A DNA stretch of 64,000 nt from Geobacter sp. AOG1 (GTDB taxonomy: Bacteria; Desulfobacterota; Desulfuromonadia; Geobacterales; Geobacteraceae): the NCBI RefSeq assembly GCF_019972315.1, contig NZ_BLIZ01000001.1, positions 2,641,521-2,705,520 of the forward strand, written 5' to 3'. The notes below the pieces were generated by a model that was given only the letters and a program-made list of their open reading frames with translations, was not told the origin of the DNA and did no database searches. The translations under genes were made by a program, and so were the position numbers. Shown piece after piece: positions 1 through 64,000 of this stretch. Within the stretch, counting starts at the first letter, position 1; each line of letters begins with the position of its first letter.

Positions 1-2
1 CT

Positions 3-977
3 TTGAAAGATATGTATCCCGATGCGCGGATAACTGTTCTGGCTGAGAAGCGCAATGGAGCCGTCTTTACCTTGTGCCCAGCCATAGATGAGATACTTCA
101 CTACGACAGACCTGGCGAGTTGCTGTCGGCTATCCGAAGCCGGTATGACGTGGTGATCGATGCGGAGCAGTGGCATCGTCTATCTGCGGTGGTTGCCCGT
201 ATTGTCTCCGCGCCTTGGTCAATCGGGTTTGCCACCAATGGGCGCAAAAAACTCTTTTCTCATCCGGTTCCCTATTCCCATGACGATTACGAGGCCGACA
301 GTTTTTCCCATCTTCTCGGCCCTCTGGGTCTTATGTCTGATGTGCCCGTGCCAGTGTCTTTCCTGACTGTGCCGGAAGTTGCCCGAAGACAGGCTGATAA
401 ACTTCTAGAGGTACTGAGCGGGAATTCTTTTGTGACTATTTTCCCCGGAGCCAGCATCCCTGAGCGCCGCTGGTCAGAGGAGAGATTTGCAGCAGTTGCT
501 GCACTGCTGAATGAGCGGGGGGTGTCCGTGGTAGCGGTTGGAGGTGGGGAAGATGCAGCGGTTGGGGAACGGATTCTGGCTGGACGCCGTGGAGTTAATC
601 TGGCAGGTAAAACTTCCCTGTTGGAAACTGCTGCGGTGATTGCCCGCGGTAGGTTGCTGGTGAGCGGAGATTCCGGGGTGCTTCATCTTGCTGTCGGGCT
701 CGGGAAACCTACAGTTTCACTGTTCGGTCCGGGTATTGTCCGGAAATGGGCGCCACGCGGTCCGTCGCATATCGTGCTCAATAAGGGGCTTCCCTGCTCG
801 CCTTGCACGAAATTCGGCTATACCTCGAAATGTTCCATTAACGCCCGCTGCATGGCCGACATCACCGTGGACGAGGTGATACAGGCAGTTGAACTCGTGA
901 TGGTTGGACGGAGCAGGGGGGAGGATCAGGAAGGATCCGAAGGCAAGGACATCTCCCATGACCATGGACACGACTAG
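3..977 (+). CDS. Glycosyltransferase family 9 (ADP-heptose:LPS heptosyltransferase-like), 5'-truncated by window edge
   Basis: The reading frame is open at the window edge, so the true start lies upstream. The visible part shows the C-terminal nucleotide-sugar-binding half of GT9 enzymes: a 'FPGAS' strand-loop, the 'GDSGVLHLA' motif, and a 'LFGP' turn before the end. GT9 enzymes transfer heptose from ADP-heptose to the lipopolysaccharide core at the inner face of the cytoplasmic membrane. A cysteine cluster (CSPC...CSINARC) near the end is common in this family. The last 20 bp overlap the chosen start of the ligase gene. The C-terminus after residue ~300 (charged, His-rich) is unlike the family, and a second related copy of this 3' end lies at 2833-2955, so the original end may have been replaced. 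Family is confident; the exact acceptor sugar is not. Confidence 0.85.
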   Translation: MKDMYPDARITVLAEKRNGAVFTLCPAIDEILHYDRPGELLSAIRSRYDVVIDAEQWHRLSAVVARIVSAPWSIGFATNGRKKLFSHPVPYSHDDYEADSFSHLLGPLGLMSDVPVPVSFLTVPEVARRQADKLLEVLSGNSFVTIFPGASIPERRWSEERFAAVAALLNERGVSVVAVGGGEDAAVGERILAGRRGVNLAGKTSLLETAAVIARGRLLVSGDSGVLHLAVGLGKPTVSLFGPGIVRKWAPRGPSHIVLNKGLPCSPCTKFGYTSKCSINARCMADITVDEVIQAVELVMVGRSRGEDQEGSEGKDISHDHGHD

Positions 978-2832
978 CCCATGCACAAATGCCTGTCCAC
1001 TCTATGCGTTTATCAGTAGGAAAGCGCGCCACCTCCTTACGGTTCTTCTGGTAATTTTCCCGTTATTATGGCTCTCCCCCCCTGCACATTCCCGTGCCTG
1101 CCCGGAGATTTCCTCCTCCGCTGCCAGTCAACGGATGGCCGCTCTGGCAAACGACATCCGTTACCACAATCAACTGTATTACGAGAAAGCGCAACCGGTT
1201 ATTAGTGATGCGGAGTATGACCGGCTGTTTGCTGAGCTGGTTCGGCTGGAGGAGTGTTTTCCTGCGTTGACTGCCGCGGATTCACCGACCAGGACGGTGG
1301 GCGGCGGAGTGGGTGGTGAAGCACGCACGGTGCAGCATGAACGTCCCATGCTCAGTTTGTCGTCCGCCACTGGCCCGGAGACGATTTTGGCGCTGCTGAA
1401 ACGGGTAGCGGCAGCCGGTGAGCTGTTGCTGGTCCAGCCCAAGGTGGACGGATTACCGGTGGAACTGGTGTATGATGCCGGCCGGCTGATTTCGGCATCA
1501 ACGCGTGGGGATGGCCGATTCGGCGAGGAGGTGACAGAGCGGGTTCGAGAAATCCAGGGGATTCCCCTCCTGTTGACCAGTCCGTTTCCCGAACGGGTGG
1601 TGGTTCGTGGCGAAGTCTATGCGGATCGTCGGCTTCTGCAGAATTCCGGGGAGGGAACGACACTGGAAACGTATGCCACGCCGCGCCATCTGGCTGCGGG
1701 GGCATTGCTGGCACAAAAACCCGATCCAGCTCTGCTGGCAGTTCTTCGCCTGTTCCCTTTTGAGTTGGTGACTGCCGGTTCGAGGGATGAAGGCCCGCGT
1801 TCCGACCGGGCGGCATTGCAGTTGCTGTCAGATTGGGGCTTTCCCGTCGTTTCCGATCACACCCGGCAGGTACGGACCTTTGCCGAAGTCAGGGCCGTGT
1901 ATCAGTCGTACCTGGTGAATCGTGACCAACAGCCATTTTCCATGGACGGGATTGTGGTGAAGGTGGATGATTTGTCTCTGCGGCAGCGGTTAGGAGAAGG
2001 GGGAAGGGCGCCTTTCTGGGCCGCTGCATGGAAATTCCCGCCGGTAACGGCCCGGACCCTGGTGCGCGAAATCCGCTGGACGGTCGGTCGCACGGGTCGG
2101 CGTACGCCCGTTGCCGAAATTGTGCCAGTGCGTCTCGGTGGCGTGCAGGTCAGCCGGGCTTCGCTGCACAACGATGCCGAGATTTCCCGGCTGGATATTG
2201 CGGCCGGGGATCAGGTGATCATTGCATTGGTGGGAGATGTCATTCCCCAGGTACTGGAGGTGGTAGGGCGAGCTCCACGCGATGCAAATTCTGGAGCGAC
2301 ACCGCTACCGGTGCCGGAACCTGCCATTGATGCTTGCCTGCACGATTCGCCCGGTTGTCGGGATCAGTTTCTAGCCAAGGCGACCTATTTTGCCTCTAAG
2401 TCGGGGCTGAACATTGAGGGGCTGGGGCGCAAACGCCTGGAAAAGCTGGTTGAAGCCGGACTGGTCGACGACCTCCCCTCCATCTATCGGCTGAAAGCGG
2501 AGGCAATGACCGCCGTGCCCGGTTTTGGTACGGAAACGGCGCGGCGTCTGGCGGCGACAATTCGTGCATCCGGTCGTCCGGACCCTTTTCGCCTGGTTGC
2601 CGCCCTGGGGATTTCCGGTGTCGGACAGAAGACGGTCCAGCGTCTGGCACGACAGTTTTCTTCCCTGGATGCGCTGCTGGCTGCTGGACAGGAACAGCTG
2701 GATGTCCTTTCCGCCGCCGATGCCCGAGCGGTGAAAAACATCCGCAGTTTTTTCCATTCACCGGGAGGAAAAGATCTGCTGACAAAATTTCGAGAACAGG
2801 GTATTCTGGCCTTCTCCGGAGAGGCCCGGTAA
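958..2832 (+). CDS. ligB: LigB-type NAD+-dependent DNA ligase with N-terminal signal/anchor segment
   Basis: The protein (624 aa from ATG 958) follows the LigB pattern. A hydrophobic N-terminal segment (LLTVLLVIFPLLWLS) ends in an AHS-like cleavage site. It is followed by an adenylation domain with the nucleotide-binding lysine in 'QPKVDG' and a 'TRGDG' motif, an OB fold, and helix-hairpin-helix repeats (VPGFG, ISGVG). No C-terminal BRCT domain is seen, and the four-cysteine zinc finger of LigA is reduced to two cysteines (ACLHDSPGC). E. coli LigB has the same features, including a signal-like start. NAD+ ligases seal nicks in DNA; the role of LigB is poorly known. ATG 964 is an alternative start; both overlap the end of the upstream transferase. 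The gene sits between two related copies of that transferase 3' end, which suggests insertion. A housekeeping ligA is expected elsewhere. Confidence 0.85.
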   Translation: MTMDTTSPCTNACPLYAFISRKARHLLTVLLVIFPLLWLSPPAHSRACPEISSSAASQRMAALANDIRYHNQLYYEKAQPVISDAEYDRLFAELVRLEECFPALTAADSPTRTVGGGVGGEARTVQHERPMLSLSSATGPETILALLKRVAAAGELLLVQPKVDGLPVELVYDAGRLISASTRGDGRFGEEVTERVREIQGIPLLLTSPFPERVVVRGEVYADRRLLQNSGEGTTLETYATPRHLAAGALLAQKPDPALLAVLRLFPFELVTAGSRDEGPRSDRAALQLLSDWGFPVVSDHTRQVRTFAEVRAVYQSYLVNRDQQPFSMDGIVVKVDDLSLRQRLGEGGRAPFWAAAWKFPPVTARTLVREIRWTVGRTGRRTPVAEIVPVRLGGVQVSRASLHNDAEISRLDIAAGDQVIIALVGDVIPQVLEVVGRAPRDANSGATPLPVPEPAIDACLHDSPGCRDQFLAKATYFASKSGLNIEGLGRKRLEKLVEAGLVDDLPSIYRLKAEAMTAVPGFGTETARRLAATIRASGRPDPFRLVAALGISGVGQKTVQRLARQFSSLDALLAAGQEQLDVLSAADARAVKNIRSFFHSPGGKDLLTKFREQGILAFSGEAR

Positions 2833-2955
2833 CGCCGCTGCATGATCGATATCATCGTGGACGAGATGGTCCTGTTGGTTGAACTCGTGGTTGCAGCGCC
2901 GGTGAGGGAAGAAAAAACGCGAGGGCCAATAAAAACCTTGACTTTCCCGGTGTGA
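2833..2955 (+). pseudogene. Second, diverged copy of the glycosyltransferase 3' end
   Basis: Directly after the ligase stop codon, 2831-2890 aligns without gaps to 841-900 at about 45 of 60 bases. In frame it encodes RCMIDIIVDEMVLLVELV, against RCMADITVDEVIQAVELV at the end of the upstream transferase. It then runs 24 further residues to a TGA at 2953-2955. No start codon or upstream domain is present. It is either the displaced original C-terminus of the transferase or the last trace of a tandem copy. Confidence 0.6.
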
Positions 2956-2966
2956 ATTGGTATTTA
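2938..2966 (+). promoter_or_regulatory. Sigma-70-type promoter for tRNA-Val
   Basis: TTGACT (2938-2943), a 17-bp spacer and TATTTA (2961-2966) lie 16 bp before the tRNA. The position and spacing fit a strong tRNA promoter. It also overlaps the end of the transferase remnant. Confidence 0.65.
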
Positions 2967-2982
2967 AACAGAGTTTTCACGG

Positions 2983-3057
2983 AGGCGCGTAGCTCAGGGG
3001 TAGAGCACTAGCTCGACACGCTAGGGGTCGGCGGTTCGAAACCGCCCGCGCCTACCA
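2983..3057 (+). tRNA. tRNA-Val (anticodon GAC) with C at position 33
   Basis: A full cloverleaf with an encoded CCA end. The acceptor is AGGCGCG/CGCGCCT and the D stem GCTC/GAGC. The anticodon stem CTAGC/GCTAG carries the loop TCGACAC, with anticodon GAC at 3015-3017. The T arm is GGCGG-TTCGAAA-CCGCC. All stems pair perfectly. The base before the anticodon (3014) is C where almost all elongator tRNAs have U. The acceptor begins A-U rather than the usual G-C. It lies just upstream of thrS, behind its own promoter. Confidence 0.88.
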
Positions 3058-3085
3058 GAAAAACCATGCCGCAGGTTGATCCGAC

Positions 3086-3114
3086 AGGGGCATCGATGTT
3101 CGATGCCTCTTTCT
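3086..3114 (+). terminator. Hairpin terminator between tRNA-Val and thrS
   Basis: An 11-bp stem (AGGGGCATCGA / TCGATGCCTCT, one G-U pair) with a 3-nt loop is followed by TTTCTGTT. It likely ends the tRNA transcript. It is also placed to act as an attenuator-like element in the thrS leader. Confidence 0.55.
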
Positions 3115-3129
3115 GTTAAGGGGCCGTAT

Positions 3130-5040
3130 ATGGCTGACATCAGCGTAACACTTCCCGATGGTTCCGCGCGGACTCTCCCCGAAGGGGCAACGGTGCATGA
3201 CCTTGCCGCTGCCATCGGGAGCGGTCTGGCCAAGGCCGCCATTGCCGGCAGGATTGACGGTTCCCTCGTCGATCTGAGCGCCAGGCTGCTTGACGGCGCC
3301 CGGGTTGAGATCATCACCGACAAGAGCCCGGAGGCCCTGGAGATCATCCGCCACTCCACCTCCCACCTCATGGCCCAAGCGGTGAAGAGCATTTTCCCGG
3401 AGGCAAAGGTCACCATCGGTCCCGCTATCGAGACCGGCTTCTATTACGATTTTGACGTTGATCACCCCTTCACGCCGGAAGACCTGGAAAAGATCGAGAA
3501 GAAGATGGAAGAGCTGGCAAAGGCCGGCCTGAAGATCGAACGCCAAGAGCTGTCGAGTGCCGATGCGGTCAAGCTGTTCCGGGAGATGGGGGAGGATTAC
3601 AAGGTCGAGTTGATCGAAGACCTCGGTGTCGATCATGTTTCTCTCTATCGCCAGGGGGAATTTGCCGATTTGTGTCGTGGCCCCCACCTGCCCTCTACCT
3701 CGTGGTGTAAGGCGTTCAAGGTGACCTCCATAGCGGGGGCTTATTGGCGTGGTGACGAGAAACGCAAGATGCTGCAACGGGTATACGGTACAGCGTTCCC
3801 CGACAAGAAACAGTTGGATGAGTATCTGGCCCGGCTGGAAGAGGCGAAGCGTCGTGACCACCGGAAGCTTGGTCGTGAGCTGGATCTCTTTTCCTTCAAT
3901 GACGAAGTTGGCGCCGGGTTTGCCATCTGGCATCCGAAGGGAGCAATGCTTCGGACCATTATCGAGGACTTTGAGCGCCGGGAACACCTGAAGCGTGGCT
4001 ACGACATCGTCGTCGGCCCTCAGATTCTCAAGACCGAGTTGTGGCAGCGTTCCGGCCACTACGACAACTACCGCGAAAACATGTACTTCACCGAAGTGGA
4101 CGAGCAGTCGTTCGGCATCAAGCCTATGAACTGCCTCTCCCACATGATGATCTACAAGTCACACCTGCGCAGCTACCGCGACCTTCCCCTGAGGTTCTTC
4201 GAGCTGGGGACGGTCCACCGCCACGAGAGGGCCGGTGTGCTGCACGGCCTTTTACGCGTGCGCTGTTTCACTCAGGACGATGCCCATATCCTCTGCACCC
4301 CGGAGCAACTGGACGGAGAGATCAAGGGGGTCATCTCCTTCGTGCAGGATGTCATGGGGGTATTCGGTTTCGAGTTCGAGATGGAACTCTCCACCCGTCC
4401 TGAAAAATCCATCGGCTCGGACGAGGACTGGGAGCGCGCCACCAATGCCCTGCTCGGTGCGTTGAAGGATTCGGGGCGTCCCTATGAGATCAATGAGGGT
4501 GACGGCGCATTTTACGGTCCCAAAATAGACATCAAGCTGCGCGACTCCCTTGACAGGAGATGGCAGTGTGCTACAATCCAGTGCGATTTTACGCTCCCCG
4601 AGCGCTTTGACCTTACCTACATCGACGCGGACGGCGAAAAGAAGCGTCCCGTTATGGTGCACCGTGTCATCCTCGGTTCCATCGAGCGTTTCATCGGCGT
4701 ACTCATCGAGCATTTTGCCGGAAATTTCCCCGTCTGGCTGTCGCCGGTTCAAGCGACGGTCCTGACGGTCACCGAGAACCAGGTGCCCTATGCCCAGCAA
4801 GTGTTCGATACTCTGCGCGGCGCCGGTATCAGGGTTCAGAAGGATTTCCGTAACGAGAAGCTCGGCTTCAAGATCCGCGAGGCACAACTGCAGAAGATTC
4901 CTTACATGCTGGTCATCGGTGACAAAGAGGTTGAAAACGGCACGGTAACCCCACGGTTCCGGGACGGCAGCAACCTTTCACCGATGGAGCCGGCTGCATT
5001 TGCTGAATATCTTGCCCGCGAAGTGGCGAGTTTCCACTAG
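3130..5040 (+). CDS. thrS: Threonyl-tRNA synthetase
   Basis: Cytoplasmic class II enzyme charging tRNA-Thr. The 636-aa product has the full bacterial layout. A TGS domain (residues ~1-60) comes first. The editing domain carries 'HSTSH' and the C/H pair in 'DLCRGPH'. The class II core has the zinc ligand Cys in 'KPMNCLSH' and a motif-2 Arg in '[11 protein letters not shown]'. Motif 3 is '[11 protein letters not shown]', followed by an anticodon-binding domain. ATG 3130 is chosen because AAGGGG lies six bases upstream and the family start 'MADI' fits. The gene is followed after 11 bp by infC, the common thrS-infC-rpmI-rplT order. Confidence 0.97.
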
Positions 5041-5051
5041 GAGGTGGCACC

Positions 5052-5576
5052 ATAGCTAAGCCGACCGTTAACATCAATCAGGCCATACGGGCCAGAGAAG
5101 TCCGGGTAATAGGGGCTGACAGCGAGCAGCTCGGCATCCTGACCATTCAGGAGGCACTGACGCTTGCGGAAACCCAGCAGCTTGACCTGGTAGAGGTGTC
5201 GCCGACTGCGGTGCCGCCGGTCTGCCGGATCATGGACTTCGGCAAGTTCAAATACCAGCAGAGTAAAAAACTTCAGGAAGCCAAGAAGAAGCAGGTGCAT
5301 GTCCAGGTCAAGGAAGTGAAACTCCGCCCCAAGACCGACGACCATGACCTTGCATTCAAGATCAAACACGTCCGCCGTTTCCTGGAAGAGGGGAACAAGG
5401 CCAAGATCACCGTAGTGTTCCGTGGTCGGGAAATCACCCACATGGAACTTGGGCAGAGGGCGCTGGAGCGATTTATCACCGAACTTGAGGATATTGCGAT
5501 TATCGAAGTCAGGGCGAAGATGGAAGGACGAAGCATGTTCATGATCGTCGCCCCTAAAATGAAAGTGACTAAATAG
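5052..5576 (+). CDS. infC: Translation initiation factor IF-3, ATA start codon
   Basis: IF-3 binds the 30S subunit, prevents premature 50S joining and proofreads start codons. The frame from 5052 gives 174 aa, the usual length: N-domain, lysine-rich linker ([15 protein letters not shown]) and C-domain. No ATG, GTG or TTG lies at a suitable place. The first usable codon is ATA (5052-5054), seven bases after a perfect AGGAGG at 5039-5044 that overlaps the thrS stop. IF-3 genes in other bacteria use rare starts (AUU in E. coli) so that IF-3 represses its own synthesis by rejecting non-canonical starts. ATA would serve the same purpose. An internal ATG at 5232 would remove half the N-domain. Confidence 0.92.
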
Positions 5577-5601
5577 GATAACGACCTGTAAGGAGAATAG
5601 C

Positions 5602-5799
5602 ATGCCAAAGATCAAGACCAACAGGGGCGCCGCCAAGCGCTTCAAAAAAACCGGTTCCGGCAAGATCAAGCGGAGCCACGCCTTCACCAGCCATATTCTG
5701 ACGAGTAAGACACGCAAGCGGAAACGTAACCTGCGCAAGAGTGCTGTTATCGAGGCGGTTGACCACAAGAATATCGCCCGGCTCATTCCGTACATGTAG
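5602..5799 (+). CDS. rpmI: 50S ribosomal protein L35
   Basis: A 65-aa, very basic protein starting [14 protein letters not shown] and rich in Lys/Arg ([12 protein letters not shown]), the standard L35 pattern. It is part of the large ribosomal subunit. It follows infC by 25 bp with a GGAG ribosome site. The infC-rpmI-rplT operon is usually feedback-controlled by L20; no L20-binding mimic was identified by eye here. Confidence 0.97.
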
Positions 5800-5803
5800 C
5801 ACA

Positions 5804-5866
5804 GTGAAAAGTAAAAGGTAAAAAGTGAAAAGGATCTCTTTTAACTTTTCGCCATTCACTTTTCAC
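5804..5866. repeat. AT-rich long hairpin built of GTGAAAA-type units between rpmI and rplT
   Basis: GTGAAAAGT (5804-5812) is exactly inverted as ACTTTTCAC (5858-5866). The interior carries further GTAAAAG/GTGAAAA units and an AAAAG/CTTTT pair. A related stretch (TTTTCACC-ACTTACTATTCACCTTTA) lies at 47848-47873 between two convergent genes. This suggests a dispersed, degenerate intergenic repeat rather than a gene-specific control element. Confidence 0.5.
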
Positions 5867-5940
5867 CGTTTTAAGTCCGCGAACCGTGAGGAAACGTCTC
5901 CCCTTGCGGATCCGGCAAATACCAACCAAAGGAGTAACGT

Positions 5941-6294
5941 ATGCCAAGGGTTAAACGAGGTTTTAAAGCGAGACAGAGAAGAAACAAGGTACTCAAGCTG
6001 GCAAAGGGGTACCGCGGTGCGCGGAGCAAACTTTTCAGGAGCGCCACTGAAGCGGTGGACCGGGCACTCAATTACGCATTTCGCGACCGCCGTGTCAAGA
6101 AACGTGATTTCCGTGCTCTCTGGATCACCCGGATCAATGCGGCGTCCCGGGTCAACGGACTGTCTTACAGTAAACTCATCTTCGGCCTCAAGCAGGCTAA
6201 GGTCGAAATCGACCGGAAGGTGTTGGCTGACCTGGCGGTGTCAGACCCCCGCGGCTTCGCGGAGATAGCCGGCTTGGCCAAGGCCAATATCTAA
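5941..6294 (+). CDS. rplT: 50S ribosomal protein L20
   Basis: A 117-aa basic protein with the L20 start [16 protein letters not shown] and the conserved '[11 protein letters not shown]' and '[12 protein letters not shown]' blocks. L20 binds 23S rRNA early in 50S assembly and in many bacteria represses its own operon. The gene has an AAAGGAG ribosome site and is followed by a strong terminator. Confidence 0.97.
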
Positions 6295-6319
6295 CTGAAA
6301 ACATCGATGGATAAAAAAG

Positions 6320-6352
6320 GAAATGGGATAGCAGTATCCATTTCTTTTTTTT
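6320..6352 (+). terminator. Intrinsic terminator after rplT / in the pheS leader
   Basis: The stem GAAATGGGATA/TATCCATTTC, with one bulged G and loop GCAG, is followed by eight T. It ends 18 bp before the pheS start, so it ends the ribosomal operon and may also act as an attenuator of pheST. Confidence 0.8.
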
Positions 6353-6370
6353 ATCAGAAGGTTGTCATCC

Positions 6371-7387
6371 ATGAAGGATAAACTTGAAGCGCTACTTCAG
6401 CAGGCCACTGCCGATCTTGCACAGGCCGGAAGCGAAGATGCCGTCCAGGAACTGCGGGTCAGGTACCTTGGGAAGAAGGGGGAACTGACCGCGGTCATGA
6501 AGGGGATTGGCGCCCTGTCCCCGGAAGAACGTCCCCTTATCGGCCAAGTGGTCAACACGGTACGAGACCAGCTTGAAGAACTTCTTGCCGCTACGCTGGC
6601 GACGGTACGCAGCCGGAGCAAGGCCCTGCGCCTTCAGTCGGAGCGTCTCGATGTGACCATGCCCGGTCGCCAGCGCCCCATGGGGACGCGGCACCCGGTT
6701 ACCCTCGTTACCGAGGAAATAGCCGACATCTTTGCCGGCCTCGGTTTTCAAGTGGCAGAAGGACCAGAAATCGAACTTGATTACTATAATTTTGAGGCCC
6801 TCAATTTTCCCAAGGACCATCCTGCCCGGGACATGCAGGATACCTTCTTCGTTGACGACAATATTCTTCTCCGGACCCATACTTCGCCGGTCCAGATTCG
6901 AACCATGCTCAAGCACGCTCCCCCCGTGCGGATCATCGCCCCCGGTACCGTCTATCGCTGCGATTCGGATGCCACCCACTCTCCCATGTTTCACCAGGTA
7001 GAGGGACTCATGGTTGATAAGGGGATAACCTTCGGCGACCTGAAGGGAATCCTCACCATCTTTGTTAAACAGCTGTTCGGTTCTGGTATCGGTGTCCGTC
7101 TCCGCCCGAGCTTCTTTCCCTTCACCGAACCATCGGCCGAGGTGGACATTGCCTGCGTCATTTGCAAAGGGAAAGGGTGCCGGGTCTGTAAGAACACCGG
7201 CTGGCTGGAGATTCTGGGGGCCGGTATGGTCGATCCGGAAGTTTTCCGGCATGTGCAGTACGATCCGGAGTCTGTCTCCGGTTTCGCCTTCGGGATGGGA
7301 ATCGAACGGATCGCCATGCTCAAGTACGGAATCGGCGACATGCGGCTCCTGTTCGAGAATGACCTCCGTTTTTTGCGACAGTTTTAA
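6371..7387 (+). CDS. pheS: Phenylalanyl-tRNA synthetase alpha subunit
   Basis: Catalytic subunit of the alpha2-beta2 enzyme that charges tRNA-Phe. The 338-aa product has the N-terminal coiled-coil arm (residues ~1-85), then the class II core with 'HPVT' and 'HTSPVQ', motif 2 'GTVYRCDSDATHSPMFHQVEG' split across the active site, and 'GFAFGMGIERIAML' at motif 3. A CVICKGKGCRVCKNTGW cysteine stretch near residue 265 is a known variable insert in the family. ATG 6371 is chosen over TTG 6362 because AGAAGG lies nine bases upstream of it. pheT follows directly. Confidence 0.97.
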   Translation: MKDKLEALLQQATADLAQAGSEDAVQELRVRYLGKKGELTAVMKGIGALSPEERPLIGQVVNTVRDQLEELLAATLATVRSRSKALRLQSERLDVTMPGRQRPMGTRHPVTLVTEEIADIFAGLGFQVAEGPEIELDYYNFEALNFPKDHPARDMQDTFFVDDNILLRTHTSPVQIRTMLKHAPPVRIIAPGTVYRCDSDATHSPMFHQVEGLMVDKGITFGDLKGILTIFVKQLFGSGIGVRLRPSFFPFTEPSAEVDIACVICKGKGCRVCKNTGWLEILGAGMVDPEVFRHVQYDPESVSGFAFGMGIERIAMLKYGIGDMRLLFENDLRFLRQF

Positions 7388-7425
7388 GTTTTACTTTAAT
7401 AAATCATGGATAAGAGCGTGAATCA

Positions 7426-9831
7426 ATGATAGTTACTTATAACTGGCTCAAGGAATTCGTTGACCTGGAACTTCCTCCATCGCAGCTGGCCGATCTTCTG
7501 ACCATGCTCGGTCTCGAAGTGGAAGGGGTGACCCCCTGCGGCGAGGGAATGGACGACGTAGTGGTGGCCGTGGTGGAAGAGCGGGCTCAACACCCCAATG
7601 CAGACAAGCTCTCCCTCTGCCGTGTTAACAATGGCAGGGAGGTATTGAACATCGTCTGTGGTGCACAGAACTTCACGGCAGGCGACAAGGTCGCTCTGGC
7701 CCAGATTGGTGCCACCCTTCCCGGCGACTTCAGGATCAAGCGTTCCAAGATCCGCGGGGAGGAATCCTGCGGAATGCTCTGCTCTGAAAAGGAATTGGGA
7801 CTGGCCGACGAATCGGCTGGGATCATGATCCTCCCTGCCGATCTTCCCCTTGGCATTCCCGTCTTTACCGCCCTCGGGCTCAAGGATACCATCTTCGAAA
7901 TCGGGCTGACTCCCAACCGGGCCGACTGTCTGAGTGTGATCGGCATTGCCCGGGAGATCGCCGCCAAACTTGGTAAACAGATTCGTCATCCTGAATTCAC
8001 CCTTGTGGACAACGGAGCTCTCGTCGCCGACAGGGCCAGCGTGGTCATCGAGGACCCGCAGTTTTGCCCGCGTTACACGGCTCGCTATATCGATGGTTGC
8101 CGGATAGCTCCCTCTCCCCGTTGGCTGGTCAACCGGCTCAATGCCGTGGGGATGCGTTCAATTAATAACGTGGTGGACGTAACCAACTATGTTCTTCTCG
8201 AATACGGACATCCTCTTCATGCCTTCGATTTCGATCTACTCGCGGGAGGCAAAATCATCGTGAGGCGGGCAGGGGAGGGGGAGAAATTCACCACCCTAGA
8301 CGGCCAAGAGCGGACACTCACTGCCAATGATCTCACCATCCGCGATGCAACCCGAGGTGTCGCCCTTGCCGGCATAATGGGAGGGGAGAATTCCGAGATC
8401 AAGGACAATACCACCAACATCCTGCTGGAGAGCGCCTATTTTAATCCCACAGCCATCAGGTTGACGAGCAAGCGACTCGGTCTCCATACCGAGTCGTCCC
8501 ATCGCTTCGAGCGTGGAGCGGATATCGCTATCCTGACCCGCGCCCTGGACCGGGCGGCGGCGCTCATTGCCGAACTGGCCGGCGGGACCATTGCCCGGGG
8601 CCTCATCGATGTGCACCCGGAGCCGGTCCCCCAGCGGACCATCATGGCTCGGCTTGACCGGATAAACCGGATGCTCGGCATTGCACTCACGACGGACGAA
8701 GTTGCCACCATCTTCCGTAACCTTGAGTTCGATGTTGTACAGACTGGGCCCGAGGCTATGGCGGTTACCGTTCCTTCCTTCCGGGTCGACATTGAGCGGG
8801 AAATCGACCTGATCGAGGAAGTCGCCCGGCTCCACGGATTCGAGAACATCCCGGTCACCATGCCCAAGGCGAGGGTCTTTTCCGACCGCCCCCCCCGTGC
8901 CCAGCGGCTGGAGAAGGAGGCGCGTTCGCTGCTGGTGTCACAGGGGTTCAACGAGGTGATCAACTTCAGCTTCATCGCACCCGAAGCATATGACCGGCTC
9001 CAACTGGCGTCGGACGACCAACGTCGCGCTGCGATTAAACTCCGCAACCCCTTGGTGGCTGAGCAATCGGTCATGCGCACTACTCTGTTGCCGAGTCTCC
9101 TGGAGACCGCTGCTGCCAATATCAGTCATCGCGAGCTTAACCTGCGCCTTTTCGAGATGCGCCGCGTCTACCACCCTCGTCCCGGCGAGGAGCTTCCCGC
9201 CGAGCCCCTCCATATCGCGGCTATCATGACTGGCAGGCGGGAGCCTGAAGGGTGGTGCCAGGGGAACGAACAGGTGGATTTCTACGATGCCAAAGGTATC
9301 GTTGAAAACCTTCTCTTTTCCCTGCTTGTTCCGTCGGTGGAGTATGTGTCGGAAAATCCGGAACCCTTCTATCACCCGGGTAAATGCTGCACGGTCCTTG
9401 TGGGGGGGAAACCGGTCGGCTCCCTGGGTGAAATCCACCCGGATGTGCAGGATAACTTCGGTCTTTCCCAGCCAGTCTACTATCTGGAACTCGATTTCAA
9501 CCGGCTGATCGGGCATGGCAAGGAACGGACCGAAGTCCAGGCTCCCTCCCGCTATCCGGATGTTGCCCGTGATATAGCAATGCTGCTGGCAGAGGGGATA
9601 CCTGCTGTGCAGGTGCTGGACTGTGTTCGGGGTCTTCGCCTCAAGGAAATCGAATCCGTTGCAATCTTTGATCTCTACAAAGGGGAACACGTTCCCGTCG
9701 GGCAGAAGAGTCTTGCCATCCGTGTTCGCTACCGTTCTCCGGAACGAACCCTCACCGATGACGAGGTGACCCGCATGCACCAGCGCGTTATAGACGCATT
9801 GGTCGGCAAATTAAATATTACGGTGCGGTAA
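7426..9831 (+). CDS. pheT: Phenylalanyl-tRNA synthetase beta subunit
   Basis: An 801-aa protein of normal length. It has an N-terminal tRNA-binding OB domain (EERAQHPNADKLSLC), B3/B4 editing domain (residues ~210-390), B5 domain, the catalytically inactive core-like domain, and a C-terminal anticodon-binding (FDX-ACB) domain starting near 'APSRYPDVARDIA'. It recognises tRNA-Phe and edits Tyr-tRNA-Phe. It is followed by ihfA, the widespread pheST-ihfA order. Confidence 0.97.
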   Translation: MIVTYNWLKEFVDLELPPSQLADLLTMLGLEVEGVTPCGEGMDDVVVAVVEERAQHPNADKLSLCRVNNGREVLNIVCGAQNFTAGDKVALAQIGATLPGDFRIKRSKIRGEESCGMLCSEKELGLADESAGIMILPADLPLGIPVFTALGLKDTIFEIGLTPNRADCLSVIGIAREIAAKLGKQIRHPEFTLVDNGALVADRASVVIEDPQFCPRYTARYIDGCRIAPSPRWLVNRLNAVGMRSINNVVDVTNYVLLEYGHPLHAFDFDLLAGGKIIVRRAGEGEKFTTLDGQERTLTANDLTIRDATRGVALAGIMGGENSEIKDNTTNILLESAYFNPTAIRLTSKRLGLHTESSHRFERGADIAILTRALDRAAALIAELAGGTIARGLIDVHPEPVPQRTIMARLDRINRMLGIALTTDEVATIFRNLEFDVVQTGPEAMAVTVPSFRVDIEREIDLIEEVARLHGFENIPVTMPKARVFSDRPPRAQRLEKEARSLLVSQGFNEVINFSFIAPEAYDRLQLASDDQRRAAIKLRNPLVAEQSVMRTTLLPSLLETAAANISHRELNLRLFEMRRVYHPRPGEELPAEPLHIAAIMTGRREPEGWCQGNEQVDFYDAKGIVENLLFSLLVPSVEYVSENPEPFYHPGKCCTVLVGGKPVGSLGEIHPDVQDNFGLSQPVYYLELDFNRLIGHGKERTEVQAPSRYPDVARDIAMLLAEGIPAVQVLDCVRGLRLKEIESVAIFDLYKGEHVPVGQKSLAIRVRYRSPERTLTDDEVTRMHQRVIDALVGKLNITVR

Positions 9832-9923
9832 AAATGAGTTGATTATCTTCATCCGCTATGGTATAAACCAACCTCGTTGTCTGCTGAGCCAGGGCGGTGA
9901 TTATTCAATGTATTGAGGTAGTT

Positions 9924-10202
9924 ATGACTAAAGCTGATATAGTTGAAAAGATCTACGAAAAAGTTGGTTTCTCCAAGAAGGAATCGGCCGAACTGGTGGA
10001 GCTTGTTTTTGACATAATCAAGGATACCCTGGAAAGCGGGGACAAGATAAAGATCGCCGGCTTCGGCAACTTCGTCGTGAAGGAGAAGGCCGACCGTCGC
10101 GGCAGAAACCCCCAGACCGGCGACGAAATCATTATCGCCGCCCGCAGAATACTCACCTTCAAGCCAAGCCAGGTCCTCAAGGCCTCCATCAACGACAAGT
10201 AG
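9924..10202 (+). CDS. ihfA: Integration host factor alpha subunit
   Basis: A 92-aa HU/IHF-family DNA-bending protein starting [18 protein letters not shown], with the 'GFGNF' turn and the flexible-arm sequence '[12 protein letters not shown]' whose proline intercalates into DNA. IHF bends DNA at specific sites and assists recombination and sigma-54 promoters, relevant to the sigma-54 circuit at 53 kb. ATG 9924 is preferred over an upstream ATT/GTG extension because it matches the family start and follows a GAGG site. The order pheT-ihfA-merR supports the alpha assignment. Confidence 0.92.
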
Positions 10203-10222
10203 CGTTCGGCGGAGGGGGAAGG

Positions 10223-10573
10223 ATGCCAGCCGTCAGTCCCGATAAACTGTATTACCGGATTGGCGAAGTGGCGGCCATAACCTCGCTCAGGCCGTCGGTG
10301 CTTCGGTTCTGGGAAACTGAGTTCGGGATGCTGCAGCCGCGAAAAAGCCGCAGCGGACAGCGCCTCTACAGTCAGGAGAACCTGGTTCTCATCCAGGACA
10401 TCAAGCGATTGCTGTATGTCGAGAAATTGACCATAGAAGGGGCGCGGAAGAGACTGGCCCTTACCAGATCCGGTTTGTTGGGGGGGGAGTCGGCGAGCGC
10501 GACCGATGAAGAGGCTCGGAAACTGCTCAGGGAGATCAGAACGGAACTTGAGCAGTTGAGAAAAATTCTGTAA
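10223..10573 (+). CDS. MerR-family transcriptional regulator
   Basis: A 116-aa protein with an N-terminal winged helix-turn-helix ([25 protein letters not shown]) of the CarA/MlrA-like MerR branch and a short C-terminal helix. No metal-binding cysteines are present, so it is not a metal sensor. It lies 20 bp after ihfA and probably shares its transcript; the same pair is found next to pheT in many deltaproteobacteria. Target unknown. Confidence 0.85.
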
Positions 10574-10596
10574 ATTCCGGACAGACAGATACATAT

Positions 10597-10675
<79 letters not shown>

Positions 10676-10681
10676 TAACCG

Positions 10682-10721
10682 ACAAAGGGTTTGCAGAGTG
10701 ATTTGCAGGCCCTTTGTTTTT
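10682..10721 (+). terminator. Terminator of tRNA-Pro
   Basis: ACAAAGGG (10682-10689) pairs with CCCTTTGT (10710-10717) and is followed by a T run. It separates the tRNA from surE. Confidence 0.7.
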
Positions 10722-10742
10722 GTAAAGAGTCACGAGGTTCCC

Positions 10743-11489
10743 ATGAACATCCTGGTCACCAACGACGACGGTATCAATGCACCGGGGATCGTCGCCCTGG
10801 CGGATGCACTGGCAGAAGTCGGACGGGTGGGGGTGGTCGCGCCGGATCGGGAACGGAGTGCCGTTGGTCATGCCTTGACGCTCCACCACCCGCTTCGGGC
10901 CACACCCCTCGGTAATGACCGCTTTGCCATCGACGGCACCCCCACCGACTGCGTAAATCTCGGCATCCACTCTCTTCTCCCGTTCAAGCCCGATCTCGTC
11001 GTCTCGGGTATCAACCGGGGGGCAAACCTGGGGGAGGACATCACCTACTCGGGAACTGTTTCCGCCGCGCTGGAAGCGACCCTCATGGGGATACCAGCTT
11101 TTGCCGTCTCCCTCGCCACAGACGGTGAGGGTGCCAATTATGCCGCAGCGGGCGCATTCGCCGCCCGGCTTGCTCGCCATATCCATCGGCACGGATTGCC
11201 GACTGACACCTTCCTCAACGTCAACGTCCCCGATCTCCCCTCTGACCAGATTCAATCACCTCTCGTCACCAGCCAGGGGAAACGGCGCTACGAAGGTATG
11301 ATTATCGACAAGGTCGATCCAAGGGGACGGAATTATTACTGGATTGGTACCGTCGAGCTCAACTTCCTCGACATTCCGGGGAGCGATTACGCTGCTATCT
11401 CCCGCCGCCACATATCCGTCACTCCATTACATCTTGACCTCACCAACTATGCGTCTTTTGCCTCCATCGAAGCATGGAATATGGGGTGA
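10743..11489 (+). CDS. surE: 5'/3'-nucleotidase SurE
   Basis: A 248-aa survival protein. The metal-binding motif 'TNDDG' occurs at residues 6-10, with further family motifs 'SGINRGANLG' and 'YSGTVSAALE'. SurE dephosphorylates nucleoside monophosphates and short polyphosphates, and is linked to stationary-phase survival. ATG 10743 has the MNILVTNDDG start and an ACGAGG site. The order surE-pcm-rpoS is the classical stress cluster. Confidence 0.95.
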   Translation: MNILVTNDDGINAPGIVALADALAEVGRVGVVAPDRERSAVGHALTLHHPLRATPLGNDRFAIDGTPTDCVNLGIHSLLPFKPDLVVSGINRGANLGEDITYSGTVSAALEATLMGIPAFAVSLATDGEGANYAAAGAFAARLARHIHRHGLPTDTFLNVNVPDLPSDQIQSPLVTSQGKRRYEGMIIDKVDPRGRNYYWIGTVELNFLDIPGSDYAAISRRHISVTPLHLDLTNYASFASIEAWNMG

Positions 11490-11594
11490 CTCGCAACTCA
11501 GAACCAAACCCGCTTCGAGTCCTGGATTCACCGGTTCTAGAACTGGACATTTCTTGCACCATTTGATATAGTCCCGCCGCGGGGGAGAACGACG

Positions 11595-12248
11595 TTGATC
11601 AATTTCGACATAGCCAGAAAACGGATGGTGGAGAGCCAGATCGTCGGGCGGGGGATAACCGACCGGCGCGTCATCGAGGCAATGCTCAAGGTACCGCGCC
11701 ATCTGTTCGTGGAAGAGGCGATGGCGGCCCAGGCCTACAGCGACTCTCCTCTCCCCATCGGCGAGAAACAGACTATCTCCCAGCCCTTCATGGTGGCTCT
11801 CATGACCGAACTGCTGCACCTGAAAGGAACGGAAAAGGTGCTGGAGATCGGTACCGGTTCTGGCTACCAGGCGGCGGTTCTTGCCGAGACGGCTGGACGG
11901 GTCTATACCGTGGAGCGGATCCGCCCACTTGCCCTCCGGGCCCGCAAGGTGCTCGACACCCTCGGCTATCTCACCATCAACCTGAAGATAGACGACGGTA
12001 GTGGTGGGTGGGAAGGGGAGGCACCCTTCGATGCCATCATGGTTACCGCCGGCGCGCCGGACGTTCCTCAATCCCTTGTGGAACAGTTGGCTCCTGGCGG
12101 CCGGCTTGTCATCCCCGTTGGCAGTCAGTACGAGCAGGTACTCGTACGTGTCACGCGCAACACCGACGGGACGATTACCCGGGAAGAGTCTGTCGGTTGC
12201 CGTTTCGTCAAGCTGGTCGGGAAATGCGGCTGGCTCAGCGAAGAATAA
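11595..12248 (+). CDS. pcm: Protein-L-isoaspartate O-methyltransferase
   Basis: A 217-aa SAM-dependent enzyme that repairs isomerised aspartate in aged proteins. The SAM-binding loop '[13 protein letters not shown]' and the PIMT substrate motif '[10 protein letters not shown]' are present, as is the N-terminal 'VPRHLFV' block. The best start is TTG 11595, preceded by GGGGGAG; family alignments begin at the same place. It lies between surE and rpoS, with 124 bp before rpoS. Confidence 0.95.
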
Positions 12249-12372
12249 CCGTATAGTGACCGCGACTGCGGGACTGAAGAGTTTTGAATCGTATAAAGGT
12301 GGACATACCGTCATTGTTGAAGGAACTACCCGGAGAAGTGGTGTGAGAACCAGCACCGGGCAAGGGAGCGCA

Positions 12373-13377
12373 ATGAAAAAGAGCGAATTGATGGAAGATG
12401 CCGAACAGGTAACGGAAGGGTCGCTGGAACCGGAGGACGATTTGCTGGAGGCGGAACCAGACCCCCTCGAATTTGCCGAGGCCGAAGCGGAGGAGGAAGC
12501 CGAAGAGGAAGAGGCGGCGGAGGAAGAAGTGGTAAAGGTCGTCGAGGAGCACTTCGACGACGCTATCAAGCTTTATCTCCGTGAAATCCAACGCACCCGG
12601 CTCCTCACCGCCGACGAGGAGAAGGAACTTGCCGGGCGTATTGCCAAGGGGGAGAAGGCCGCCCGGGACAAGATGATCGAGTCCAACCTTCGGCTCGTGG
12701 TGAAGATTGCCAAGCGATACATCAATCGCGGTCTTCCCTTCCTCGACCTGATTGAAGAAGGGAACATGGGGCTGATCAAGGCGGTTGAGCGGTTCAAACT
12801 CTCCAAGGAGTGCCGATTCTCCACCTACGCCACCTGGTGGATCCGCCAGTCCATCGAACGGGCCCTGGTTAATCAGTCCCGTACCATCCGCCTGCCGGTC
12901 CATGTCTCCGACGACATCAACAAGATGCTACGGGTGACCAGAGAACTGGTGCAGAGCATGAACCGAGAGCCCTCCATCAAGGAAGTCTCCACTGCCATGA
13001 ACGTGAACTCAGCCTATGTGCGCCGACTCATGGTCCTCCTCAAGAAGACCTACTCTATCGAGCGCCCCATGGGGGAGAATAACGACTACTTCCTTATCGA
13101 TACCATCGAGGATACCTCCACTGTATCGCCGGCCGATCTCCTGGAGGATCTCAATAAGTACGAGTTGCTCGGTGCCTGGTTCGAAACCCTTTCGGAGAGC
13201 GAAAAAAAGATACTTACCCTCCGGTTCGGCCTGGACGACAAGGAACCCCAGACCCTCGATACCATCGGCCGCAGTTTTGGCGTCACCCGCGAGCGAATCC
13301 GCCAGATCGAGGCAAAATCACTGGAAAAGCTGCGCAAAATCGTTGAATCCCACGAACTGCCGCGGCGTACGGAATAA
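12373..13377 (+). CDS. rpoS: RNA polymerase sigma factor RpoS
   Basis: A 334-aa sigma-70-family factor. A very acidic N-terminus (residues ~5-60, Glu-rich) precedes region 1.2 ([10 protein letters not shown]). Region 2 follows, with '[12 protein letters not shown]' and the -10-reading '[13 protein letters not shown]'. Region 3 starts near 'IRLPVH'. Region 4 has the helix-turn-helix '[20 protein letters not shown]'. Position after surE-pcm supports RpoS rather than RpoD or RpoH. It controls stationary-phase and, in Geobacter, oxidative-stress genes. ATG 12373 has AGGGAG upstream; a longer in-frame extension exists but overlaps pcm. The long acidic stretch is unusual compared with E. coli RpoS. 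Confidence 0.93.
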
Positions 13378-13400
13378 TCTTTAGCAAGGAGTAGATTTAC

Positions 13401-13916
13401 ATGGACGATCTGAAGAACATTATCCGCGACATCCCCGACTTTCCCAAAAAGGGGATCATCTTCAAGGACATCACCACACTGCTGTCTGATGCCAAATCAT
13501 ACCAGCGGATGATCGACTCCATAGCGAACCGTTACGTGGGACAGCGGATTGACAAGGTGGTGGGGGTCGAGGCCCGGGGCTTCATCATCGGCGCTGCCCT
13601 TGCTTACAAACTGAACGCGGGAATCGTTCTCGTCCGCAAACCGGGCAAACTCCCCGCCGAGACTTTCAAGAAAACCTACGATCTGGAATACGGAACCGAC
13701 ACTCTTGAGATGCATACCGACGCCATCAAAAAGGGGGAGCGTATCCTCATCGCCGACGATCTCCTTGCTACCGGTGGGACAATGGGGGCGGTTGTGGACA
13801 TGGTGAACAGCATGGGGGGGGAGATTGTCGAATGCTGCTTCATGGCCGAACTGGAGTTTCTGGATGGCCGGAAAAAGCTCCCCGCCGGCAAGGTATTCTC
13901 TCTATTGAAATTTTGA
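13401..13916 (+). CDS. apt: Adenine phosphoribosyltransferase
   Basis: A 171-aa type I phosphoribosyltransferase that makes AMP from adenine and PRPP. It carries the PRPP loop '[13 protein letters not shown]', the 'VVGVEARGF' motif that sets adenine specificity, and the flexible 'RKPGKLP' hood. It is 23 bp after rpoS with an AAGGAG ribosome site, so probably co-transcribed. Confidence 0.96.
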
Positions 13917-13977
13917 AGCGGACAACGGGCAATTTTTATCGGCCCCAACCCCGAGTCCCGGATCACGGCTTTTAGGC

Positions 13978-14006
13978 TTGAAAAGCAGGGGAGGGTGGGG
14001 TATAAA
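13978..14006 (+). promoter_or_regulatory. Promoter of tRNA-Arg
   Basis: TTGAAA (13978-13983), a 17-bp spacer and TATAAA (14001-14006) lie 11 bp before the tRNA. Both boxes match the sigma-70 consensus closely. Confidence 0.75.
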
Positions 14007-14017
14007 TGAGCACTCAT

Positions 14018-14094
14018 GTCCCCGTAGCTCAGCAGGATAGAGCACTTCCCTCCTAAGGAAGGGGCCGGACGTTCGAATCGTCTCGGGGACGCCA
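14018..14094 (+). tRNA. tRNA-Arg (anticodon CCT)
   Basis: A 77-nt cloverleaf. The acceptor is GTCCCCG/CGGGGAC with G-CCA. The anticodon stem CTTCC/GGAAG carries the loop CTCCTAA, with anticodon CCT at 14052-14054. The T loop is TTCGAAT. The 3' end borders the accessory patch that runs to about 17.7 kb. tRNA-Arg(CCT) is a frequent integration target in bacteria. Confidence 0.96.
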
Positions 14095-14209
14095 AACCCA
14101 ATAAAAGTATGGCAAATGTATAGACTTGCTGGTACTTTTTTTCTCGAAACCTCCTAGAAATCCGGATTGCGAATTTATCGCGAACATTCTGGCTTTTTAG
14201 GGGGTTTTT

Positions 14210-14368
14210 CTATGTCACCTTACCTGTCGAAAAGAGGGCGAAGATATTCATATTGTAGAAGAGTCCCGCTCGATGTTGCGTTTGCCTATCGCTCCCATTG
14301 ACAATGAGCGTAGCGCTGACAAGATAGTTTTCCTTGCGAATAGGTTCAAGCCATTCATCTCTTTCCAT
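14210..14368 (-). CDS. Small ORF, 52 aa, unknown function
   Basis: A complete frame on the minus strand with ATG at 14368-14366, GAGGG six bases before it, and a promoter candidate at 14434-14406. The product starts MERDEWLEPIRKENYLVSAT and ends STGKVT. No cysteines, membrane segment or known motif are seen. It overlaps the integrase-like reading on the plus strand. The promoter, ribosome site and open frame together make it possible but unproven. Confidence 0.3.
   Translation of the reverse strand: MERDEWLEPIRKENYLVSATLIVNGSDRQTQHRAGLFYNMNIFALFSTGKVT
14212..14301 (+). pseudogene. Possible tyrosine-integrase N-terminal remnant
   Basis: Twenty-nine codons from ATG 14212, with AGGGGG eight bases upstream, read SPYLSKRGRRYSYCRRVPLDV. 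This resembles the N-terminal arm of phage-type integrases (pattern Y-L-x-R-G-x-x-Y-x-x-R-R-V-P-x-D). A stop follows at 14299-14301 and no integrase core follows in any frame. The place, 120 bp after a tRNA, fits an integrase start. The same DNA also encodes a complete 52-aa frame on the other strand, so only one of the two readings is likely real. Confidence 0.35.
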
Positions 14369-14405
14369 TAAAAACCCTCAGAACGTCGTGATTCCATCGT
14401 GCGTA

Positions 14406-14434
14406 GTAGTATTATACATACGGTGGCATGTCAA
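14406..14434 (-). promoter_or_regulatory. Promoter candidate for the 52-aa ORF
   Basis: On the minus strand, TTGACA (14434-14429), a 17-bp spacer and TACTAC (14411-14406) lie 37 bp upstream of the small ORF. The -35 box is perfect; the -10 box is weak, but an additional TATAAT overlaps the spacer. Confidence 0.35.
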
Positions 14435-14541
14435 TCGGATGTAGCTCTCTTTATGTGCCGATGTCTAAGGGTGAAAATGGTACTTTTGACACGGGTACTT
14501 GACAAACTGGCTATTCCGGTGAATCCGACTAAAGGAACTGA

Positions 14542-14598
14542 TGTGAAGGCGACCGGTCATCCACTGTGAAACCGACCAGCGTTCCTGCGAAAGCGACC
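14542..14598. repeat. Three short direct repeats with CGACC core, IS21-end-like
   Basis: TGTGAAGGCGACC (14542), TGTGAAACCGACC (14565) and TGCGAAAGCGACC (14586) recur every 21-23 bp. Multiple short repeats of this kind occur in the ends of IS21-family elements. No transposase is present here, so at most this is a leftover end. Confidence 0.35.
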
Positions 14599-14700
14599 AA
14601 GGTGTTGTAGCCGCAAGGTAAGATTCCTATTTGTCCTAGGTTCAGTATTATAGTCAAAAGTTTCCAGTTCCCCCCCATTCACTCTTTACAGATTTTCCCC

Positions 14701-14746
14701 TTGCATTTTCTTTTCCGGTCAATTATAGTTGAGTAAGTACTCGGTT
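14701..14746 (+). promoter_or_regulatory. Promoter and operator of the TetR gene
   Basis: TTGCAT (14701-14706), a 17-bp spacer and TATAGT (14724-14729) are followed after one base by GAGTAAGTACTCGGTT (14731-14746). This resembles the perfect palindrome before the next gene at 15356-15371 and shares the core AGTACTCG. A repressor here would cover the transcription start, so autoregulation is likely. Confidence 0.6.
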
Positions 14747-14762
14747 AAGAAATGGATATTTT

Positions 14763-15335
14763 ATGGCTCGCCCAAAAAGTGAAGACAAGCAAAAAGCAAT
14801 TCTTAACGCAGCTATCCAGGAAATAGCTGAACATGGGGTAAGTGCGCCTACAGCACGTATTGCCAAGATTGCTGGAGTTGGTGAAGGAAGCCTGTTCACT
14901 TATTTCAGCAACAAGGATGAACTGCTGAACCAGCTTTACTTGTATATAAAGGAAGAGCTTCGTGAGTCCATGATGTCAGACTATCCAAAGACAGAGAGTG
15001 TCCAGAATCGCATCAGACATGCTTGGAATACATATGTTAAGTGGGGTGTAGCCAATCCTCAGAAGCGGATAGTGCTTGCAAAGCTGGGTATGTCAAACAA
15101 GGTAAGTGAGCAAACCAAGACGCAAGGTAGCGAAGCATTTGCAGACATCTTCAATATGATTAGCGAAAGCACTGCCAATGGACTTTTGCGTAATTATCCG
15201 ACCAGTTTTTTATCTGCAATAATGGGGTCGCTGGCTGATACGACAATGAATTTCATTGCTGGGAATCCTGCTCAAACTGAATACTTCAATAATGCCGGTT
15301 TTGAGGCGTTCTGGAGTGCAATAGTAAACGCATAG
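14763..15335 (+). CDS. TetR/AcrR-family transcriptional repressor
   Basis: A 190-aa protein with an N-terminal helix-turn-helix (residues ~10-55; ARIAKIAGVGEGSLFTYFSNKDELL is the recognition region) and a C-terminal ligand/dimer domain of no specific family. The gene is clearly less GC-rich than its surroundings. It is followed by a short-chain dehydrogenase and a NAD(P)-binding protein on the same strand, each a plausible target. Matching operator-like sequences lie before this gene and before the dehydrogenase, so it probably represses both itself and the operon in response to an unknown small molecule. Confidence 0.85.
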   Translation: MARPKSEDKQKAILNAAIQEIAEHGVSAPTARIAKIAGVGEGSLFTYFSNKDELLNQLYLYIKEELRESMMSDYPKTESVQNRIRHAWNTYVKWGVANPQKRIVLAKLGMSNKVSEQTKTQGSEAFADIFNMISESTANGLLRNYPTSFLSAIMGSLADTTMNFIAGNPAQTEYFNNAGFEAFWSAIVNA

Positions 15336-15348
15336 TTTTTTTTGTGCT

Positions 15349-15371
15349 TATAAATGAGCGAGTACTCGCTC
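15349..15371 (+). promoter_or_regulatory. -10 box and perfect 16-bp palindromic operator before the dehydrogenase
   Basis: TATAAA (15349-15354) is followed after one base by GAGCGAGTACTCGCTC (15356-15371), a perfect inverted repeat. The spacing between -10 and operator is the same as upstream of the TetR gene. No good -35 is seen. Confidence 0.6.
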
Positions 15372-15397
15372 TATAGCAACAATAAAAGGAGTCACAA

Positions 15398-16237
15398 ATG
15401 TCAAAAGTATGGCTTGTTACAGGAAGTTCACGTGGTTTGGGTCGTAACATTGTAGAAGTAGCACTTGAAGCAGGGGAAATGGTTGTAGCCACTGCACGTA
15501 AACCGGAACAGCTTCAAGACTTGGTTGAGCGATACGGAGACCAAGTTCGTACAATTGCTCTTGATGTTACAAATCCAGAGTCTGCTACAAATGCAGTAAA
15601 AGCTGCTGTCGAAGCCTTTGGACGAATTGATGTCCTGGTGAACAATGCAGGATACGGTGATATTGCCAGCGTCGAGGATGTTACTATTGATGATTTTAAG
15701 GCTCAAATCGATACGAACTTTTATGGTGTTGTGTATATGACAAAAGCAGTATTACCTGTGATGCGACAGCAAGGTTCAGGGCACATAATACAGGTTTCGT
15801 CAATAGGTGGTCGTTCAGGAGCACCTGGTTTGGCAGGTTATCAGAGTGCAAAATGGGCTGTTGGTGGTTTTTCAACTGTTCTCACTCAAGAAGTCGCTCC
15901 ATTTGGAATTAAAGTAACAGTTCTTGAACCAGGCGGCATGCGTACCGATTGGGCGGGGACATCTATGACTATTCCTCCAATCAGCAAACCATACGAACAG
16001 ACAGTGGGAGCATTTGTTGGTTTTCTCAAAACCATCGCTGGTAACGAGGTGAGTGACCCTGTAAAAGTGGCAAAGGTTATTGTAGAACTAATCGATATGC
16101 CAGAGCCACCATTTCGCCTTCTTATAGGCACTGATGCAGTGTTTGTTGCAGATTCATGTGCCAAGAACCTTGCTGATTCTGATGCGAAGTGGCGTAGCTT
16201 GAGTGAGTCAGTTGGATTTGAATCTAATCCAAAATAA
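15398..16237 (+). CDS. Short-chain dehydrogenase/reductase
   Basis: A 279-aa classical SDR: the cofactor motif 'TGSSRGLG' (residues 8-15), 'NNAG' near 86, catalytic Ser in 'QVSSIGG' and the pair Y-x-x-x-K in 'YQSAKWAVGG' are all present. An Arg in 'ATARKPEQL' after the second strand suggests NADP(H) preference. The substrate cannot be told. It follows the TetR gene and a palindromic operator, and is AT-rich like its neighbours. Similar TetR-SDR pairs are frequently mobile among bacteria. Confidence 0.88.
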   Translation: MSKVWLVTGSSRGLGRNIVEVALEAGEMVVATARKPEQLQDLVERYGDQVRTIALDVTNPESATNAVKAAVEAFGRIDVLVNNAGYGDIASVEDVTIDDFKAQIDTNFYGVVYMTKAVLPVMRQQGSGHIIQVSSIGGRSGAPGLAGYQSAKWAVGGFSTVLTQEVAPFGIKVTVLEPGGMRTDWAGTSMTIPPISKPYEQTVGAFVGFLKTIAGNEVSDPVKVAKVIVELIDMPEPPFRLLIGTDAVFVADSCAKNLADSDAKWRSLSESVGFESNPK

Positions 16238-16290
16238 CTGCTGAAATTATGAAGAAGTTTAACGAACATCCCAAATAACGAGGATATAGT

Positions 16291-16956
16291 GTGAAAATCA
16301 TAATATTTGGTGCAACTGGCATGGTTGGACAGGGGGTATTGCGTGAATGCCTTCTTGCACGGGATGTTGAAAGAGTGCTGACCGTGGGGCGTTCGACAAC
16401 TGGTCAACATCATCCGAAGTTAACAGAACTGGTGCATGCGGATTTATTCGATTACACCGCTATCGAGTCAGAGCTGCAAAACTTAGATGCCTGTTTTTTC
16501 TGCCTTGGTGCTTCCGCAGCAGGTTTGACAGAAGCCGAGTATTGCCGATTAAATCATGATTTACCACTATTGGCCGCTCGAACCTTGGCACGGTTAAATT
16601 CGCAGATGACCTTTGTCTATGTGTCAGGTGCAGGCACAGATAGCACCGAATCAGGACGAACCATGTGGGCAAGGGTCAAGGGCAGAACAGAGAATGACCT
16701 GCTACGACTCCCCTTTAAAGCAGTGTATCTATTCCGTCCTGGAATCATCCAGCCATTACATGGTGCACGTTCTAAGACACCAATGTACCGGTTGTTTTAC
16801 ACGATGTTCAAACTTGTGTTCCCGTTATTGCGTGCGGTACTGCCCAATGAGATTCTGACGACAGAATCCATTGGGCAAGCCATGCTATCAGTAGCCCGAC
16901 AAGGTGCCGTAAAAGCAGTGTTAGAAGCCAGGGACATCAATGCCTGCATAAAATAA
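16291..16956 (+). CDS. NAD(P)-binding Rossmann protein (atypical SDR, YwnB/HTATIP2-like)
   Basis: A 221-aa protein starting at GTG 16291 after an ACGAGGA site. The dinucleotide motif is 'IFGATGMVGQG' (residues 5-15), with 'CFFCLGAS' and 'FVYVSGAGTD' on later strands. It resembles oxidoreductases of the NAD(P)H-binding epimerase-like group that lack a defined substrate. It probably belongs to the same TetR-controlled transcript as the SDR gene 53 bp upstream. The gap contains a 9-codon ORF (16251-16280) of no obvious meaning. Confidence 0.75.
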   Translation: MKIIIFGATGMVGQGVLRECLLARDVERVLTVGRSTTGQHHPKLTELVHADLFDYTAIESELQNLDACFFCLGASAAGLTEAEYCRLNHDLPLLAARTLARLNSQMTFVYVSGAGTDSTESGRTMWARVKGRTENDLLRLPFKAVYLFRPGIIQPLHGARSKTPMYRLFYTMFKLVFPLLRAVLPNEILTTESIGQAMLSVARQGAVKAVLEARDINACIK

Positions 16957-17145
16957 GAAATATTCATCACAAGTCAGTTTTATGGTCAAGTGTTATGCCC
17001 TCGAAATGGAGCTGACTGGATGTGGGCAGGGCGTGCGATTACCGGCAAGTTGGAAGCCGCTGAATGGTACGAGAAGAATAAAGAAAAGATGCAACTTCAT
17101 ATTTTAACGCGGGAGTTTGTAGAAGTCACCCTCAAGAATATCTGA
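16957..17145 (+). pseudogene. Gene fragment, unrecognised C-terminus
   Basis: In the frame of the upstream gene, directly after its stop, 62 codons stay open to TGA 17143-17145. They read protein-like sequence such as NGADWMWAGRAITGKLEAAEW and a plausible end (TREFVEVTLKNI). There is no start codon with a ribosome site. It looks like the last part of a lost gene. I do not recognise the family. Confidence 0.4.
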
Positions 17146-17155
17146 AACGCAAGAA

Positions 17156-17181
17156 GGGCGGCAGTCCCCCAACTGTCGCCC
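17156..17181. other. GC-rich hairpin after the accessory genes
   Basis: GGGCGGCAGT pairs with ACTGTCGCCC (one G-U pair) around a 6-base loop. There is no T run on either side. It may be a transcript end or a processing signal, and marks the return to higher GC. Confidence 0.35.
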
Positions 17182-17429
17182 CTCCATATTTCGCCCTCAC
17201 GCCACGAACTCGCCACGGCCTATACTTGACTATGTATTACCTTTGATATTTGCACCCCCTCCCGGCTGCACCTCTTGCAATGTTATCCTGCCATCCTCGC
17301 TGATGGTGCCTATCATAGTAGCTCCAAGCGCTTCCGCATCCCTGCACATTTGGCACGGGACTACAAATTCCGGGGCTGCATGACAGACCAACCGGGCGGC
17401 CCTCGCCACAAACTCCTGATACTCGGCGA

Positions 17430-17588
17430 CTCGCCGCCGACCGGCTGACTCCCGGCGCCACCATTGCAGGCAACTGCTACTTCATCACCAACGGCGAACC
17501 GATCCCCCTCTGGGACATGGTCAACAGGATACTCGCCGCAGCGGGCCTGCCGCCAGTTTCGGGGAGCGTATCGCCAGCCGTGGCATGA
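17430..17588 (+). pseudogene. 3-beta-HSD/OleD-like NAD-dependent epimerase, C-terminal fragment
   Basis: The frame ending at TGA 17586-17588 reads LAADRLTPGATIAGN and YFITNGEPIPLWDMVNRIL. This is the typical C-terminal part of 3-beta-hydroxysteroid dehydrogenase/OleD-type enzymes (consensus AADRL...G..YFI..GEPV.LW). The N-terminal Rossmann part is missing and upstream frames are broken. It is a decayed gene at the border of the accessory patch. Confidence 0.55.
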
Positions 17589-17795
17589 ATTACCTCCTGC
17601 AACGTGTTAAGAAAATGTCCCGGCGAAATGGATTATGACTAGAGAATTGAAATAGACTCTTTTAATAAAAACCTGTATATGATTCAGTTGTCGCTTGATT
17701 GATTATTGTCGCAACAAGCAAAAAAATGTAAGTTCTTAGTCTGGCCATGCTTGAACCGTTCGACAATTAATTTCTCAGTATTCTCAGGAGGATCA

Positions 17796-18302
17796 ATGTT
17801 CATAAGGACGTTATTCGCCATCGCTGTCCTGCTTCTCACCTTTGCGCCTGTTAGTGCCGAGATGTACCAATGGGTTGAAGAAAACGGCGTGGTGACTTTC
17901 AAGGACACTCCTCCTCCCATCTCCAAGAAACGCAAGAAAGTGAAGACCTACAACGACGGAGACTTCGCCCCAACACCTCCCTCTCAACCGGAACCTGCGG
18001 CACGGAGTGGCAGGAGTGCTGCTCTCCCATCGTCACAAGCCGCACACCCTAAAAAAGAGCGCTTTACCGGTACAGTGGAGATGTTCGTCACCAGTTGGTG
18101 CGGCTACTGCAAGCAGGCGCAGAATTACATGGCGAGCAAGGGGATCCCCTATGTGGCATACGATATTGAAACGGACAGTGCTGCCAATCGGCGCCACAAG
18201 GAGCTTGGCGGTCGTGGCGTTCCGCTGATCATCATCGGATCGAACAAGATGTCCGGCTTTTCGCCGGAATCGTTAGAATATTATCTGAATAACAGCAGGT
18301 GA
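17796..18302 (+). CDS. Secreted DUF4124-glutaredoxin fusion protein
   Basis: A 168-aa protein. A signal peptide (residues 1-21, cut after VSA) leads to a DUF4124 module (MYQWVEENGVVTFKDTPPP), a Pro/Ser-rich linker (~60-88), and a glutaredoxin domain. The glutaredoxin domain has the redox motif CGYC (in SWCGYCKQA) and the cis-Pro loop 'GVPLIIIG'. It is probably a periplasmic thiol-disulfide protein. ATG 17796 is preferred because AGGAGG lies five bases upstream and the signal peptide begins there. It is the first intact gene after the accessory patch and is GC-rich again. Confidence 0.85.
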   Translation: MFIRTLFAIAVLLLTFAPVSAEMYQWVEENGVVTFKDTPPPISKKRKKVKTYNDGDFAPTPPSQPEPAARSGRSAALPSSQAAHPKKERFTGTVEMFVTSWCGYCKQAQNYMASKGIPYVAYDIETDSAANRRHKELGGRGVPLIIIGSNKMSGFSPESLEYYLNNSR

Positions 18303-18427
18303 GGAAAACGGAATAATCGAATCAACCCTTGAATATTGAAAAATGGGCTGTTAAAAAATACGGACGGTAGTGGTTGTAAAACGTGGTGTGTGGACACAGT
18401 TTAATTTATACCCCAGAGGAGGTTGTC

Positions 18428-18928
18428 GTGAATTATACGTATCCGCCAGTCAAAATGGTCATCAGTGTTTTCGTTAGTATCCTCCTGATATTGTCGTTTA
18501 ACGGGATATCCCTTGCCGCATCAGACTATCGGCTCGCCAAGGGGCAGACAATCTATGTGCCCGTCTATTCCAATATTTTCAGCGCCCCCCGGAAAATCCC
18601 GTTCAATCTGGCAACGTTGCTGAGTATTCGGAATACGGACATGTCCAATTCAATCACCATCGTTTCCGCCGATTACTATGACACCAAGGGGAAGCTGGTG
18701 AGAAAATATTACCAGCAGCCAATGACACTGATGCCGCTGGAATCGACATCGATTTATATCCCGGAAGACGACACGGTCGGCGGCGCAGGCGCAAATTTCA
18801 TCGTCAAATGGACGTCAAGCCGGGAAGTGAATGTCCCCATCGTTGAGTGCGTGATGATCGGCATGAAATCGGGCCAGGGGATTTCCTTTGTGAGCCCGGG
18901 GCAGGAAATCCGGGACACTGCCAGGTAA
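18428..18928 (+). CDS. DUF3124 secreted protein
   Basis: A 166-aa protein from GTG 18428, preceded by AGAGGAGG at ideal spacing. A hydrophobic export segment (MVISVFVSILLILSFNGISLA) precedes a beta-rich domain typical of DUF3124: 'VPVYSNIF', 'LATLLSIRNTD', 'VSADYYDTKGKLV', 'EDDTVGGAGANFIVKW'. DUF3124 proteins are periplasmic and of unknown function, common in Geobacter and other deltaproteobacteria. No cysteine for lipid attachment is seen near the cleavage site. Confidence 0.8.
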   Translation: MNYTYPPVKMVISVFVSILLILSFNGISLAASDYRLAKGQTIYVPVYSNIFSAPRKIPFNLATLLSIRNTDMSNSITIVSADYYDTKGKLVRKYYQQPMTLMPLESTSIYIPEDDTVGGAGANFIVKWTSSREVNVPIVECVMIGMKSGQGISFVSPGQEIRDTAR

Positions 18929-19104
18929 AGTATCAGTGAATGTCAGTGAAGGTGGTCAAGGCTCTCCCACCGAGCTCACCTTCGTCCTTTCTGGCACACA
19001 AATACACGGTTTCTTACGCGTTCCCTTCGCATCCAATGTGATCCTTCACCACCTTCTGTACGACTTTACAACGCAGAATATTTCCAATTGAGGTCCGGGG
19101 AAAG

Positions 19105-20853
19105 ATGGCCATTACGTTACATAAAACCTTAATAAGTCAAATAGTTTCCCGTGAAGTCATTACCGTCTCTCCTGATACGCCCCTGATTGAGGCAGTGACC
19201 CTCATGGCGAACTTTCGGATAAGTTGTCTCGTTGTTGCGGTCAAGAAGAAACCGCTCGGTATCTTTACGGAGCGGGACCTGGTGAGGGTGGCAAACCGGC
19301 GAATTCCCCTCGGAAACCAGCCGATCAGTGATCTCATGACCAGTCCCGTGGTTACAATTCACGGTAATCTGAACGTCTACGAAGCATACAACCTTATGCT
19401 CTCCAACCGAATCCGCCATCACGTAGTGGTTGATCAAGGAGGGAGGCTGTTGGGGGTGATGAGCCAGTCTGACCTGATCAATATTCTGGGCCTTGAGTAT
19501 TTTATGGAGATGCGGAAGGTTGAACAGGTCATGACGAGGAAAGTGGTGACCGTTGGCCCTGGCGTGCCGCTCACCCAGATTCTCGAACGGATGGCGGGGC
19601 CGGGTATCAGCTGTGTCGTCGTGGTCGATGACCACTGCCCGGTCGGTATCATGACAGAGCGGGACGTGGTCAGGCTGGTGGCCGAAGGCATGACACTGGA
19701 TTCCATCCAGGTGGGGACGGTCATGAGCAGCCCGGTTGTGTCAGTATCTGTCGGAACGACCGTCCACAATGTTGCCATATCCATGCGGCAGAACAGGATC
19801 CGACGGATACTGGTGGTCGATGGTGCGGGGAGGATCGAGGGAATCATCACCCAGTCAGACATTATCAAAGGGTTGGAAGGGAAATATATCGAATCGCTGA
19901 AGGAAATCATCCGGGAGAAAGAGGACATTTTCCAGCAGACTGCCCGGGAACTCCTGGACAAGACCATCTACCTAGACAATATCCTCAGCTCCTCCATCGA
20001 CATGGCGATTGTCGCTACGGACAAAGAATTAAGGATCAAATATTTCAATCCGGTGGCGGAAAGAGTCTTTGGCTGTGATGCCCCCCATGCCATCGGCCGG
20101 ACTGTCATGGAGCTGCATGCCCTGGAGGGGGTTGCCCCGACCCGTCTTCTAAAGGCACAGGAAATTGTACGAAAGAAGGGGAAGCACTTCTTCCCCGTTG
20201 AAATGAACCGGAACGGCGTTTTCCGTTACTACGACGGCAGCCTATCAAGTATCCTGGACAAGCAGAAGAAACTGGTGGGGTTCGTGCTCATGCTCCATGA
20301 TGTCACCGAACGGCGACAGCAGGAAAAGACCATACACCATCTGGCCTACCACGATGCCCTGACCGGGCTTCCCAACCGTGTCCTGCTCAACGACCGTCTT
20401 TCACAGGCTTTGGCTGCATCGAAGCGAAACGGCACCAGAGGGGCACTGATGATCCTTGACCTTGACCGCTTCAAGGACATCAACGATACCCTGGGGCACG
20501 GGACGGGGGACCTGCTGCTCAAGGCCGTGAGTGGTCGGTTGCTGAGCATCCTGCGCAAGAGCGATACGGTGTCACGGATGGGGGGGGACGAGTTTGTGCT
20601 CCTTCTGCCGGCGATCGCTTTGGCAGCCAGTGCGGAGTTGATTGCGGGCAAAATCGTTAAGGCATTCCGCAAGCCGTTCGTCTGCGACGGCCATACTTTT
20701 AAGGTGACCGCGAGCATCGGGATTGCCGATTTCCCCGACGACGGCGAGGATGAGGAGACCTTGCTTAAAAACGCCGATATAGCCCTGTACCGAGTCAAAG
20801 AACAGGGGAGAAACAACTTTCAAAGGTTTACGTTACTGCAAAAGAAAAGGTAG
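19105..20853 (+). CDS. Diguanylate cyclase with four CBS motifs and a PAS domain
   Basis: A 582-aa cytoplasmic protein without membrane segments. Two Bateman modules come first (four CBS motifs, starts near residues 8, 75, 135 and 205). A helical linker and a PAS domain (~290-410) follow, then a C-terminal GGDEF domain (~415-580). The active-site GGDEF is intact (RMGGDEFVLL). An RxxD inhibitory site (RKSD) lies five residues before it, so product inhibition by c-di-GMP is likely. CBS pairs usually bind adenine nucleotides, so c-di-GMP synthesis may respond to energy state. It faces the cytochrome operon across a shared terminator. Confidence 0.93.
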   Translation: MAITLHKTLISQIVSREVITVSPDTPLIEAVTLMANFRISCLVVAVKKKPLGIFTERDLVRVANRRIPLGNQPISDLMTSPVVTIHGNLNVYEAYNLMLSNRIRHHVVVDQGGRLLGVMSQSDLINILGLEYFMEMRKVEQVMTRKVVTVGPGVPLTQILERMAGPGISCVVVVDDHCPVGIMTERDVVRLVAEGMTLDSIQVGTVMSSPVVSVSVGTTVHNVAISMRQNRIRRILVVDGAGRIEGIITQSDIIKGLEGKYIESLKEIIREKEDIFQQTARELLDKTIYLDNILSSSIDMAIVATDKELRIKYFNPVAERVFGCDAPHAIGRTVMELHALEGVAPTRLLKAQEIVRKKGKHFFPVEMNRNGVFRYYDGSLSSILDKQKKLVGFVLMLHDVTERRQQEKTIHHLAYHDALTGLPNRVLLNDRLSQALAASKRNGTRGALMILDLDRFKDINDTLGHGTGDLLLKAVSGRLLSILRKSDTVSRMGGDEFVLLLPAIALAASAELIAGKIVKAFRKPFVCDGHTFKVTASIGIADFPDDGEDEETLLKNADIALYRVKEQGRNNFQRFTLLQKKR

Positions 20854-20882
20854 GGCGGGATTTTCTTTGTTTAGGTAGAAAT

Positions 20883-20921
20883 CGGGGTCGTCGGCATTGC
20901 CGATCGACCCCGTCCGTTTTT
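20883..20921. terminator. Bidirectional terminator between the cyclase and cytochrome genes
   Basis: CGGGGTCG-TCGGC pairs with GCCGA-CGACCCCG around a 3-base loop (one bulge), followed by TCCGTTTTT. It sits between convergent genes. Confidence 0.8.
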
Positions 20922-20931
20922 ACACGTAAAA

Positions 20932-21753
20932 TCAATCGTAGGTCTTGCGCACTAAATGGAAGAGAAGTGCTGCCACAAGTGCGCCGGCGACAACGAACGT
21001 TCCGGCGATTTTTCTTTTGGCACGCTGTTCTGCAACCTTCTGCAGAGACTGGTCCAACCTGGCCAGTTCACCCTGGAGTTTCGACGACTCGCTCGTGACC
21101 CGGGCTGTGTTGACCTCGTGGAACAGGCGGTGGTAGGTATTCCTGATGGCGAACAGACTCTTGTCGGCTGTCTCAGTATCAACCCCTTCACCCTTGAAAC
21201 GGTCAAGCCGCCCCTCGATCCCCACAATCTGCTGTTCCGTTTTCTCCATGGCAGCCTTGATTTTCGCCGCCCGCTCGTAGGGGTGGCAGCGACTGCAACT
21301 CTTTTCGTTGATCAGTTCCAGGGTGACTTTTTCGATCTCATGGCTACCATGGCACGTGACGCAGGTCGGCCCCCCCTTGCCCAGTGCCCGGCCGTGGGCA
21401 CTCTGCAGGTAGTCTTCGCGGATACCGACGTGGCAGCGGCCACAGAAAGCGGGTATACCGGTTTCCTTTGGTACGCCGAGGAATCCGCGTGCGGGACTCA
21501 TGGCATTTGCCGCATCCTTGGGGTCGCCGCCGTGGCAGTCATGGCAGGAGATACCGTTTGCAGCGTGAATGCTCGTTTTCCAAGGCTGTACAGCTTTTCC
21601 GCCCCGACCGGTTTGGGCAGAATGGCACTGGAGGCAGACAGTCGCCGTTTCCTGTGCGACCGCGACCAAGGAGAGCGAAAGAAGGCAGAGGAGCAGTAGT
21701 GCTGAACGAAGGAGAGAGGGCACTTCAACCGGTAGCAGGAAGATACGATTCAT
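20932..21753 (-). CDS. Pentahaem c-type cytochrome, membrane-anchored
   Basis: A 273-aa protein. An N-terminal signal segment (LLLLCLLSLSLVAVA) is followed by five CxxCH haem-binding sites in residues ~40-165 (CLQCH, CHDCH, CGRCH, CVTCH, CSRCH). A long coiled-coil region (~165-250) and a C-terminal membrane helix (VVAGALVAALLFHLV) end the protein. Its start overlaps the cytochrome b stop (ATGA), so translation is coupled. With the Rieske and cytochrome b genes upstream it forms a quinol-oxidising complex in which this protein takes the place of cytochrome c1 or f. It would pass electrons to the periplasmic cytochrome network used for metal reduction in Geobacter. Confidence 0.9.
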   Translation of the reverse strand: MNRIFLLPVEVPSLLRSALLLLCLLSLSLVAVAQETATVCLQCHSAQTGRGGKAVQPWKTSIHAANGISCHDCHGGDPKDAANAMSPARGFLGVPKETGIPAFCGRCHVGIREDYLQSAHGRALGKGGPTCVTCHGSHEIEKVTLELINEKSCSRCHPYERAAKIKAAMEKTEQQIVGIEGRLDRFKGEGVDTETADKSLFAIRNTYHRLFHEVNTARVTSESSKLQGELARLDQSLQKVAEQRAKRKIAGTFVVAGALVAALLFHLVRKTYD

Positions 21754-22853
21754 GAGTAGTGCCCCCAGATCATAAGAGCGAAATAGAGCATGATCCCCCC
21801 TGTGGCGCAGGCCATGAAAAGGGGACGTTTCAGAGGATGTTTTTCCGTTCCCCGGTCGATAAAGGGGAGAAGTGCCAGGAAGGTCATGGCGGCCCCCTGT
21901 ACGGCGATACCAAGAAATTCACTGGGGAAGAGTTTAAGGGTCTGATAGTTTGGGAGGAAGTACCACTCGGGCTTGATATGGGCCGGGGTCTGGAAGGGGT
22001 CGGCCGGCATGAACGCAGTGGAAGGGAAGAAGATGTACGGATCGAAGAAAACCACGCCGAGGAAGAGGGCGCAGTAGACAGAAATGGAGGTCAGGTCCTG
22101 GAGTGTGTAGTGGGGCAAAAACGGAATCCCTCCCGGATGGCTTTCGTAGCGGTAACTGTCACCCTGCCACCGGTTTGTCGTATCCTTCAGACCGAAGGGA
22201 GGGGTGGAGACTCCGGTACGCTGGAGGAAAAAAAGGTGGGCGCCAATGAGGGCCGCAATGGTAGCGGGGATGACCGCCACGTGGAGGGCGAAAAAGCGCC
22301 CCAACGTCGGAGGTCCGACCAGTTTGCCGCCACGCAGAAACTCCACCAGGTACGAACCAACGACTGGGACGGCGCCGACGCTGTTGGTCGCGACGGTGGT
22401 GGCCCAGAAGGAGAGCTGGCTCCAGGGGAGAAGGTAGCCGGTGAGGGATATTCCCATGACCATGGTGAGGAGTATGAAGCCGGAGAGCCAGTTCATTTCC
22501 CGCGGGCTCTTGTAGCTCCCCATGAAAAGGACCGACAGCATGTGGAAGAGGAGAATGAGGACCATCATGTTGGAGCCGACGGCGTGGCACATCCTGATCA
22601 GCCAGCCGAAGGGAACATCGTTCATGATGAAGGTGACGCTCTTGAATGCCTTGTCGGCGTCGGGGACGTAATAGATGAGAAGGAGTATCCCGGTCACCAC
22701 CTGGATACTGAAGATGAACAGGAGGATGCTGCCCATGGAGTACCAGACGTTGATGTTGGTGGGGAGAAGGTAGCCGGTGAGTTCCTTCTCCACCAGCTCC
22801 CCGGCGCCGACACGAACATCGACCCAGTTATAGATGCGCTTCGCGAGATTCAT
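21750..22853 (-). CDS. Cytochrome b (fused b6/subunit IV type) of a bc-type quinol complex
   Basis: A 367-aa membrane protein with about eight helices. The haem-ligand histidines are in 'CHAVGSNMMVLILLFHM' and 'LHVAVIPATIAALIGAHLF'. The Qo-site PEWY motif is present as 'KPEWYFLP'. The fused b6 plus subunit IV layout is as in many anaerobes. ATG 22853 has GGAGG upstream; a longer frame would overlap the Rieske gene. It transfers electrons across the membrane while oxidising menaquinol. It is the middle gene of a three-gene operon. Confidence 0.93.
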   Translation of the reverse strand: MNLAKRIYNWVDVRVGAGELVEKELTGYLLPTNINVWYSMGSILLFIFSIQVVTGILLLIYYVPDADKAFKSVTFIMNDVPFGWLIRMCHAVGSNMMVLILLFHMLSVLFMGSYKSPREMNWLSGFILLTMVMGISLTGYLLPWSQLSFWATTVATNSVGAVPVVGSYLVEFLRGGKLVGPPTLGRFFALHVAVIPATIAALIGAHLFFLQRTGVSTPPFGLKDTTNRWQGDSYRYESHPGGIPFLPHYTLQDLTSISVYCALFLGVVFFDPYIFFPSTAFMPADPFQTPAHIKPEWYFLPNYQTLKLFPSEFLGIAVQGAAMTFLALLPFIDRGTEKHPLKRPLFMACATGGIMLYFALMIWGHYS

Positions 22854-22879
22854 GCGTCCTCCGCGGTTATGAATAGAAT

Positions 22880-23299
22880 TCAGCCAACGGTGATGATGCC
22901 ATTGACTGCAGCAACGGGGATTGATTCGAGAGGTTTGGGGGGTGGCCCACCGAGGACCAGACCGGCAGCGTTGAAACGGCCGCCATGGCAGGGGCAAAGG
23001 AACTCTTCTTTTTCTTTTTGCCATTGCACCACACAGCCAAGATGGGTGCAGACTGCAGAAAGCGCCACCAAAGCGCCATTTTTCTGCCTGATTACCACGG
23101 CAGTCTTTCCGTTGTACTCGAAGAACTTGGCCGCTCCTTCCGGCACGTCGGCGGCGGGGATAGTGACTTTGCTCCCCCCGCCACTACCTCTGCGTGGCGC
23201 CAGATAGCTGACAAGGGGATAGAGAACTGTTGCGCCTGCACCTGCGAGAACCCCTCCCAGGCATATACCGAGAAATCTCCTTCTGCTGCGTGCATCCAT
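22880..23299 (-). CDS. Rieske iron-sulfur protein
   Basis: A 139-aa protein. A Tat-type signal/anchor (RSRRRFLGICLGG, twin arginine) is followed by the Rieske fold with the [2Fe-2S] ligands in 'CTHLGC' and 'CPCHGG' and a 'GPPPKPL' Pro loop. The start ATG 23299 has GGGAG upstream. It is the first gene of the Rieske-cytochrome b-cytochrome c operon, divergent from fbp. Confidence 0.95.
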   Translation of the reverse strand: MDARSRRRFLGICLGGVLAGAGATVLYPLVSYLAPRRGSGGGSKVTIPAADVPEGAAKFFEYNGKTAVVIRQKNGALVALSAVCTHLGCVVQWQKEKEEFLCPCHGGRFNAAGLVLGGPPPKPLESIPVAAVNGIITVG

Positions 23300-23442
23300 G
23301 TGTGCTCCCTGGTTCAAAGGTCTGGCGTTAGCTGCGAAGTGCCTAATGGCCAATTGCCGTCCCTGTATTGCATATCATGCAGGGGCATGAAGTCAAGTCA
23401 GTAGCTGAATTTACGGCAATTTTTGCTTGCGTTGCCGGTTCA

Positions 23443-23470
23443 TTTACATTAACTTTATCCATACTATAAA
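23443..23470 (+). promoter_or_regulatory. Promoter candidate for fbp
   Basis: TTTACA (23443-23448), a 16-bp spacer and TATAAA (23465-23470) lie 21 bp before the fbp start. Confidence 0.45.
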
Positions 23471-23491
23471 TTTGATCAGGGGGGATTAACG

Positions 23492-24436
23492 ATGCCGTAC
23501 AGCGAACCGGGCAAGACCAAGTTTCAAACAGATCTCAGGCGCCACCTGCGCGCAAAGAACATAGAGGACAATCTGATTCATCTTATCTGTGAGATAGCCG
23601 AGGCAAGCAAGTACGTCATCAACGCCGTCCGGACCGGTGACCTGGGTGTGGCGGGTACGTCCAATCTTTACGGTGAGGAGCAGCTGGCTCTCGACGTTCT
23701 TTCGGACCGCATCATGCGCAAGCGGCTGATCCACTCCGGCGTGGTCTGCAAGATTGCCTCCGAGGAGATGGACGAGATTTACGAGGTGACAACCGACTCG
23801 GACGGCATGTATTCCGTTGCCTACGATCCCTTGGACGGATCGTCCCTGGTGGACGTCAATCTGGCGGTTGGAACCATCGTCGGCATATACGCCGGCTGCG
23901 ACCTCCTCCAGGAAGGGCGTAAACAGGTGGCAGCCATGTACATCCTCTACGGGCCGCGAGTTTCCATGGTCTATTCGGTGGGGGACGGAGTTCACGAATT
24001 CACCATGAACCATCTGATGGAATTCACCCTGACCCGGGAAAACATCCGCATGCAACCGGAGGGGAACATCTATTCACCCGGCGGATTGCGAAACAAGTAC
24101 AGTGAAGGGAACGAGAAGTTCATCCGTTACCTGGAAGCTAAGGGAGCAAAACTACGCTATTCGGGCGGCTTCGTCCCGGACATCAACCAGGTGCTGCTGA
24201 AGGGGAAGGGGATTTTCATGTATCCCGCCCTCAATGGTTCACCAAACGGCAAGCTGCGCCTGCTGTTCGAACTCAATCCCATGGCGTATTTGATCGAGAA
24301 TGCCGGTGGTGCAGCCAGCGACGGCAAGCGTGCGATCCTCGACATCAAGCCGGAAAGCCTCGACCAGCGTGCGCCCATCTATATTGGCTGTACGGAAGAT
24401 GTGAGCAAGGCGATGGAATACGCCAACGGCAACTGA
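23492..24436 (+). CDS. fbp: Fructose-1,6-bisphosphatase class I
   Basis: A 314-aa cytoplasmic enzyme that hydrolyses fructose-1,6-bisphosphate in gluconeogenesis. The metal-binding signature 'YDPLDGSS' (near residue 112), the upstream 'SEEMDE' acidic pair and the substrate-site 'RYSGGFVPDINQVL' region are all present. Gluconeogenesis is essential for an acetate-oxidising organism. A run of six G serves as ribosome site. It is followed by a small acidic protein gene 18 bp later. Confidence 0.95.
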   Translation: MPYSEPGKTKFQTDLRRHLRAKNIEDNLIHLICEIAEASKYVINAVRTGDLGVAGTSNLYGEEQLALDVLSDRIMRKRLIHSGVVCKIASEEMDEIYEVTTDSDGMYSVAYDPLDGSSLVDVNLAVGTIVGIYAGCDLLQEGRKQVAAMYILYGPRVSMVYSVGDGVHEFTMNHLMEFTLTRENIRMQPEGNIYSPGGLRNKYSEGNEKFIRYLEAKGAKLRYSGGFVPDINQVLLKGKGIFMYPALNGSPNGKLRLLFELNPMAYLIENAGGAASDGKRAILDIKPESLDQRAPIYIGCTEDVSKAMEYANGN

Positions 24437-24454
24437 GTGCAGGGAGGTGACCCC

Positions 24455-24718
24455 ATGGAAAAGGAACAGGCTCCGCAACGGCTTTGCAGCGAAATACAGC
24501 TCTTCGACCTGTGCGACAGGGATGTTTGTGCCCATAAAGATGGCCGCTATTGCACCAAAGGGGACATCCTCGCCAAATTCGAAGCAATTAGGGAGGAGGA
24601 CGACCGCTCTCCCGACCAGTTTCTCGCTGATGAACTCGATGAAGTGGAAGGAGCTGACGACCTTGGGTACGACGAGGCCTATGGCGTGGATGAGTTCGGT
24701 GAAGAGGATGAAGAATAG
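24455..24718 (+). CDS. Small acidic protein with N-terminal cysteine cluster, unknown function
   Basis: An 87-aa protein from ATG 24455, preceded by GGGAGGTGA. The first half carries four cysteines spaced C-x7-C-x4-C-x7-C (in LCSEIQLFDLCDRDVC and YCTKG), which could bind a metal. The second half is strongly acidic (VDEFGEEDEE at the end). It probably shares the fbp transcript and is followed by a terminator. I do not recognise a named family. Confidence 0.7.
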   Translation: MEKEQAPQRLCSEIQLFDLCDRDVCAHKDGRYCTKGDILAKFEAIREEDDRSPDQFLADELDEVEGADDLGYDEAYGVDEFGEEDEE

Positions 24719-24744
24719 CTACACGTGCAGCGGTTTGTGACGCG

Positions 24745-24778
24745 AAAATGGCTGCCCAGGAAAGGGTGGCCATTTTTT
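24745..24778 (+). terminator. Terminator after fbp and the small acidic protein
   Basis: AAAATGGCTGCCC pairs with GGGTGGCCATTTT around AGGAAA and is followed by a T run. Confidence 0.8.
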
Positions 24779-24876
24779 GTGCATTGATGGGAGTCACCCG
24801 CGGAAAAAGAGCTTGACAACGGAGCCAATTTGGGTTTGCCTTTGGTTTCGAGATGCAGCAGCAGTTCCTGCGCAAG

Positions 24877-24900
24877 TGGTGCAGCTCATTTTCTGCACCA
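24877..24900. promoter_or_regulatory. 8-bp inverted repeat upstream of the TolC-family gene
   Basis: TGGTGCAG (24877-24884) and CTGCACCA (24893-24900) are perfect inverses separated by eight bases. They lie 102 bp before the gene. A TTGACA (24813) lies further upstream without a good -10. It may be a regulator site or RNA hairpin. Confidence 0.35.
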
Positions 24901-25002
24901 TGCAGGTTTCATCGTTACCATGATGATTGACGAGGAGTCGCTCTCCTCTCCCGAAGGGGGAGCGGAGCAGTGGTTGAACGGATTCTTGAGGAGGAACAAA
25001 CC

Positions 25003-26508
25003 GTGAAAAAGTATATTCTCACCGTGCTCTGTCTGGCGCTTATGTGTGGGGTCGTCGAAGCCGACGAAACGTCATATCCCCTGGGGCTGAAGGAAGCGCT
25101 GCGGCTGGCGGTGGAGCGGAACCTGGACTTGCGGGCACAACTCTACACTCCGGCCATGAACGAGGCGGATGTCCGTTTCAACAGGGGCATCTACGATCCG
25201 CACCTGACTCTGACCACCGGGTACACCGATACGCGCTCCATTCCGGTCAGCACGATTACAACGGGTGGTATTGGTAAACTCCATCAACAGACATTTACCG
25301 TTGATCCGGGAATTAACCAGCTGTTTCCCACCGGTGCCACTGTAGGACTTGATTTTTCAAATTATTATTCAACTACGAACGCTCCGTCTTCGATTGCAAA
25401 AGACAGTTACTGGCAGTCTGCGTTGACACTGAACGTCAGTCAACCGCTCCTGAAAAACTTTGGCCGGGATGCGACCGAGCTCGGCATTGCCGTTGCTCTA
25501 GGGACAAAGGAGGGGTCGGTCTATCACTACCAGAGCCAGGTTCTTGCGACGGTTCTTCAGGTAAAGACGGAGTATTACAAACTTTATTATGACTACGAAG
25601 ACCTGGAGTCCAAACGGGTTTCACTCAAAGATGCCCAGAGAATCCTCTCCGATACCAAGGCCCGGGTCAAGGCGGGTGTACTCCCGGCAATGGAGGTGCT
25701 CAACGCCGAGTTTGGCGTTGCATCCCGGGAAAAAGACCTGAATGATGCCGAGCGGTCGGTACAGGACGAATCGGATGTACTCCGCCTGCTTCTTCAGCTT
25801 GATGTCAAGGATGTCATCCGTCCCACAGACAAACCTGGTAGTGAGCGAATCGAGACCAGCGAGGACGGTGCGATCAAAAAGGCTCTGGCCGCCCGCCCTG
25901 AGCTCAAGGAAGCGCGAACCGGGATAAAGACCAGCGAGATACAGGCGCGGGTGGCAAAGAACAATACCCTGCCGAATCTGAATCTTGTTGCAAGCGCCGG
26001 ACTCAATGGCCTGGGGAGCGGTTACGGGAGGGATATGGACAGGCTATCAAGCGCAAACTACCCAGCCTGGAGCATTTCCCTCCAATTCGACTACCCGCTG
26101 GGCAACACCGCTGCAGAGAACTCGTATATCAAAAGCAAGCTCAAAGTCAGCCAGGGGGAGACCCAACTCCAGAGTCAGCAGGAGACCATTGCCAATGAGG
26201 TTCGAGCGGCAATTCGTGCCCTGGCATCCTCCTATAAACAGATTGAGGTCACGGACCGGGCGCGGGCCTATGCAGAGGAGAATCTGCGCGCCTATATCCG
26301 CCGAAGCGAAGTAGGACTCGCCACCATCAAGGACGTTCTCGATGTGGAGAACACGCTTGCTACGGCTCGCAGCAACCACAACAAGGCTCTGACCGACTAC
26401 AATACCGCCATGAACCAGTACTGGAAGGCGACCGGCGAACTGCTGGACCGGGAAGGGATCATCATCAGTGATAAAGAGGTCGATGGATTGTATGACAGAA
26501 CGAGGTAG
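25003..26508 (+). CDS. TolC-family outer-membrane efflux protein
   Basis: A 501-aa protein. A signal peptide (MKKYILTVLCLALMCGVVEA) is followed by an N-terminal passage of outer-membrane strands and two long coiled-coil regions with the repeated TolC pattern (ALRLAVERNLDLRAQ; VLNAEFGVASREKDLNDAERSV; YAEENLRAYIRRSEVGLATIKDVLDVENTLATARSNHNKA). The 'FPTGATVGLDFSNYYS' strand region is typical. Start GTG 25003 is supported by AGGAGGAAC just upstream. No pump or adaptor gene is adjacent, so its partner is unknown. It converges with tRNA-Leu across a shared terminator. Confidence 0.88.
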   Translation: MKKYILTVLCLALMCGVVEADETSYPLGLKEALRLAVERNLDLRAQLYTPAMNEADVRFNRGIYDPHLTLTTGYTDTRSIPVSTITTGGIGKLHQQTFTVDPGINQLFPTGATVGLDFSNYYSTTNAPSSIAKDSYWQSALTLNVSQPLLKNFGRDATELGIAVALGTKEGSVYHYQSQVLATVLQVKTEYYKLYYDYEDLESKRVSLKDAQRILSDTKARVKAGVLPAMEVLNAEFGVASREKDLNDAERSVQDESDVLRLLLQLDVKDVIRPTDKPGSERIETSEDGAIKKALAARPELKEARTGIKTSEIQARVAKNNTLPNLNLVASAGLNGLGSGYGRDMDRLSSANYPAWSISLQFDYPLGNTAAENSYIKSKLKVSQGETQLQSQQETIANEVRAAIRALASSYKQIEVTDRARAYAEENLRAYIRRSEVGLATIKDVLDVENTLATARSNHNKALTDYNTAMNQYWKATGELLDREGIIISDKEVDGLYDRTR

Positions 26509-26565
26509 TAGAAATTCGAGGGACGGCCGCTTCGGTTGGTGAGTTAAACGGCGTGAAAGAACAGA

Positions 26566-26596
26566 AAAGGGGCTACGGATAAACCGTAACCCCTTT
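26566..26596. terminator. Bidirectional terminator between the TolC gene and tRNA-Leu
   Basis: AAAGGGG-C-TACGG pairs with CCGTA-A-CCCCTTT around ATAAA, with A/T tracts on both sides. Confidence 0.8.
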
Positions 26597-26601
26597 CTTC
26601 A

Positions 26602-26689
26602 TTGGTGCGGTAGAATGGACTCGAACCATCACGGGGTAACCCCCGCCAGCCCCTCAAGCTGGTGCGTCTACCAATTCCGCCACTACCGC
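26602..26689 (-). tRNA. tRNA-Leu (anticodon GAG)
   Basis: An 88-nt tRNA with a long variable arm, encoded CCA, acceptor GCGGTAG/CTACCGC and anticodon stem CCAGC/GCTGG with loop TTGAGGG (anticodon at 26655-26653). It lies downstream of secG on the same strand, the usual place for tRNA-Leu after secG in many bacteria. Confidence 0.96.
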
Positions 26690-26767
26690 AAACAAATTTT
26701 ATTTATTCATCACTTCGTCAAGAGTTGTCTTTAATACCATTTAGAGCAGGGCGCTGTCAAGAGCAAA

Positions 26768-27169
26768 TTATTTATTTGGTGTCTGCGGTACTACGGCCCC
26801 TTGGGGATTTTGCGGTGCACCCTGGGGTGCGGGGGGCACAGAAGGTTGTTTGGTCTGCTGGGGAGTCTGTGCCGGAGCCGCAGGGGCTTGTGGAGCAGCT
26901 TTCTGGGCTGCTTTTGAGGACATAATAGAGGAACTGCCTGAATGGCCGCCACGATACGCCAGTACGAGCGAGGTAAGCATGAAGATAATTGCAGCGCCGG
27001 TGGTCATCTTGCTCATGAAGGTGCTGCCGCCCCCGGCGCCGAACACCGACTGACTTCCACTGGCCCCGAACGAAGCACCCATCTCAGCCCCTTTGCCGGA
27101 CTGGAGCAGTACAACGGCGATCAAAGCGACGCAGACGGTGACGTGAATGATAACAAGAAAAATGGTCAT
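26768..27169 (-). CDS. secG: Preprotein translocase subunit SecG with long Pro/Ala/Gln tail
   Basis: A 133-aa protein. Two membrane helices (residues ~2-22 and ~55-72) flank the conserved cytoplasmic '[15 protein letters not shown]' and '[15 protein letters not shown]' loops of SecG. The last ~50 residues are a low-complexity Pro/Ala/Gln tail in the cytoplasm or periplasm; E. coli SecG has a shorter one. SecG assists SecYE-SecA export. Last protein gene of the gap-pgk-tpiA-secG series. Confidence 0.93.
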
Positions 27170-27239
27170 AGGTTCTTTCCCTTACGATGATGTGCGACTT
27201 TTCTTTTTATCATAGTACAGCTGAAATTAAAAGCTAATT

Positions 27240-27995
27240 TTAGTTCTGATAGTTGACAATGGCGGCAAACGAATCGGCCTTCAGGCTCGCACCGCCTACC
27301 AAGGCGCCGTCGATATCGGGCTGGGCCATGAGCCCCTTGATGTTGTCAGGCTTGACGCTGCCACCGTACAGAATCCTCATGGCGTCGGCTGCTGCCGGAC
27401 CATAAAGCCCTCCCACAACACCGCGAATGAATGAATGCGCATCCTGGGCCTGATCGTTCGTGGCGGTTTTACCCGTTCCTATTGCCCAGACCGGTTCGTA
27501 CGCAATGACGACCTTGGCGAGTTGCTCGTTACTCAATCCTTCAAGACCGCCGCATATCTGCGTTTTCAGGACTTCGAGCGTCTGCTCCGCATCACGTTCG
27601 GCCAAGGTTTCACCGATACAGAAGAGTACGGTCAGTCCGGCGTTAAGTGCAGCCTTCATCTTTCTGTTGACGGTAGCATCGGTTTCACCAAAGTATTGAC
27701 GTCGCTCGGAATGACCGATGATCACATGGGAACAACCGGCGTCGATCAGCATTTTGGGAGAGACTTCACCGGTAAAAGCACCTTCCTCCTCCCAGTGGCA
27801 GTTCTGGGCTGCCAGGTTAATCGGGGAGCCGGCGAGGGGCTGCTTGATGCTCGCGAGTACGGTGAATACTGGTGCAACGACAATTTCGACACCCTGGTTA
27901 TTCTCCACAAGCGGTTTGAGGCTGGTAACCAGTTCAAGGGCTTCCGGCGTAGTCTTGTACAGCTTCCAGTTGCCGGCAATCACAGGCTTTCTCAT
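27240..27995 (-). CDS. tpiA: Triosephosphate isomerase
   Basis: A 251-aa TIM-barrel enzyme interconverting DHAP and glyceraldehyde-3-phosphate. The catalytic residues are visible: Lys in 'AGNWKLYK', His in 'IIGHSERRQYF', Glu in 'IAYEPVWAIGTG' and the C-terminal 'ILYGGSVKPDN' phosphate grip. It is in the usual order after pgk, with a hairpin between. Confidence 0.97.
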   Translation of the reverse strand: MRKPVIAGNWKLYKTTPEALELVTSLKPLVENNQGVEIVVAPVFTVLASIKQPLAGSPINLAAQNCHWEEEGAFTGEVSPKMLIDAGCSHVIIGHSERRQYFGETDATVNRKMKAALNAGLTVLFCIGETLAERDAEQTLEVLKTQICGGLEGLSNEQLAKVVIAYEPVWAIGTGKTATNDQAQDAHSFIRGVVGGLYGPAAADAMRILYGGSVKPDNIKGLMAQPDIDGALVGGASLKADSFAAIVNYQN

Positions 27996-28025
27996 GATTC
28001 CTCCCGTAAGTGAGTCATAGACAAG

Positions 28026-28058
28026 AAAAAGGGGAGCAGATCAGGACTACTCCCCTTT
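28026..28058 (-). terminator. Intrinsic terminator-like hairpin between pgk and tpiA
   Basis: On the minus strand, AAAGGGGAG pairs with CTCCCCTTT, followed by T. It lies inside an otherwise co-directional operon, so it may lower tpiA-secG expression relative to pgk. Confidence 0.65.
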
Positions 28059-28068
28059 GGAGACATTT

Positions 28069-29268
28069 CTATTTGTGGCCGTTTTCTTCCAGCACTTTGA
28101 TTCCCGGCAGTTTTTTGCCTTCCAAAAGTTCCAGGAAGGCACCACCACCGGTGGAAATGTAGCTGATCTTGGCATATTCACCGGCACGGTGCACGGCCGA
28201 GTCCGTATCGCCGCCACCGACGATGGTGAGTGCATGGGCATTGGCAACGGCGGAAACCATGGCAAAGGTACCGCGGGAGAATGCATCCATTTCGAATACG
28301 CCCATAGGGCCATTCCAGATGATGGTCTTGGCATTCTGTAACGCCTGGGTAAAGAGGGTAACCGTGGCCGGACCGATATCGAGCCCCATCCACCCTTCAG
28401 GGATTTCCTGGACCGGTGTCACCTTTGTTTCTGCTTCGGGTTTGAACTGATCTGCCGCAACGCAGTCGACCGGAAGATAGAACCTGGTACCCTGCTGGCG
28501 GGCGAGATCGAGAATCCGTACGGCGGTATCCAGAAGCTCTTCTTCCACGAGGGATTTCCCCACATTGTAGCCGAGTGCCTTGAGAAAGGTGAAGGCCATG
28601 CCACCGCCGATGATGATCTTGTCGACCTTGCCCAGCAGATTTTCCAGCACTTCCAGCTTACCGGACACCTTCGCTCCACCGAGGATGGCAACGAGCGGGC
28701 GGATCGGATTCTTCATTGCCTTGTCGAAATAACTCATCTCGTTCTTCATGAGGAAGCCCGCTGCTACCACGGGGAAAAACCGGGTAATCGCCTCCACCGA
28801 TGCGTGGGCTCGGTGGGAAACGGCAAACGCGTCATTAATGTAGATTTCGCACCCATCGGCAAGGGCCCGGGCAAAATCCATATCGTTTTTCTCTTCACCT
28901 TCATAGAAACGGACATTTTCCAGCATGAGGACGTCGCCTGGCTGCATAGCGTCTATCATGGCTTTCACTTCGTCGCCGATGCAGTCGGGAGCGAGTTTCA
29001 CCTCTTTGTCCAGTAGTCGGGACAGACGCTTCGCCGCGGGGGCCATCGAATACTTTACCTTGCGCTCTCCTTTGGGGCGACCGAGGTGGGAGGCGAGGAT
29101 AACCTTGGCATTGGCATCCAGAGCGTAATTGATAGAAGGGAGAACGGCACGGATACGGGTGTCTTCGGTAATGTTCTGGTGCTCGTCGAGGGGGACGTTG
29201 AAGTCAACCCGCATGAAGACTTTTTTCCCGCTCAGGTTGTCAATCTCATCAAGGTAACGAATCGACAT
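28069..29268 (-). CDS. pgk: Phosphoglycerate kinase
   Basis: A 399-aa two-domain enzyme making ATP from 1,3-bisphosphoglycerate. N-domain motifs 'RVDFNVPLD' and '[10 protein letters not shown]' and C-domain nucleotide motifs '[13 protein letters not shown]' and '[10 protein letters not shown]' near the end are present. GGAGG lies upstream of ATG 29268. It is the second gene of the glycolysis block. Confidence 0.97.
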
Positions 29269-29337
29269 GGTACCTCCTGAAAGAATGTAATCTGGATATG
29301 AGTGAATCTTACAGAATCTGTGCTGACGGTATAAATA

Positions 29338-29366
29338 AGAAAGGGGGAGAAAAATCCCCCCCTTTT
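29338..29366 (-). terminator. Intrinsic terminator-like hairpin between gap and pgk
   Basis: On the minus strand, AAAAGGGGGGG pairs with CCCCCTTT(C)TT around ATTTTTCTC, followed by a T-rich tract. It is a second intra-operon hairpin. Confidence 0.65.
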
Positions 29367-29380
29367 GATGAGTGCGGAAT

Positions 29381-30576
<1,196 letters not shown>

Positions 30577-30639
30577 AAATATATGTTAAGATTCCTCTTC
30601 ATTTATTCTTCGGTCTGATGTGGAGCCAGCCGTTCATCC

Positions 30640-32712
30640 ATGAAGAATTCCCTCGAAAAACGGATCATCCTGTTTTCCTTTATCATTCTGTTCCTGACTA
30701 TCCTTGCCGAGTCCGGCATGGGGATAGCGGGATCGCGCCGTGATTATGTGAACTCGCTCGTGCTCAGGTGTTCGACCATCGGCAATTCACTCAAAGGTAA
30801 TGTGGAAAAGGTCCTAGGGCTTGGTCTTGATATCAAGGACATGGTGGGTATTTCCGAAAAGTGCCAGGAGTATGTGCAGGATAATACCGAGATTGCCTAC
30901 TGCATCATTACCGATATGGATGGAACCCCTCTTTTCCTCAGTGATCCTCAATTCAAGTCCCTCCGTCTCAACCTGATTCATAATTATTTTATCTCCAAAG
31001 ATGGCAGGCAGGTCAATGTCATCGGCCAGAATGCGCACTATTTCGATACGGTAACCCACATCAATACCCCCGATGGCAAACCGGTTGCCCAAGTGCATGT
31101 GGGTTTCAAGCAAAGCGTCGTATCGGACAGGGTCAGTGCCGGCATTCTTCGATCCCTATTCGTTTTTCTGATATTCTTCTTACTCTCCTTTTCACTGGTC
31201 GTTCTCTTCGTGAAACGAAGCATCATGCAGCCGATTTCAAATCTTCTTTCGGGTGTGAAAAAAATATCCGATGGTGACTTGAGCACCCGTGTCAACGAAA
31301 TCCCCATCTATGAATTCAATGAACTGGCGAAAAACGTCAATTCCATGGCCGAATCCCTCAAAAATCGCGAGGAAGAGATTCAGAAAGGGTACTTGGAACT
31401 GGAGAACACCCACAACAAACTGCACACATCCTACCTCAAGTTGGAAAGCCTCAGCCTCGAATTAGAGCGTTCAGAAGAACTCTACAAATCGCTTATGGAA
31501 GATTCGGGTGATGCTATTGTTGTCGTTGGTGGTGACGAAACACTCAAAATAGTCAACAAAATGGCGGAGGAGTTCTTCGGTTATTCCGCCCAGGAGCTTG
31601 TGGGGCTCCCGCTTACCAAGTTCCTGCTACTCATCGGTATCGACGACGTCCCTCGGGTGCACAGGCACTTCAAGGATTCACTGAGTGGCAGGCCGACGGA
31701 TGTGGAAGTGAACCTGGTCAGGAAGGAAGGATACCAGGTTGTCGGCAGGATTCACGTGAGCAGTGTCAAAAGCGGCGGGGAACAACTCGTTCAGGCCACG
31801 TTCCGGGATGTGACCAGGGAACGGGAAACCATGCAGAACCTGGAGAAAAGCGCTGCGGATCTGGCTAAGCTCAACAAAATGAAGGACTCATTCCTCGGTC
31901 TTGCTTCCCACGAGCTGAAAACCCCCCTCACGGTGATCATGGGGTATTCCGAGCTTATCATGACCGACATGGTCAACAAGGCTGACAAAACGGTAATCGA
32001 AATGGTGGAGAATATCGCCAATGCCGCTGCGCGTCTGGACAATATCATCAAGGATATGGTCGATGTCTCTCTCATCGACGAGCGGCGCCTTCAGCTGAAG
32101 CTTGAAGATGTCAACGTGAACCGGCTGGTGGAAGCTTCCCTCAATGAAATGCGTTTTTTCTTTTCCATGCGCAAACAGGAACTGGTGATCAACTTTGACG
32201 AATCGATCCCGACCATAAAAGGGGACGGGCTCCGCCTCATGCAGCTCCTCTCCAATGTTCTTGGGAATGCCATCAAGTTTACTCCCGACGAGGGGAAGGT
32301 GGTTATTTCCACTAGTGCCAAGTTTCTGTTAAGGAGCAAGCAGCCGAGCTCCAGCGATGGGCAGGCTCCCGTGGTGAATATCGGCAAGGAACGTCACCTC
32401 TATGTAGAAATCATCATCGAAGACACCGGTATCGGCATCGACCGGGATGACCAGTTGCGCATATTCGACAAGTTCTACGAGGTCGGGAACATCGAAGAGC
32501 ACAGTACGGGCAAAGTGGCCTTCAAATCCAAAGGCGCCGGGCTCGGTCTCGCCATAGCTAAAGGCATCGTGGAGATGCATGGCGGCGAGATATGGGTGGA
32601 ATCCTCGGGCTGCAACCCCGAAACCTTCCCTGGCTCTACGTTTCATATACTTCTTCCCCTCAATCCGGTTGTCGGAGATGCCACCCTCGACTACCTGAAT
32701 CTTCTCCGCTGA
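30640..32712 (+). CDS. Membrane sensor histidine kinase (sensor-HAMP-PAS-HisKA-HATPase)
   Basis: A 690-aa protein. TM1 (~9-28), a periplasmic sensor domain (~30-175) and TM2 (~173-195) lead to a HAMP domain (~196-245), a coiled linker and a PAS domain (~280-395). The HisKA domain has the phospho-His in 'LASHELKTPLT'. The HATPase domain has N-box 'NVLGNAIKFTP', 'DTGIGI' and 'GAGLGLAIAKG'. All catalytic boxes are intact. No response regulator is adjacent, so it is an orphan kinase. Divergent from gap with a shared, repeat-bearing upstream region. Confidence 0.93.
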   Translation: MKNSLEKRIILFSFIILFLTILAESGMGIAGSRRDYVNSLVLRCSTIGNSLKGNVEKVLGLGLDIKDMVGISEKCQEYVQDNTEIAYCIITDMDGTPLFLSDPQFKSLRLNLIHNYFISKDGRQVNVIGQNAHYFDTVTHINTPDGKPVAQVHVGFKQSVVSDRVSAGILRSLFVFLIFFLLSFSLVVLFVKRSIMQPISNLLSGVKKISDGDLSTRVNEIPIYEFNELAKNVNSMAESLKNREEEIQKGYLELENTHNKLHTSYLKLESLSLELERSEELYKSLMEDSGDAIVVVGGDETLKIVNKMAEEFFGYSAQELVGLPLTKFLLLIGIDDVPRVHRHFKDSLSGRPTDVEVNLVRKEGYQVVGRIHVSSVKSGGEQLVQATFRDVTRERETMQNLEKSAADLAKLNKMKDSFLGLASHELKTPLTVIMGYSELIMTDMVNKADKTVIEMVENIANAAARLDNIIKDMVDVSLIDERRLQLKLEDVNVNRLVEASLNEMRFFFSMRKQELVINFDESIPTIKGDGLRLMQLLSNVLGNAIKFTPDEGKVVISTSAKFLLRSKQPSSSDGQAPVVNIGKERHLYVEIIIEDTGIGIDRDDQLRIFDKFYEVGNIEEHSTGKVAFKSKGAGLGLAIAKGIVEMHGGEIWVESSGCNPETFPGSTFHILLPLNPVVGDATLDYLNLLR

Positions 32713-32727
32713 GTCCCAAGATTAGCC

Positions 32728-32756
32728 TTGAATCTCCCCCCGGTTTCCTGTATAAA
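32728..32756 (+). promoter_or_regulatory. Promoter upstream of the metallo-beta-lactamase gene
   Basis: TTGAAT (32728-32733), 17 bp and TATAAA (32751-32756) match the sigma-70 consensus. It probably starts the metallohydrolase-purB transcript. Confidence 0.6.
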
Positions 32757-32869
32757 AATGGGCTGGCTCATTAATTCGCATCCGTGGCCCGATTGCTGCT
32801 AAATCAGCGTTGTTTGCGGCAAGAGCGAGATTAATGATGTAAAGCTGTCGTCAGTTCATCGGAGGGGTC

Positions 32870-33640
32870 GTGCAGGTTTGCCTGCTTGCCAGTGGCAGTA
32901 AGGGAAATGCCATTTTTATCGCTGCCGGCGCCAGCAAGATCCTTGTCGATTGCGGGCTCTCTGCGACTGAAGTTCTGAATCGCCTTGCAGCAATAGGGGT
33001 AGAAGGTGGCGATCTTGACGCCATCCTGGTAAGTCATGAGCACACTGACCATACCAGAGGTGCCGGAACTCTCGCTCGCAAGCTGAAGATCCCCCTGTTA
33101 GTCAGTTATCCAACCTGCCGGGAAATCCACTCCTCTTTACGGAAGACCGAAGTCATCGAGTTCGAAGCGGGTTATCAGTTCACGTTCAGGGATATCCTCA
33201 TTGATCCGTTTCCCATTACCCACGACGCCTGCGACCCGGTCGGCTTTCTCATCGAAGCTGCTGCCGGAAGGGTAGGTGTGGCCACCGATCTGGGCATCGC
33301 GACACGCCTCGTGAAAGACAAGCTTCAGGGGTGCCGGGCGTTGGTTATCGAATCGAATCATGACGAGGAGATGCTTCTCAATGGTCCCTATCCATGGCAT
33401 CTCAAGCAGCGCATCAAGTCGCGGCATGGACATCTTTCCAACAATGATTCGTCCGAACTTCTCGGTGATCTGCTCCATCCCCGACTGGAAGCGGTATTTC
33501 TTGCCCATCTTTCCGAAGTTAATAATGATCCGTCCGTGGCACTCGACGTGGCAACGAAGCTGATAGGCTCACAAAATCTCTGTGCTCCCCGACTCGTCGT
33601 GGGAGAACAGTCCCGTCCCAGTGAAATCTGGGCGGCATGA
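32870..33640 (+). CDS. Metallo-beta-lactamase-fold hydrolase (YycJ/WalJ type)
   Basis: A 256-aa protein from GTG 32870, preceded by GGAGGGG. The metal-binding signature 'SHEHTDH' is at residue ~54, with later His in 'ITHDACDP' and Asp in 'GVATDLG', and 'HLSEVNNDP' near the end. The layout matches YycJ-like exonucleases/hydrolases, a widely conserved group proposed to act in DNA processing. It is 31 bp upstream of purB. Confidence 0.88.
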   Translation: MQVCLLASGSKGNAIFIAAGASKILVDCGLSATEVLNRLAAIGVEGGDLDAILVSHEHTDHTRGAGTLARKLKIPLLVSYPTCREIHSSLRKTEVIEFEAGYQFTFRDILIDPFPITHDACDPVGFLIEAAAGRVGVATDLGIATRLVKDKLQGCRALVIESNHDEEMLLNGPYPWHLKQRIKSRHGHLSNNDSSELLGDLLHPRLEAVFLAHLSEVNNDPSVALDVATKLIGSQNLCAPRLVVGEQSRPSEIWAA

Positions 33641-33671
33641 CGCTATTTAAAACAGCACAAGGAGAGGAACC

Positions 33672-34967
33672 GTGATAGAACGCTACAGCCGTCCCGAAAT
33701 GACCCGCATCTGGGAAGCCCAGAACCGCTATCAGAAATGGCTGGATGTTGAGATCTACGCCTGCGAGGCACATGTCGAACTGGGAAACATTCCGGCTGAC
33801 GCGCTGGAGAGAATCAAGTCCAAGGCGAGCTTCGATGTACCCCGCATCGACGAGATCGAAAAAACCGTCAAGCACGACGTCATCGCGTTCCTCACGTCGG
33901 TGGCCGACTACATCGGCGACGATTCCCGCTTCGTCCACCTGGGGCTTACCTCCTCGGACGTGCTCGACACTTCCTTTGCCATGCTTCTCCAGGAGGCGAG
34001 CGACCTCATCATCGACGACATCCGCCGGCTCATGGAAACAATCAAAAAGCGCGCCTTCGAGCACAGGAATACCCCGATGATCGGCCGCTCCCATGGCATC
34101 CATGCCGAACCGGTCACCTTCGGAATCAAGATGGCCCTCTGGTACGACGAAATGCGGCGCAACCTCCGGCGGATGGAGGCTGCCCGGGAGACGGTCTCCT
34201 ACGGCAAAATTTCCGGCGCGGTCGGCACCTTCGCCAATATCGACCCCCGCGTAGAGGAATACGTTTGCGCCCGGGCTGGACTCAAGCCGGCTCCCTGTTC
34301 GACCCAGGTGATCCAGCGTGACCGCCACGCCGAGTTCTTCTCCACCCTGGCCATCATCGCTTCTTCCATTGAGAAATTTGCCGTGGAGATCCGCCATCTG
34401 CAGCGGACCGAGGTGCTGGAGGCGGAAGAATTCTTCAGCAAGGGACAAAAGGGGTCTTCCGCCATGCCCCACAAGCGCAACCCGGTCCTCTCCGAGAACC
34501 TGACCGGTCTTGCCCGCCTCATACGGGGCTATGCGGTGTCTGCCTTTGAGAACGTCCCCCTCTGGCATGAACGCGACATCTCCCACTCCTCGGTGGAGCG
34601 GATCATCGGTCCCGATGCAACCATCCTCATCGATTTCATGCTCAACCGTACCATCGGCCTCATCGGCAACCTGGTGGTCTATCCCGACAACATGCTGAAG
34701 AACCTCAATCTCATGGGGGGACTTTTCAATTCCCAGCGGGTCCTGCTCAAGCTGGCGGCAGCCGGCGCTTCGCGGGAGCGGGCCTACGAACTGGTCCAGC
34801 GCAACGCCATGAAGGTCTGGGAGCAGAAGAAGGACCTTCAGGAAGAGCTTCTCAACGACCCGGACGTACGGGGATTCCTCTCCGAGTCGGACATCCGCGA
34901 GTCCTTCGACCTTGGCTACCATCTCAAGCATGTGGATACCATTTTCATGAGGGTGTTTGGTGAATAG
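33672..34967 (+). CDS. purB: Adenylosuccinate lyase
   Basis: A 431-aa enzyme acting twice in purine synthesis (SAICAR to AICAR, adenylosuccinate to AMP). The fumarase-superfamily signature 'GSSAMPHKRNP' is near residue 260, with catalytic His in 'GRSHGIHAEP' and 'TSSDVLDT' at the N-side. It starts at GTG 33672 after AAGGAGAGG. Its last bases overlap the MscS-type gene. Confidence 0.96.
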   Translation: MIERYSRPEMTRIWEAQNRYQKWLDVEIYACEAHVELGNIPADALERIKSKASFDVPRIDEIEKTVKHDVIAFLTSVADYIGDDSRFVHLGLTSSDVLDTSFAMLLQEASDLIIDDIRRLMETIKKRAFEHRNTPMIGRSHGIHAEPVTFGIKMALWYDEMRRNLRRMEAARETVSYGKISGAVGTFANIDPRVEEYVCARAGLKPAPCSTQVIQRDRHAEFFSTLAIIASSIEKFAVEIRHLQRTEVLEAEEFFSKGQKGSSAMPHKRNPVLSENLTGLARLIRGYAVSAFENVPLWHERDISHSSVERIIGPDATILIDFMLNRTIGLIGNLVVYPDNMLKNLNLMGGLFNSQRVLLKLAAAGASRERAYELVQRNAMKVWEQKKDLQEELLNDPDVRGFLSESDIRESFDLGYHLKHVDTIFMRVFGE

Positions 34968-36042
34968 AATTCTCGACTTCTATCGACTGCAAGAGTCCGA
35001 CGGGCTGTACCTTTACTGGCTCAAGGAAATCCTCGTAGCGGCTGTCATCTTCACGCTTTTCTACGGCCTGTCCTGTCTTGTCCGGTTTTTTCTGGCTTCG
35101 GTGGCGCCTCGGCTGACCGCTGCGACCAAAACAGACCTGGACGACCGGATTTTGGAGCGGATCAGTCCGCCACTGACCCTCTTCGTGGTCTGTACCGGTG
35201 CCTACTATGCCGTACACTACCTGCAACTCCCGGCAAAGGTGCAGATAATCTCCTCCGGCACCATATTCGTAATCAATGTCATCATCTTCACCAATATCGC
35301 CTATCGCGTCATCGATGAAATCATGAACTGGTACGCCGCCACCCTTGCGGAAAAGGGGAGAGAGGGACTGGACCGACAGCTTATCCCCCTTGCGGAAAAA
35401 GTCATTGTCATCTTTCTCGTCGGCACGGCTCTCATCATCACCCTCAAACACTTCAATTACGATATCCTCTCCCTTGTGACCGCACTCGGCATCGGCTCGC
35501 TGGCCATCGGAATGGCGGCCAAGGACACGCTTGCCCATGTGATTTCCGGATTTACCCTGATGATCGACCGCCCGTTCCGGATCGGGGACCGTATCCAGCT
35601 TTCCGGCGGCCAGATGGGTGATGTTGCGGACATCGGACTGCGGAGCACCAAGATCAGGACCCTCGACAATACGCTGCTCATCATCCCCAACTCGGACCTC
35701 TGCAACACCATTCTGCTCAACCAGGCATTTCCCGACATCCGCGCCAAGGGGCGGGTGTCGCTCGGCGTCTCCTACGGCAGCGATGTGGAGCAGGTAAAGC
35801 AGCTTCTCGTGGGAATTGCCCTCGATGTTTCGGACGTCCTCCGTGATCCGGCCCCGGAGGCATTTTTCGTCTCCTTCGGCGACAGTGCCCTCAATATGGC
35901 GCTCTTTTTCTGGGTCGACGATTACGGCAAGCTCTTTGCCACCTCCGACAAGATCAACTCGCTCATACTGCAACGTTTCCGCGACAGGGGGATCGTCATA
36001 CCGTTCCCGACGCGGACGGTCCATATGGAAAAGGGAGAATAA
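34960..36042 (+). CDS. MscS-family mechanosensitive channel
   Basis: A 360-aa membrane protein. About four membrane helices (residues ~20-195) end in the pore helix pattern 'ALGIGSLAIGMAAKDTLAHVISGF', followed by the MscS beta domain (RIGDRIQLSGGQMGDVADIGLRSTKIRTLDN) and an alpha/beta C-terminal domain. It likely protects against osmotic downshock. The start overlaps the purB stop (GTG 34960, or TTG 34957), and the stop overlaps the purL ATG (TAATG), so it lies inside the pur transcript. Confidence 0.9.
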   Translation: MNRILDFYRLQESDGLYLYWLKEILVAAVIFTLFYGLSCLVRFFLASVAPRLTAATKTDLDDRILERISPPLTLFVVCTGAYYAVHYLQLPAKVQIISSGTIFVINVIIFTNIAYRVIDEIMNWYAATLAEKGREGLDRQLIPLAEKVIVIFLVGTALIITLKHFNYDILSLVTALGIGSLAIGMAAKDTLAHVISGFTLMIDRPFRIGDRIQLSGGQMGDVADIGLRSTKIRTLDNTLLIIPNSDLCNTILLNQAFPDIRAKGRVSLGVSYGSDVEQVKQLLVGIALDVSDVLRDPAPEAFFVSFGDSALNMALFFWVDDYGKLFATSDKINSLILQRFRDRGIVIPFPTRTVHMEKGE

Positions 36043-39032
36043 TGGCCAGACGAATAGAAATAGCCCTCAGGGAGCAGGTCCGTGACCCCCGCGGCGAGCG
36101 GATCAAGCGGGAAATAGAGCATTTTCTGCACCTGCCGGTGGAACGGGTGCGCACCATCGATGTCTATACGGTGGATGCCGAACTGGGAGACGCCGAGCTG
36201 CAGCAGGCGGCCGCAGGTCCTTTTTGCGACCAGGTCATTCAGGAGTGGCATCTCGACACCCCCGCAGCCGCAGGCTTCGATTATCTGGTGGAGGTCGGTT
36301 TGCGCCCCGGCGTCACCGACAACGTTGGAAGAACCGCACGGGAGGCGGTTGAATACCTGACAGGCAGGCCGTTCCGGGAAGGGGAAGGGGTTTACACCTC
36401 GGTGCAGTACCTCCTGAGCGGAAAGCTTACCCTTGCCGACGTGGAGCGTATCGCCACGGGACTCCTCTGCAATACCCTCATCCAGCGCTACACCATCCTC
36501 GATGCGGCAACTTTTACCGCTCAGAACGGCGTATCCGTCTTCGTCCCGAAAGTACTGGGGGAAATAAAGACCGTGGTCAGAGAAGTCGACCTCGAGGTTT
36601 CCGATCAGGAACTCATGCGGATCAGCAAAGACGGTGTCCTTGCCCTGACCCTGGAGGAGATGCAGATCATCCAGGCCCATTTCCGCGACCCGCAAGTTCG
36701 GGAGGCACGGCAGACGATGGGGCTCGGCCCGCGGCCGACCGATGTGGAACTGGAGGCGCTGGCCCAGACCTGGTCGGAGCACTGCAAACACAAGATTTTC
36801 GCTGGCACTGTCCAGTATGAAGACGAAAAAGGGAGCCGCCAGGAGATCAAATCCCTCTTCAAGTCGTTCATCCAGCGTACGACGAAGGATGTGCGGGAGA
36901 AACTGGGTGACAGGGACTTCTGCCTTTCGGTCTTCAAGGACAACGCGGGTGTCATCCGCTTCAACGACGACTGGTCGCTGGTGTTCAAGGTGGAAACCCA
37001 TAACTCGCCATCGGCCCTGGACCCCTACGGCGGTGCGTTGACCGGCATCGTCGGCGTCAACCGTGACCCGTTCGGTACCGGCCAGGGGGCGAAGCTTATT
37101 TTCAACACCGATGTCTTCTGTTTTGCCGACCCGTTCTACGACAAGCCGCTGCCGTCCCGCCTGCTGCATCCCCGGCGCATTTACGAAGGGGTTGTGGAAG
37201 GAGTGGAGCATGGCGGCAACAAGAGCGGTATCCCGACGGTCAATGGCTCGCTGGTCTTCGACGAGCGCTTCGCCGGCAAGCCCCTCGTCTTCTGCGGGAC
37301 GGCCGGGATCATGCCGGCCACCATCAACGGCAAACCGAGTCACGAGAAAGAGATCGAACCGGGGGACCTGATCGTCATGGCAGGCGGCAGGATCGGCAAG
37401 GACGGCATCCACGGCGCCACCTTTTCCTCCGAGGAATTGAACGAGAACTCTCCCGTATCCGCCGTGCAGATCGGCGACCCCATAACCCAGAAGCGGATGT
37501 TCGACTTTCTTATCCGGGCGCGGGACAAAGGGCTGTACAATTTCATCACCGACAACGGGGCCGGCGGTCTCTCTTCGTCTATCGGGGAGATGTCGGGAGA
37601 GTGCGGCGGCTGCCGGATGGATCTGGCCAAGGCCCCCCTCAAGTATGCCGGTCTCAACCCATGGGAAATCCTCATCTCCGAGGCCCAGGAACGGATGAGC
37701 CTCGCCGTGCCGCCGGCAAAGATCGGCGAGTTCACGGAGATGGCGAAGCGGTTCGGCGTGGAGGTATCGGTGCTCGGCGAATTCACCGACTCGGGGTATT
37801 TCCATATCCTCCATGGCGAGCGAACCGTCGCCTATCTGCCGGTGGCTTTCATGCACGAGGGGCTTCCCCCCATGCAGCTCCCCGCCAAATGGACTCCTCC
37901 CCGGCACGAGGAAGCACCTATCGAGGTGCAGTCGGATTACACCTCCGACCTCAAGAAACTTCTCGGTGCCCTCAACATCTGCTCGAAAGAGTCGGTGGTG
38001 CGACGCTACGACCACGAGGTGCAAGGGGGGAGCGTGGTCAAGCCGTTCACCGGCGTGGCCAATGACGGCCCCTCCGATGCCGCGGTGGTCCGGCCGGTTC
38101 TCGATTCTTTCGAGGGGGTGGTGGTCGCCCACGGGATATGTCCCCGCTACAGCGACATCGACACCTACCACATGACCGCCAATGCCATCGATGAGGCCCT
38201 GCGTAACTATGTGGCGGTGGGAGGGGCTCTCGATATGGTGGCCGGCCTCGACAACTTCTGCTGGTGCGACCCCGTCCTGTCGGAAAAGACCCCCGACGGT
38301 GATTACAAGATGGCACAGCTGGTGCGTTCAAACCAGGCGCTCTACGACGTCTGCATGGCCTATAACCTGCCGCTCATTTCCGGCAAGGACTCCATGAAGA
38401 ACGACTTCTACGATGGGACGGTAAAGATATCCATTCCACCCACGCTGCTCTTTTCGGTCATCGGCCGGATTGAGGATGCCCGCAAGTCGGTAACCATGGA
38501 CGTCAAGCGTCCCGGCGATATCGTCTACCTGCTCGGCAAGACGGGGGACGAACTGGGGGCTTCGGAATACCTCGCCCTCAGGGGTTTCGTCGGCAACCGG
38601 GTGCCACAGGTCGATACGATCAAAGCCTACAAACGCTACCATGCTTACCACGAAGCGGTCATGACCGGTCTGGTGGCATCCTGTCATGACCTTTCCGACG
38701 GCGGCCTGGCAGTGGCTGCTGCGGAGTCTGCCTTTGCCGGTGGCTATGGCATGGACCTCGCCCTTTCCCAGGTACTCTGGAAGGGTGGCGATACGGGGCG
38801 AAACGACGTGGCACTTCTCTTCGCCGAATCGGCCTCCCGCCACCTGGTCACCGTCCGTCCCGAGAATCGTGGCGCATTCGAGGCGACCATGGGGGGTAAC
38901 TGCTTCGCCGCGATCGGTGTCGTTACCGCCGACCCTGTTCTAACCATAACCGGTATCGACGGCGGCACCGTGATCAGGGCAGGTCTCGCGGATCTCAAGG
39001 AAGCATGGCAAAGGAAGCTTCAGGACCTGTAA
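36042..39032 (+). CDS. purL: Phosphoribosylformylglycinamidine synthase PurL with fused PurS-like N-terminus
   Basis: A 996-aa enzyme converting FGAR to FGAM with ATP and ammonia from PurQ. The first ~150 residues contain two PurS-like halves (VRDPRGERIKREIEHFLHL; VEVGLRPGVTDNVGRTAREAVE). A linker with 'TWSEHCKHK' and two AIRS-type ATP domains (VFKVETHNSP...GTGQGAKL; later LISGKDSMKND and CHDLSDGG) follow. The size lies between small PurL (~740 aa with separate PurS) and large PurL (~1,300 aa with a glutaminase). PurQ is the separate next gene, and no purS gene is present, as the fusion explains. Start coupled to the MscS gene. Confidence 0.93.
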   Translation: MARRIEIALREQVRDPRGERIKREIEHFLHLPVERVRTIDVYTVDAELGDAELQQAAAGPFCDQVIQEWHLDTPAAAGFDYLVEVGLRPGVTDNVGRTAREAVEYLTGRPFREGEGVYTSVQYLLSGKLTLADVERIATGLLCNTLIQRYTILDAATFTAQNGVSVFVPKVLGEIKTVVREVDLEVSDQELMRISKDGVLALTLEEMQIIQAHFRDPQVREARQTMGLGPRPTDVELEALAQTWSEHCKHKIFAGTVQYEDEKGSRQEIKSLFKSFIQRTTKDVREKLGDRDFCLSVFKDNAGVIRFNDDWSLVFKVETHNSPSALDPYGGALTGIVGVNRDPFGTGQGAKLIFNTDVFCFADPFYDKPLPSRLLHPRRIYEGVVEGVEHGGNKSGIPTVNGSLVFDERFAGKPLVFCGTAGIMPATINGKPSHEKEIEPGDLIVMAGGRIGKDGIHGATFSSEELNENSPVSAVQIGDPITQKRMFDFLIRARDKGLYNFITDNGAGGLSSSIGEMSGECGGCRMDLAKAPLKYAGLNPWEILISEAQERMSLAVPPAKIGEFTEMAKRFGVEVSVLGEFTDSGYFHILHGERTVAYLPVAFMHEGLPPMQLPAKWTPPRHEEAPIEVQSDYTSDLKKLLGALNICSKESVVRRYDHEVQGGSVVKPFTGVANDGPSDAAVVRPVLDSFEGVVVAHGICPRYSDIDTYHMTANAIDEALRNYVAVGGALDMVAGLDNFCWCDPVLSEKTPDGDYKMAQLVRSNQALYDVCMAYNLPLISGKDSMKNDFYDGTVKISIPPTLLFSVIGRIEDARKSVTMDVKRPGDIVYLLGKTGDELGASEYLALRGFVGNRVPQVDTIKAYKRYHAYHEAVMTGLVASCHDLSDGGLAVAAAESAFAGGYGMDLALSQVLWKGGDTGRNDVALLFAESASRHLVTVRPENRGAFEATMGGNCFAAIGVVTADPVLTITGIDGGTVIRAGLADLKEAWQRKLQDL

Positions 39033-39072
39033 TAATCCTTTGTGGTTCAGGGATTTAACTAGTGGAGTATTT

Positions 39073-39900
39073 ATGGCGAAAACGAGAGCGATAGTGATAA
39101 CCGGCAACGGAACCAACTGCGAGGTGGAGGCGGCGCACGCCTGCCGGCTCGGGGGGTTCGACGAGGCGGTCATCGCCCACATATCCGACCTTCTCTCCGG
39201 TGACCTGCGGCTAGATGACTTCCATTTTCTCAACCTGACCGGCGGGTTCCTCGACGGTGACGACCTGGGGAGTGCCAAGGCTCAGGCCAACCGCTTCAAG
39301 TATGCCCGGGTGGACGACCTGAGCGAACACCTCATCGACCAGCTGCTCCGCTTCATACAGGCGGGGAAGCCGATCCTTGGCGTTTGCAACGGCTTCCAGC
39401 TCATGGTGAAAATGGGGCTTCTTCCGGCATTTGATGGCAACCATCTGCAGCAGGTGGCGACCCTCACGTTCAATGACTGCGGCCGGTTCCAGGACCGTTG
39501 GGTGTACCTGAAAAACAACCTGGCATCCCCCAGCATTTTCACCCGCAACATCGACCGGGGAATATATCTCCCGATCCGGCACGGCGAGGGAAAATTCGTC
39601 GCTGCGTCCGCCGAGGTGATGGCGCGTATCGAGGCGAACAACCTGGCTGTTTTCAAGTATTCCGGCCCGGACTATGGGGAACCGACCATGTCATTTCCGG
39701 AGAATCCCAACGGCTCCGAGCATGCTATCGCGGCCATCTGTGATGAAAGCGGCCTCCTTATGGGGCTCATGCCCCATCCCGAAGCGTTCGTGCACCGGAC
39801 CAACCACCCCCGCTGGACCAGGGAAGAGCTTCCCGAGGAAGGGGACGGCCTGATCCTGTTCCGGAATGCGGCGGAGTATGTGCGCAGTAACCTGATATAA
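39073..39900 (+). CDS. purQ: Phosphoribosylformylglycinamidine synthase, glutaminase subunit
   Basis: A 275-aa class I glutamine amidotransferase. The nucleophile Cys is in 'ILGVCNGFQLM', and the His/Glu pair in 'LMPHPEAF'. It supplies ammonia to PurL. Longer than the usual PurQ (~225 aa), it resembles the glutaminase domain of large PurL enzymes, in keeping with the fused PurS-PurL partner. ATG 39073 has GGAG six bases upstream and the family start. Confidence 0.93.
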   Translation: MAKTRAIVITGNGTNCEVEAAHACRLGGFDEAVIAHISDLLSGDLRLDDFHFLNLTGGFLDGDDLGSAKAQANRFKYARVDDLSEHLIDQLLRFIQAGKPILGVCNGFQLMVKMGLLPAFDGNHLQQVATLTFNDCGRFQDRWVYLKNNLASPSIFTRNIDRGIYLPIRHGEGKFVAASAEVMARIEANNLAVFKYSGPDYGEPTMSFPENPNGSEHAIAAICDESGLLMGLMPHPEAFVHRTNHPRWTREELPEEGDGLILFRNAAEYVRSNLI

Positions 39901-39983
39901 TCTGGGGTTTTTGCAAGAAGCGTATCTGGCACTGCAGAAGGAGTCAGATTTGGTTTCTTTCCTCGAACAACACGGAGTGAGCA

Positions 39984-41396
39984 ATGAAACTGTACCGTCC
40001 CGAAGAGGAATGTGGAATTTTCGGTATCTTCGGCCATCCTGAAGCGGCCAATCTGACCTACCTCGGGCTTTATGCGCTTCAGCACCGCGGCCAGGAGTCC
40101 TGCGGCATCGTTTCGTCCGATGGAGCCAGTCTCCATGCCCACAAGGGGATGGGGCTGGTTGCCGACGTGTTCGGCAACCAGGAGATATTCAAGCAGCTCC
40201 CCGGTGAGGGGGCGATCGGGCATGTCCGCTACTCCACAACCGGTTCGTCGGTGATCAAGAACGTTCAGCCGATCATGGTCGATTATTCCCGGGGTTCCAT
40301 TGCCGTTGCCCACAACGGCAACATTGTCAACGCGCAGATCATCAAGGACGAACTGGAGGCGTGGGGGTCGATCTTCCAGACCACCATGGATACGGAGATC
40401 ATTGTCCATCTCCTTGCCACTTCCAAGACCAGTTCGCTCCTGGAGCGGATCGCCGACTCATTACAGCGGATCAAGGGAGCCTACTGTCTCCTCTTCCAGA
40501 CGGAAACCCGCATGATCGCGGCGCGCGACCCCCACGGCTACCGCCCCCTCTGTCTGGGTAAGCTGGGTAACGCCTACGTGGTTGCCTCCGAAAGCTGTGC
40601 CCTCGACCTGATCGAGGCTGAATTCATCCGGGAGATCGAACCGGGTGAAATTATCGAGATCACGAAAAATGGCATGACCTCCCATTTCCCCTTCAAAAAG
40701 GTCGATCCTGCCCCCTGTATCTTCGAATTCGTCTACTTTGCCCGCCCCGATTCCACCATTTTTGGCAAGAATGTCTATCTGGTCCGCAAGGAGCTGGGAC
40801 GCCAACTGGCCCGGGAATTCCGTATTGAGGCGGATATGGTCATCCCGGTTCCCGATTCCGGCGTGCCGGCGGCCATGGGGTACGCGGAAGAGTCGGGCAT
40901 TCCTTTCGAACTCGGGCTCATCCGTAACCATTACGTGGGACGTACGTTCATCGAGCCCCAGCAGGCAATCCGCCATTTCGGCGTCAAGATAAAGCTCAAC
41001 CCGGTACGGGAACTCATCCGGGGGAAACGGGTGATCGTCATCGACGATTCCATCGTGCGGGGCACCACGTCGCGCAAGATCGTCAAGATGGTTCGCAATG
41101 CGGGGGCCAGCGAAGTGCACGTCCTGATATCCTCGCCCCCCACCAGTTACCCCTGTTACTACGGTATCGACACTCCCAACCGGAAGGAACTGATCTCCTC
41201 GTCCCACACTGTTGACGAGATCAGGAGATACATCACTGCCGATTCCCTCGGGTATCTGACGCCGGCAGGGCTGGCTCAGGCGGTCGGAACGGAGAATACC
41301 AGTTACTGCCGCGCCTGCTTTACCGGCGATTATCCCATAAAATTCCCGCAGCTTCGGCCCGAGCCGCAGCTGGGACTATTTGAAAAGGAGTTATGA
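39984..41396 (+). CDS. purF: Amidophosphoribosyltransferase
   Basis: A 470-aa enzyme making phosphoribosylamine, the first purine step. A short propeptide of nine residues precedes the nucleophile Cys10 ([10 protein letters not shown]), as in the B. subtilis type. PRPP loop '[14 protein letters not shown]', and a C-terminal '[11 protein letters not shown]' with other cysteines consistent with the oxygen-sensitive [4Fe-4S] cluster of that type. Followed directly by pyrE. Confidence 0.96.
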
Positions 41397-41397
41397 G

Positions 41398-41946
41398 ATG
41401 ACGGAACGGGAAAAACTCAAGAGCATCATCAAGGAACTGTCCTACGAGAAGCGGAAGGTGACGCTGGCATCGGGGCGGGAGAGCGATTTCTACTTTGACG
41501 GTAAACAGACCACCCTCCATGCCGAGGGGGGATTTCTGGTCGGCAGGCTGTTCTACGAGGCGTTAAAAGATGTGGATGGCGTGCAGGCGGTAGGTGGCAT
41601 CACCATGGGTGCCGACCCCATCGCCACTGCCACCTCCATCGCCGCGCTCCTGGACAAGAAACCGCTCCATGCCTTCATAATCCGCAAGGAGCCCAAGGGG
41701 CACGGTACCGGCCAGTGGCTCGAAGGACGCAAGAATCTCCCCAAGGGGACGAAAGTAGTGATCGTTGAAGACGTGGTCACCACCGGCGGCTCTTCCATGA
41801 AGGCGGTGCGCAGGGCCGAAGAGGAAGGGCTTACCGTTCTCGGTATCGTTACGCTGGTGGACCGGGAAGAGGGTGGACGGGAGAACATCGAGAAGGAAGG
41901 CTACTGGCTGAAGGCGCTCTTCACCAAGAGTGAGGTCCTTGCGTAA
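41398..41946 (+). CDS. pyrE: Orotate phosphoribosyltransferase
   Basis: A 182-aa type I phosphoribosyltransferase making OMP from orotate. The PRPP loop 'VVIVEDVVTTGGSS', 'LASGRESDFYFDGKQ' at the start and the 'GHGTGQWLEG' flexible loop are present. ATG 41398 is one base after the purF stop, with AAGGAG upstream. A strong terminator follows. Confidence 0.95.
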   Translation: MTEREKLKSIIKELSYEKRKVTLASGRESDFYFDGKQTTLHAEGGFLVGRLFYEALKDVDGVQAVGGITMGADPIATATSIAALLDKKPLHAFIIRKEPKGHGTGQWLEGRKNLPKGTKVVIVEDVVTTGGSSMKAVRRAEEEGLTVLGIVTLVDREEGGRENIEKEGYWLKALFTKSEVLA

Positions 41947-41974
41947 TAAGGTTGAGAATAGATACAGGTATAGT

Positions 41975-42003
41975 AGAGGCGACCAACGTGGTCGCCTCTT
42001 TTT
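41975..42003 (+). terminator. Strong terminator after pyrE
   Basis: A perfect 10-bp stem AGAGGCGACC/GGTCGCCTCT with loop AACGT is followed by five T. It ends the purB-pyrE transcript. Confidence 0.9.
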
Positions 42004-42019
42004 ATGGTACTAACACAGT

Positions 42020-42703
42020 ATGGATACAGCAATTGACAATATATTAGTGAGTTATGGTCTACTTCTTCAGGAGGTAGATGAATGGTTCGGACGCTGTCAT
42101 AATGCCCATCCTGAGGCCATTGTCTGCCGTCGTGGCTGTGCAGAATGCTGCCGGTCTCTGTTCGACATCACGCTGCTTGATGCCTGTTATCTTAAAAAGG
42201 GGTTCGATGGACTTCCCTCTACCGTCCGGAAAACTACGCTGATCAAGGCGCGGAAGCAACTGCACCGTCTGCGGGCTATCTGGCCGGATCTGGACTCCCC
42301 GTACATTCTCAATTACCGGCATGAGGAGGAGTGGCACGAACTCATGCCCGACGACGACGAGACCCCCTGTCTCCTCCTCGGTGCCGACGGGCGTTGCCTG
42401 GTGTACGACCACCGGCCCATGACCTGCCGTCTCCACGGCATCCCGCTGTTGGACAGTTCCGGCGAAGTGATGCATGACGAGTGGTGTACCCTGAATTTTG
42501 CCGGGCTCGATCCTCTGTCGATGCCGGAACTGCAGTGGGAATTCCGACGTCATTTCGAGGCGGAACTTTCCCTGTTTCGGGTATTTACCGATAAACTGCT
42601 GGGGAAGAGGGTGAGCGAACTGGACACCTTCATCCCGTTGGCGCTGCTGCAGGATTTCACGGGATTCGACTGGCGCGGATGGTGGACGAGGGGGAACAGA
42701 TAA
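42020..42703 (+). CDS. YkgJ-family cysteine cluster protein
   Basis: A 227-aa protein with the YkgJ zinc/iron-binding cysteines: 'CRRGCAECC' near residue 36, 'CLLLGADGRCLVYDHRPMTCR' near 115-135, and 'EWCTL'. YkgJ proteins are of uncertain function; metal binding is likely. It lies between the pyrE terminator and the convergent purN. Confidence 0.85.
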   Translation: MDTAIDNILVSYGLLLQEVDEWFGRCHNAHPEAIVCRRGCAECCRSLFDITLLDACYLKKGFDGLPSTVRKTTLIKARKQLHRLRAIWPDLDSPYILNYRHEEEWHELMPDDDETPCLLLGADGRCLVYDHRPMTCRLHGIPLLDSSGEVMHDEWCTLNFAGLDPLSMPELQWEFRRHFEAELSLFRVFTDKLLGKRVSELDTFIPLALLQDFTGFDWRGWWTRGNR

Positions 42704-42727
42704 AGGCTACTGTCTCTTCCTCAACCT

Positions 42728-43384
42728 TTAAACTGCCGGATTTTCCAGGCTGGTAGTTGATGCTGGGGCGGGCGGGGTGATGACGACCCGCCGTCCTTCG
42801 ACGGAGAGACGCCCTTCCGCATAAAGCTGGATGGCGCGCGGGTAGATGCGGTGTTCTTCAACTTGAATACGGGCGGAGAGGCTTTCTTCCGTATCGTCAT
42901 CATGAACAGGAACGGCAGCCTGGATGACGATGGGGCCGGTGTCGGTGCCGGCGTCCACGAAATGCACGGTGCAGCCCGATAACCGAGCGCCGTGATCAAG
43001 GGCCTGGCGCTGGGCGTGCAGGCCGGGAAAGGCGGGGAGAATGGCGGGGTGTATGTTCATGATGGCCAGGGGAAAGGCGTCGATGAGCACCGGTGTTATG
43101 ATTCGCATGAAGCCGGCAAGAATGACCAGTTCGACGCCATAATGCTGAAGTGTTTCCACAAGGGCAGCGTCATAGGCGGAACGGCCGGCGAACAGCCGGT
43201 GATCGATGTGCAGGGCGGGGATAGCATGCTGGCGGGCCCGCTCCAGTCCGAAGGCTCCCGCGTTGTTGCTGATGACGCAGGCGATATCGGCGGTCAGGTT
43301 CCCGTCATCGATCCGGTCGATGATCGACTGCAGGTTCGAGCCACTTCCGGAAACCAGCACGCCAAGTTTAACACGTCGTCCCAT
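42728..43384 (-). CDS. purN: Phosphoribosylglycinamide formyltransferase
   Basis: A 218-aa enzyme transferring a formyl group from 10-formyl-THF to GAR. The 'VLVSGSGSNLQ' phosphate loop, the catalytic 'NIHPAILPAFPG' (His in HP) and 'VHFVDAGTDTGPIV' block with Asp are all present. Start MGRRVKLGV at 43384. It is 11 bp after purM on the minus strand, so co-transcribed. Confidence 0.95.
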   Translation of the reverse strand: MGRRVKLGVLVSGSGSNLQSIIDRIDDGNLTADIACVISNNAGAFGLERARQHAIPALHIDHRLFAGRSAYDAALVETLQHYGVELVILAGFMRIITPVLIDAFPLAIMNIHPAILPAFPGLHAQRQALDHGARLSGCTVHFVDAGTDTGPIVIQAAVPVHDDDTEESLSARIQVEEHRIYPRAIQLYAEGRLSVEGRRVVITPPAPASTTSLENPAV

Positions 43385-43395
43385 ACCGTTCCCGC

Positions 43396-44442
43396 CTATA
43401 CCATCTCGACACATTCTTTGCCCGGTTCGCATTTCGCCACTTCACCGATGACAACGGCGTGCTCGTTGAGGCCGGAGAGTCGGATCAGGACCTCTTCGGC
43501 GTCATTCTCCGGAACTGCCAGGACCATTCCGATACCGCAGTTAAAGGTGCGGAGCAGTTCGTCGTCGTCGATGTTTCCCCCTTCCTGGAGGAGTTGGAAG
43601 AGGGCCGGCACCTGCCAGCTGTTCCTATGGAGCAGCGCCTTGCAACCATGGGGAAGGACGCGGGGGATGTTTTCCAGCAAGCCACCGCCGGTGATATGGG
43701 CGATGCCGTTGATCTGGAAGTCCCGGAGCAGGTTGAGGATGCTCTTAACGTAGATGCGGGTGGGGGTGAGGAGTTCGTCCGCCACGCTCCTGCCGAGACC
43801 GGGGAGTTGGTCGTTTATGCCGAGTCCCATACGGTCGAAGATGACCTTACGTGCCAGGGAGTAACCGTTGCTGTGCAGGCCGCTGGACGCGAGACCGATG
43901 AGTCGGTTACCGACGGTGATGCTGGAACCGTCGATGAGGTTTTCACGTTCCACGACTCCTACCGTGAACCCGGCCATGTCATACTCGCCGTCGGCGTAAA
44001 ACCCCGGCATCTCCGCGGTTTCCCCGCCGATCAGGGCGCAGCCTGCCTGCACGCATCCCTCGGCGATACCCTTGATAATGGCTGCCCCCTTTTCCGGGTC
44101 CAGTTTCCCCGTGGCAAGATAATCGAGGAAAAAGAGCGGTTCTGCCCCCTGGACGATGATGTCGTTCACGCACATGGCCACCAGGTCGATTCCCACGGTA
44201 TCATGACGGTCAGCCATGAAAGCGAGCTTGAGCTTGGTGCCGACACCGTCGGTGCCGGAGACGAGAACGGGATTCTTGTATTTGCCGGAATTGAGGGAAA
44301 AGAGACCGCCGAAGCCGCCGATATCCGCGAGGACCTCGGGGCGGGTGGTCGCTTTTACCAGGGGTTTGATCATTTTGACAAAGGTATTGCCGGCGTCGAT
44401 GTCTACACCGGCGTCTTTATAGGTTGTTTTCGTGGTGCTCAC
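43396..44442 (-). CDS. purM: Phosphoribosylformylglycinamidine cyclo-ligase
   Basis: A 348-aa AIR synthetase closing the imidazole ring. Family motifs '[12 protein letters not shown]', '[10 protein letters not shown]', '[11 protein letters not shown]' and '[15 protein letters not shown]' are present. It precedes purN. With purB, purL, purQ and purF nearby it covers most of the early pathway; purH, purD, purE and purC are not in this window. Confidence 0.96.
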
Positions 44443-44563
44443 GATGGTTCCTCCGCTAAAGTAAAGTTAGTTTATTACCCCAACGACGGGGAAAAGTCAA
44501 ACCGATTCTCGGCGCGAAAAAAGAGTTTACAAACCTGCCGGCGTTTGCTTATGATGCGTGGAA

Positions 44564-45037
44564 ATGAGCGACGGACCGCACGATATCACCATCTGTCCGA
44601 TGCAGGAGCAGGACCTTCCCGAGGTCCTGGCTATCGAAGACGTCTCGTACCCCCGCCCCTGGAGCAGAACCCATTTCCTGGACGAGCTTGCGTCACCCTA
44701 TGCATTCCCCCTGGCCGCCTTCGACCATGACGGTCGCCTGGTCGGCTACATCTGCCCCATGCTGCTTCTGGACGAGGGTCACATCTATAATGTGGCCGTT
44801 CACCCCGACTGCCGCGGCCAGGGGATAGGTGAACTCCTGGTTAAGCGGGTGCTCGGAGACTGCCGGTTGGGAGGTGCGGAAATTGTCACCCTGGAAGTGC
44901 GCACCTCCAATGCTGCCGCGCGTTCCCTTTACCACCGGCTCGGTTTTACGGAGACCGGCCTGCGCAAGCGCTACTACGAAAATGGCGAAGACGCGATCCT
45001 GATGGAATACCGCTTCGACAATGAGGACAGGGTATGA
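44564..45037 (+). CDS. rimI: Ribosomal-protein-alanine N-acetyltransferase
   Basis: A 157-aa GNAT enzyme with the acetyl-CoA motif 'VHPDCRGQGIGELLV' and 'NAAARSLYHRLGF', the RimI pattern that acetylates the N-terminus of ribosomal protein S18. GTG 44558 is an alternative start; neither has a clear ribosome site. The stop overlaps the pyrK start (ATGA). Confidence 0.85.
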   Translation: MSDGPHDITICPMQEQDLPEVLAIEDVSYPRPWSRTHFLDELASPYAFPLAAFDHDGRLVGYICPMLLLDEGHIYNVAVHPDCRGQGIGELLVKRVLGDCRLGGAEIVTLEVRTSNAAARSLYHRLGFTETGLRKRYYENGEDAILMEYRFDNEDRV

Positions 45038-45858
45038 ATTTTAAAGCGACGGTCATTACCAACGTTGAGGTTTCGCCCGGTTACTTCCGGCTGCGCCTGA
45101 CAGCCCCGCAGTTTTTCGTGACGGCGTCAACCCCCGGCCAGTTCGTCATGGTGCGGGTGAGCGCCTCCATTGATCCCCTGTTGCGCCGCCCCTTCGGCAT
45201 CTTTGACGTAGGTGTCATGGCTACCGAGTATCCCGACGTCCAGCAGCCGTTCCTGGATATCCTTTACCGGGTGGTGGGGAAGGGGACTGCAATGCTGGCA
45301 GGGTTCCACCACGGCGATCAGCTTGAGGTGCTCGGCCCCCTTGGCAAGGGGTTCGGGGCAGGTGATGCGGCGGAAGACAAGATATTGGTCGGGGGCGGTG
45401 TAGGTCTTGCTCCCCTCTACTATCTGGCTAGGGAACTGGTGAAAGAATCCCGCGTGCATCTGTTTGCCGGAGGGCGGGGACGGGACGACGTCCTTTGCAT
45501 CACCGAATTCGAGCGACTGGGGGTGGAGACCTACGTTTCCACCGACGACGGTACCCTGGGGGAACGGGGTCTGGTGACCGAAGTACTGGAGCGATACCTG
45601 GGCAACGGTACCAGCGCAAAAACCATTTACGCCTGCGGACCATTTCCCATGCTTCGGGCGGTGGCGGAGATAGCCGGCAGGACCGGAATCTCTTGCCAGG
45701 TTTCCCTGGAAGCCTACATGGCCTGCGGGGTTGGTGCTTGCCTCGGCTGCGTGGTGAAAGGACGCAACCACGCCGAAGTGACCCCCGATTACCGCTGCGT
45801 CTGCAAGGATGGACCGGTGTTCGACTACACGGAACTCTCATGGGAACAGCGTCTGTAG
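45034..45858 (+). CDS. pyrK: Dihydroorotate dehydrogenase electron-transfer subunit
   Basis: A 274-aa ferredoxin-reductase-like protein. FAD-binding domain with 'RRPFGIF', NAD-binding domain with '[11 protein letters not shown]', and a [2Fe-2S] site in 'CGVGACLGC' plus a last Cys in 'CVCKDGPVF'. It passes electrons from PyrD to NAD+. It precedes pyrD, completing a type 1B dihydroorotate dehydrogenase. Confidence 0.93.
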
Positions 45859-45883
45859 GACGAGGATTCAGCAAGGAGCTGCG

Positions 45884-46801
45884 ATGAACACGCCCGATCT
45901 GTCAGTTGAAATAGCCGGTATCAAACTCAGGAACCCGGTGATGACCGCCTCCGGTACGTTCGGCTACGGTGCCGAATTCGCCCGTTACATGGACCTGGAA
46001 AGTATCGGGGCCATTATCACCAAAGGTCTTTCACTACGACCCAAGGCGGGGAACGCGACGCCGCGCATCGTGGAGACACCGGGGGGAATGCTCAACGCCA
46101 TCGGCCTTCAGAACGTTGGGATCGACGCCTTCATCGCCGACAAGGTGCCGTTCCTGCGCACCATATCCACCCCGGTCATCGTCAACGTCTATGGCAACAC
46201 CCTGGAGGAGTATGGCGAACTGGCGGGACGGCTCGACCGGATTCCCGAAGTCGCTGGTCTGGAGGTAAACATCTCCTGTCCCAACGTGAAGCAGGGGGGG
46301 ATTGTGTTCGGTACCGACCCGGCAGCCGCCTACGAGGTGGTGAAAATGGTTCGGGACGCAACCATCAAGCCGGTCATCGTCAAGCTCTCCCCCAACGTCA
46401 CCGACGTGGTGGTCATGGCCAACGCCTGCGCCGATGCGGGGGCAGACGCCCTTTCCCTCATCAATACCCTCACCGGCATGGCCATCGATCTTGCCAAACG
46501 GAAGCCGGTCCTCGCCAACATCACCGGCGGCCTGTCGGGTCCGGCCATCAAGCCGGTGGCACTCCGCATGGTCTGGCAGGTGGCACGGGCGGTGCAACTC
46601 CCTATCATTGGCATCGGTGGCATCATGTCCGCCACCGACGCTCTGGAGTTCATGCTGGCTGGAGCGACCGCCGTCCAGGTGGGTACCGCCAATTTCCTCG
46701 ATCCGACCGCGGCCCAGACCATAGCCCGGGATATGGAGCGCTATTTGGTTGAGCAGGGGATCGCTGATGTCAAGGAGCTGATCGGCGCCCTCCGGTCCTG
46801 A
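45884..46801 (+). CDS. pyrD: Dihydroorotate dehydrogenase, catalytic subunit (type 1B)
   Basis: A 305-aa FMN-containing TIM barrel oxidising dihydroorotate to orotate. The N-terminal '[13 protein letters not shown]', '[11 protein letters not shown]' with the Cys base of class 1 enzymes, and '[14 protein letters not shown]' FMN phosphate site are clear. Paired with pyrK, so NAD-dependent. ATG 45884 has AAGGAG upstream. epmB follows after 4 bp. Confidence 0.96.
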
Positions 46802-46805
46802 GATA

Positions 46806-47846
46806 ATGGAAGCCTGGCAAAAACAGCTGGCGGCCGCCATCACCGAGCCGGGTGAGATTGCCGAACGGTTCGGTGTGGACGTGGAACCGCTGCGGGGAGT
46901 GGTCGCCCGCTATCCCCTCCGGATCACCCCCCATTACTTCTCCCTCATCGAGGCGCCTGGCGACCCAATCTGGCGTCAGTGCATCCCCGACCCACGGGAA
47001 CTACACGATGACCTGCAGGATCCCGACCCGCTCAACGAAGAATCCCTGAGCCCGGTTCCCGGTCTTATCCACCGTTACCCCGACCGGGTGGTACTCCTGG
47101 TTTCCAATGCCTGCGCTATGTACTGCCGCTTCTGCATGCGCAAGCGCCAGGTCGGCTGCGGTTCCCAGAAGATTGACCTTTCTGCAGCCCTTGACTATAT
47201 TGCCGAAACTCCTGCCATCCGGGACGTCATCCTGTCGGGAGGGGATCCGTTTCTGCTCCCCGACGATGAGCTGGCCGACCTGCTGGCCCGGCTGCGTTCA
47301 CTGTCCAACGTGGAGATGATCCGGATCGGCAGCCGGGTACCGGTGACTCTTCCGTCGCGCATCACACCCAGGCTCTGCCGTCTCCTCAAGCGCTTCCACC
47401 CTCTCTACCTCAATACCCACTTCAACCATCCCCGCGAGCTCACACCCCAGTCGACGATCGCCTGTAGGAGGCTGGCCGATGCCGGCATTCCCCTGGGGAA
47501 CCAGACGGTGCTGCTCCAGGGGGTCAATGACGAACCGGGCGTAATGAAAAAGCTCATGCAGGGGCTTCTTGCCATGCGGGTGCGCCCTTACTACATTCAT
47601 CAGCTCGATCTCGTGCGGGGAACCGGTCATTTCCGTACCAGCGTGCGACGGGGTCTTGAGGTGATGGAAGGTCTGCGGGGACACACATCGGGGTTGGCAA
47701 CCCCCTATTACGTCATCGATCTGCCGGGGGGGAAGGGGAAGGTTCCCCTTGTTCCCGACAATGGGGAATGGAGGGGGAACAGATTGCTGCTGCGGAACTA
47801 CCAGGGTGAGATTATTGAATATGAGGATACGGATTCAGGCAGATAG
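46806..47846 (+). CDS. epmB: Radical-SAM EF-P lysine 2,3-aminomutase
   Basis: A 346-aa KamA-family radical SAM protein. The [4Fe-4S] motif 'CAMYCRFCMRKR' is near residue 104, with the 'SGGDPFLLPD' and 'HFNHPREL' motifs and a C-terminal PLP region. It converts alpha-lysine to (R)-beta-lysine. The length is that of EpmB (~340) rather than catabolic KamA (~420). The EpmA and EF-P genes lie immediately beyond on the opposite strand, which supports a role in EF-P modification. Confidence 0.88.
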   Translation: MEAWQKQLAAAITEPGEIAERFGVDVEPLRGVVARYPLRITPHYFSLIEAPGDPIWRQCIPDPRELHDDLQDPDPLNEESLSPVPGLIHRYPDRVVLLVSNACAMYCRFCMRKRQVGCGSQKIDLSAALDYIAETPAIRDVILSGGDPFLLPDDELADLLARLRSLSNVEMIRIGSRVPVTLPSRITPRLCRLLKRFHPLYLNTHFNHPRELTPQSTIACRRLADAGIPLGNQTVLLQGVNDEPGVMKKLMQGLLAMRVRPYYIHQLDLVRGTGHFRTSVRRGLEVMEGLRGHTSGLATPYYVIDLPGGKGKVPLVPDNGEWRGNRLLLRNYQGEIIEYEDTDSGR

Positions 47847-47879
47847 CTTTTCACCACTTACTATTCACCTTTAACAGAT

Positions 47880-48803
47880 TCACAGCTCATCCGGTGTGAA
47901 GGCCACCACGTCGTCTATCCGCCCCGCGTTGAGGAGCACCATGGCGAGCCGGTCAACGCCCAGGGCGATCCCTGCAGATGGGGGCATTGATGCAAGCTCA
48001 CCAAGAAACGGTTCAGGGAGGGGATAAGCCTGCCGTCGCAACTCTTCCCGGTATGCGGTCTCCTGCTCGAATCTTCTGCGCTGTTCAATGGGGTCGTTCA
48101 GTTCCGAAAAGGCATTGGCCAGCTCCAGTCCACCGATGTAGAGTTCGAACCGTTCCGCCACGCTGTCGTCGTCGGCTTTCAGGCGCGCCAGGGCGCCGCG
48201 GGAGGCGGGATAGTCATGAATGAACGTGGGTCGCTCCATTCCCAGCTTCGGCTCGATTGACTCCACCATGATCTCGTCGAACCGGTCAAGGGCAAGAGCT
48301 TCCTCCATGGACGTTTCACTGTAGCGATCAAATGCCTCCTCCACCGTCAGCCGCTCCCATTCCCCCCCGACATCGGTGGTCATCCCTCGAAAAGTGATGG
48401 ATGTCCCCCGCCCCGCGCCAGACACCAGAGTCCGGATCAGACCCTCGCAGTCGACCATGATATCAAGGTAATCGGAATTAGCCCGGTACCACTCCAGCAT
48501 GGTAAATTCGGAGAGATGGTGACTGCCACGTTCTCCGGCACGCCAGCAGTGGCATATCTGGAACAACCGTTCATAGCCGGCCGCCAGCATGCGCTTCATG
48601 CAGAGTTCGGGCGATGTCTGGAGGAACCAATTGCCCGCCGGAATGGCATCGATGTGGGCTTCAGGAGCGGGTGCAGGAATGCGAAGGGGGGTCTCCACTT
48701 CGAGATACCCCCCTTCAATAAAGAACCGCCTGATTTCCTGGATAATGGTCGCCCTGGCGATGAGCGCGTTACGCCGGGCCGCCAGAGTCCAGTTGTCATC
48801 CAT
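47880..48803 (-). CDS. epmA: EF-P--(R)-beta-lysine ligase (truncated lysyl-tRNA synthetase)
   Basis: A 307-aa class II LysRS-like core without an anticodon-binding domain (full LysRS is ~500 aa). 'SPELCMKRMLAAGYERLFQICHCWRAGE' carries motif 2, and motif 3 is 'SAGIALGVDRLAMV'. EpmA attaches beta-lysine to EF-P. It lies 3 bp after efp on the same strand and converges with epmB. Confidence 0.92.
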   Translation of the reverse strand: MDDNWTLAARRNALIARATIIQEIRRFFIEGGYLEVETPLRIPAPAPEAHIDAIPAGNWFLQTSPELCMKRMLAAGYERLFQICHCWRAGERGSHHLSEFTMLEWYRANSDYLDIMVDCEGLIRTLVSGAGRGTSITFRGMTTDVGGEWERLTVEEAFDRYSETSMEEALALDRFDEIMVESIEPKLGMERPTFIHDYPASRGALARLKADDDSVAERFELYIGGLELANAFSELNDPIEQRRRFEQETAYREELRRQAYPLPEPFLGELASMPPSAGIALGVDRLAMVLLNAGRIDDVVAFTPDEL

Positions 48804-48806
48804 GGA

Positions 48807-49370
48807 CTATCCTTTTACTCGCGTAGAATATTCCCCGGTCCGAGTATCGATGGTGATCAGTTCTCCCTCTTCGATGAAAGGGGGGACGCGCAACACGTAA
48901 CCGGACTCGACCGTCGCCGGTTTGGAGTCGCTTCCCGAGGTGTCTCCCTTCGCCCACGGGTCGGTCTGGGTCACCCTCAGGTTCACGAAATTGGGGATCT
49001 CGACACCGATTGCCTTCTCCTTGAACAGGAGGATGCTGACCGGAAGGTTGTCGATCAGGTAGTTCTTGGCGTCTCCCATGGCAGCCTCGCTCACGTGTAC
49101 CTGCTCGTAGGTCTGATTGTCCATGAAGCAGTAGTGGTCATCCTCCTTGTAGAGGTATTGCATCTTCCGCTCCTCAAGGCTGGCCGGTTCGAAGGTTTCG
49201 CCCGAACGGTAGGTCCTGTCCAGGATGACACCTGAGATCATGTTGCGCAGTTTGGTGCGGTAGAGGGCCTGCCCCTTGCCGGGCTTGGCGAAATCAAAGG
49301 CTATGACGAGGTAGGGGTCACCATCCAGGGTGACTTTCAATCCTTTTCTCAGGTCTGCAACGGTATACAT
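48807..49370 (-). CDS. efp: Elongation factor P with modifiable lysine
   Basis: A 187-aa EF-P with three beta domains. The tip loop reads 'KPGKGQA', with Lys32 as the expected beta-lysylation site (E. coli Lys34). EF-P relieves ribosome stalling at polyproline; the modified lysine reaches the peptidyl-transferase centre. efp-epmA are one transcript. Confidence 0.95.
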   Translation of the reverse strand: MYTVADLRKGLKVTLDGDPYLVIAFDFAKPGKGQALYRTKLRNMISGVILDRTYRSGETFEPASLEERKMQYLYKEDDHYCFMDNQTYEQVHVSEAAMGDAKNYLIDNLPVSILLFKEKAIGVEIPNFVNLRVTQTDPWAKGDTSGSDSKPATVESGYVLRVPPFIEEGELITIDTRTGEYSTRVKG

Positions 49371-49529
49371 TGGTGGTTGATCCTTTTGTCGAGAAATATA
49401 AACCCGTAATATTTACACTAAATACGCGCGTTTGTTAAGTAAAAAATGCGGCTGTCCGTGAAGTATGGCTTGGCTTTATTCCTGCGTCAAAGCTTCCCCA
49501 TTTCCCGTTGATTTACGGGCAAATAGCAG

Positions 49530-49559
49530 TTGACAACCCTGATTGAACCCGGTTAGGAT
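49530..49559 (+). promoter_or_regulatory. Promoter candidate for the two-component operon
   Basis: TTGACA (49530-49535), 18 bp and TAGGAT (49554-49559) lie 32 bp before the first gene. A CCCGT-TGATTT-ACGGG inverted repeat (49504-49519) sits just upstream of the -35 box and may be an operator. Confidence 0.5.
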
Positions 49560-49591
49560 TAAGCAATTTTGAATTTCACGGAGCGCCTTTG

Positions 49592-50251
49592 ATGCAGGCA
49601 TTGGAGAAGATTCTCGTCATAGACGACAGCAAGGTAACCCAGATGCTGGTGAGGGATATCCTTGTCGGGAGCTACGAACTCACATTCAGGGAGGACGGCA
49701 GATCGGGAATCGTGGCGGTGAAGCAGGTCGTGCCGGATCTCATCCTGCTTGACGTGCGCCTGCCCGACATGGACGGATTCGCCGTCTGCCGGGAACTGAA
49801 GGACAATGAAACGACACGGGACATTCCGGTCATATTCATCACCACCATGGATGCGGAATCGGAGCGGGTCCGCGGATTCGACGCCGGTGCGGAAGATTAC
49901 GTGGTGAAGCCGTTTTCGTTGCACGAACTGCTGGCAAGGGTCAAGGTCCATTTAGCTTCCCGCAAGGCGCGGCGGCAAGAGGTAGAACTTGAACGTCTGA
50001 ACGTCTTTCGGGAGATGGCGGTTGCGCTCAGTCACGAGATAAACAATCCACTGACGACGGTTTTCGCCTATCTCCATCTTCTGCAGAAAGAAACATCCAC
50101 ATCATCCGAGTCAGTTCAGCAGGCACTTACGGGAATTCAGCAGGAGTTGGGGCGCATCCGGCTGATTACGGAGCGGATGGCCAAGGCCACCGAAGCGGTC
50201 ACCACCAATTATCGCCACGATATCAGCATGATCGATCTGCACAACCTCTGA
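49592..50251 (+). CDS. Response-regulator/DHp protein without ATPase domain
   Basis: A 219-aa protein. A receiver domain (~1-120) has the acidic pair in 'VIDDS', the phospho-Asp in 'LLDVRLPDMDG' and Lys in 'VVKPFS'. A HisKA-type dimerisation domain follows, with the phospho-His in 'ALSHEINNPLTTV' (residue ~148). The sequence stops 70 residues later without a HATPase domain. ATG 49592 has GGAG eight bases upstream. It is the first gene of an operon with a full histidine kinase and an NtrC-type activator. It may relay phosphate or be phosphorylated in trans. The end is natural: no frameshifted HATPase part is visible downstream. Confidence 0.85.
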   Translation: MQALEKILVIDDSKVTQMLVRDILVGSYELTFREDGRSGIVAVKQVVPDLILLDVRLPDMDGFAVCRELKDNETTRDIPVIFITTMDAESERVRGFDAGAEDYVVKPFSLHELLARVKVHLASRKARRQEVELERLNVFREMAVALSHEINNPLTTVFAYLHLLQKETSTSSESVQQALTGIQQELGRIRLITERMAKATEAVTTNYRHDISMIDLHNL

Positions 50252-50266
50252 CCAAAGGTCTACTGG

Positions 50267-51589
50267 ATGACTGAACAGAAGGAACCCCATACCTTTACAA
50301 TCACGACGGATGGCAGACATGCATCCCTGTGGAAGATTTTCATCTCGGTCATTGCGATCATCCTGTTTGCCGAAGCTGCAATCATGCTGGTTCTCCATCT
50401 TTTTTTCTCCTCGCTGCAACCTGCAGAGCAAGCATTCGTCGACGTTTTTCTCCTCACCATCATCCTCGTTCCCACCTTGTACTTTTTTGTCACTAAGCCT
50501 CTCCTCGGTGAAATGTTGGAGAGCCTGCGTGCAGAGCAGGAACTTTCAATAGCCTATCTGGAATTACAGGAACGGAAGACCTTTGTCGAATCGGTCCTGA
50601 CCAACATGCAGAGCGGCATTCTCGTTACTGACCATGAATGCTTGATCAAGCTGGCTAACCCCTACGTCCTTGATTTCTTCAAATCAAGTCTGGAGGATAT
50701 GATCGGTCGAAACCTGGCGGACATCGCTCCGGGCCTGTGCGATGCGGTCCGTACCGGTAGGGATGCGGGTGAGGTGCCGCTCCATTACGACATATCCGAC
50801 ATAATCGTAGGGTTCCGAAGGTTCGACCTTAAGTCTCCCGACAGAACAGTTACCGGACATATCGTTTCCTTCGTAGACCTTACTGAAATCATTACCATTC
50901 GCCGCAACTTGAGAATCAAGGAGCGGCTGGCGACTATGGGTGAGGTCGTGGCGCGGGTTGCCCACGAAATCCGTAATCCTCTCTTTGGGATGACCGCCGT
51001 CGGACAGATATTGTCAAAGGAGCTTGACCTGACTCCTCCCCAGAAAGAGTTGATGGACTCCCTCCTGAAAGAGGCGGGCAGACTCAATCGCATGGTGGAC
51101 GACCTGCTCTTCTGCTCCCGGGAGCCGAAACTGAATCGGCAGCTGTTCCCGTTGAAACAGATGATCGAAGAAACACTCCTGATTAACGCACCATTTGCTG
51201 CCGATCGGGGAGTGACTATACGTTCAAACTTGACCGAGCAGCGGGTAATGGTGGATGGGGATCAGGAGAAAATCGAGCAGGTGCTTCTGAATGTTCTGAA
51301 AAATGCCATCGAGGCGACACCCGGGGGGGGCAGCGTCGACGTAACGCTCGTTGCCGATCGGAAGGGGACACAGATAGTGGTCTCCGACTCGGGAGTCGGG
51401 ATTCCCGACGAAATCATGGAAAAGCTGTTCGACGTCTTTTTTACGACGAAGAAGCACGGCGCGGGACTGGGGCTGAGTATCAGCAGAACCATCATCGAGT
51501 CGCACAATGGTACCCTGACAGCCCACAACAATACTGAAAGAGGGGCAACGTTCATAATCGAGCTTCCCCTGCAGGGGAGGGCGGCATGA
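50267..51589 (+). CDS. Membrane sensor histidine kinase, NtrB-like
   Basis: A 440-aa protein. Two membrane helices (~23-45 and ~57-76) enclose almost no periplasmic loop. A PAS domain (~100-215), HisKA with 'RVAHEIRNPLFGM', and HATPase with 'NVLKNAIEATPGG', 'DSGVGIP' and 'GAGLGLSISRT' follow. It is the likely partner of the NtrC-type activator, whose ATG overlaps its TGA (ATGA). The pattern HEIRNPL is typical of NtrB-type kinases. Input signal unknown, probably cytoplasmic or membrane-borne. Confidence 0.92.
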   Translation: MTEQKEPHTFTITTDGRHASLWKIFISVIAIILFAEAAIMLVLHLFFSSLQPAEQAFVDVFLLTIILVPTLYFFVTKPLLGEMLESLRAEQELSIAYLELQERKTFVESVLTNMQSGILVTDHECLIKLANPYVLDFFKSSLEDMIGRNLADIAPGLCDAVRTGRDAGEVPLHYDISDIIVGFRRFDLKSPDRTVTGHIVSFVDLTEIITIRRNLRIKERLATMGEVVARVAHEIRNPLFGMTAVGQILSKELDLTPPQKELMDSLLKEAGRLNRMVDDLLFCSREPKLNRQLFPLKQMIEETLLINAPFAADRGVTIRSNLTEQRVMVDGDQEKIEQVLLNVLKNAIEATPGGGSVDVTLVADRKGTQIVVSDSGVGIPDEIMEKLFDVFFTTKKHGAGLGLSISRTIIESHNGTLTAHNNTERGATFIIELPLQGRAA

Positions 51590-52935
51590 GAGCACTGGTT
51601 ATAGATCGTGCCGACCGGACTCGTGTACAATTATGTGGTTTCCTGCGCGATCGGGGGTACGAGGTCGTTACTGCGGATACGGGCTCTGGGGGGATGAGGC
51701 TGGCAAAGGATTTTTCTCCCACGGTGGCCTTTGTTGACCAGCAGCTCCTCGACGCGGAGGGAGTGCGGCTCATCACGCCTTTGACCGATCAGGCCGCAGG
51801 GACGCGGGTCATGATGATGGCGGATAGTGTTGAACTGGACAAGGCGGTGCATGCCATGAAGCACGGCGCTGAGTATTATTTTGCCAAGCCTCTCGATCTC
51901 GATCAGGTGGGGATGATTCTTGACGGCGTCGAGGCACTGCAGCAGTCTTCACGTGAAACCGCACATGCCCAGCGACTGGACCGGCGAAGGGCGCACAGCA
52001 CCCCCACCATCGGAGAATCGCCGCAAATAATCAGGGTACAGCGCCTCGTGAAACTTCTTGCCCAGAATCCCACGACGCCGGTACTCATCATGGGAGAATC
52101 GGGAAGCGGCAAAGAACTGGTCGCCAGATCGATCCATGAACTGAGCCAGGTTTCCGGACCGTTGGTGGAGATCAATTGTGCATCCCTGTCGGAGACCCTC
52201 CTGGAATCAGAACTGTTCGGCCATGAGAAGGGAGCCTTTACCGATGCAAAGACGCTGAAGAAAGGGCTCTTTGAAATCGCGGCCGATGGAACCATTTTTT
52301 TCGACGAACTGGGAGAAATGCCCCTTGCTATCCAGGCAAAACTCCTCAAAGTGCTCGATACCCAATTCTTCCGCCGTGTCGGCGGCGTAAACGACCTCAA
52401 GAGCAGTGCGCGATTCATGGCAGCCACGAACCGCGATCTTCCCCTGCTTGTCAGAGAAGGAAAGTTTCGGGAAGATCTCTACTACCGGATAAACGTGCTC
52501 CCGATCAAGTTGCCTTCCCTCCGTGAGCGGGGACGCGACATTCTTCTGTTGGCTGACTATTACGTTCGTCTCGTCGGGGACTCCATGGGAAGGAGCTACA
52601 CGCGGCTTGACCCGGTTGTAGAGGATCTGCTGCTGGTATACATGTGGCCTGGCAACGTCCGTGAGTTGCGCAACGTCATCGAACGGGCTCTTATCCTTGC
52701 GGGGAGCGGTCCTATTGCTCCCGAACATCTCCCGTCCGATATCCGGGGATTGCACCCAGTTGAGAAATCTCCTGGTGAAACCGGTAACCTGCGCCCACTC
52801 TGCCAGGTCGAAGAAGAGTATATCAGGCAGGTTCTCCATGCCACCAACGACAATCATTCCCGTACCGCTTCCATACTCGGCATAAGTCGCTCAACCCTCC
52901 TCGCCAAGCTTAAAAAAATTTCTCCACTGTCCTGA
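51586..52935 (+). CDS. NtrC-family sigma-54 activator with GAFTDA loop
   Basis: A 449-aa protein. A receiver domain (~1-115) is atypical: the acidic pair is D-R (VIDRAD) and the conserved Thr is Ala (MMADS), but the phospho-Asp (FVDQQL) and Lys (FAKPL) remain. An AAA+ domain (~140-375) has Walker A 'GESGSGKE', 'ELFGHEKGAFTDA', Walker B 'GTIFFDELGEM' and the 'REDLYYRINV' arm. A Fis-type helix-turn-helix is at the end (RTASILGISRSTLLAKLKK). GAFTGA, the sigma-54-contact loop, reads GAFTDA, a tolerated variant in the family. It is likely to activate the sigma-54 promoter 216 bp downstream through two palindromes. Confidence 0.93.
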   Translation: MRALVIDRADRTRVQLCGFLRDRGYEVVTADTGSGGMRLAKDFSPTVAFVDQQLLDAEGVRLITPLTDQAAGTRVMMMADSVELDKAVHAMKHGAEYYFAKPLDLDQVGMILDGVEALQQSSRETAHAQRLDRRRAHSTPTIGESPQIIRVQRLVKLLAQNPTTPVLIMGESGSGKELVARSIHELSQVSGPLVEINCASLSETLLESELFGHEKGAFTDAKTLKKGLFEIAADGTIFFDELGEMPLAIQAKLLKVLDTQFFRRVGGVNDLKSSARFMAATNRDLPLLVREGKFREDLYYRINVLPIKLPSLRERGRDILLLADYYVRLVGDSMGRSYTRLDPVVEDLLLVYMWPGNVRELRNVIERALILAGSGPIAPEHLPSDIRGLHPVEKSPGETGNLRPLCQVEEEYIRQVLHATNDNHSRTASILGISRSTLLAKLKKISPLS

Positions 52936-52944
52936 ATCTGCACA

Positions 52945-52961
52945 TGTCCGAAAATCGGACA
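52945..52961. promoter_or_regulatory. 17-bp palindrome, upstream activator site 1
   Basis: TGTCCGAAAATCGGACA, a perfect 7-3-7 inverted repeat. It matches the site at 53062 at 13 of 17 positions, with the conserved frame TGTnCGAAAnnCGnACA. It lies 9 bp after the activator stop and 190 bp before the sigma-54 promoter. Confidence 0.75.
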
Positions 52962-53061
52962 GCAGGGATTTTTTGCCAATGCTGCAATCGCAACTTCCCG
53001 CCGCGCTTTGTTTTCTGAAACTCCTTCAACCAGCATCTCTTGCCCGCACGCTCCCGTAAAC

Positions 53062-53078
53062 TGTACGAAATCCGTACA
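53062..53078. promoter_or_regulatory. 17-bp palindrome, upstream activator site 2
   Basis: TGTACGAAATCCGTACA, with perfect 6-bp arms (7 including the outer C/G pair). Its centre is 117 bp from the first palindrome, close to eleven helical turns, so both sites face the same side. It lies 73 bp before the -24 element. Confidence 0.75.
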
Positions 53079-53151
53079 GCATGTTGGACGCATCATATGC
53101 GCTACTGCATAACAAGTCGAATCTATTAGACATAGTTGAATGATTGATATT

Positions 53152-53167
53152 TGGCATGTTGTGTGCT
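53152..53167 (+). promoter_or_regulatory. Sigma-54 promoter of the chemosensory operon
   Basis: TGGCATGTTGTGTGCT matches the sigma-54 consensus TGGCAYRNNNNTTGCW at all but one fixed position. It has GG and GC ten bases apart. It lies 49 bp before the first gene of the che operon. Confidence 0.8.
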
Positions 53168-53215
53168 TTTTCGTTAACGTATTTTATTTTTCATTAAGGG
53201 GGAGCATCGATAATC

Positions 53216-53590
53216 ATGAAAAAAATTCTCATCGTTGACGACGAACAATCCATACTTCTCAGCCTTTCCTATGCGTTGAAGACTGAAGGAGTGGAAGTCA
53301 TAACCTGCAACGAGATAGAACAGGCCGAAGAGGCGCTGGCAAACACCCATTTCGACCTTGTCATCGCCGATATCCGGATGTCGGGTGTGAACGGCATCGA
53401 GGGGCTTGAATTGCTGAAGTTCATAAAAGACCGGTATTCTACCGAAGTGATTATCATGACCGGCTATGGCACTGCCGAGATCGAGTCCCTTGCCTATGAG
53501 CGCGGGGCGTTGCATTTTTTCAGAAAGCCCGTGGATATTCAGGACCTCCTGTCAAAAGTCGAGGGAATCGGTATCCCGATTAAACATTGA
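53216..53590 (+). CDS. Single-domain response regulator
   Basis: A 124-aa receiver domain: acidic pair in 'IVDDEQ', phospho-Asp in 'VIADIRM', Thr in 'IMTGYG' and Lys in 'FRKPV'. No output domain. First gene after the sigma-54 promoter, with GGGGAG upstream. It may act as a phosphate sink or as a regulator of the CheA pathway. Confidence 0.9.
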   Translation: MKKILIVDDEQSILLSLSYALKTEGVEVITCNEIEQAEEALANTHFDLVIADIRMSGVNGIEGLELLKFIKDRYSTEVIIMTGYGTAEIESLAYERGALHFFRKPVDIQDLLSKVEGIGIPIKH

Positions 53591-53628
53591 TTGCGGATTG
53601 AATACTATCAATAGCAAGTGAGGAATAT

Positions 53629-54027
53629 ATGCTCAAAAAAGTTCTTGTGGTTGATGATTCGGCCCTTATCCATCAAATGTACCGCCTGGTACTGTCACGG
53701 TACGCGTGCGAGATTGCCGATGCGATGAACGGGCAGGAGGCGCTGGATGAACTCGCACGACAGGACGATATTCAGCTTATTCTGCTCGACATCAACATGC
53801 CGGTCATGAACGGAGTACAGTTTCTCGAGAAAGCCACCGCTCTCGGGATTCAGCGTCGACTTCCCATAATCGTCATCAGCACCGAAGGGAAGGAGGACGA
53901 TACCATTCGTGCCCTCAAGCTGGGTGCTAAGGGGTATCTCAAGAAACCGTTTTCACCTCCGGACCTCTACACGTTGATCGAACAAATCATCCCGGGCGCC
54001 GTGCCTGCGCAGACATCCAAAGCATAG
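53629..54027 (+). CDS. CheY-like response regulator
   Basis: A 132-aa receiver domain with 'VVDDSALIHQM', phospho-Asp in 'LLDINMPVMNG', Ser in 'VISTEG' and Lys in 'LKKPFSPPDL'. The DDS start and the NMPVMNG loop are typical of CheY proteins. The CheA gene begins directly at its stop codon. It is the probable output of this pathway; it need not act on flagella. Confidence 0.9.
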   Translation: MLKKVLVVDDSALIHQMYRLVLSRYACEIADAMNGQEALDELARQDDIQLILLDINMPVMNGVQFLEKATALGIQRRLPIIVISTEGKEDDTIRALKLGAKGYLKKPFSPPDLYTLIEQIIPGAVPAQTSKA

Positions 54028-54039
54028 TTGGGGGATACG

Positions 54040-55707
54040 TTGGAGACTATTGATATATCTATTTTGCTCGAAGAGTACCTGGAAGATGCGTCAACCCATC
54101 TGGAGGCCGTGGAAGCAGGGCTTCTGGAGCTTGAGCGGCGCGGTGGCGAGTCTCCCGACCGATCGATCACGACCCTGCTCCTCGGCAATCTCCATACCCT
54201 GAAGGGGAATTCGGGGATGATCGGGCTCACGCCGGTGCAGCAGTACGTTCATAAGCTGGAAAGCGTGCTCAAGACGGTTTCGGAGCGTACTACGCCGCTG
54301 CCGGCTTCGTTCTTCGAGATCTTCTACGGTGCCATCAACCTGTTGCGGGAGACCCTGCGCCGGCTTTCCGCCAATCCCCGGGAGCAGCTGGATTTTACCG
54401 ATGAAATCATGGTGCTTGATTACGCTCTTGCCGGCGATGATGCCGAGTCAAGTTCTGCGCCACTTCCTGCCGTGAAAAAGGATGATTTCGCGTATATCAC
54501 ACAGAAGTCCACCACCCTGCGGGTAAATTTCGAAAAGCTCGATGAGTTGCTGAACCTGGTAGGGGAACTGGTGATTCACCGGACCGCCCTGCTCACGCTG
54601 GAGAAACGGGTAAGAGAAACGGTACAGGACCGTCAGCTCCTTGAATCCTTCACCGAGGCGAGCCAGATGATCGGCAAGAGCGCCGGCGACCTGCGCGAGG
54701 CGATTATGAAAGCGCGGATGCTGCCGGTCAAGGTGGTTTTCCAGCGCTTTACCCGCCTGGTGCGCGACCTTTCCCTACAGCATGGCAAGGAGATCAAGCT
54801 CGAGTTCGAGGGCGAAGGGACTGAACTGGACAAGACCGTCATCGACGAGATCGGCGAACCGCTTCTCCACCTGATCCGCAACGCAGTGGACCACGGCATC
54901 GAAAAGCCGTCGGCACGGCGCAAACAGAAGAAACCTGCCGCCGGTACCATCCACCTGTCGGCACGGCACGAGAGCAGCCATATCATCATCGCCGTCAAGG
55001 ACGACGGGGGCGGGATCGATGCGGACAAGGTGCGGAAGCAGGCGTTGAACAAGGGGCTGATCGACAGTGAACAGGCCAGTTCCATGGATGATTACGATGC
55101 CATGCAACTGCTCTTTCTCCCCGGGTTTTCCACCAGTAAGGAAGTGACCGAAACCTCCGGCCGGGGGATCGGTCTCGACGTGGTCAAGAACACGGTCAAC
55201 TCCTTCAACGGGCTGATCGATATCGACAGCACGCCGGGAAAGGGGACTACCTTCACCATCAAGCTCCCCCTGACCCTGGCCATCATCAACGCCCTCATGA
55301 TCGAGGTGGCAGGGGAAACCTTTGCCATTCCGCTTTCCGGTGTCCTGGAGAGCATCAAGATTGCTAACGACGAAATACATCAGGTGTCCGACGGCGAGAT
55401 CATCCAATTGCGGGAGAGGCTCTTGCCGGTTATTCGTCTCGATCGTTTCTTCGGTCTTGGGCGAACCAGGAGCGAGGTTGAAGAGTATGTAGTGGTGGTC
55501 GGCACCGGCGAAAAGCGGGGTGGCCTGGTGGTGGACCGGCTCATCGGTCAGCAGGAAGTGGTCATCAAGGGGATGGACGAATATCTGGGAGAACTGCCGG
55601 GCATTTCCGGGGGAACCGTCCTGGGTGACGGCCGGGTGGCCCTGATACTCGATATCGCATCACTCATAGTGAAAACCAGGAGAGGAGGAACACATGCCGG
55701 AGAATAG
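54040..55707 (+). CDS. cheA: Chemotaxis histidine kinase CheA (lacks P2 domain)
   Basis: A 555-aa kinase. The HPt domain has the phospho-His in 'LHTLKGNSGM' (residue ~52). A short linker (~130-155) replaces P2, the usual CheY/CheB docking domain. P3 dimerisation (~155-235), ATPase P4 ('HLIRNAVDHGIE', 'DDGGGID', 'GRGIGLDVV') and a CheW-like P5 (~420-550) follow. TTG 54040 is preferred because GGGGGAT lies before it; TTG 54028, directly after the cheY stop, is the alternative. The cheW start overlaps the end of this gene. Confidence 0.92.
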   Translation: METIDISILLEEYLEDASTHLEAVEAGLLELERRGGESPDRSITTLLLGNLHTLKGNSGMIGLTPVQQYVHKLESVLKTVSERTTPLPASFFEIFYGAINLLRETLRRLSANPREQLDFTDEIMVLDYALAGDDAESSSAPLPAVKKDDFAYITQKSTTLRVNFEKLDELLNLVGELVIHRTALLTLEKRVRETVQDRQLLESFTEASQMIGKSAGDLREAIMKARMLPVKVVFQRFTRLVRDLSLQHGKEIKLEFEGEGTELDKTVIDEIGEPLLHLIRNAVDHGIEKPSARRKQKKPAAGTIHLSARHESSHIIIAVKDDGGGIDADKVRKQALNKGLIDSEQASSMDDYDAMQLLFLPGFSTSKEVTETSGRGIGLDVVKNTVNSFNGLIDIDSTPGKGTTFTIKLPLTLAIINALMIEVAGETFAIPLSGVLESIKIANDEIHQVSDGEIIQLRERLLPVIRLDRFFGLGRTRSEVEEYVVVVGTGEKRGGLVVDRLIGQQEVVIKGMDEYLGELPGISGGTVLGDGRVALILDIASLIVKTRRGGTHAGE

Positions 55708-56254
55708 CGAGATAACACTCCCCCAATCGGGGCTGGCGGAGGATATCCTGTCCCAGTTCGTGGGAAAGGCCCAGCAGGAACTGGATGCAACCGCCACAGC
55801 TGTTGCGGCGCAGCAGGAGGAACAACTCCATCACCTGGTCACCTTCAGCCTGGGGCGCGAGGAGTACGGGGTCGATATCAGCAGCGTCCAGGAAATTATC
55901 CGGGCGACGGACATAACACCGGTTCCCGGTGCACCCGTCCATGTGCGGGGAGTTATCAACCTGCGGGGAAAGATCATCCCGGTGGTGGACCTGCGGAGCC
56001 GGTTCCGGATGGCGGCTGGGGAGACTACGGATGCCCAGCGGATCATCGTCATCGAGCTGAAGGGGAAGCGCCTCGGGATGCTGGTGGATGCGGTCTCCCA
56101 GGTGATCAAGATATCATCGGCCATTATCGAAGAGATACCGGAGGAGGCGATCACCCTGGACCAGAACTACATCAAAGGTGTCGGGAAGCTGGAGGGACGG
56201 CTGATCATCATTCTCGACCTGAACCGGGCACTTCTGCTGACTGACGGGAATTAA
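55694..56254 (+). CDS. cheW: Chemotaxis coupling protein CheW
   Basis: A 186-aa protein. An N-terminal extension of ~45 residues (Gln/Ala-rich helix) precedes a standard CheW domain: 'FSLGREEYGVDISSVQEII', 'GVINLRGKIIPVVDLR', and 'ILDLNRAL' at the end. It joins CheA to receptors. It overlaps cheA by 14 bp. Confidence 0.93.
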   Translation: MPENSEITLPQSGLAEDILSQFVGKAQQELDATATAVAAQQEEQLHHLVTFSLGREEYGVDISSVQEIIRATDITPVPGAPVHVRGVINLRGKIIPVVDLRSRFRMAAGETTDAQRIIVIELKGKRLGMLVDAVSQVIKISSAIIEEIPEEAITLDQNYIKGVGKLEGRLIIILDLNRALLLTDGN

Positions 56255-56301
56255 CCTGTTGATACCTAATATTGCAGGATTGAAAAAGGAGACACAGTGC
56301 C

Positions 56302-58608
56302 ATGCTTAAGAACATGAAAATCGGTGGACGGTTGACATTCGGGTTTGCCTTGATGCTTCTGCTCATGCTCGTGGTGGGTGGGGCGGGGTTCTGGGGGGTC
56401 AGGACCAGCACGGAGAAGACAATCGACATTCTCAGGGGGGATGCCTCCATATCCGAGCATGCCGCACGGGCCCGGGCCAATGTCGTCGGGCTCAGGCGCT
56501 ACGAGAAGGATATGTATCTCAATATCACCCAGCCGGATAAGGTGGCAGAATACGACAAGAAGTGGCGGGAACAGCTCGAGCATCTGAATACCCGTATGGC
56601 AGATCTCGATAAAATTGTCGTACTTCCTAAGGAAAAGGAAACGATGAAAGCGATGAAAGCCGATATCGCGGATTATGTAAAAGGGTTTGATAAGACTCAC
56701 GATGAAATCCTTGCTGGCCGCATAAAGACCCCCGAGGAGGCGAACAAGGCGATCACCCAGTACAAGGACGAGATGCACCGCCTGGAAGCAGCAGTCAAAG
56801 ACATGTCCGATGAAGCCAACAAGCGGATGGATGACACCGAGCCACACTTCAGGGCGCTGGCTGCGCGTACATTTACTATACTCACCGTCTGCATCGTTGT
56901 GGCCATAATTCTCTGCGTTATCCTCGGCGTGGTCATCACGCGGAGTATTACAACGCCGGTCAATACGGCCTTGGGAGTCGCCAACAAAATTGCTGATGGC
57001 GATCTGACCGTCACCATAGAGGCCACTACCCGCGATGAGGTGGGACAGCTGCTGGCCGCCATGGACAAGATGGCGGACAGTCTGCGGAGCATGATCGGGC
57101 GGATACGTTCCACGTCGGACCAGGTGGCATCGGCGGCGAACGAGATATCCAGCGGTTCCGTCCAGTTGAATCGTGCCGCGCACAGCCAGGCGTCGGCTGC
57201 GGAGGAAACATCGGCGACCATGGTGCAGATGGCGGCCTCCATCCAGACCGTGGCGGCCAACGCCGATTCCCTAGCCTCCAACGTGGACGAGGTTTCCTCG
57301 TCGGTGCAGGAACTGGGAGCCTCCAGTGAGCAGGTATCCAAGAGTGCCGAAGTGATGGCGTCGTCGGTTGCCGAGACCTCGGCCACCATCGAGCAGATGA
57401 CGGTCTCCATCGACCGGGTGGCCCAGAGCGCCGAAGAACTGGCGTCGTCCGTATCCGAGACCTCCTCCACCATTGAGCAGATGACCGTCTCCATCGACCA
57501 GGTGGCGGGGAACACCCAGGAACTGCAGCAGGTGGCGACCGACACAGCAGCAACCGTCGAGCAGCTGGCCATCTCCATCCGGGAATCGGCCAAGAACATA
57601 GAGTCGGCGGACGATGTGGCCAAGGCTGCGGCCAAGGAAGGCTCGGCGGGTCAGGAAGCGGTGCAGCAGGCGCTGGCGGCCATGGAGCGGGTGGGAAGCG
57701 TCATCGACAAGACCGCCGCCTCCATCGCCAACCTGGGGAAACGCTCCGAGGAGATCGGCAGCATCGTCAAGGTGATCAACGAGATTGCCGACCAGACGAA
57801 CCTCCTGGCGCTGAACGCGGCCATCGAGGCGGCGCGGGCGGGGGATGCGGGCCGGGGCTTTGCTGTGGTCGCGGAAGAGGTAAGAAAGCTGGCGGAGCGG
57901 AGCGTCAACGCCACCAAGGAGATCGGCGAAGTAATCAAGCAGGTCCAGGCCGACACCGGGGACTCGGTGAAGTACGGCGAACTGGCGGCCCAGGAAGCCC
58001 GTTCCTCCATGGAACTGTCCGGTGCGGCGGGGAACGCGTTGGCGAATATCGTCAAGAGCATCGAGCAGACGAGCAATCTCATGTCCGAGATATCCCTGAT
58101 GACCAATGAACAAGCCAACGCCTCCGGGCAGGTGCTGAAGTCGGTGGAGCGGATGACCCAGGCGACGGCCCAGGTGGCCAATGCGGCACGTGAACAGGCC
58201 CAGGGCGGGAAGCAGATCCGGATCGCCGTGGAGCGGATGAACACTGTCACCCAGGAAGTGACGGGAGCGACCAGGGAACAGACGTTAGGGAGCAAGCAGA
58301 TTCGGATAGCGGTGGAGAACATGAACAACGTGACCCAGCAGGTAAGCATCGCCACTAAGGAGCAGGCGTTATCGGCGCGGCAGATCGTGGAGGCGGTCAA
58401 CAGCATGAACAGCATGACCATGTCGGTAGCCAATGCGACTGCAGAACAGAAGAAGGGTGGGGAGATGGTGGTACAGGCGGTGGAGACCATCAGCGACAGT
58501 TCCCGGGAAAACCTCTCGTCGGTGGAACAGCTTTCCCGTTCGGCCCAAAACCTGTCCCAGCAGGCGATCGACCTGGCCGGCATGGTGGCGGAGTTCAAGG
58601 TGGCATGA
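56302..58608 (+). CDS. Methyl-accepting chemotaxis protein, long-arm signalling domain (768 aa)
   Basis: TM1 (~13-32), a helical periplasmic domain (~35-188, four-helix-bundle type), TM2 (~190-213) and HAMP (~214-266) precede a very long cytoplasmic coiled coil. The tip sequence '[41 protein letters not shown]' (split here by family, residues ~488-530) is the CheA/CheW contact. On each side lie five 28-residue repeats (57187-57606 and 58102-58521). No C-terminal CheR-docking pentapeptide is present. From 57078 on the gene is almost the same as its neighbour at 59891-61421. Confidence 0.92.
57078..58608 (+). repeat. 1,531-bp direct repeat, copy 1 (receptor signalling module)
   Basis: Same length as 59891-61421 with no insertion or deletion. 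By eye about 32 of ~508 encoded residues differ. Covers the full cytoplasmic module of both receptors; the sensor parts upstream are unrelated. Confidence 0.9.
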
Positions 58609-58706
58609 CGCCAAAGGAGGAAATACAGTTTCTTTGCTGAGCAGTGGAATCCCGCATTAATTGGTAATGTGATTCAATCGGTTATTCCTTACAGAAAGGA
58701 ATTGAT

Positions 58707-61421
58707 ATGAAAACGAGAATCATGAACTGGTCGCTCGGAAAGAAACTGGTCGTTGCCGAAGCCTTGCTGGTACTTGTTTTACTCAGTATATTCTCCACCT
58801 ATATCGGCACGTATACTGGCAATATGCTGGAGAAAAATGCAATCACCGATCTCAAGCGCCAGGTGAATCTAGTTAAAAGCATGCTTGAAGTGTATGACCA
58901 CAGTGTCACCCAAAGTACGGAAAAATTTGCAAACGTATTCACGTCCTATTTCCCCGAGAGGTTTCAGCTTGACACCCGCCGTACAGTGAAAATAGGAACG
59001 GTAGATACCCCGGTGCTGCTGCATGGCACCAGCGTACTCAATATGGATTTTGATACGATAGACCGTTTTACGAAGATGACCGGCGCGGTAGCGACGGTGT
59101 TTGCGAAAACAGGTGACGACTTCGTTCGGATCACCACGTCGGTAAAAAAGCAGGATGGTTCGCGGGCGATAGGAACCATGCTCGGCAAGAACCATCCTGC
59201 CTATGGTTTTGTCATGAAAGGGGAAAGTTACCTCGGCCGCGCCAATCTCTTTGGCCGGGACTATTCGACAAAATATGTGCCGATCAAGGATGGCGGCGGC
59301 ATGATCATCGGACTGCTGTTCGTCGGCATGGATACGACAGATGCATTGAAATTCATGAAAGAACAGATCAAGGAGATCAAGATCGGCAAGACCGGCTATA
59401 TCTACGCCTTGAATGCCGACCAGGGTGAACAGCAGGGGACGCTGGTTATTCACCCGTTTGAAGAGGGGAAAAACATCCTCGACTCCAAGGCCGCGGATGG
59501 GCGCGAATTCATCAAGGAGATTCTCAAGAACCGTGAAGGAGTGACCCATTACTACTGGCAGAACAAGGGGGAGTCGACCCCACGTGAAAAGATGGTGGTA
59601 TACACGGCGTTTGATGACTGGAAAATGGTGATTGCAGCGGGCGCTTACGAGGAAGAGCTATCTGCGGATGTGCGCACGTTGTATGTCGTCCTCTTTGCCG
59701 CGACCATTCTTATCATCTTGATCATGATAGGGATTTTGAATTATGCCGCAACTCGCATGGTTATCAAGCCTCTCCGGAGTGCGGTTGACTTTGCAAGCAT
59801 GGTGGCAGGGGGTGACCTCACTAATTCCATTCAAGTGCAGAGTAACGATGAAATAGGGACGCTCAGCAATGCCCTTAATCAGATGGTCGTCAGTCTGCGG
59901 AGCATGATCGGCCGGATACGCTCCACGTCTGACCAGGTGGCATCGGCGGCCAACGAGATATCCGGCGGTTCTGAGCAACTGAACCGTGCAGCCAGCAGCC
60001 AGGCGTCGGCTGCGGAGGAAACATCGGCGACCATGGTGCAGATGGCGGCCTCCATCCAGACCGTGGCAGCCAACGCAGACTCCCTGGCCTCCAACGTGGA
60101 CGAGGTTTCCTCGTCGGTGCAGGAACTGGGGGCGTCCAGCGAGCAGGTATCCAAGAGTGCCGAAGTGATGGCGTCGTCGGTTGCCGAGACCTCGGCCACC
60201 ATCGAGCAGATGACGGTTTCCATCGACCGGGTGGCCCAGAGCGCCGAAGAGCTGGCGTCGTCCGTATCCGAGACCTCCTCCACCATCGAGCAGATGACCG
60301 TCTCCATCGACCAGGTGGCGGGGAACACCCAGGAACTGCAGCAGGTGGCGACCGACACGGCGGCTATCATCGAACAGCTGGCCGTTTCCATCCGGGAGTC
60401 GGCCAAGAACGTTACCGCTGCGGATGATGTGGCCAAGGCTGCGGCCAAGGAAGGCTCGGCGGGACAGGAGGCGGTGCAGCAGGCGCTGATGGCCATGGAA
60501 CGCGTGGGGAACGTCATCGAGAAGACGGCCGCCTCCATCGCCAACCTGGGGAAACGCTCCGAGGAGATCGGCAGCATCGTCAAGGTGATCAACGAGATTG
60601 CTGACCAGACGAACCTCCTGGCGCTGAACGCGGCCATCGAGGCGGCGCGGGCTGGAGACGCGGGCCGGGGTTTTGCGGTAGTCGCGGAAGAGGTAAGAAA
60701 GCTGGCGGAGCGGAGCGTCAACGCAACCAAGGAGATCGGCGAGGTAATCAAGCAGGTCCAGGCCGACACCGGCGACTCGGTGAAGTACGGCGAACTGGCG
60801 GCCCAGGAAGCCCGTTCCTCCATGGAGCTGTCCGGCGTGGCGGGTAACGCCCTGGCGAACATCGTCAAGAGCATAGAAAAGACGAGCACTCTCATGTCCG
60901 ACATATCCCTGATGACGGGTGAACAGGCCAACGCCTCCGGGCAGGTGCTGAAGTCGGTGGAGCGAATGACCCTGTCCACGGCCCAGGTGGCCAATGCGGC
61001 ACGTGAGCAGGCCCAGGGCGGGAAGCAGATCCGGATTGCCGTGGAGCGGATGAACACCGTCACCCAGGAGGTAACGGGAGCGACCCGAGAGCAAGCCCAG
61101 GGGAGCAAGCAGATCCGGATTGCGGTGGAGAACATGAACAACGTGACCCAGCAGGTGAACATCGCCACCCGGGAGCAGGCGCTGTCGGCGCGGCAGATCG
61201 TGGAGGCGATCAACAGCATGAACGCCATGACCCTGACGGTGGCCAACGCCACGGCGGAGCAGAAGAAGGGCGGGGAGATGGTGGTGCAGGCGGTGGAAAG
61301 CATCAGCGACAGCTCCCGGGAAAACCTGGCCTCGGTGGAACAGCTTTCCCGTTCGGCCCAGAACCTGTCCCAGCAGGCAGTCGACCTGGCCGGCATGGTC
61401 GCCGAGTTCAAGGTGGCATGA
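58707..61421 (+). CDS. Methyl-accepting chemotaxis protein with Cache sensor and long-arm signalling domain (904 aa)
   Basis: TM1 (~12-32), a large periplasmic Cache-type sensor (~35-325; a segment with '[21 protein letters not shown]' resembles sCache_3, followed by '[18 protein letters not shown]' and '[18 protein letters not shown]' of sCache_2), TM2 (~328-350) and HAMP precede the long coiled-coil module. The module again has five 28-residue repeats per arm (60000-60419 and 60915-61334) and the standard tip. No pentapeptide. Cache domains of this type often bind small organic acids; ligand not predictable here. It shares its module with the receptor upstream. Confidence 0.92.
59891..61421 (+). 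repeat. 1,531-bp direct repeat, copy 2 (receptor signalling module)
   Basis: Partner of 57078-58608. The copies differ in patches (for example 60409-60420 and 60957-60975), with long identical stretches between, as expected from gene conversion. Confidence 0.9.
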
Positions 61422-61485
61422 TACAATCTCCCGATGGTAACACTCCATCGGGAGATATCTAAAGATGTACCCAAAAAGGTAGCCC

Positions 61486-62388
61486 ATGGCTGATGCAGTA
61501 TTCGATGAAATTCGGCAGTATGTACAGGAGAGAACCCGTCTCTGTTTCTCCGGACACAAGCGTAGCCTGCTGGGAAGCAAGCTGCAGCAGCGTGTGGATG
61601 CACTTGCGTTGCCGGACATGTCAGCATACAGGGACATCCTGCTCAACTCCCACTCCGAGGAAGTAGTGCTCCTCGACCTAATCACCACTAACGAAACCTG
61701 CTTCTTTCGCAACCCGCGCCAGTTCGACTATCTGCGCGACCATATCCTGCCGGCTCTCGAAGAGGAGAGGGGGAGTGCCAGTTTCCGCCGGTTTGCAACG
61801 GGCGAGCAACCGGGGCAGTTGAACGACATGCGGCTCCGGATCCTCAGTGCCGGGTGCTCCACGGGTGAAGAGCCATATACCGTTGCCATGACGGTTCTTG
61901 AAGGGCTGCGCTATCCCCGGGCGTGGGAAATCGACATCGTGGCCGGTGACCTGAGCGAAAGCTGCCTTGAAATCGCCAGGCGCGGCTCCTACGAGACTGC
62001 CCGCCTGAAGGGAATCCCTAAGATGTTGCAAAAAAAATATATGGATGCTTCCGATGACGGAGCTACCTTCAGGGAGGATGTCAGGCGGCTTATCAGATTC
62101 ATGCACCTCAATCTCAACGATGTCATGCAAAGTGATGGTGGAGGCGATACGCTTCCAGCGGGCGCCTTTGATATTGTCCTCTGTCGAAATGTCATGATAT
62201 ATTTTTCATCGGCCTGTCAGCAGCAATTGGTAAATTCTCTGTATCGTATCATTGCCCCCGGCGGATACCTGCTCACCGGTGATGCAGAGCCGCTCCATCT
62301 GTTCAGGCATGACTTCACGCCGGTTCGTGAAGCCGGTTGCCTAATTTATCGAAAAACGGGGTCCAACGCGCATGACCAAGCTGTCTGA
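61486..62388 (+). CDS. cheR: Chemotaxis protein methyltransferase CheR
   Basis: A 300-aa SAM-dependent methyltransferase that methylates receptor glutamates. N-terminal helical domain (~1-75) with 'LLDLITTNETCFFRNPRQF', SAM loop 'ILSAGCSTGEEPYTVAM', and 'VLCRNVMIYF' near residue 242. No TPR or other extension. Its end overlaps the HEAT-repeat gene by 17 bp. No cheB is seen in the window. Confidence 0.95.
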   Translation: MADAVFDEIRQYVQERTRLCFSGHKRSLLGSKLQQRVDALALPDMSAYRDILLNSHSEEVVLLDLITTNETCFFRNPRQFDYLRDHILPALEEERGSASFRRFATGEQPGQLNDMRLRILSAGCSTGEEPYTVAMTVLEGLRYPRAWEIDIVAGDLSESCLEIARRGSYETARLKGIPKMLQKKYMDASDDGATFREDVRRLIRFMHLNLNDVMQSDGGGDTLPAGAFDIVLCRNVMIYFSSACQQQLVNSLYRIIAPGGYLLTGDAEPLHLFRHDFTPVREAGCLIYRKTGSNAHDQAV

Positions 62389-64000
62389 TCGGTTCCGTTC
62401 CAACGTTGCAATCCTGGAGGGTCGGCCGGTGATCGAACTCCTCCTCCTCGTCGGAGACGAATCGAAGGGGTGCAAACAGGAAGCTCTCGACATGCTCCTG
62501 CTCCGTGATTTCGATACCATCTATCCCACACTGGAACATGGCGTCCGGAACAATGCTCTTGCCGACCTGCGTAACGGAGCCATGGAAGTGCTGGTTCATT
62601 TCGGCCGGCAATCAGTCCCCCGGCTCGTTGAGCTGCTGCATGACAAGGACGAAGAAGTCCGCAATTTCAGCACGGTCATGCTGGGTGACATTGCCAGCCG
62701 GGATGCTGTAGAGCCTCTTATCGCCGCACTCAATGACCCCGATGCCAATGTTCGGCATGGCGCTGCCGAAGCGCTCGGGAGAATCGGCGACCGTTCGGCC
62801 CTGCTGCCGCTGCTCAAGCTTCTCAGGGAAGACTTCTGGCAACAGTATCCCGCTTTGGCCGCCATCCGCGAAATGCGTGACAATCGGGCAGTTCCCTACC
62901 TGTTGCCGCTGGTGAACGACGAAATGCTGGGTGAACCGGCCATTGAGGCGCTGGCAACCATAGGAGACCCTCGGGCAGTGCCATCCCTTGTTGCTCTCCT
63001 TACGACAGCGTCGTCTTTACGATCCGCAGCGGCTGTACGGGCCATTTATTCCATCTGTACCGGTGAAGCGGAAAGGGGAGCGGGTGCTTTCACGTTGCAC
63101 CAGTCGCTGGAGCCGGTGACAGTTGTGGAGAAACTGCGCCAACTTGCCGGAGCTGAAGATGAGGCGACTGCAACAGCGGCGCGAGCCCTCCTGGATTTAC
63201 GCGATGGGATTCATAACCCACCGGCCGACAGTTCGATCTCTGCGGGTGCGATCGTCGGTGGTGAGCAAGGTGTCGGCCCAGGCATCGTGAATAACGTACA
63301 AGTACAGGCCTCCCTTGCGGATTTGGACTCAGGGGTACCTCTCGAAGTGGTGCTGAATCGGGCTCACTCCGCTGGCGCGAGTCTTGAGCAGGCAATTATC
63401 GATGCATTGGGTCGGAAAGGGACAAGCGATGCTGTCGAGGCCCTACTTGCTTTGCTGGAAAGGTTCGATAACCCGCGACATGTGGAATTCGCCATTGTAC
63501 ATGCGCTTGCGGCGGCAACGCCCTGCGGTCACATTGCCGGAAATGGCCTTAGACCATTTGCAAATCACCCGGACCCTGACATGCGCCGCCTTACCCTGCA
63601 GGCGTTGACCAGCCTCGACCCTGGCGAGGCGCTCCCAGCGGTTTTCCGTGCGGTTAACGATCCCCACTGGAGCGTAAGGATTGAAGCGCTGAAATTGCTG
63701 ACGGGTATTGGTGGTGATGAAGCCGTGGATTGTTTGCTGGCAGCACTTGTCGATACTGACGTTCTTGTACGCAAAAACGCTGTTGCCGGACTGGGGAAAC
63801 TGGGGAGCATGAAAGCCGTCGTCCCTCTGGTGAATTTGCTGTGCGACAAGGAAGTCGGTCGCGGGGCGTTCGATGCCCTCCTGGCACTCGGGGAAACGGC
63901 ATTGCCTGAACTTCACGCTTATGCAGGAAAAGGTTCGCTGGAGGTGCGCGAACGGGTCATTGACCTCGTCGGCAGATATGGTTCGAAATCAAGCATACCC
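62372..64000 (+). CDS. HEAT-repeat protein, 3'-truncated by window edge
   Basis: The frame from ATG 62372 stays open to the window end (543 codons visible). It consists of HEAT/PBS-lyase-type repeats of about 30 residues, with recurring 'AVEPLIAAL...VRHGAAEALGRIGD' and 'VRKNAVAGLGKLG' patterns. A less regular middle portion (~residues 225-330) breaks the series. HEAT proteins are scaffolds for protein contacts. Its start lies inside cheR, so translation is coupled and it probably works with this chemosensory system. Specific partner unknown. Confidence 0.85.
   Translation, partial: MTKLSDRFRSNVAILEGRPVIELLLLVGDESKGCKQEALDMLLLRDFDTIYPTLEHGVRNNALADLRNGAMEVLVHFGRQSVPRLVELLHDKDEEVRNFSTVMLGDIASRDAVEPLIAALNDPDANVRHGAAEALGRIGDRSALLPLLKLLREDFWQQYPALAAIREMRDNRAVPYLLPLVNDEMLGEPAIEALATIGDPRAVPSLVALLTTASSLRSAAAVRAIYSICTGEAERGAGAFTLHQSLEPVTVVEKLRQLAGAEDEATATAARALLDLRDGIHNPPADSSISAGAIVGGEQGVGPGIVNNVQVQASLADLDSGVPLEVVLNRAHSAGASLEQAIIDALGRKGTSDAVEALLALLERFDNPRHVEFAIVHALAAATPCGHIAGNGLRPFANHPDPDMRRLTLQALTSLDPGEALPAVFRAVNDPHWSVRIEALKLLTGIGGDEAVDCLLAALVDTDVLVRKNAVAGLGKLGSMKAVVPLVNLLCDKEVGRGAFDALLALGETALPELHAYAGKGSLEVRERVIDLVGRYGSKSSIP

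Follow-up and report, generated by a model that had tools for sequence, protein, structure and literature searches.

Two neighbouring chemoreceptors of Geobacter sp. AOG1 have signalling hairpins of 72 heptads (72H), which are longer than the length classes of the literature surveyed, yet belong to a known chemoreceptor type. Both arms of each hairpin are equal and carry five related 28-residue units, and unit number differs in pairs between receptors. The genes lie on the forward strand of a 64,000-nucleotide stretch of contig NZ_BLIZ01000001.1, called the window here, and their open reading frames were confirmed at 56302..58608 (receptor A, 768 aa) and 58707..61421 (receptor B, 904 aa). A 4HB_MCP_1 sensor in A and a Cache_3-Cache_2 sensor in B are each followed by HAMP and the hairpin (MCPsignal, PF00015; 172.4 and 167.1 bits for the pair, curated cut-off 34.6). 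The descending arm of A (57187..57606) consists of units N1-N5 of 84 bp each, starting at 57187, 57271, 57355, 57439 and 57523, of which N2 is weak. It is followed by the flexible bundle with a 17-residue tip motif (57607..58101; turn placed near aa 513/514) and by the ascending arm with units C1-C5 (58102..58521), which start at 58102, 58186, 58270, 58354 and 58438. In B the descending arm, bundle with tip and ascending arm occupy 60000..60419, 60420..60914 and 60915..61334, again on the forward strand. A rung, as used here, is a pair of facing units, one from each arm; related units make up 5/9 of the 28-residue blocks in each 36-heptad arm.

Identity peaks at a lag of 28 residues in three of the four whole arms, and in the descending arm of B this lag is second behind 56. 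For the 140-residue blocks of units, identity at lag 28 amounts to 0.42-0.46, whereas heptad-preserving shuffles average 0.17-0.23. Column shuffles of the unit blocks of A and B never matched the observed value (0/5,000 per arm), and whole-heptad shuffles did so in 1, 0, 0 and 0 of 5,000 for the four arms. When successive 28-residue stretches of A are scored, nine of its ten units reach z 2.5-4.8, and the flanks N0, N6 and C6 remain at -0.8, -1.3 and -0.7. Unit N2 (z 1.1) does no better than the flanking stretches C0 (1.4) or N8 (1.6), but in raw similarity to the remaining units it scores 41.5, compared with 11.2 for C0 and -1.0 for N8. The five ascending units are thus clear, and the descending count of five hinges on accepting a diverged N2. 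Passages of PMC6628036 describe paired heptads as a general chemoreceptor property, which would suit generic coiled-coil periodicity as the sole cause, with no true repeat and with arms equal as in any hairpin. Given a lag-28 signal that heptad-preserving shuffles reproduce at most once in 5,000, and units that in nine of ten cases reach z of at least 2.5, we regard this explanation as scarcely credible. The preliminary description had proposed five units per arm in both receptors, and was right in this and in the unit starts that it quoted. Its statement that the middle units are very similar holds for one pair per arm, namely N3/N4 (71% aa and 79-80% DNA identity in A and B) and C2/C3 (67-75% aa, 64-75% DNA).

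The heptad length classes reportedly originate from Alexander and Zhulin in 2007, a work outside our literature search; within that search, the one use of "28-residue" with heptads in chemoreceptors that was followed concerned a linker in another protein. With E. coli Tsr as yardstick (143/125 residues for 36H), the anchors give 269/251 residues in A and B, which is 36.0 heptads on either arm and thus 72H. The proposed 72H class comprises 61 receptors that are anchored at both ends and have 36 heptads in either arm. Among the parsed frames no arm exceeded 36 heptads, including the single anchored end of 58 half-anchored receptors. In the MiST3 class list 64H is the longest class and 56H is absent; according to passages of PMC6628036, "a few rare receptors" lie beyond the listed classes. 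The question arises whether receptors longer than 64H have perhaps been filed as 64H. An assignment of A and B themselves to 64H was rejected on the Tsr yardstick and on their 269/251 residues, as opposed to the 241/223 that correspond to 32 heptads. We likewise abandoned a "+24H cassette" (48, 52, 58 and 64 as 24, 28, 34 and 40 + 24), which fitted the published list, since the 56H and 72H receptors step by a single unit pair.

Among the closest known counterparts is the 64H ("40+24H") class of Geobacteraceae and Desulfuromonas described in parts of PMC8235581 and PMC3543383, which shares with A and B the long symmetric hairpin of Desulfuromonadales. From their heptad count we infer that these are the receptors with 241/223 residues (n=46), whose consensus has four 28-residue units on each arm and of which the AOG1 genome itself holds three. 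A and B differ from them in having 36 rather than 32 heptads per arm, five units and another ten-residue tip motif (64H rows mostly have IIAAQAGEHG or EQG), and the two groups form separate tree clades. Tsr has the same layout of HAMP, hairpin and tip, but its arm is half as long, with a single unit on each side of the hairpin in the repeat register, i.e., one rung instead of five. The 56H receptors with three units per arm (L055, L053, L163, L164) share the tip motif and a similar unit consensus with A and B. Judged by eye, N1, N2 and the final ascending unit can be matched between the two groups, and the two units per arm that the 56H receptors lack are best placed as the middle ones.

As the preliminary description had held, both arms carry the same number of units. 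Arms are equal in 159 of the 172 receptors anchored at both ends (the other 58 of 230, not anchored at both, were left out), a count that is mildly circular, as the 48 receptors used to train the anchor profiles had been chosen for their matching arms. Among the receptors analysed, none was found whose arms differ in unit number. The explanations for the 13 unequal receptors were found post hoc and are incomplete for two, L077 (several HAMP-like segments, none symmetric) and L249 (a short or odd C-end). In seven, the second-best HAMP-like site lies 39 residues further on, exactly where symmetry requires, scoring above the cut-off of 14 in L232, L285, L286 and L315 and below it in L053 (9.4), L284 (6.1) and L279 (1.0). 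Four more carry N-side inserts of another kind: L242 and L246 have a weak HAMP-like site (0.7 and 2.4) 57 residues on, and L245 and L248 a non-repeat linker. The 48H receptors are equal (5/5) only when measured from a second HAMP, the score of which exceeds the cut-off in four of the five; in L034 one arm is one residue short.

Forms with one, two, three, four and five units per arm were all found, but those with differing unit numbers fall in separate tip clades, and therefore establish no line of descent. The tree places two 4+4 receptors, L141 and L142, among the 5+5 receptors of Geobacteraceae. Counted from the tip, their deletions fit best at residues 107-160 in the N arm and 113-148 in the C arm, in an overlapping, facing middle region, although the overlap is possibly due to chance because both must fall in repeats; codon-level crossover points could not be placed within units. 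The nesting is forced by well-supported branches in the quick tree, not in the careful one. None of 200 bootstrap trees has the 39 Geobacteraceae-type 5+5 rows on one side of a branch, and an AU test does not reject them as a clade without the 4+4 receptors (p=0.28). Paired loss of units in L141 and L142 appears the simplest reading, which rests on one clade and falls short of proof. Taken together, the series of forms and the nested pair with its facing deletions suggest that receptor length changes in 84-bp pairs. Of the earlier proposal that length grows by paired 84-bp additions, the paired 28-residue steps stand, but growth does not, loss being the simplest reading of the sole change located on a tree. 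Tentatively, length might evolve in quanta, a facing 28-residue pair being gained or lost at the same height along a 40-48-56-64-72H series, with each rung also an adaptation module. If so, length class would amount to an inherited number of rungs by which arrays within a single cell stay separate. Why only some heptad lengths exist, and how two gene segments that lie apart come to change in step, are questions that this family makes testable, with its natural receptors of one to five units per arm and one nested five-versus-four difference.

The 5+5 state is common to Geobacteraceae, Nitrospirota and Acidobacteriota, which makes the five-pair stalk look like an old, stable design rather than a recently expanded one. 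A recent tandem expansion, with units added lately and the similarity of the middle units reflecting their age, was suggested in the preliminary description and is not borne out. N3/N4 and C2/C3 are indeed the most alike in A and B, and in Geobacteraceae they resemble copies of one rung: N3 and N4 mostly match the N3 of other phyla (72% and 71% of 702 non-independent pairs), C2 and C3 mostly their C3 (79% and 82%), and these duplicated-looking units appear to face each other. Against this stand the three phyla and the Nitrospirota rows of 45-55% identity, all 24 of which are free of net indels (by subtraction from alignment rows). Furthermore, at third positions N3/N4 and C2/C3 have diverged further than the two receptors have from each other (71-75% identity for N3 vs N4, 86% for A vs B over the same units), and homogenisation by gene conversion could account for the similarity. 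We consider a recent expansion improbable. The tip-proximal units lack one-to-one identity between phyla (N5 49%, C1 26%).

Both receptors stand within a run of chemosensory genes, all on the forward strand: a receiver-only response regulator (53216..53590), a CheY-like response regulator (53629..54027), a CheA kinase with Hpt, dimerisation, HATPase and CheW domains (54028..55707) and a CheW coupling protein (55694..56254) precede them, and a CheR methyltransferase (61486..62388) and a 605-aa HEAT-repeat protein (62372..64000, extending past the window) follow, then a second CheR and CheB in L305. CheA also adjoins a 72H receptor in L306-L311, as judged by eye from ORF starts. Parts of PMC2577667 describe che clusters of delta-proteobacterial Geobacter; the alpha and beta groups given there have no mcp genes, in contrast to the two 72H receptors, two cheR and HEAT gene found here.

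We consider it probable that A and B are inputs of one chemosensory system, with a five-rung 72H hairpin, paired unit change and an array at its own height. As transmembrane inputs they would serve CheA, CheW, CheY, two CheR, CheB and the HEAT-repeat protein. Adjacent similar units may permit 84-bp slips in either arm, and since a one-sided slip would disrupt the facing of the two helices, only receptors with both arms changed would survive. Gene conversion may also carry complete hairpins from one receptor to another; a third 72H receptor of the same genome has 93-100% DNA identity to B in the hairpin and 57-67% upstream of N1. At 10.5 A per heptad pair (from a passage of PMC6628036) the stalk would measure about 378 A, compared with about 189 A for 36H, and would hold the CheA/CheW layer at a height of its own; A and B would then assemble with each other, to the exclusion of shorter receptors in that cell, e.g., 64H. 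One title in the reference list of PMC6628036 concerns independent signalling by length classes. The most likely role of the two receptors would be to give the neighbouring CheA/CheW/CheR/CheB system a separate array, matched in length. An AF2 model matches the tip of the E. coli receptor in 6s1k (100 columns, rmsd 1.3, TM 0.92), but the monomer has pTM 0.56 and helix breaks at residues 103-107 and 397-401, its arms are unreliable and it lends no support to the arm layout. Ranked by E-value, the Foldseek matches begin with an unrelated protein (8w20, TM 0.22), followed by chemoreceptors.

Alternatively, the repeat may be an amplified adaptation module, with Glu/Gln in methylation register on every rung, so that five rungs multiply the CheR/CheB sites and length is a by-product. 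Tsr residues 304 and 311, which we take to be known methylation sites, correspond to unit positions 7 and 14, and residue 493 to ascending position 3. In 36 non-redundant 72H receptors E/Q/D occupies descending position 7 at 0.86-0.97 and position 14 at 0.78-1.00 per unit, and ascending positions 3 and 4 at 0.78-1.00; the operon, besides CheA and CheW, holds two CheR and one CheB. E/Q/D is abundant at other unit positions too, however, and the strict methylation motif occurs 1-9 times per 72H receptor (mean 3.7), whereas the 36H receptors (n=26, some of them nearly identical) average 4.8. On this balance we hold the amplified module to be unlikely, and prefer the length-matched array. In 64H receptors the strict motif is scarce (0.7).

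Both arms of the signalling hairpin in the neighbouring chemoreceptors A (56302-58608) and B (58707-61421, both on the forward strand) contain five 28-residue (84-bp) units, N1-N5 descending and C1-C5 ascending, as the preliminary description held. Judged from A alone, N2 is a weak unit (z 1.1, against 2.5-4.8 for the remaining nine). Identity at a lag of 28 residues is 0.42-0.46 inside the unit blocks, and the repeat exceeds coiled-coil periodicity: none of 5,000 shuffles per arm preserving the residue composition at every heptad position matches this identity. With whole heptads shuffled (5,000 trials per arm), one arm has a single trial that matches the observed identity and the other three arms have none. 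The descending arm, counted between a HAMP motif and the tip, comprises 269 residues in A and B; the ascending arm, with a C-terminal F-R/K-hydrophobic motif as its far anchor, comprises 251. The same anchors give 143 and 125 in E. coli Tsr, which is listed with 36 heptads in the accessible text of PMC6943060. A and B thus exceed Tsr by 18 heptads per arm, which makes 36 per arm, or class 72H by the heptad number over both arms. They belong to a known receptor family, as a longer variant whose paired repeat is unusually regular.

The class list of MiST 3.0, as far as excerpted, spans 24H to 64H, and the available part of a geometric study describes classes of 12 to 32 paired heptads and a few rare receptors that seem longer (PMC6628036). 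No paper combining "72H", "chemoreceptor" and "heptad" was found in a library of openly licensed papers. The genome has 13 MCPsignal matches, 12 of them above the cut-off. Class 72H is represented by A, B and a third receptor, L003/L156, and class 64H by three receptors (L004, L005 and L009, with arms of 241 and 223 residues); the others are shorter or without usable anchors. A single 676-aa frame with two weak successive MCPsignal matches, one below the cut-off (L012 and L013, G000:C1:634088-635356), is possibly a degenerate double receptor domain.

The equality of the two arms extends well beyond A and B. Among 230 distinct receptor frames parsed from fetched loci, both anchors were present in 172, and 159 of these have equal arms, in a sample skewed toward long forms by the choice of queries and with anchor profiles trained on 48 receptors with matching arms. 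The equal arms comprise 17 (n=1), 18 (36H, n=26), 19 (n=1), 20 (40H, n=23), 22 (44H, n=1), 25.57 (n=2), 28 (56H, n=2), 32 (64H, n=42) or 36 heptads (72H, n=61). Seven of the 13 unequal receptors carry a second HAMP-like site 39 residues on, exactly at the symmetric position (above the cut-off in four, weaker in three). Two (L242, L246) have a weak HAMP-like site 57 residues on, two (L245, L248) a linker without repeats, and L077 and L249 fall under none of these. A 72H ascending arm with enough N-side sequence occurs in 57 receptors, 55 of which are anchored at 36 heptads, and in L017 a profile fits the same position; seven further receptors with this arm are cut on the N side and lie outside the 57. 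In the last of the 57, L034, a metagenomic member of the 72H group, the descending arm is one residue short near the tip, representing either an unequal arm or an assembly error.

The proposal that receptors lengthen by paired units is partly supported, in that forms with one to five units per arm exist. A recognisable consensus is present in one unit per arm in 40H, two in 48H (L232, L284, L285, L286, L315), three in 56H (L053, L055, L163 with its N side masked, L164), four in 64H and five in 72H. In the five 48H receptors and L053 the arms are equal only when measured from the second HAMP. The forms occupy separate clades of the tip-region tree and therefore constitute a series of states, not a line of descent. 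Three units per arm are likewise present in five receptors (L276, L277, L279, L281, L320) of the phylum to which an Acidobacteria genome belongs. Their flexible bundle is shorter by 17 residues on each arm, a symmetric difference yet no whole number of heptads.

Paired loss is the favoured, though not proven, explanation of two receptors with four units per arm, L141 and L142, from two genomes of one genus of Geobacteraceae. They are probably orthologous, judging by eye from their similar sensors. The tree places them among 39 distinct 5+5 rows of the Geobacteraceae type, and none of the 200 bootstrap replicates of the careful tree has a branch that separates these 39 from all other rows. Well-supported branches alone force the nesting in the quick tree but not in the careful one, and the alternative survives the AU test (p=0.28). 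When all possible deletion sites were scored against 72H profiles, the best placements (two receptors, two profiles) put the missing units at 107-160 residues from the tip on the descending and 113-148 on the ascending arm, which overlap; for 3+3 receptors they lie at 81-141 and 78-156. Chance overlap would not be rare, because the repeats occupy just part of each arm.

The suggestion of a recent expansion is not supported. Receptors of class 72H are also found in Nitrospirota and Acidobacteriota, and third codon positions of similar units are more diverged than those between A and B: identity is 71-75% for N3/N4, against 86% for A and B over the same arm, and 39-57% for C2/C3, against 78%. 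Of 48 genomes from the family, 21 have a strong match to the ascending arm of A (E 1.4e-54 or better). Coordinate subtraction gives no net indel over the matched span in 24 rows, a few of them partial, that are 45-55% identical to the receptor L045, and in six of the newly parsed loci both arms are likewise anchored at 36 heptads. Between phyla (702 pairs), the membrane-proximal units mostly correspond one-to-one (N1 94%, N2 89%, C4 99%, C5 100%); the tip-proximal units do not (N5 49%; C1 26%, with C1 matching C4 in 66%). In Geobacteraceae, N3 and N4 both match N3 of other phyla (72% and 71%), and C2 and C3 both match C3 (79% and 82%). Counted in residues from the tip, N3 lies opposite C3 and N4 opposite C2, the units of a pair being displaced by about nine residues. 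We take these matches and facing positions to suggest that on both arms one rung, a descending unit with its opposite, has either overwritten the adjacent rung or been homogenised with it.

Since unit sequences differ between the arms, a single slip could not change both. Unequal intermediates would have to be short-lived, or else whole hairpins would be exchanged. Such exchange between receptors does seem to happen. L003/L156 (G000:C1:3637500-3643500), 0.94 Mb distant and with a different sensor, is 93-100% identical to B in DNA over a stretch that begins within N1 and ends shortly before the stop codon; identity is 83% in the comparison interval at the start of N1 and 57-67% immediately before it, a pattern suggestive of a gene-conversion or domain-copy tract. 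Exchange accounts for the spread of the hairpin, not for its origin.

At about 10.5 A per heptad pair, as stated in the accessible part of PMC6628036, 36 pairs yield a coil of about 378 A, and 72H receptors would keep their CheA/CheW layer separate from those of shorter classes. Independent signalling by length classes is the subject of a title in the reference list of that paper. Every rung may instead repeat the methylation-site register, at which Glu/Gln are conserved; we place this reading second to the separate layer because the strict methylation motif is patchy. At its tip, an AF2 monomer (m787f36120acd; pLDDT 83, pTM 0.56) resembles the E. coli receptor of structure 6s1k (100 columns, rmsd 1.3, TM 0.92). 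Its helix breaks mid-repeat at residues 103-107 and 397-401, which face each other at 146 and 148 residues' distance from the tip. The monomer is no guide to the stalk; the breaks are perhaps due solely to the absent dimer partner.

Both receptors have HAMP and MCPsignal domains; the sensor is a four-helix bundle in A and Cache in B. They lie in a chemosensory operon of response regulator, CheY, CheA, CheW, A, B, CheR and a HEAT-repeat protein, continued just beyond the window by a second CheR and CheB. Visual inspection of ORF starts at 72H loci from further genomes of the family places CheA next to the receptor in L306-L311. It also shows a second CheR gene in L306, L307 and L311 and a CheB gene in two of these, L307 and L311. 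The HEAT-repeat protein (605 aa; 62372-64000, continuing in L305:393-2210) is flanked by the two cheR genes, and ORFs of similar appearance by eye are located close to cheR in L306-L309 and L311. At the 72H locus L311, a stand-alone zinc-binding chemoreceptor domain (CZB) protein (L311:10331-10738) is encoded between two receptor genes.
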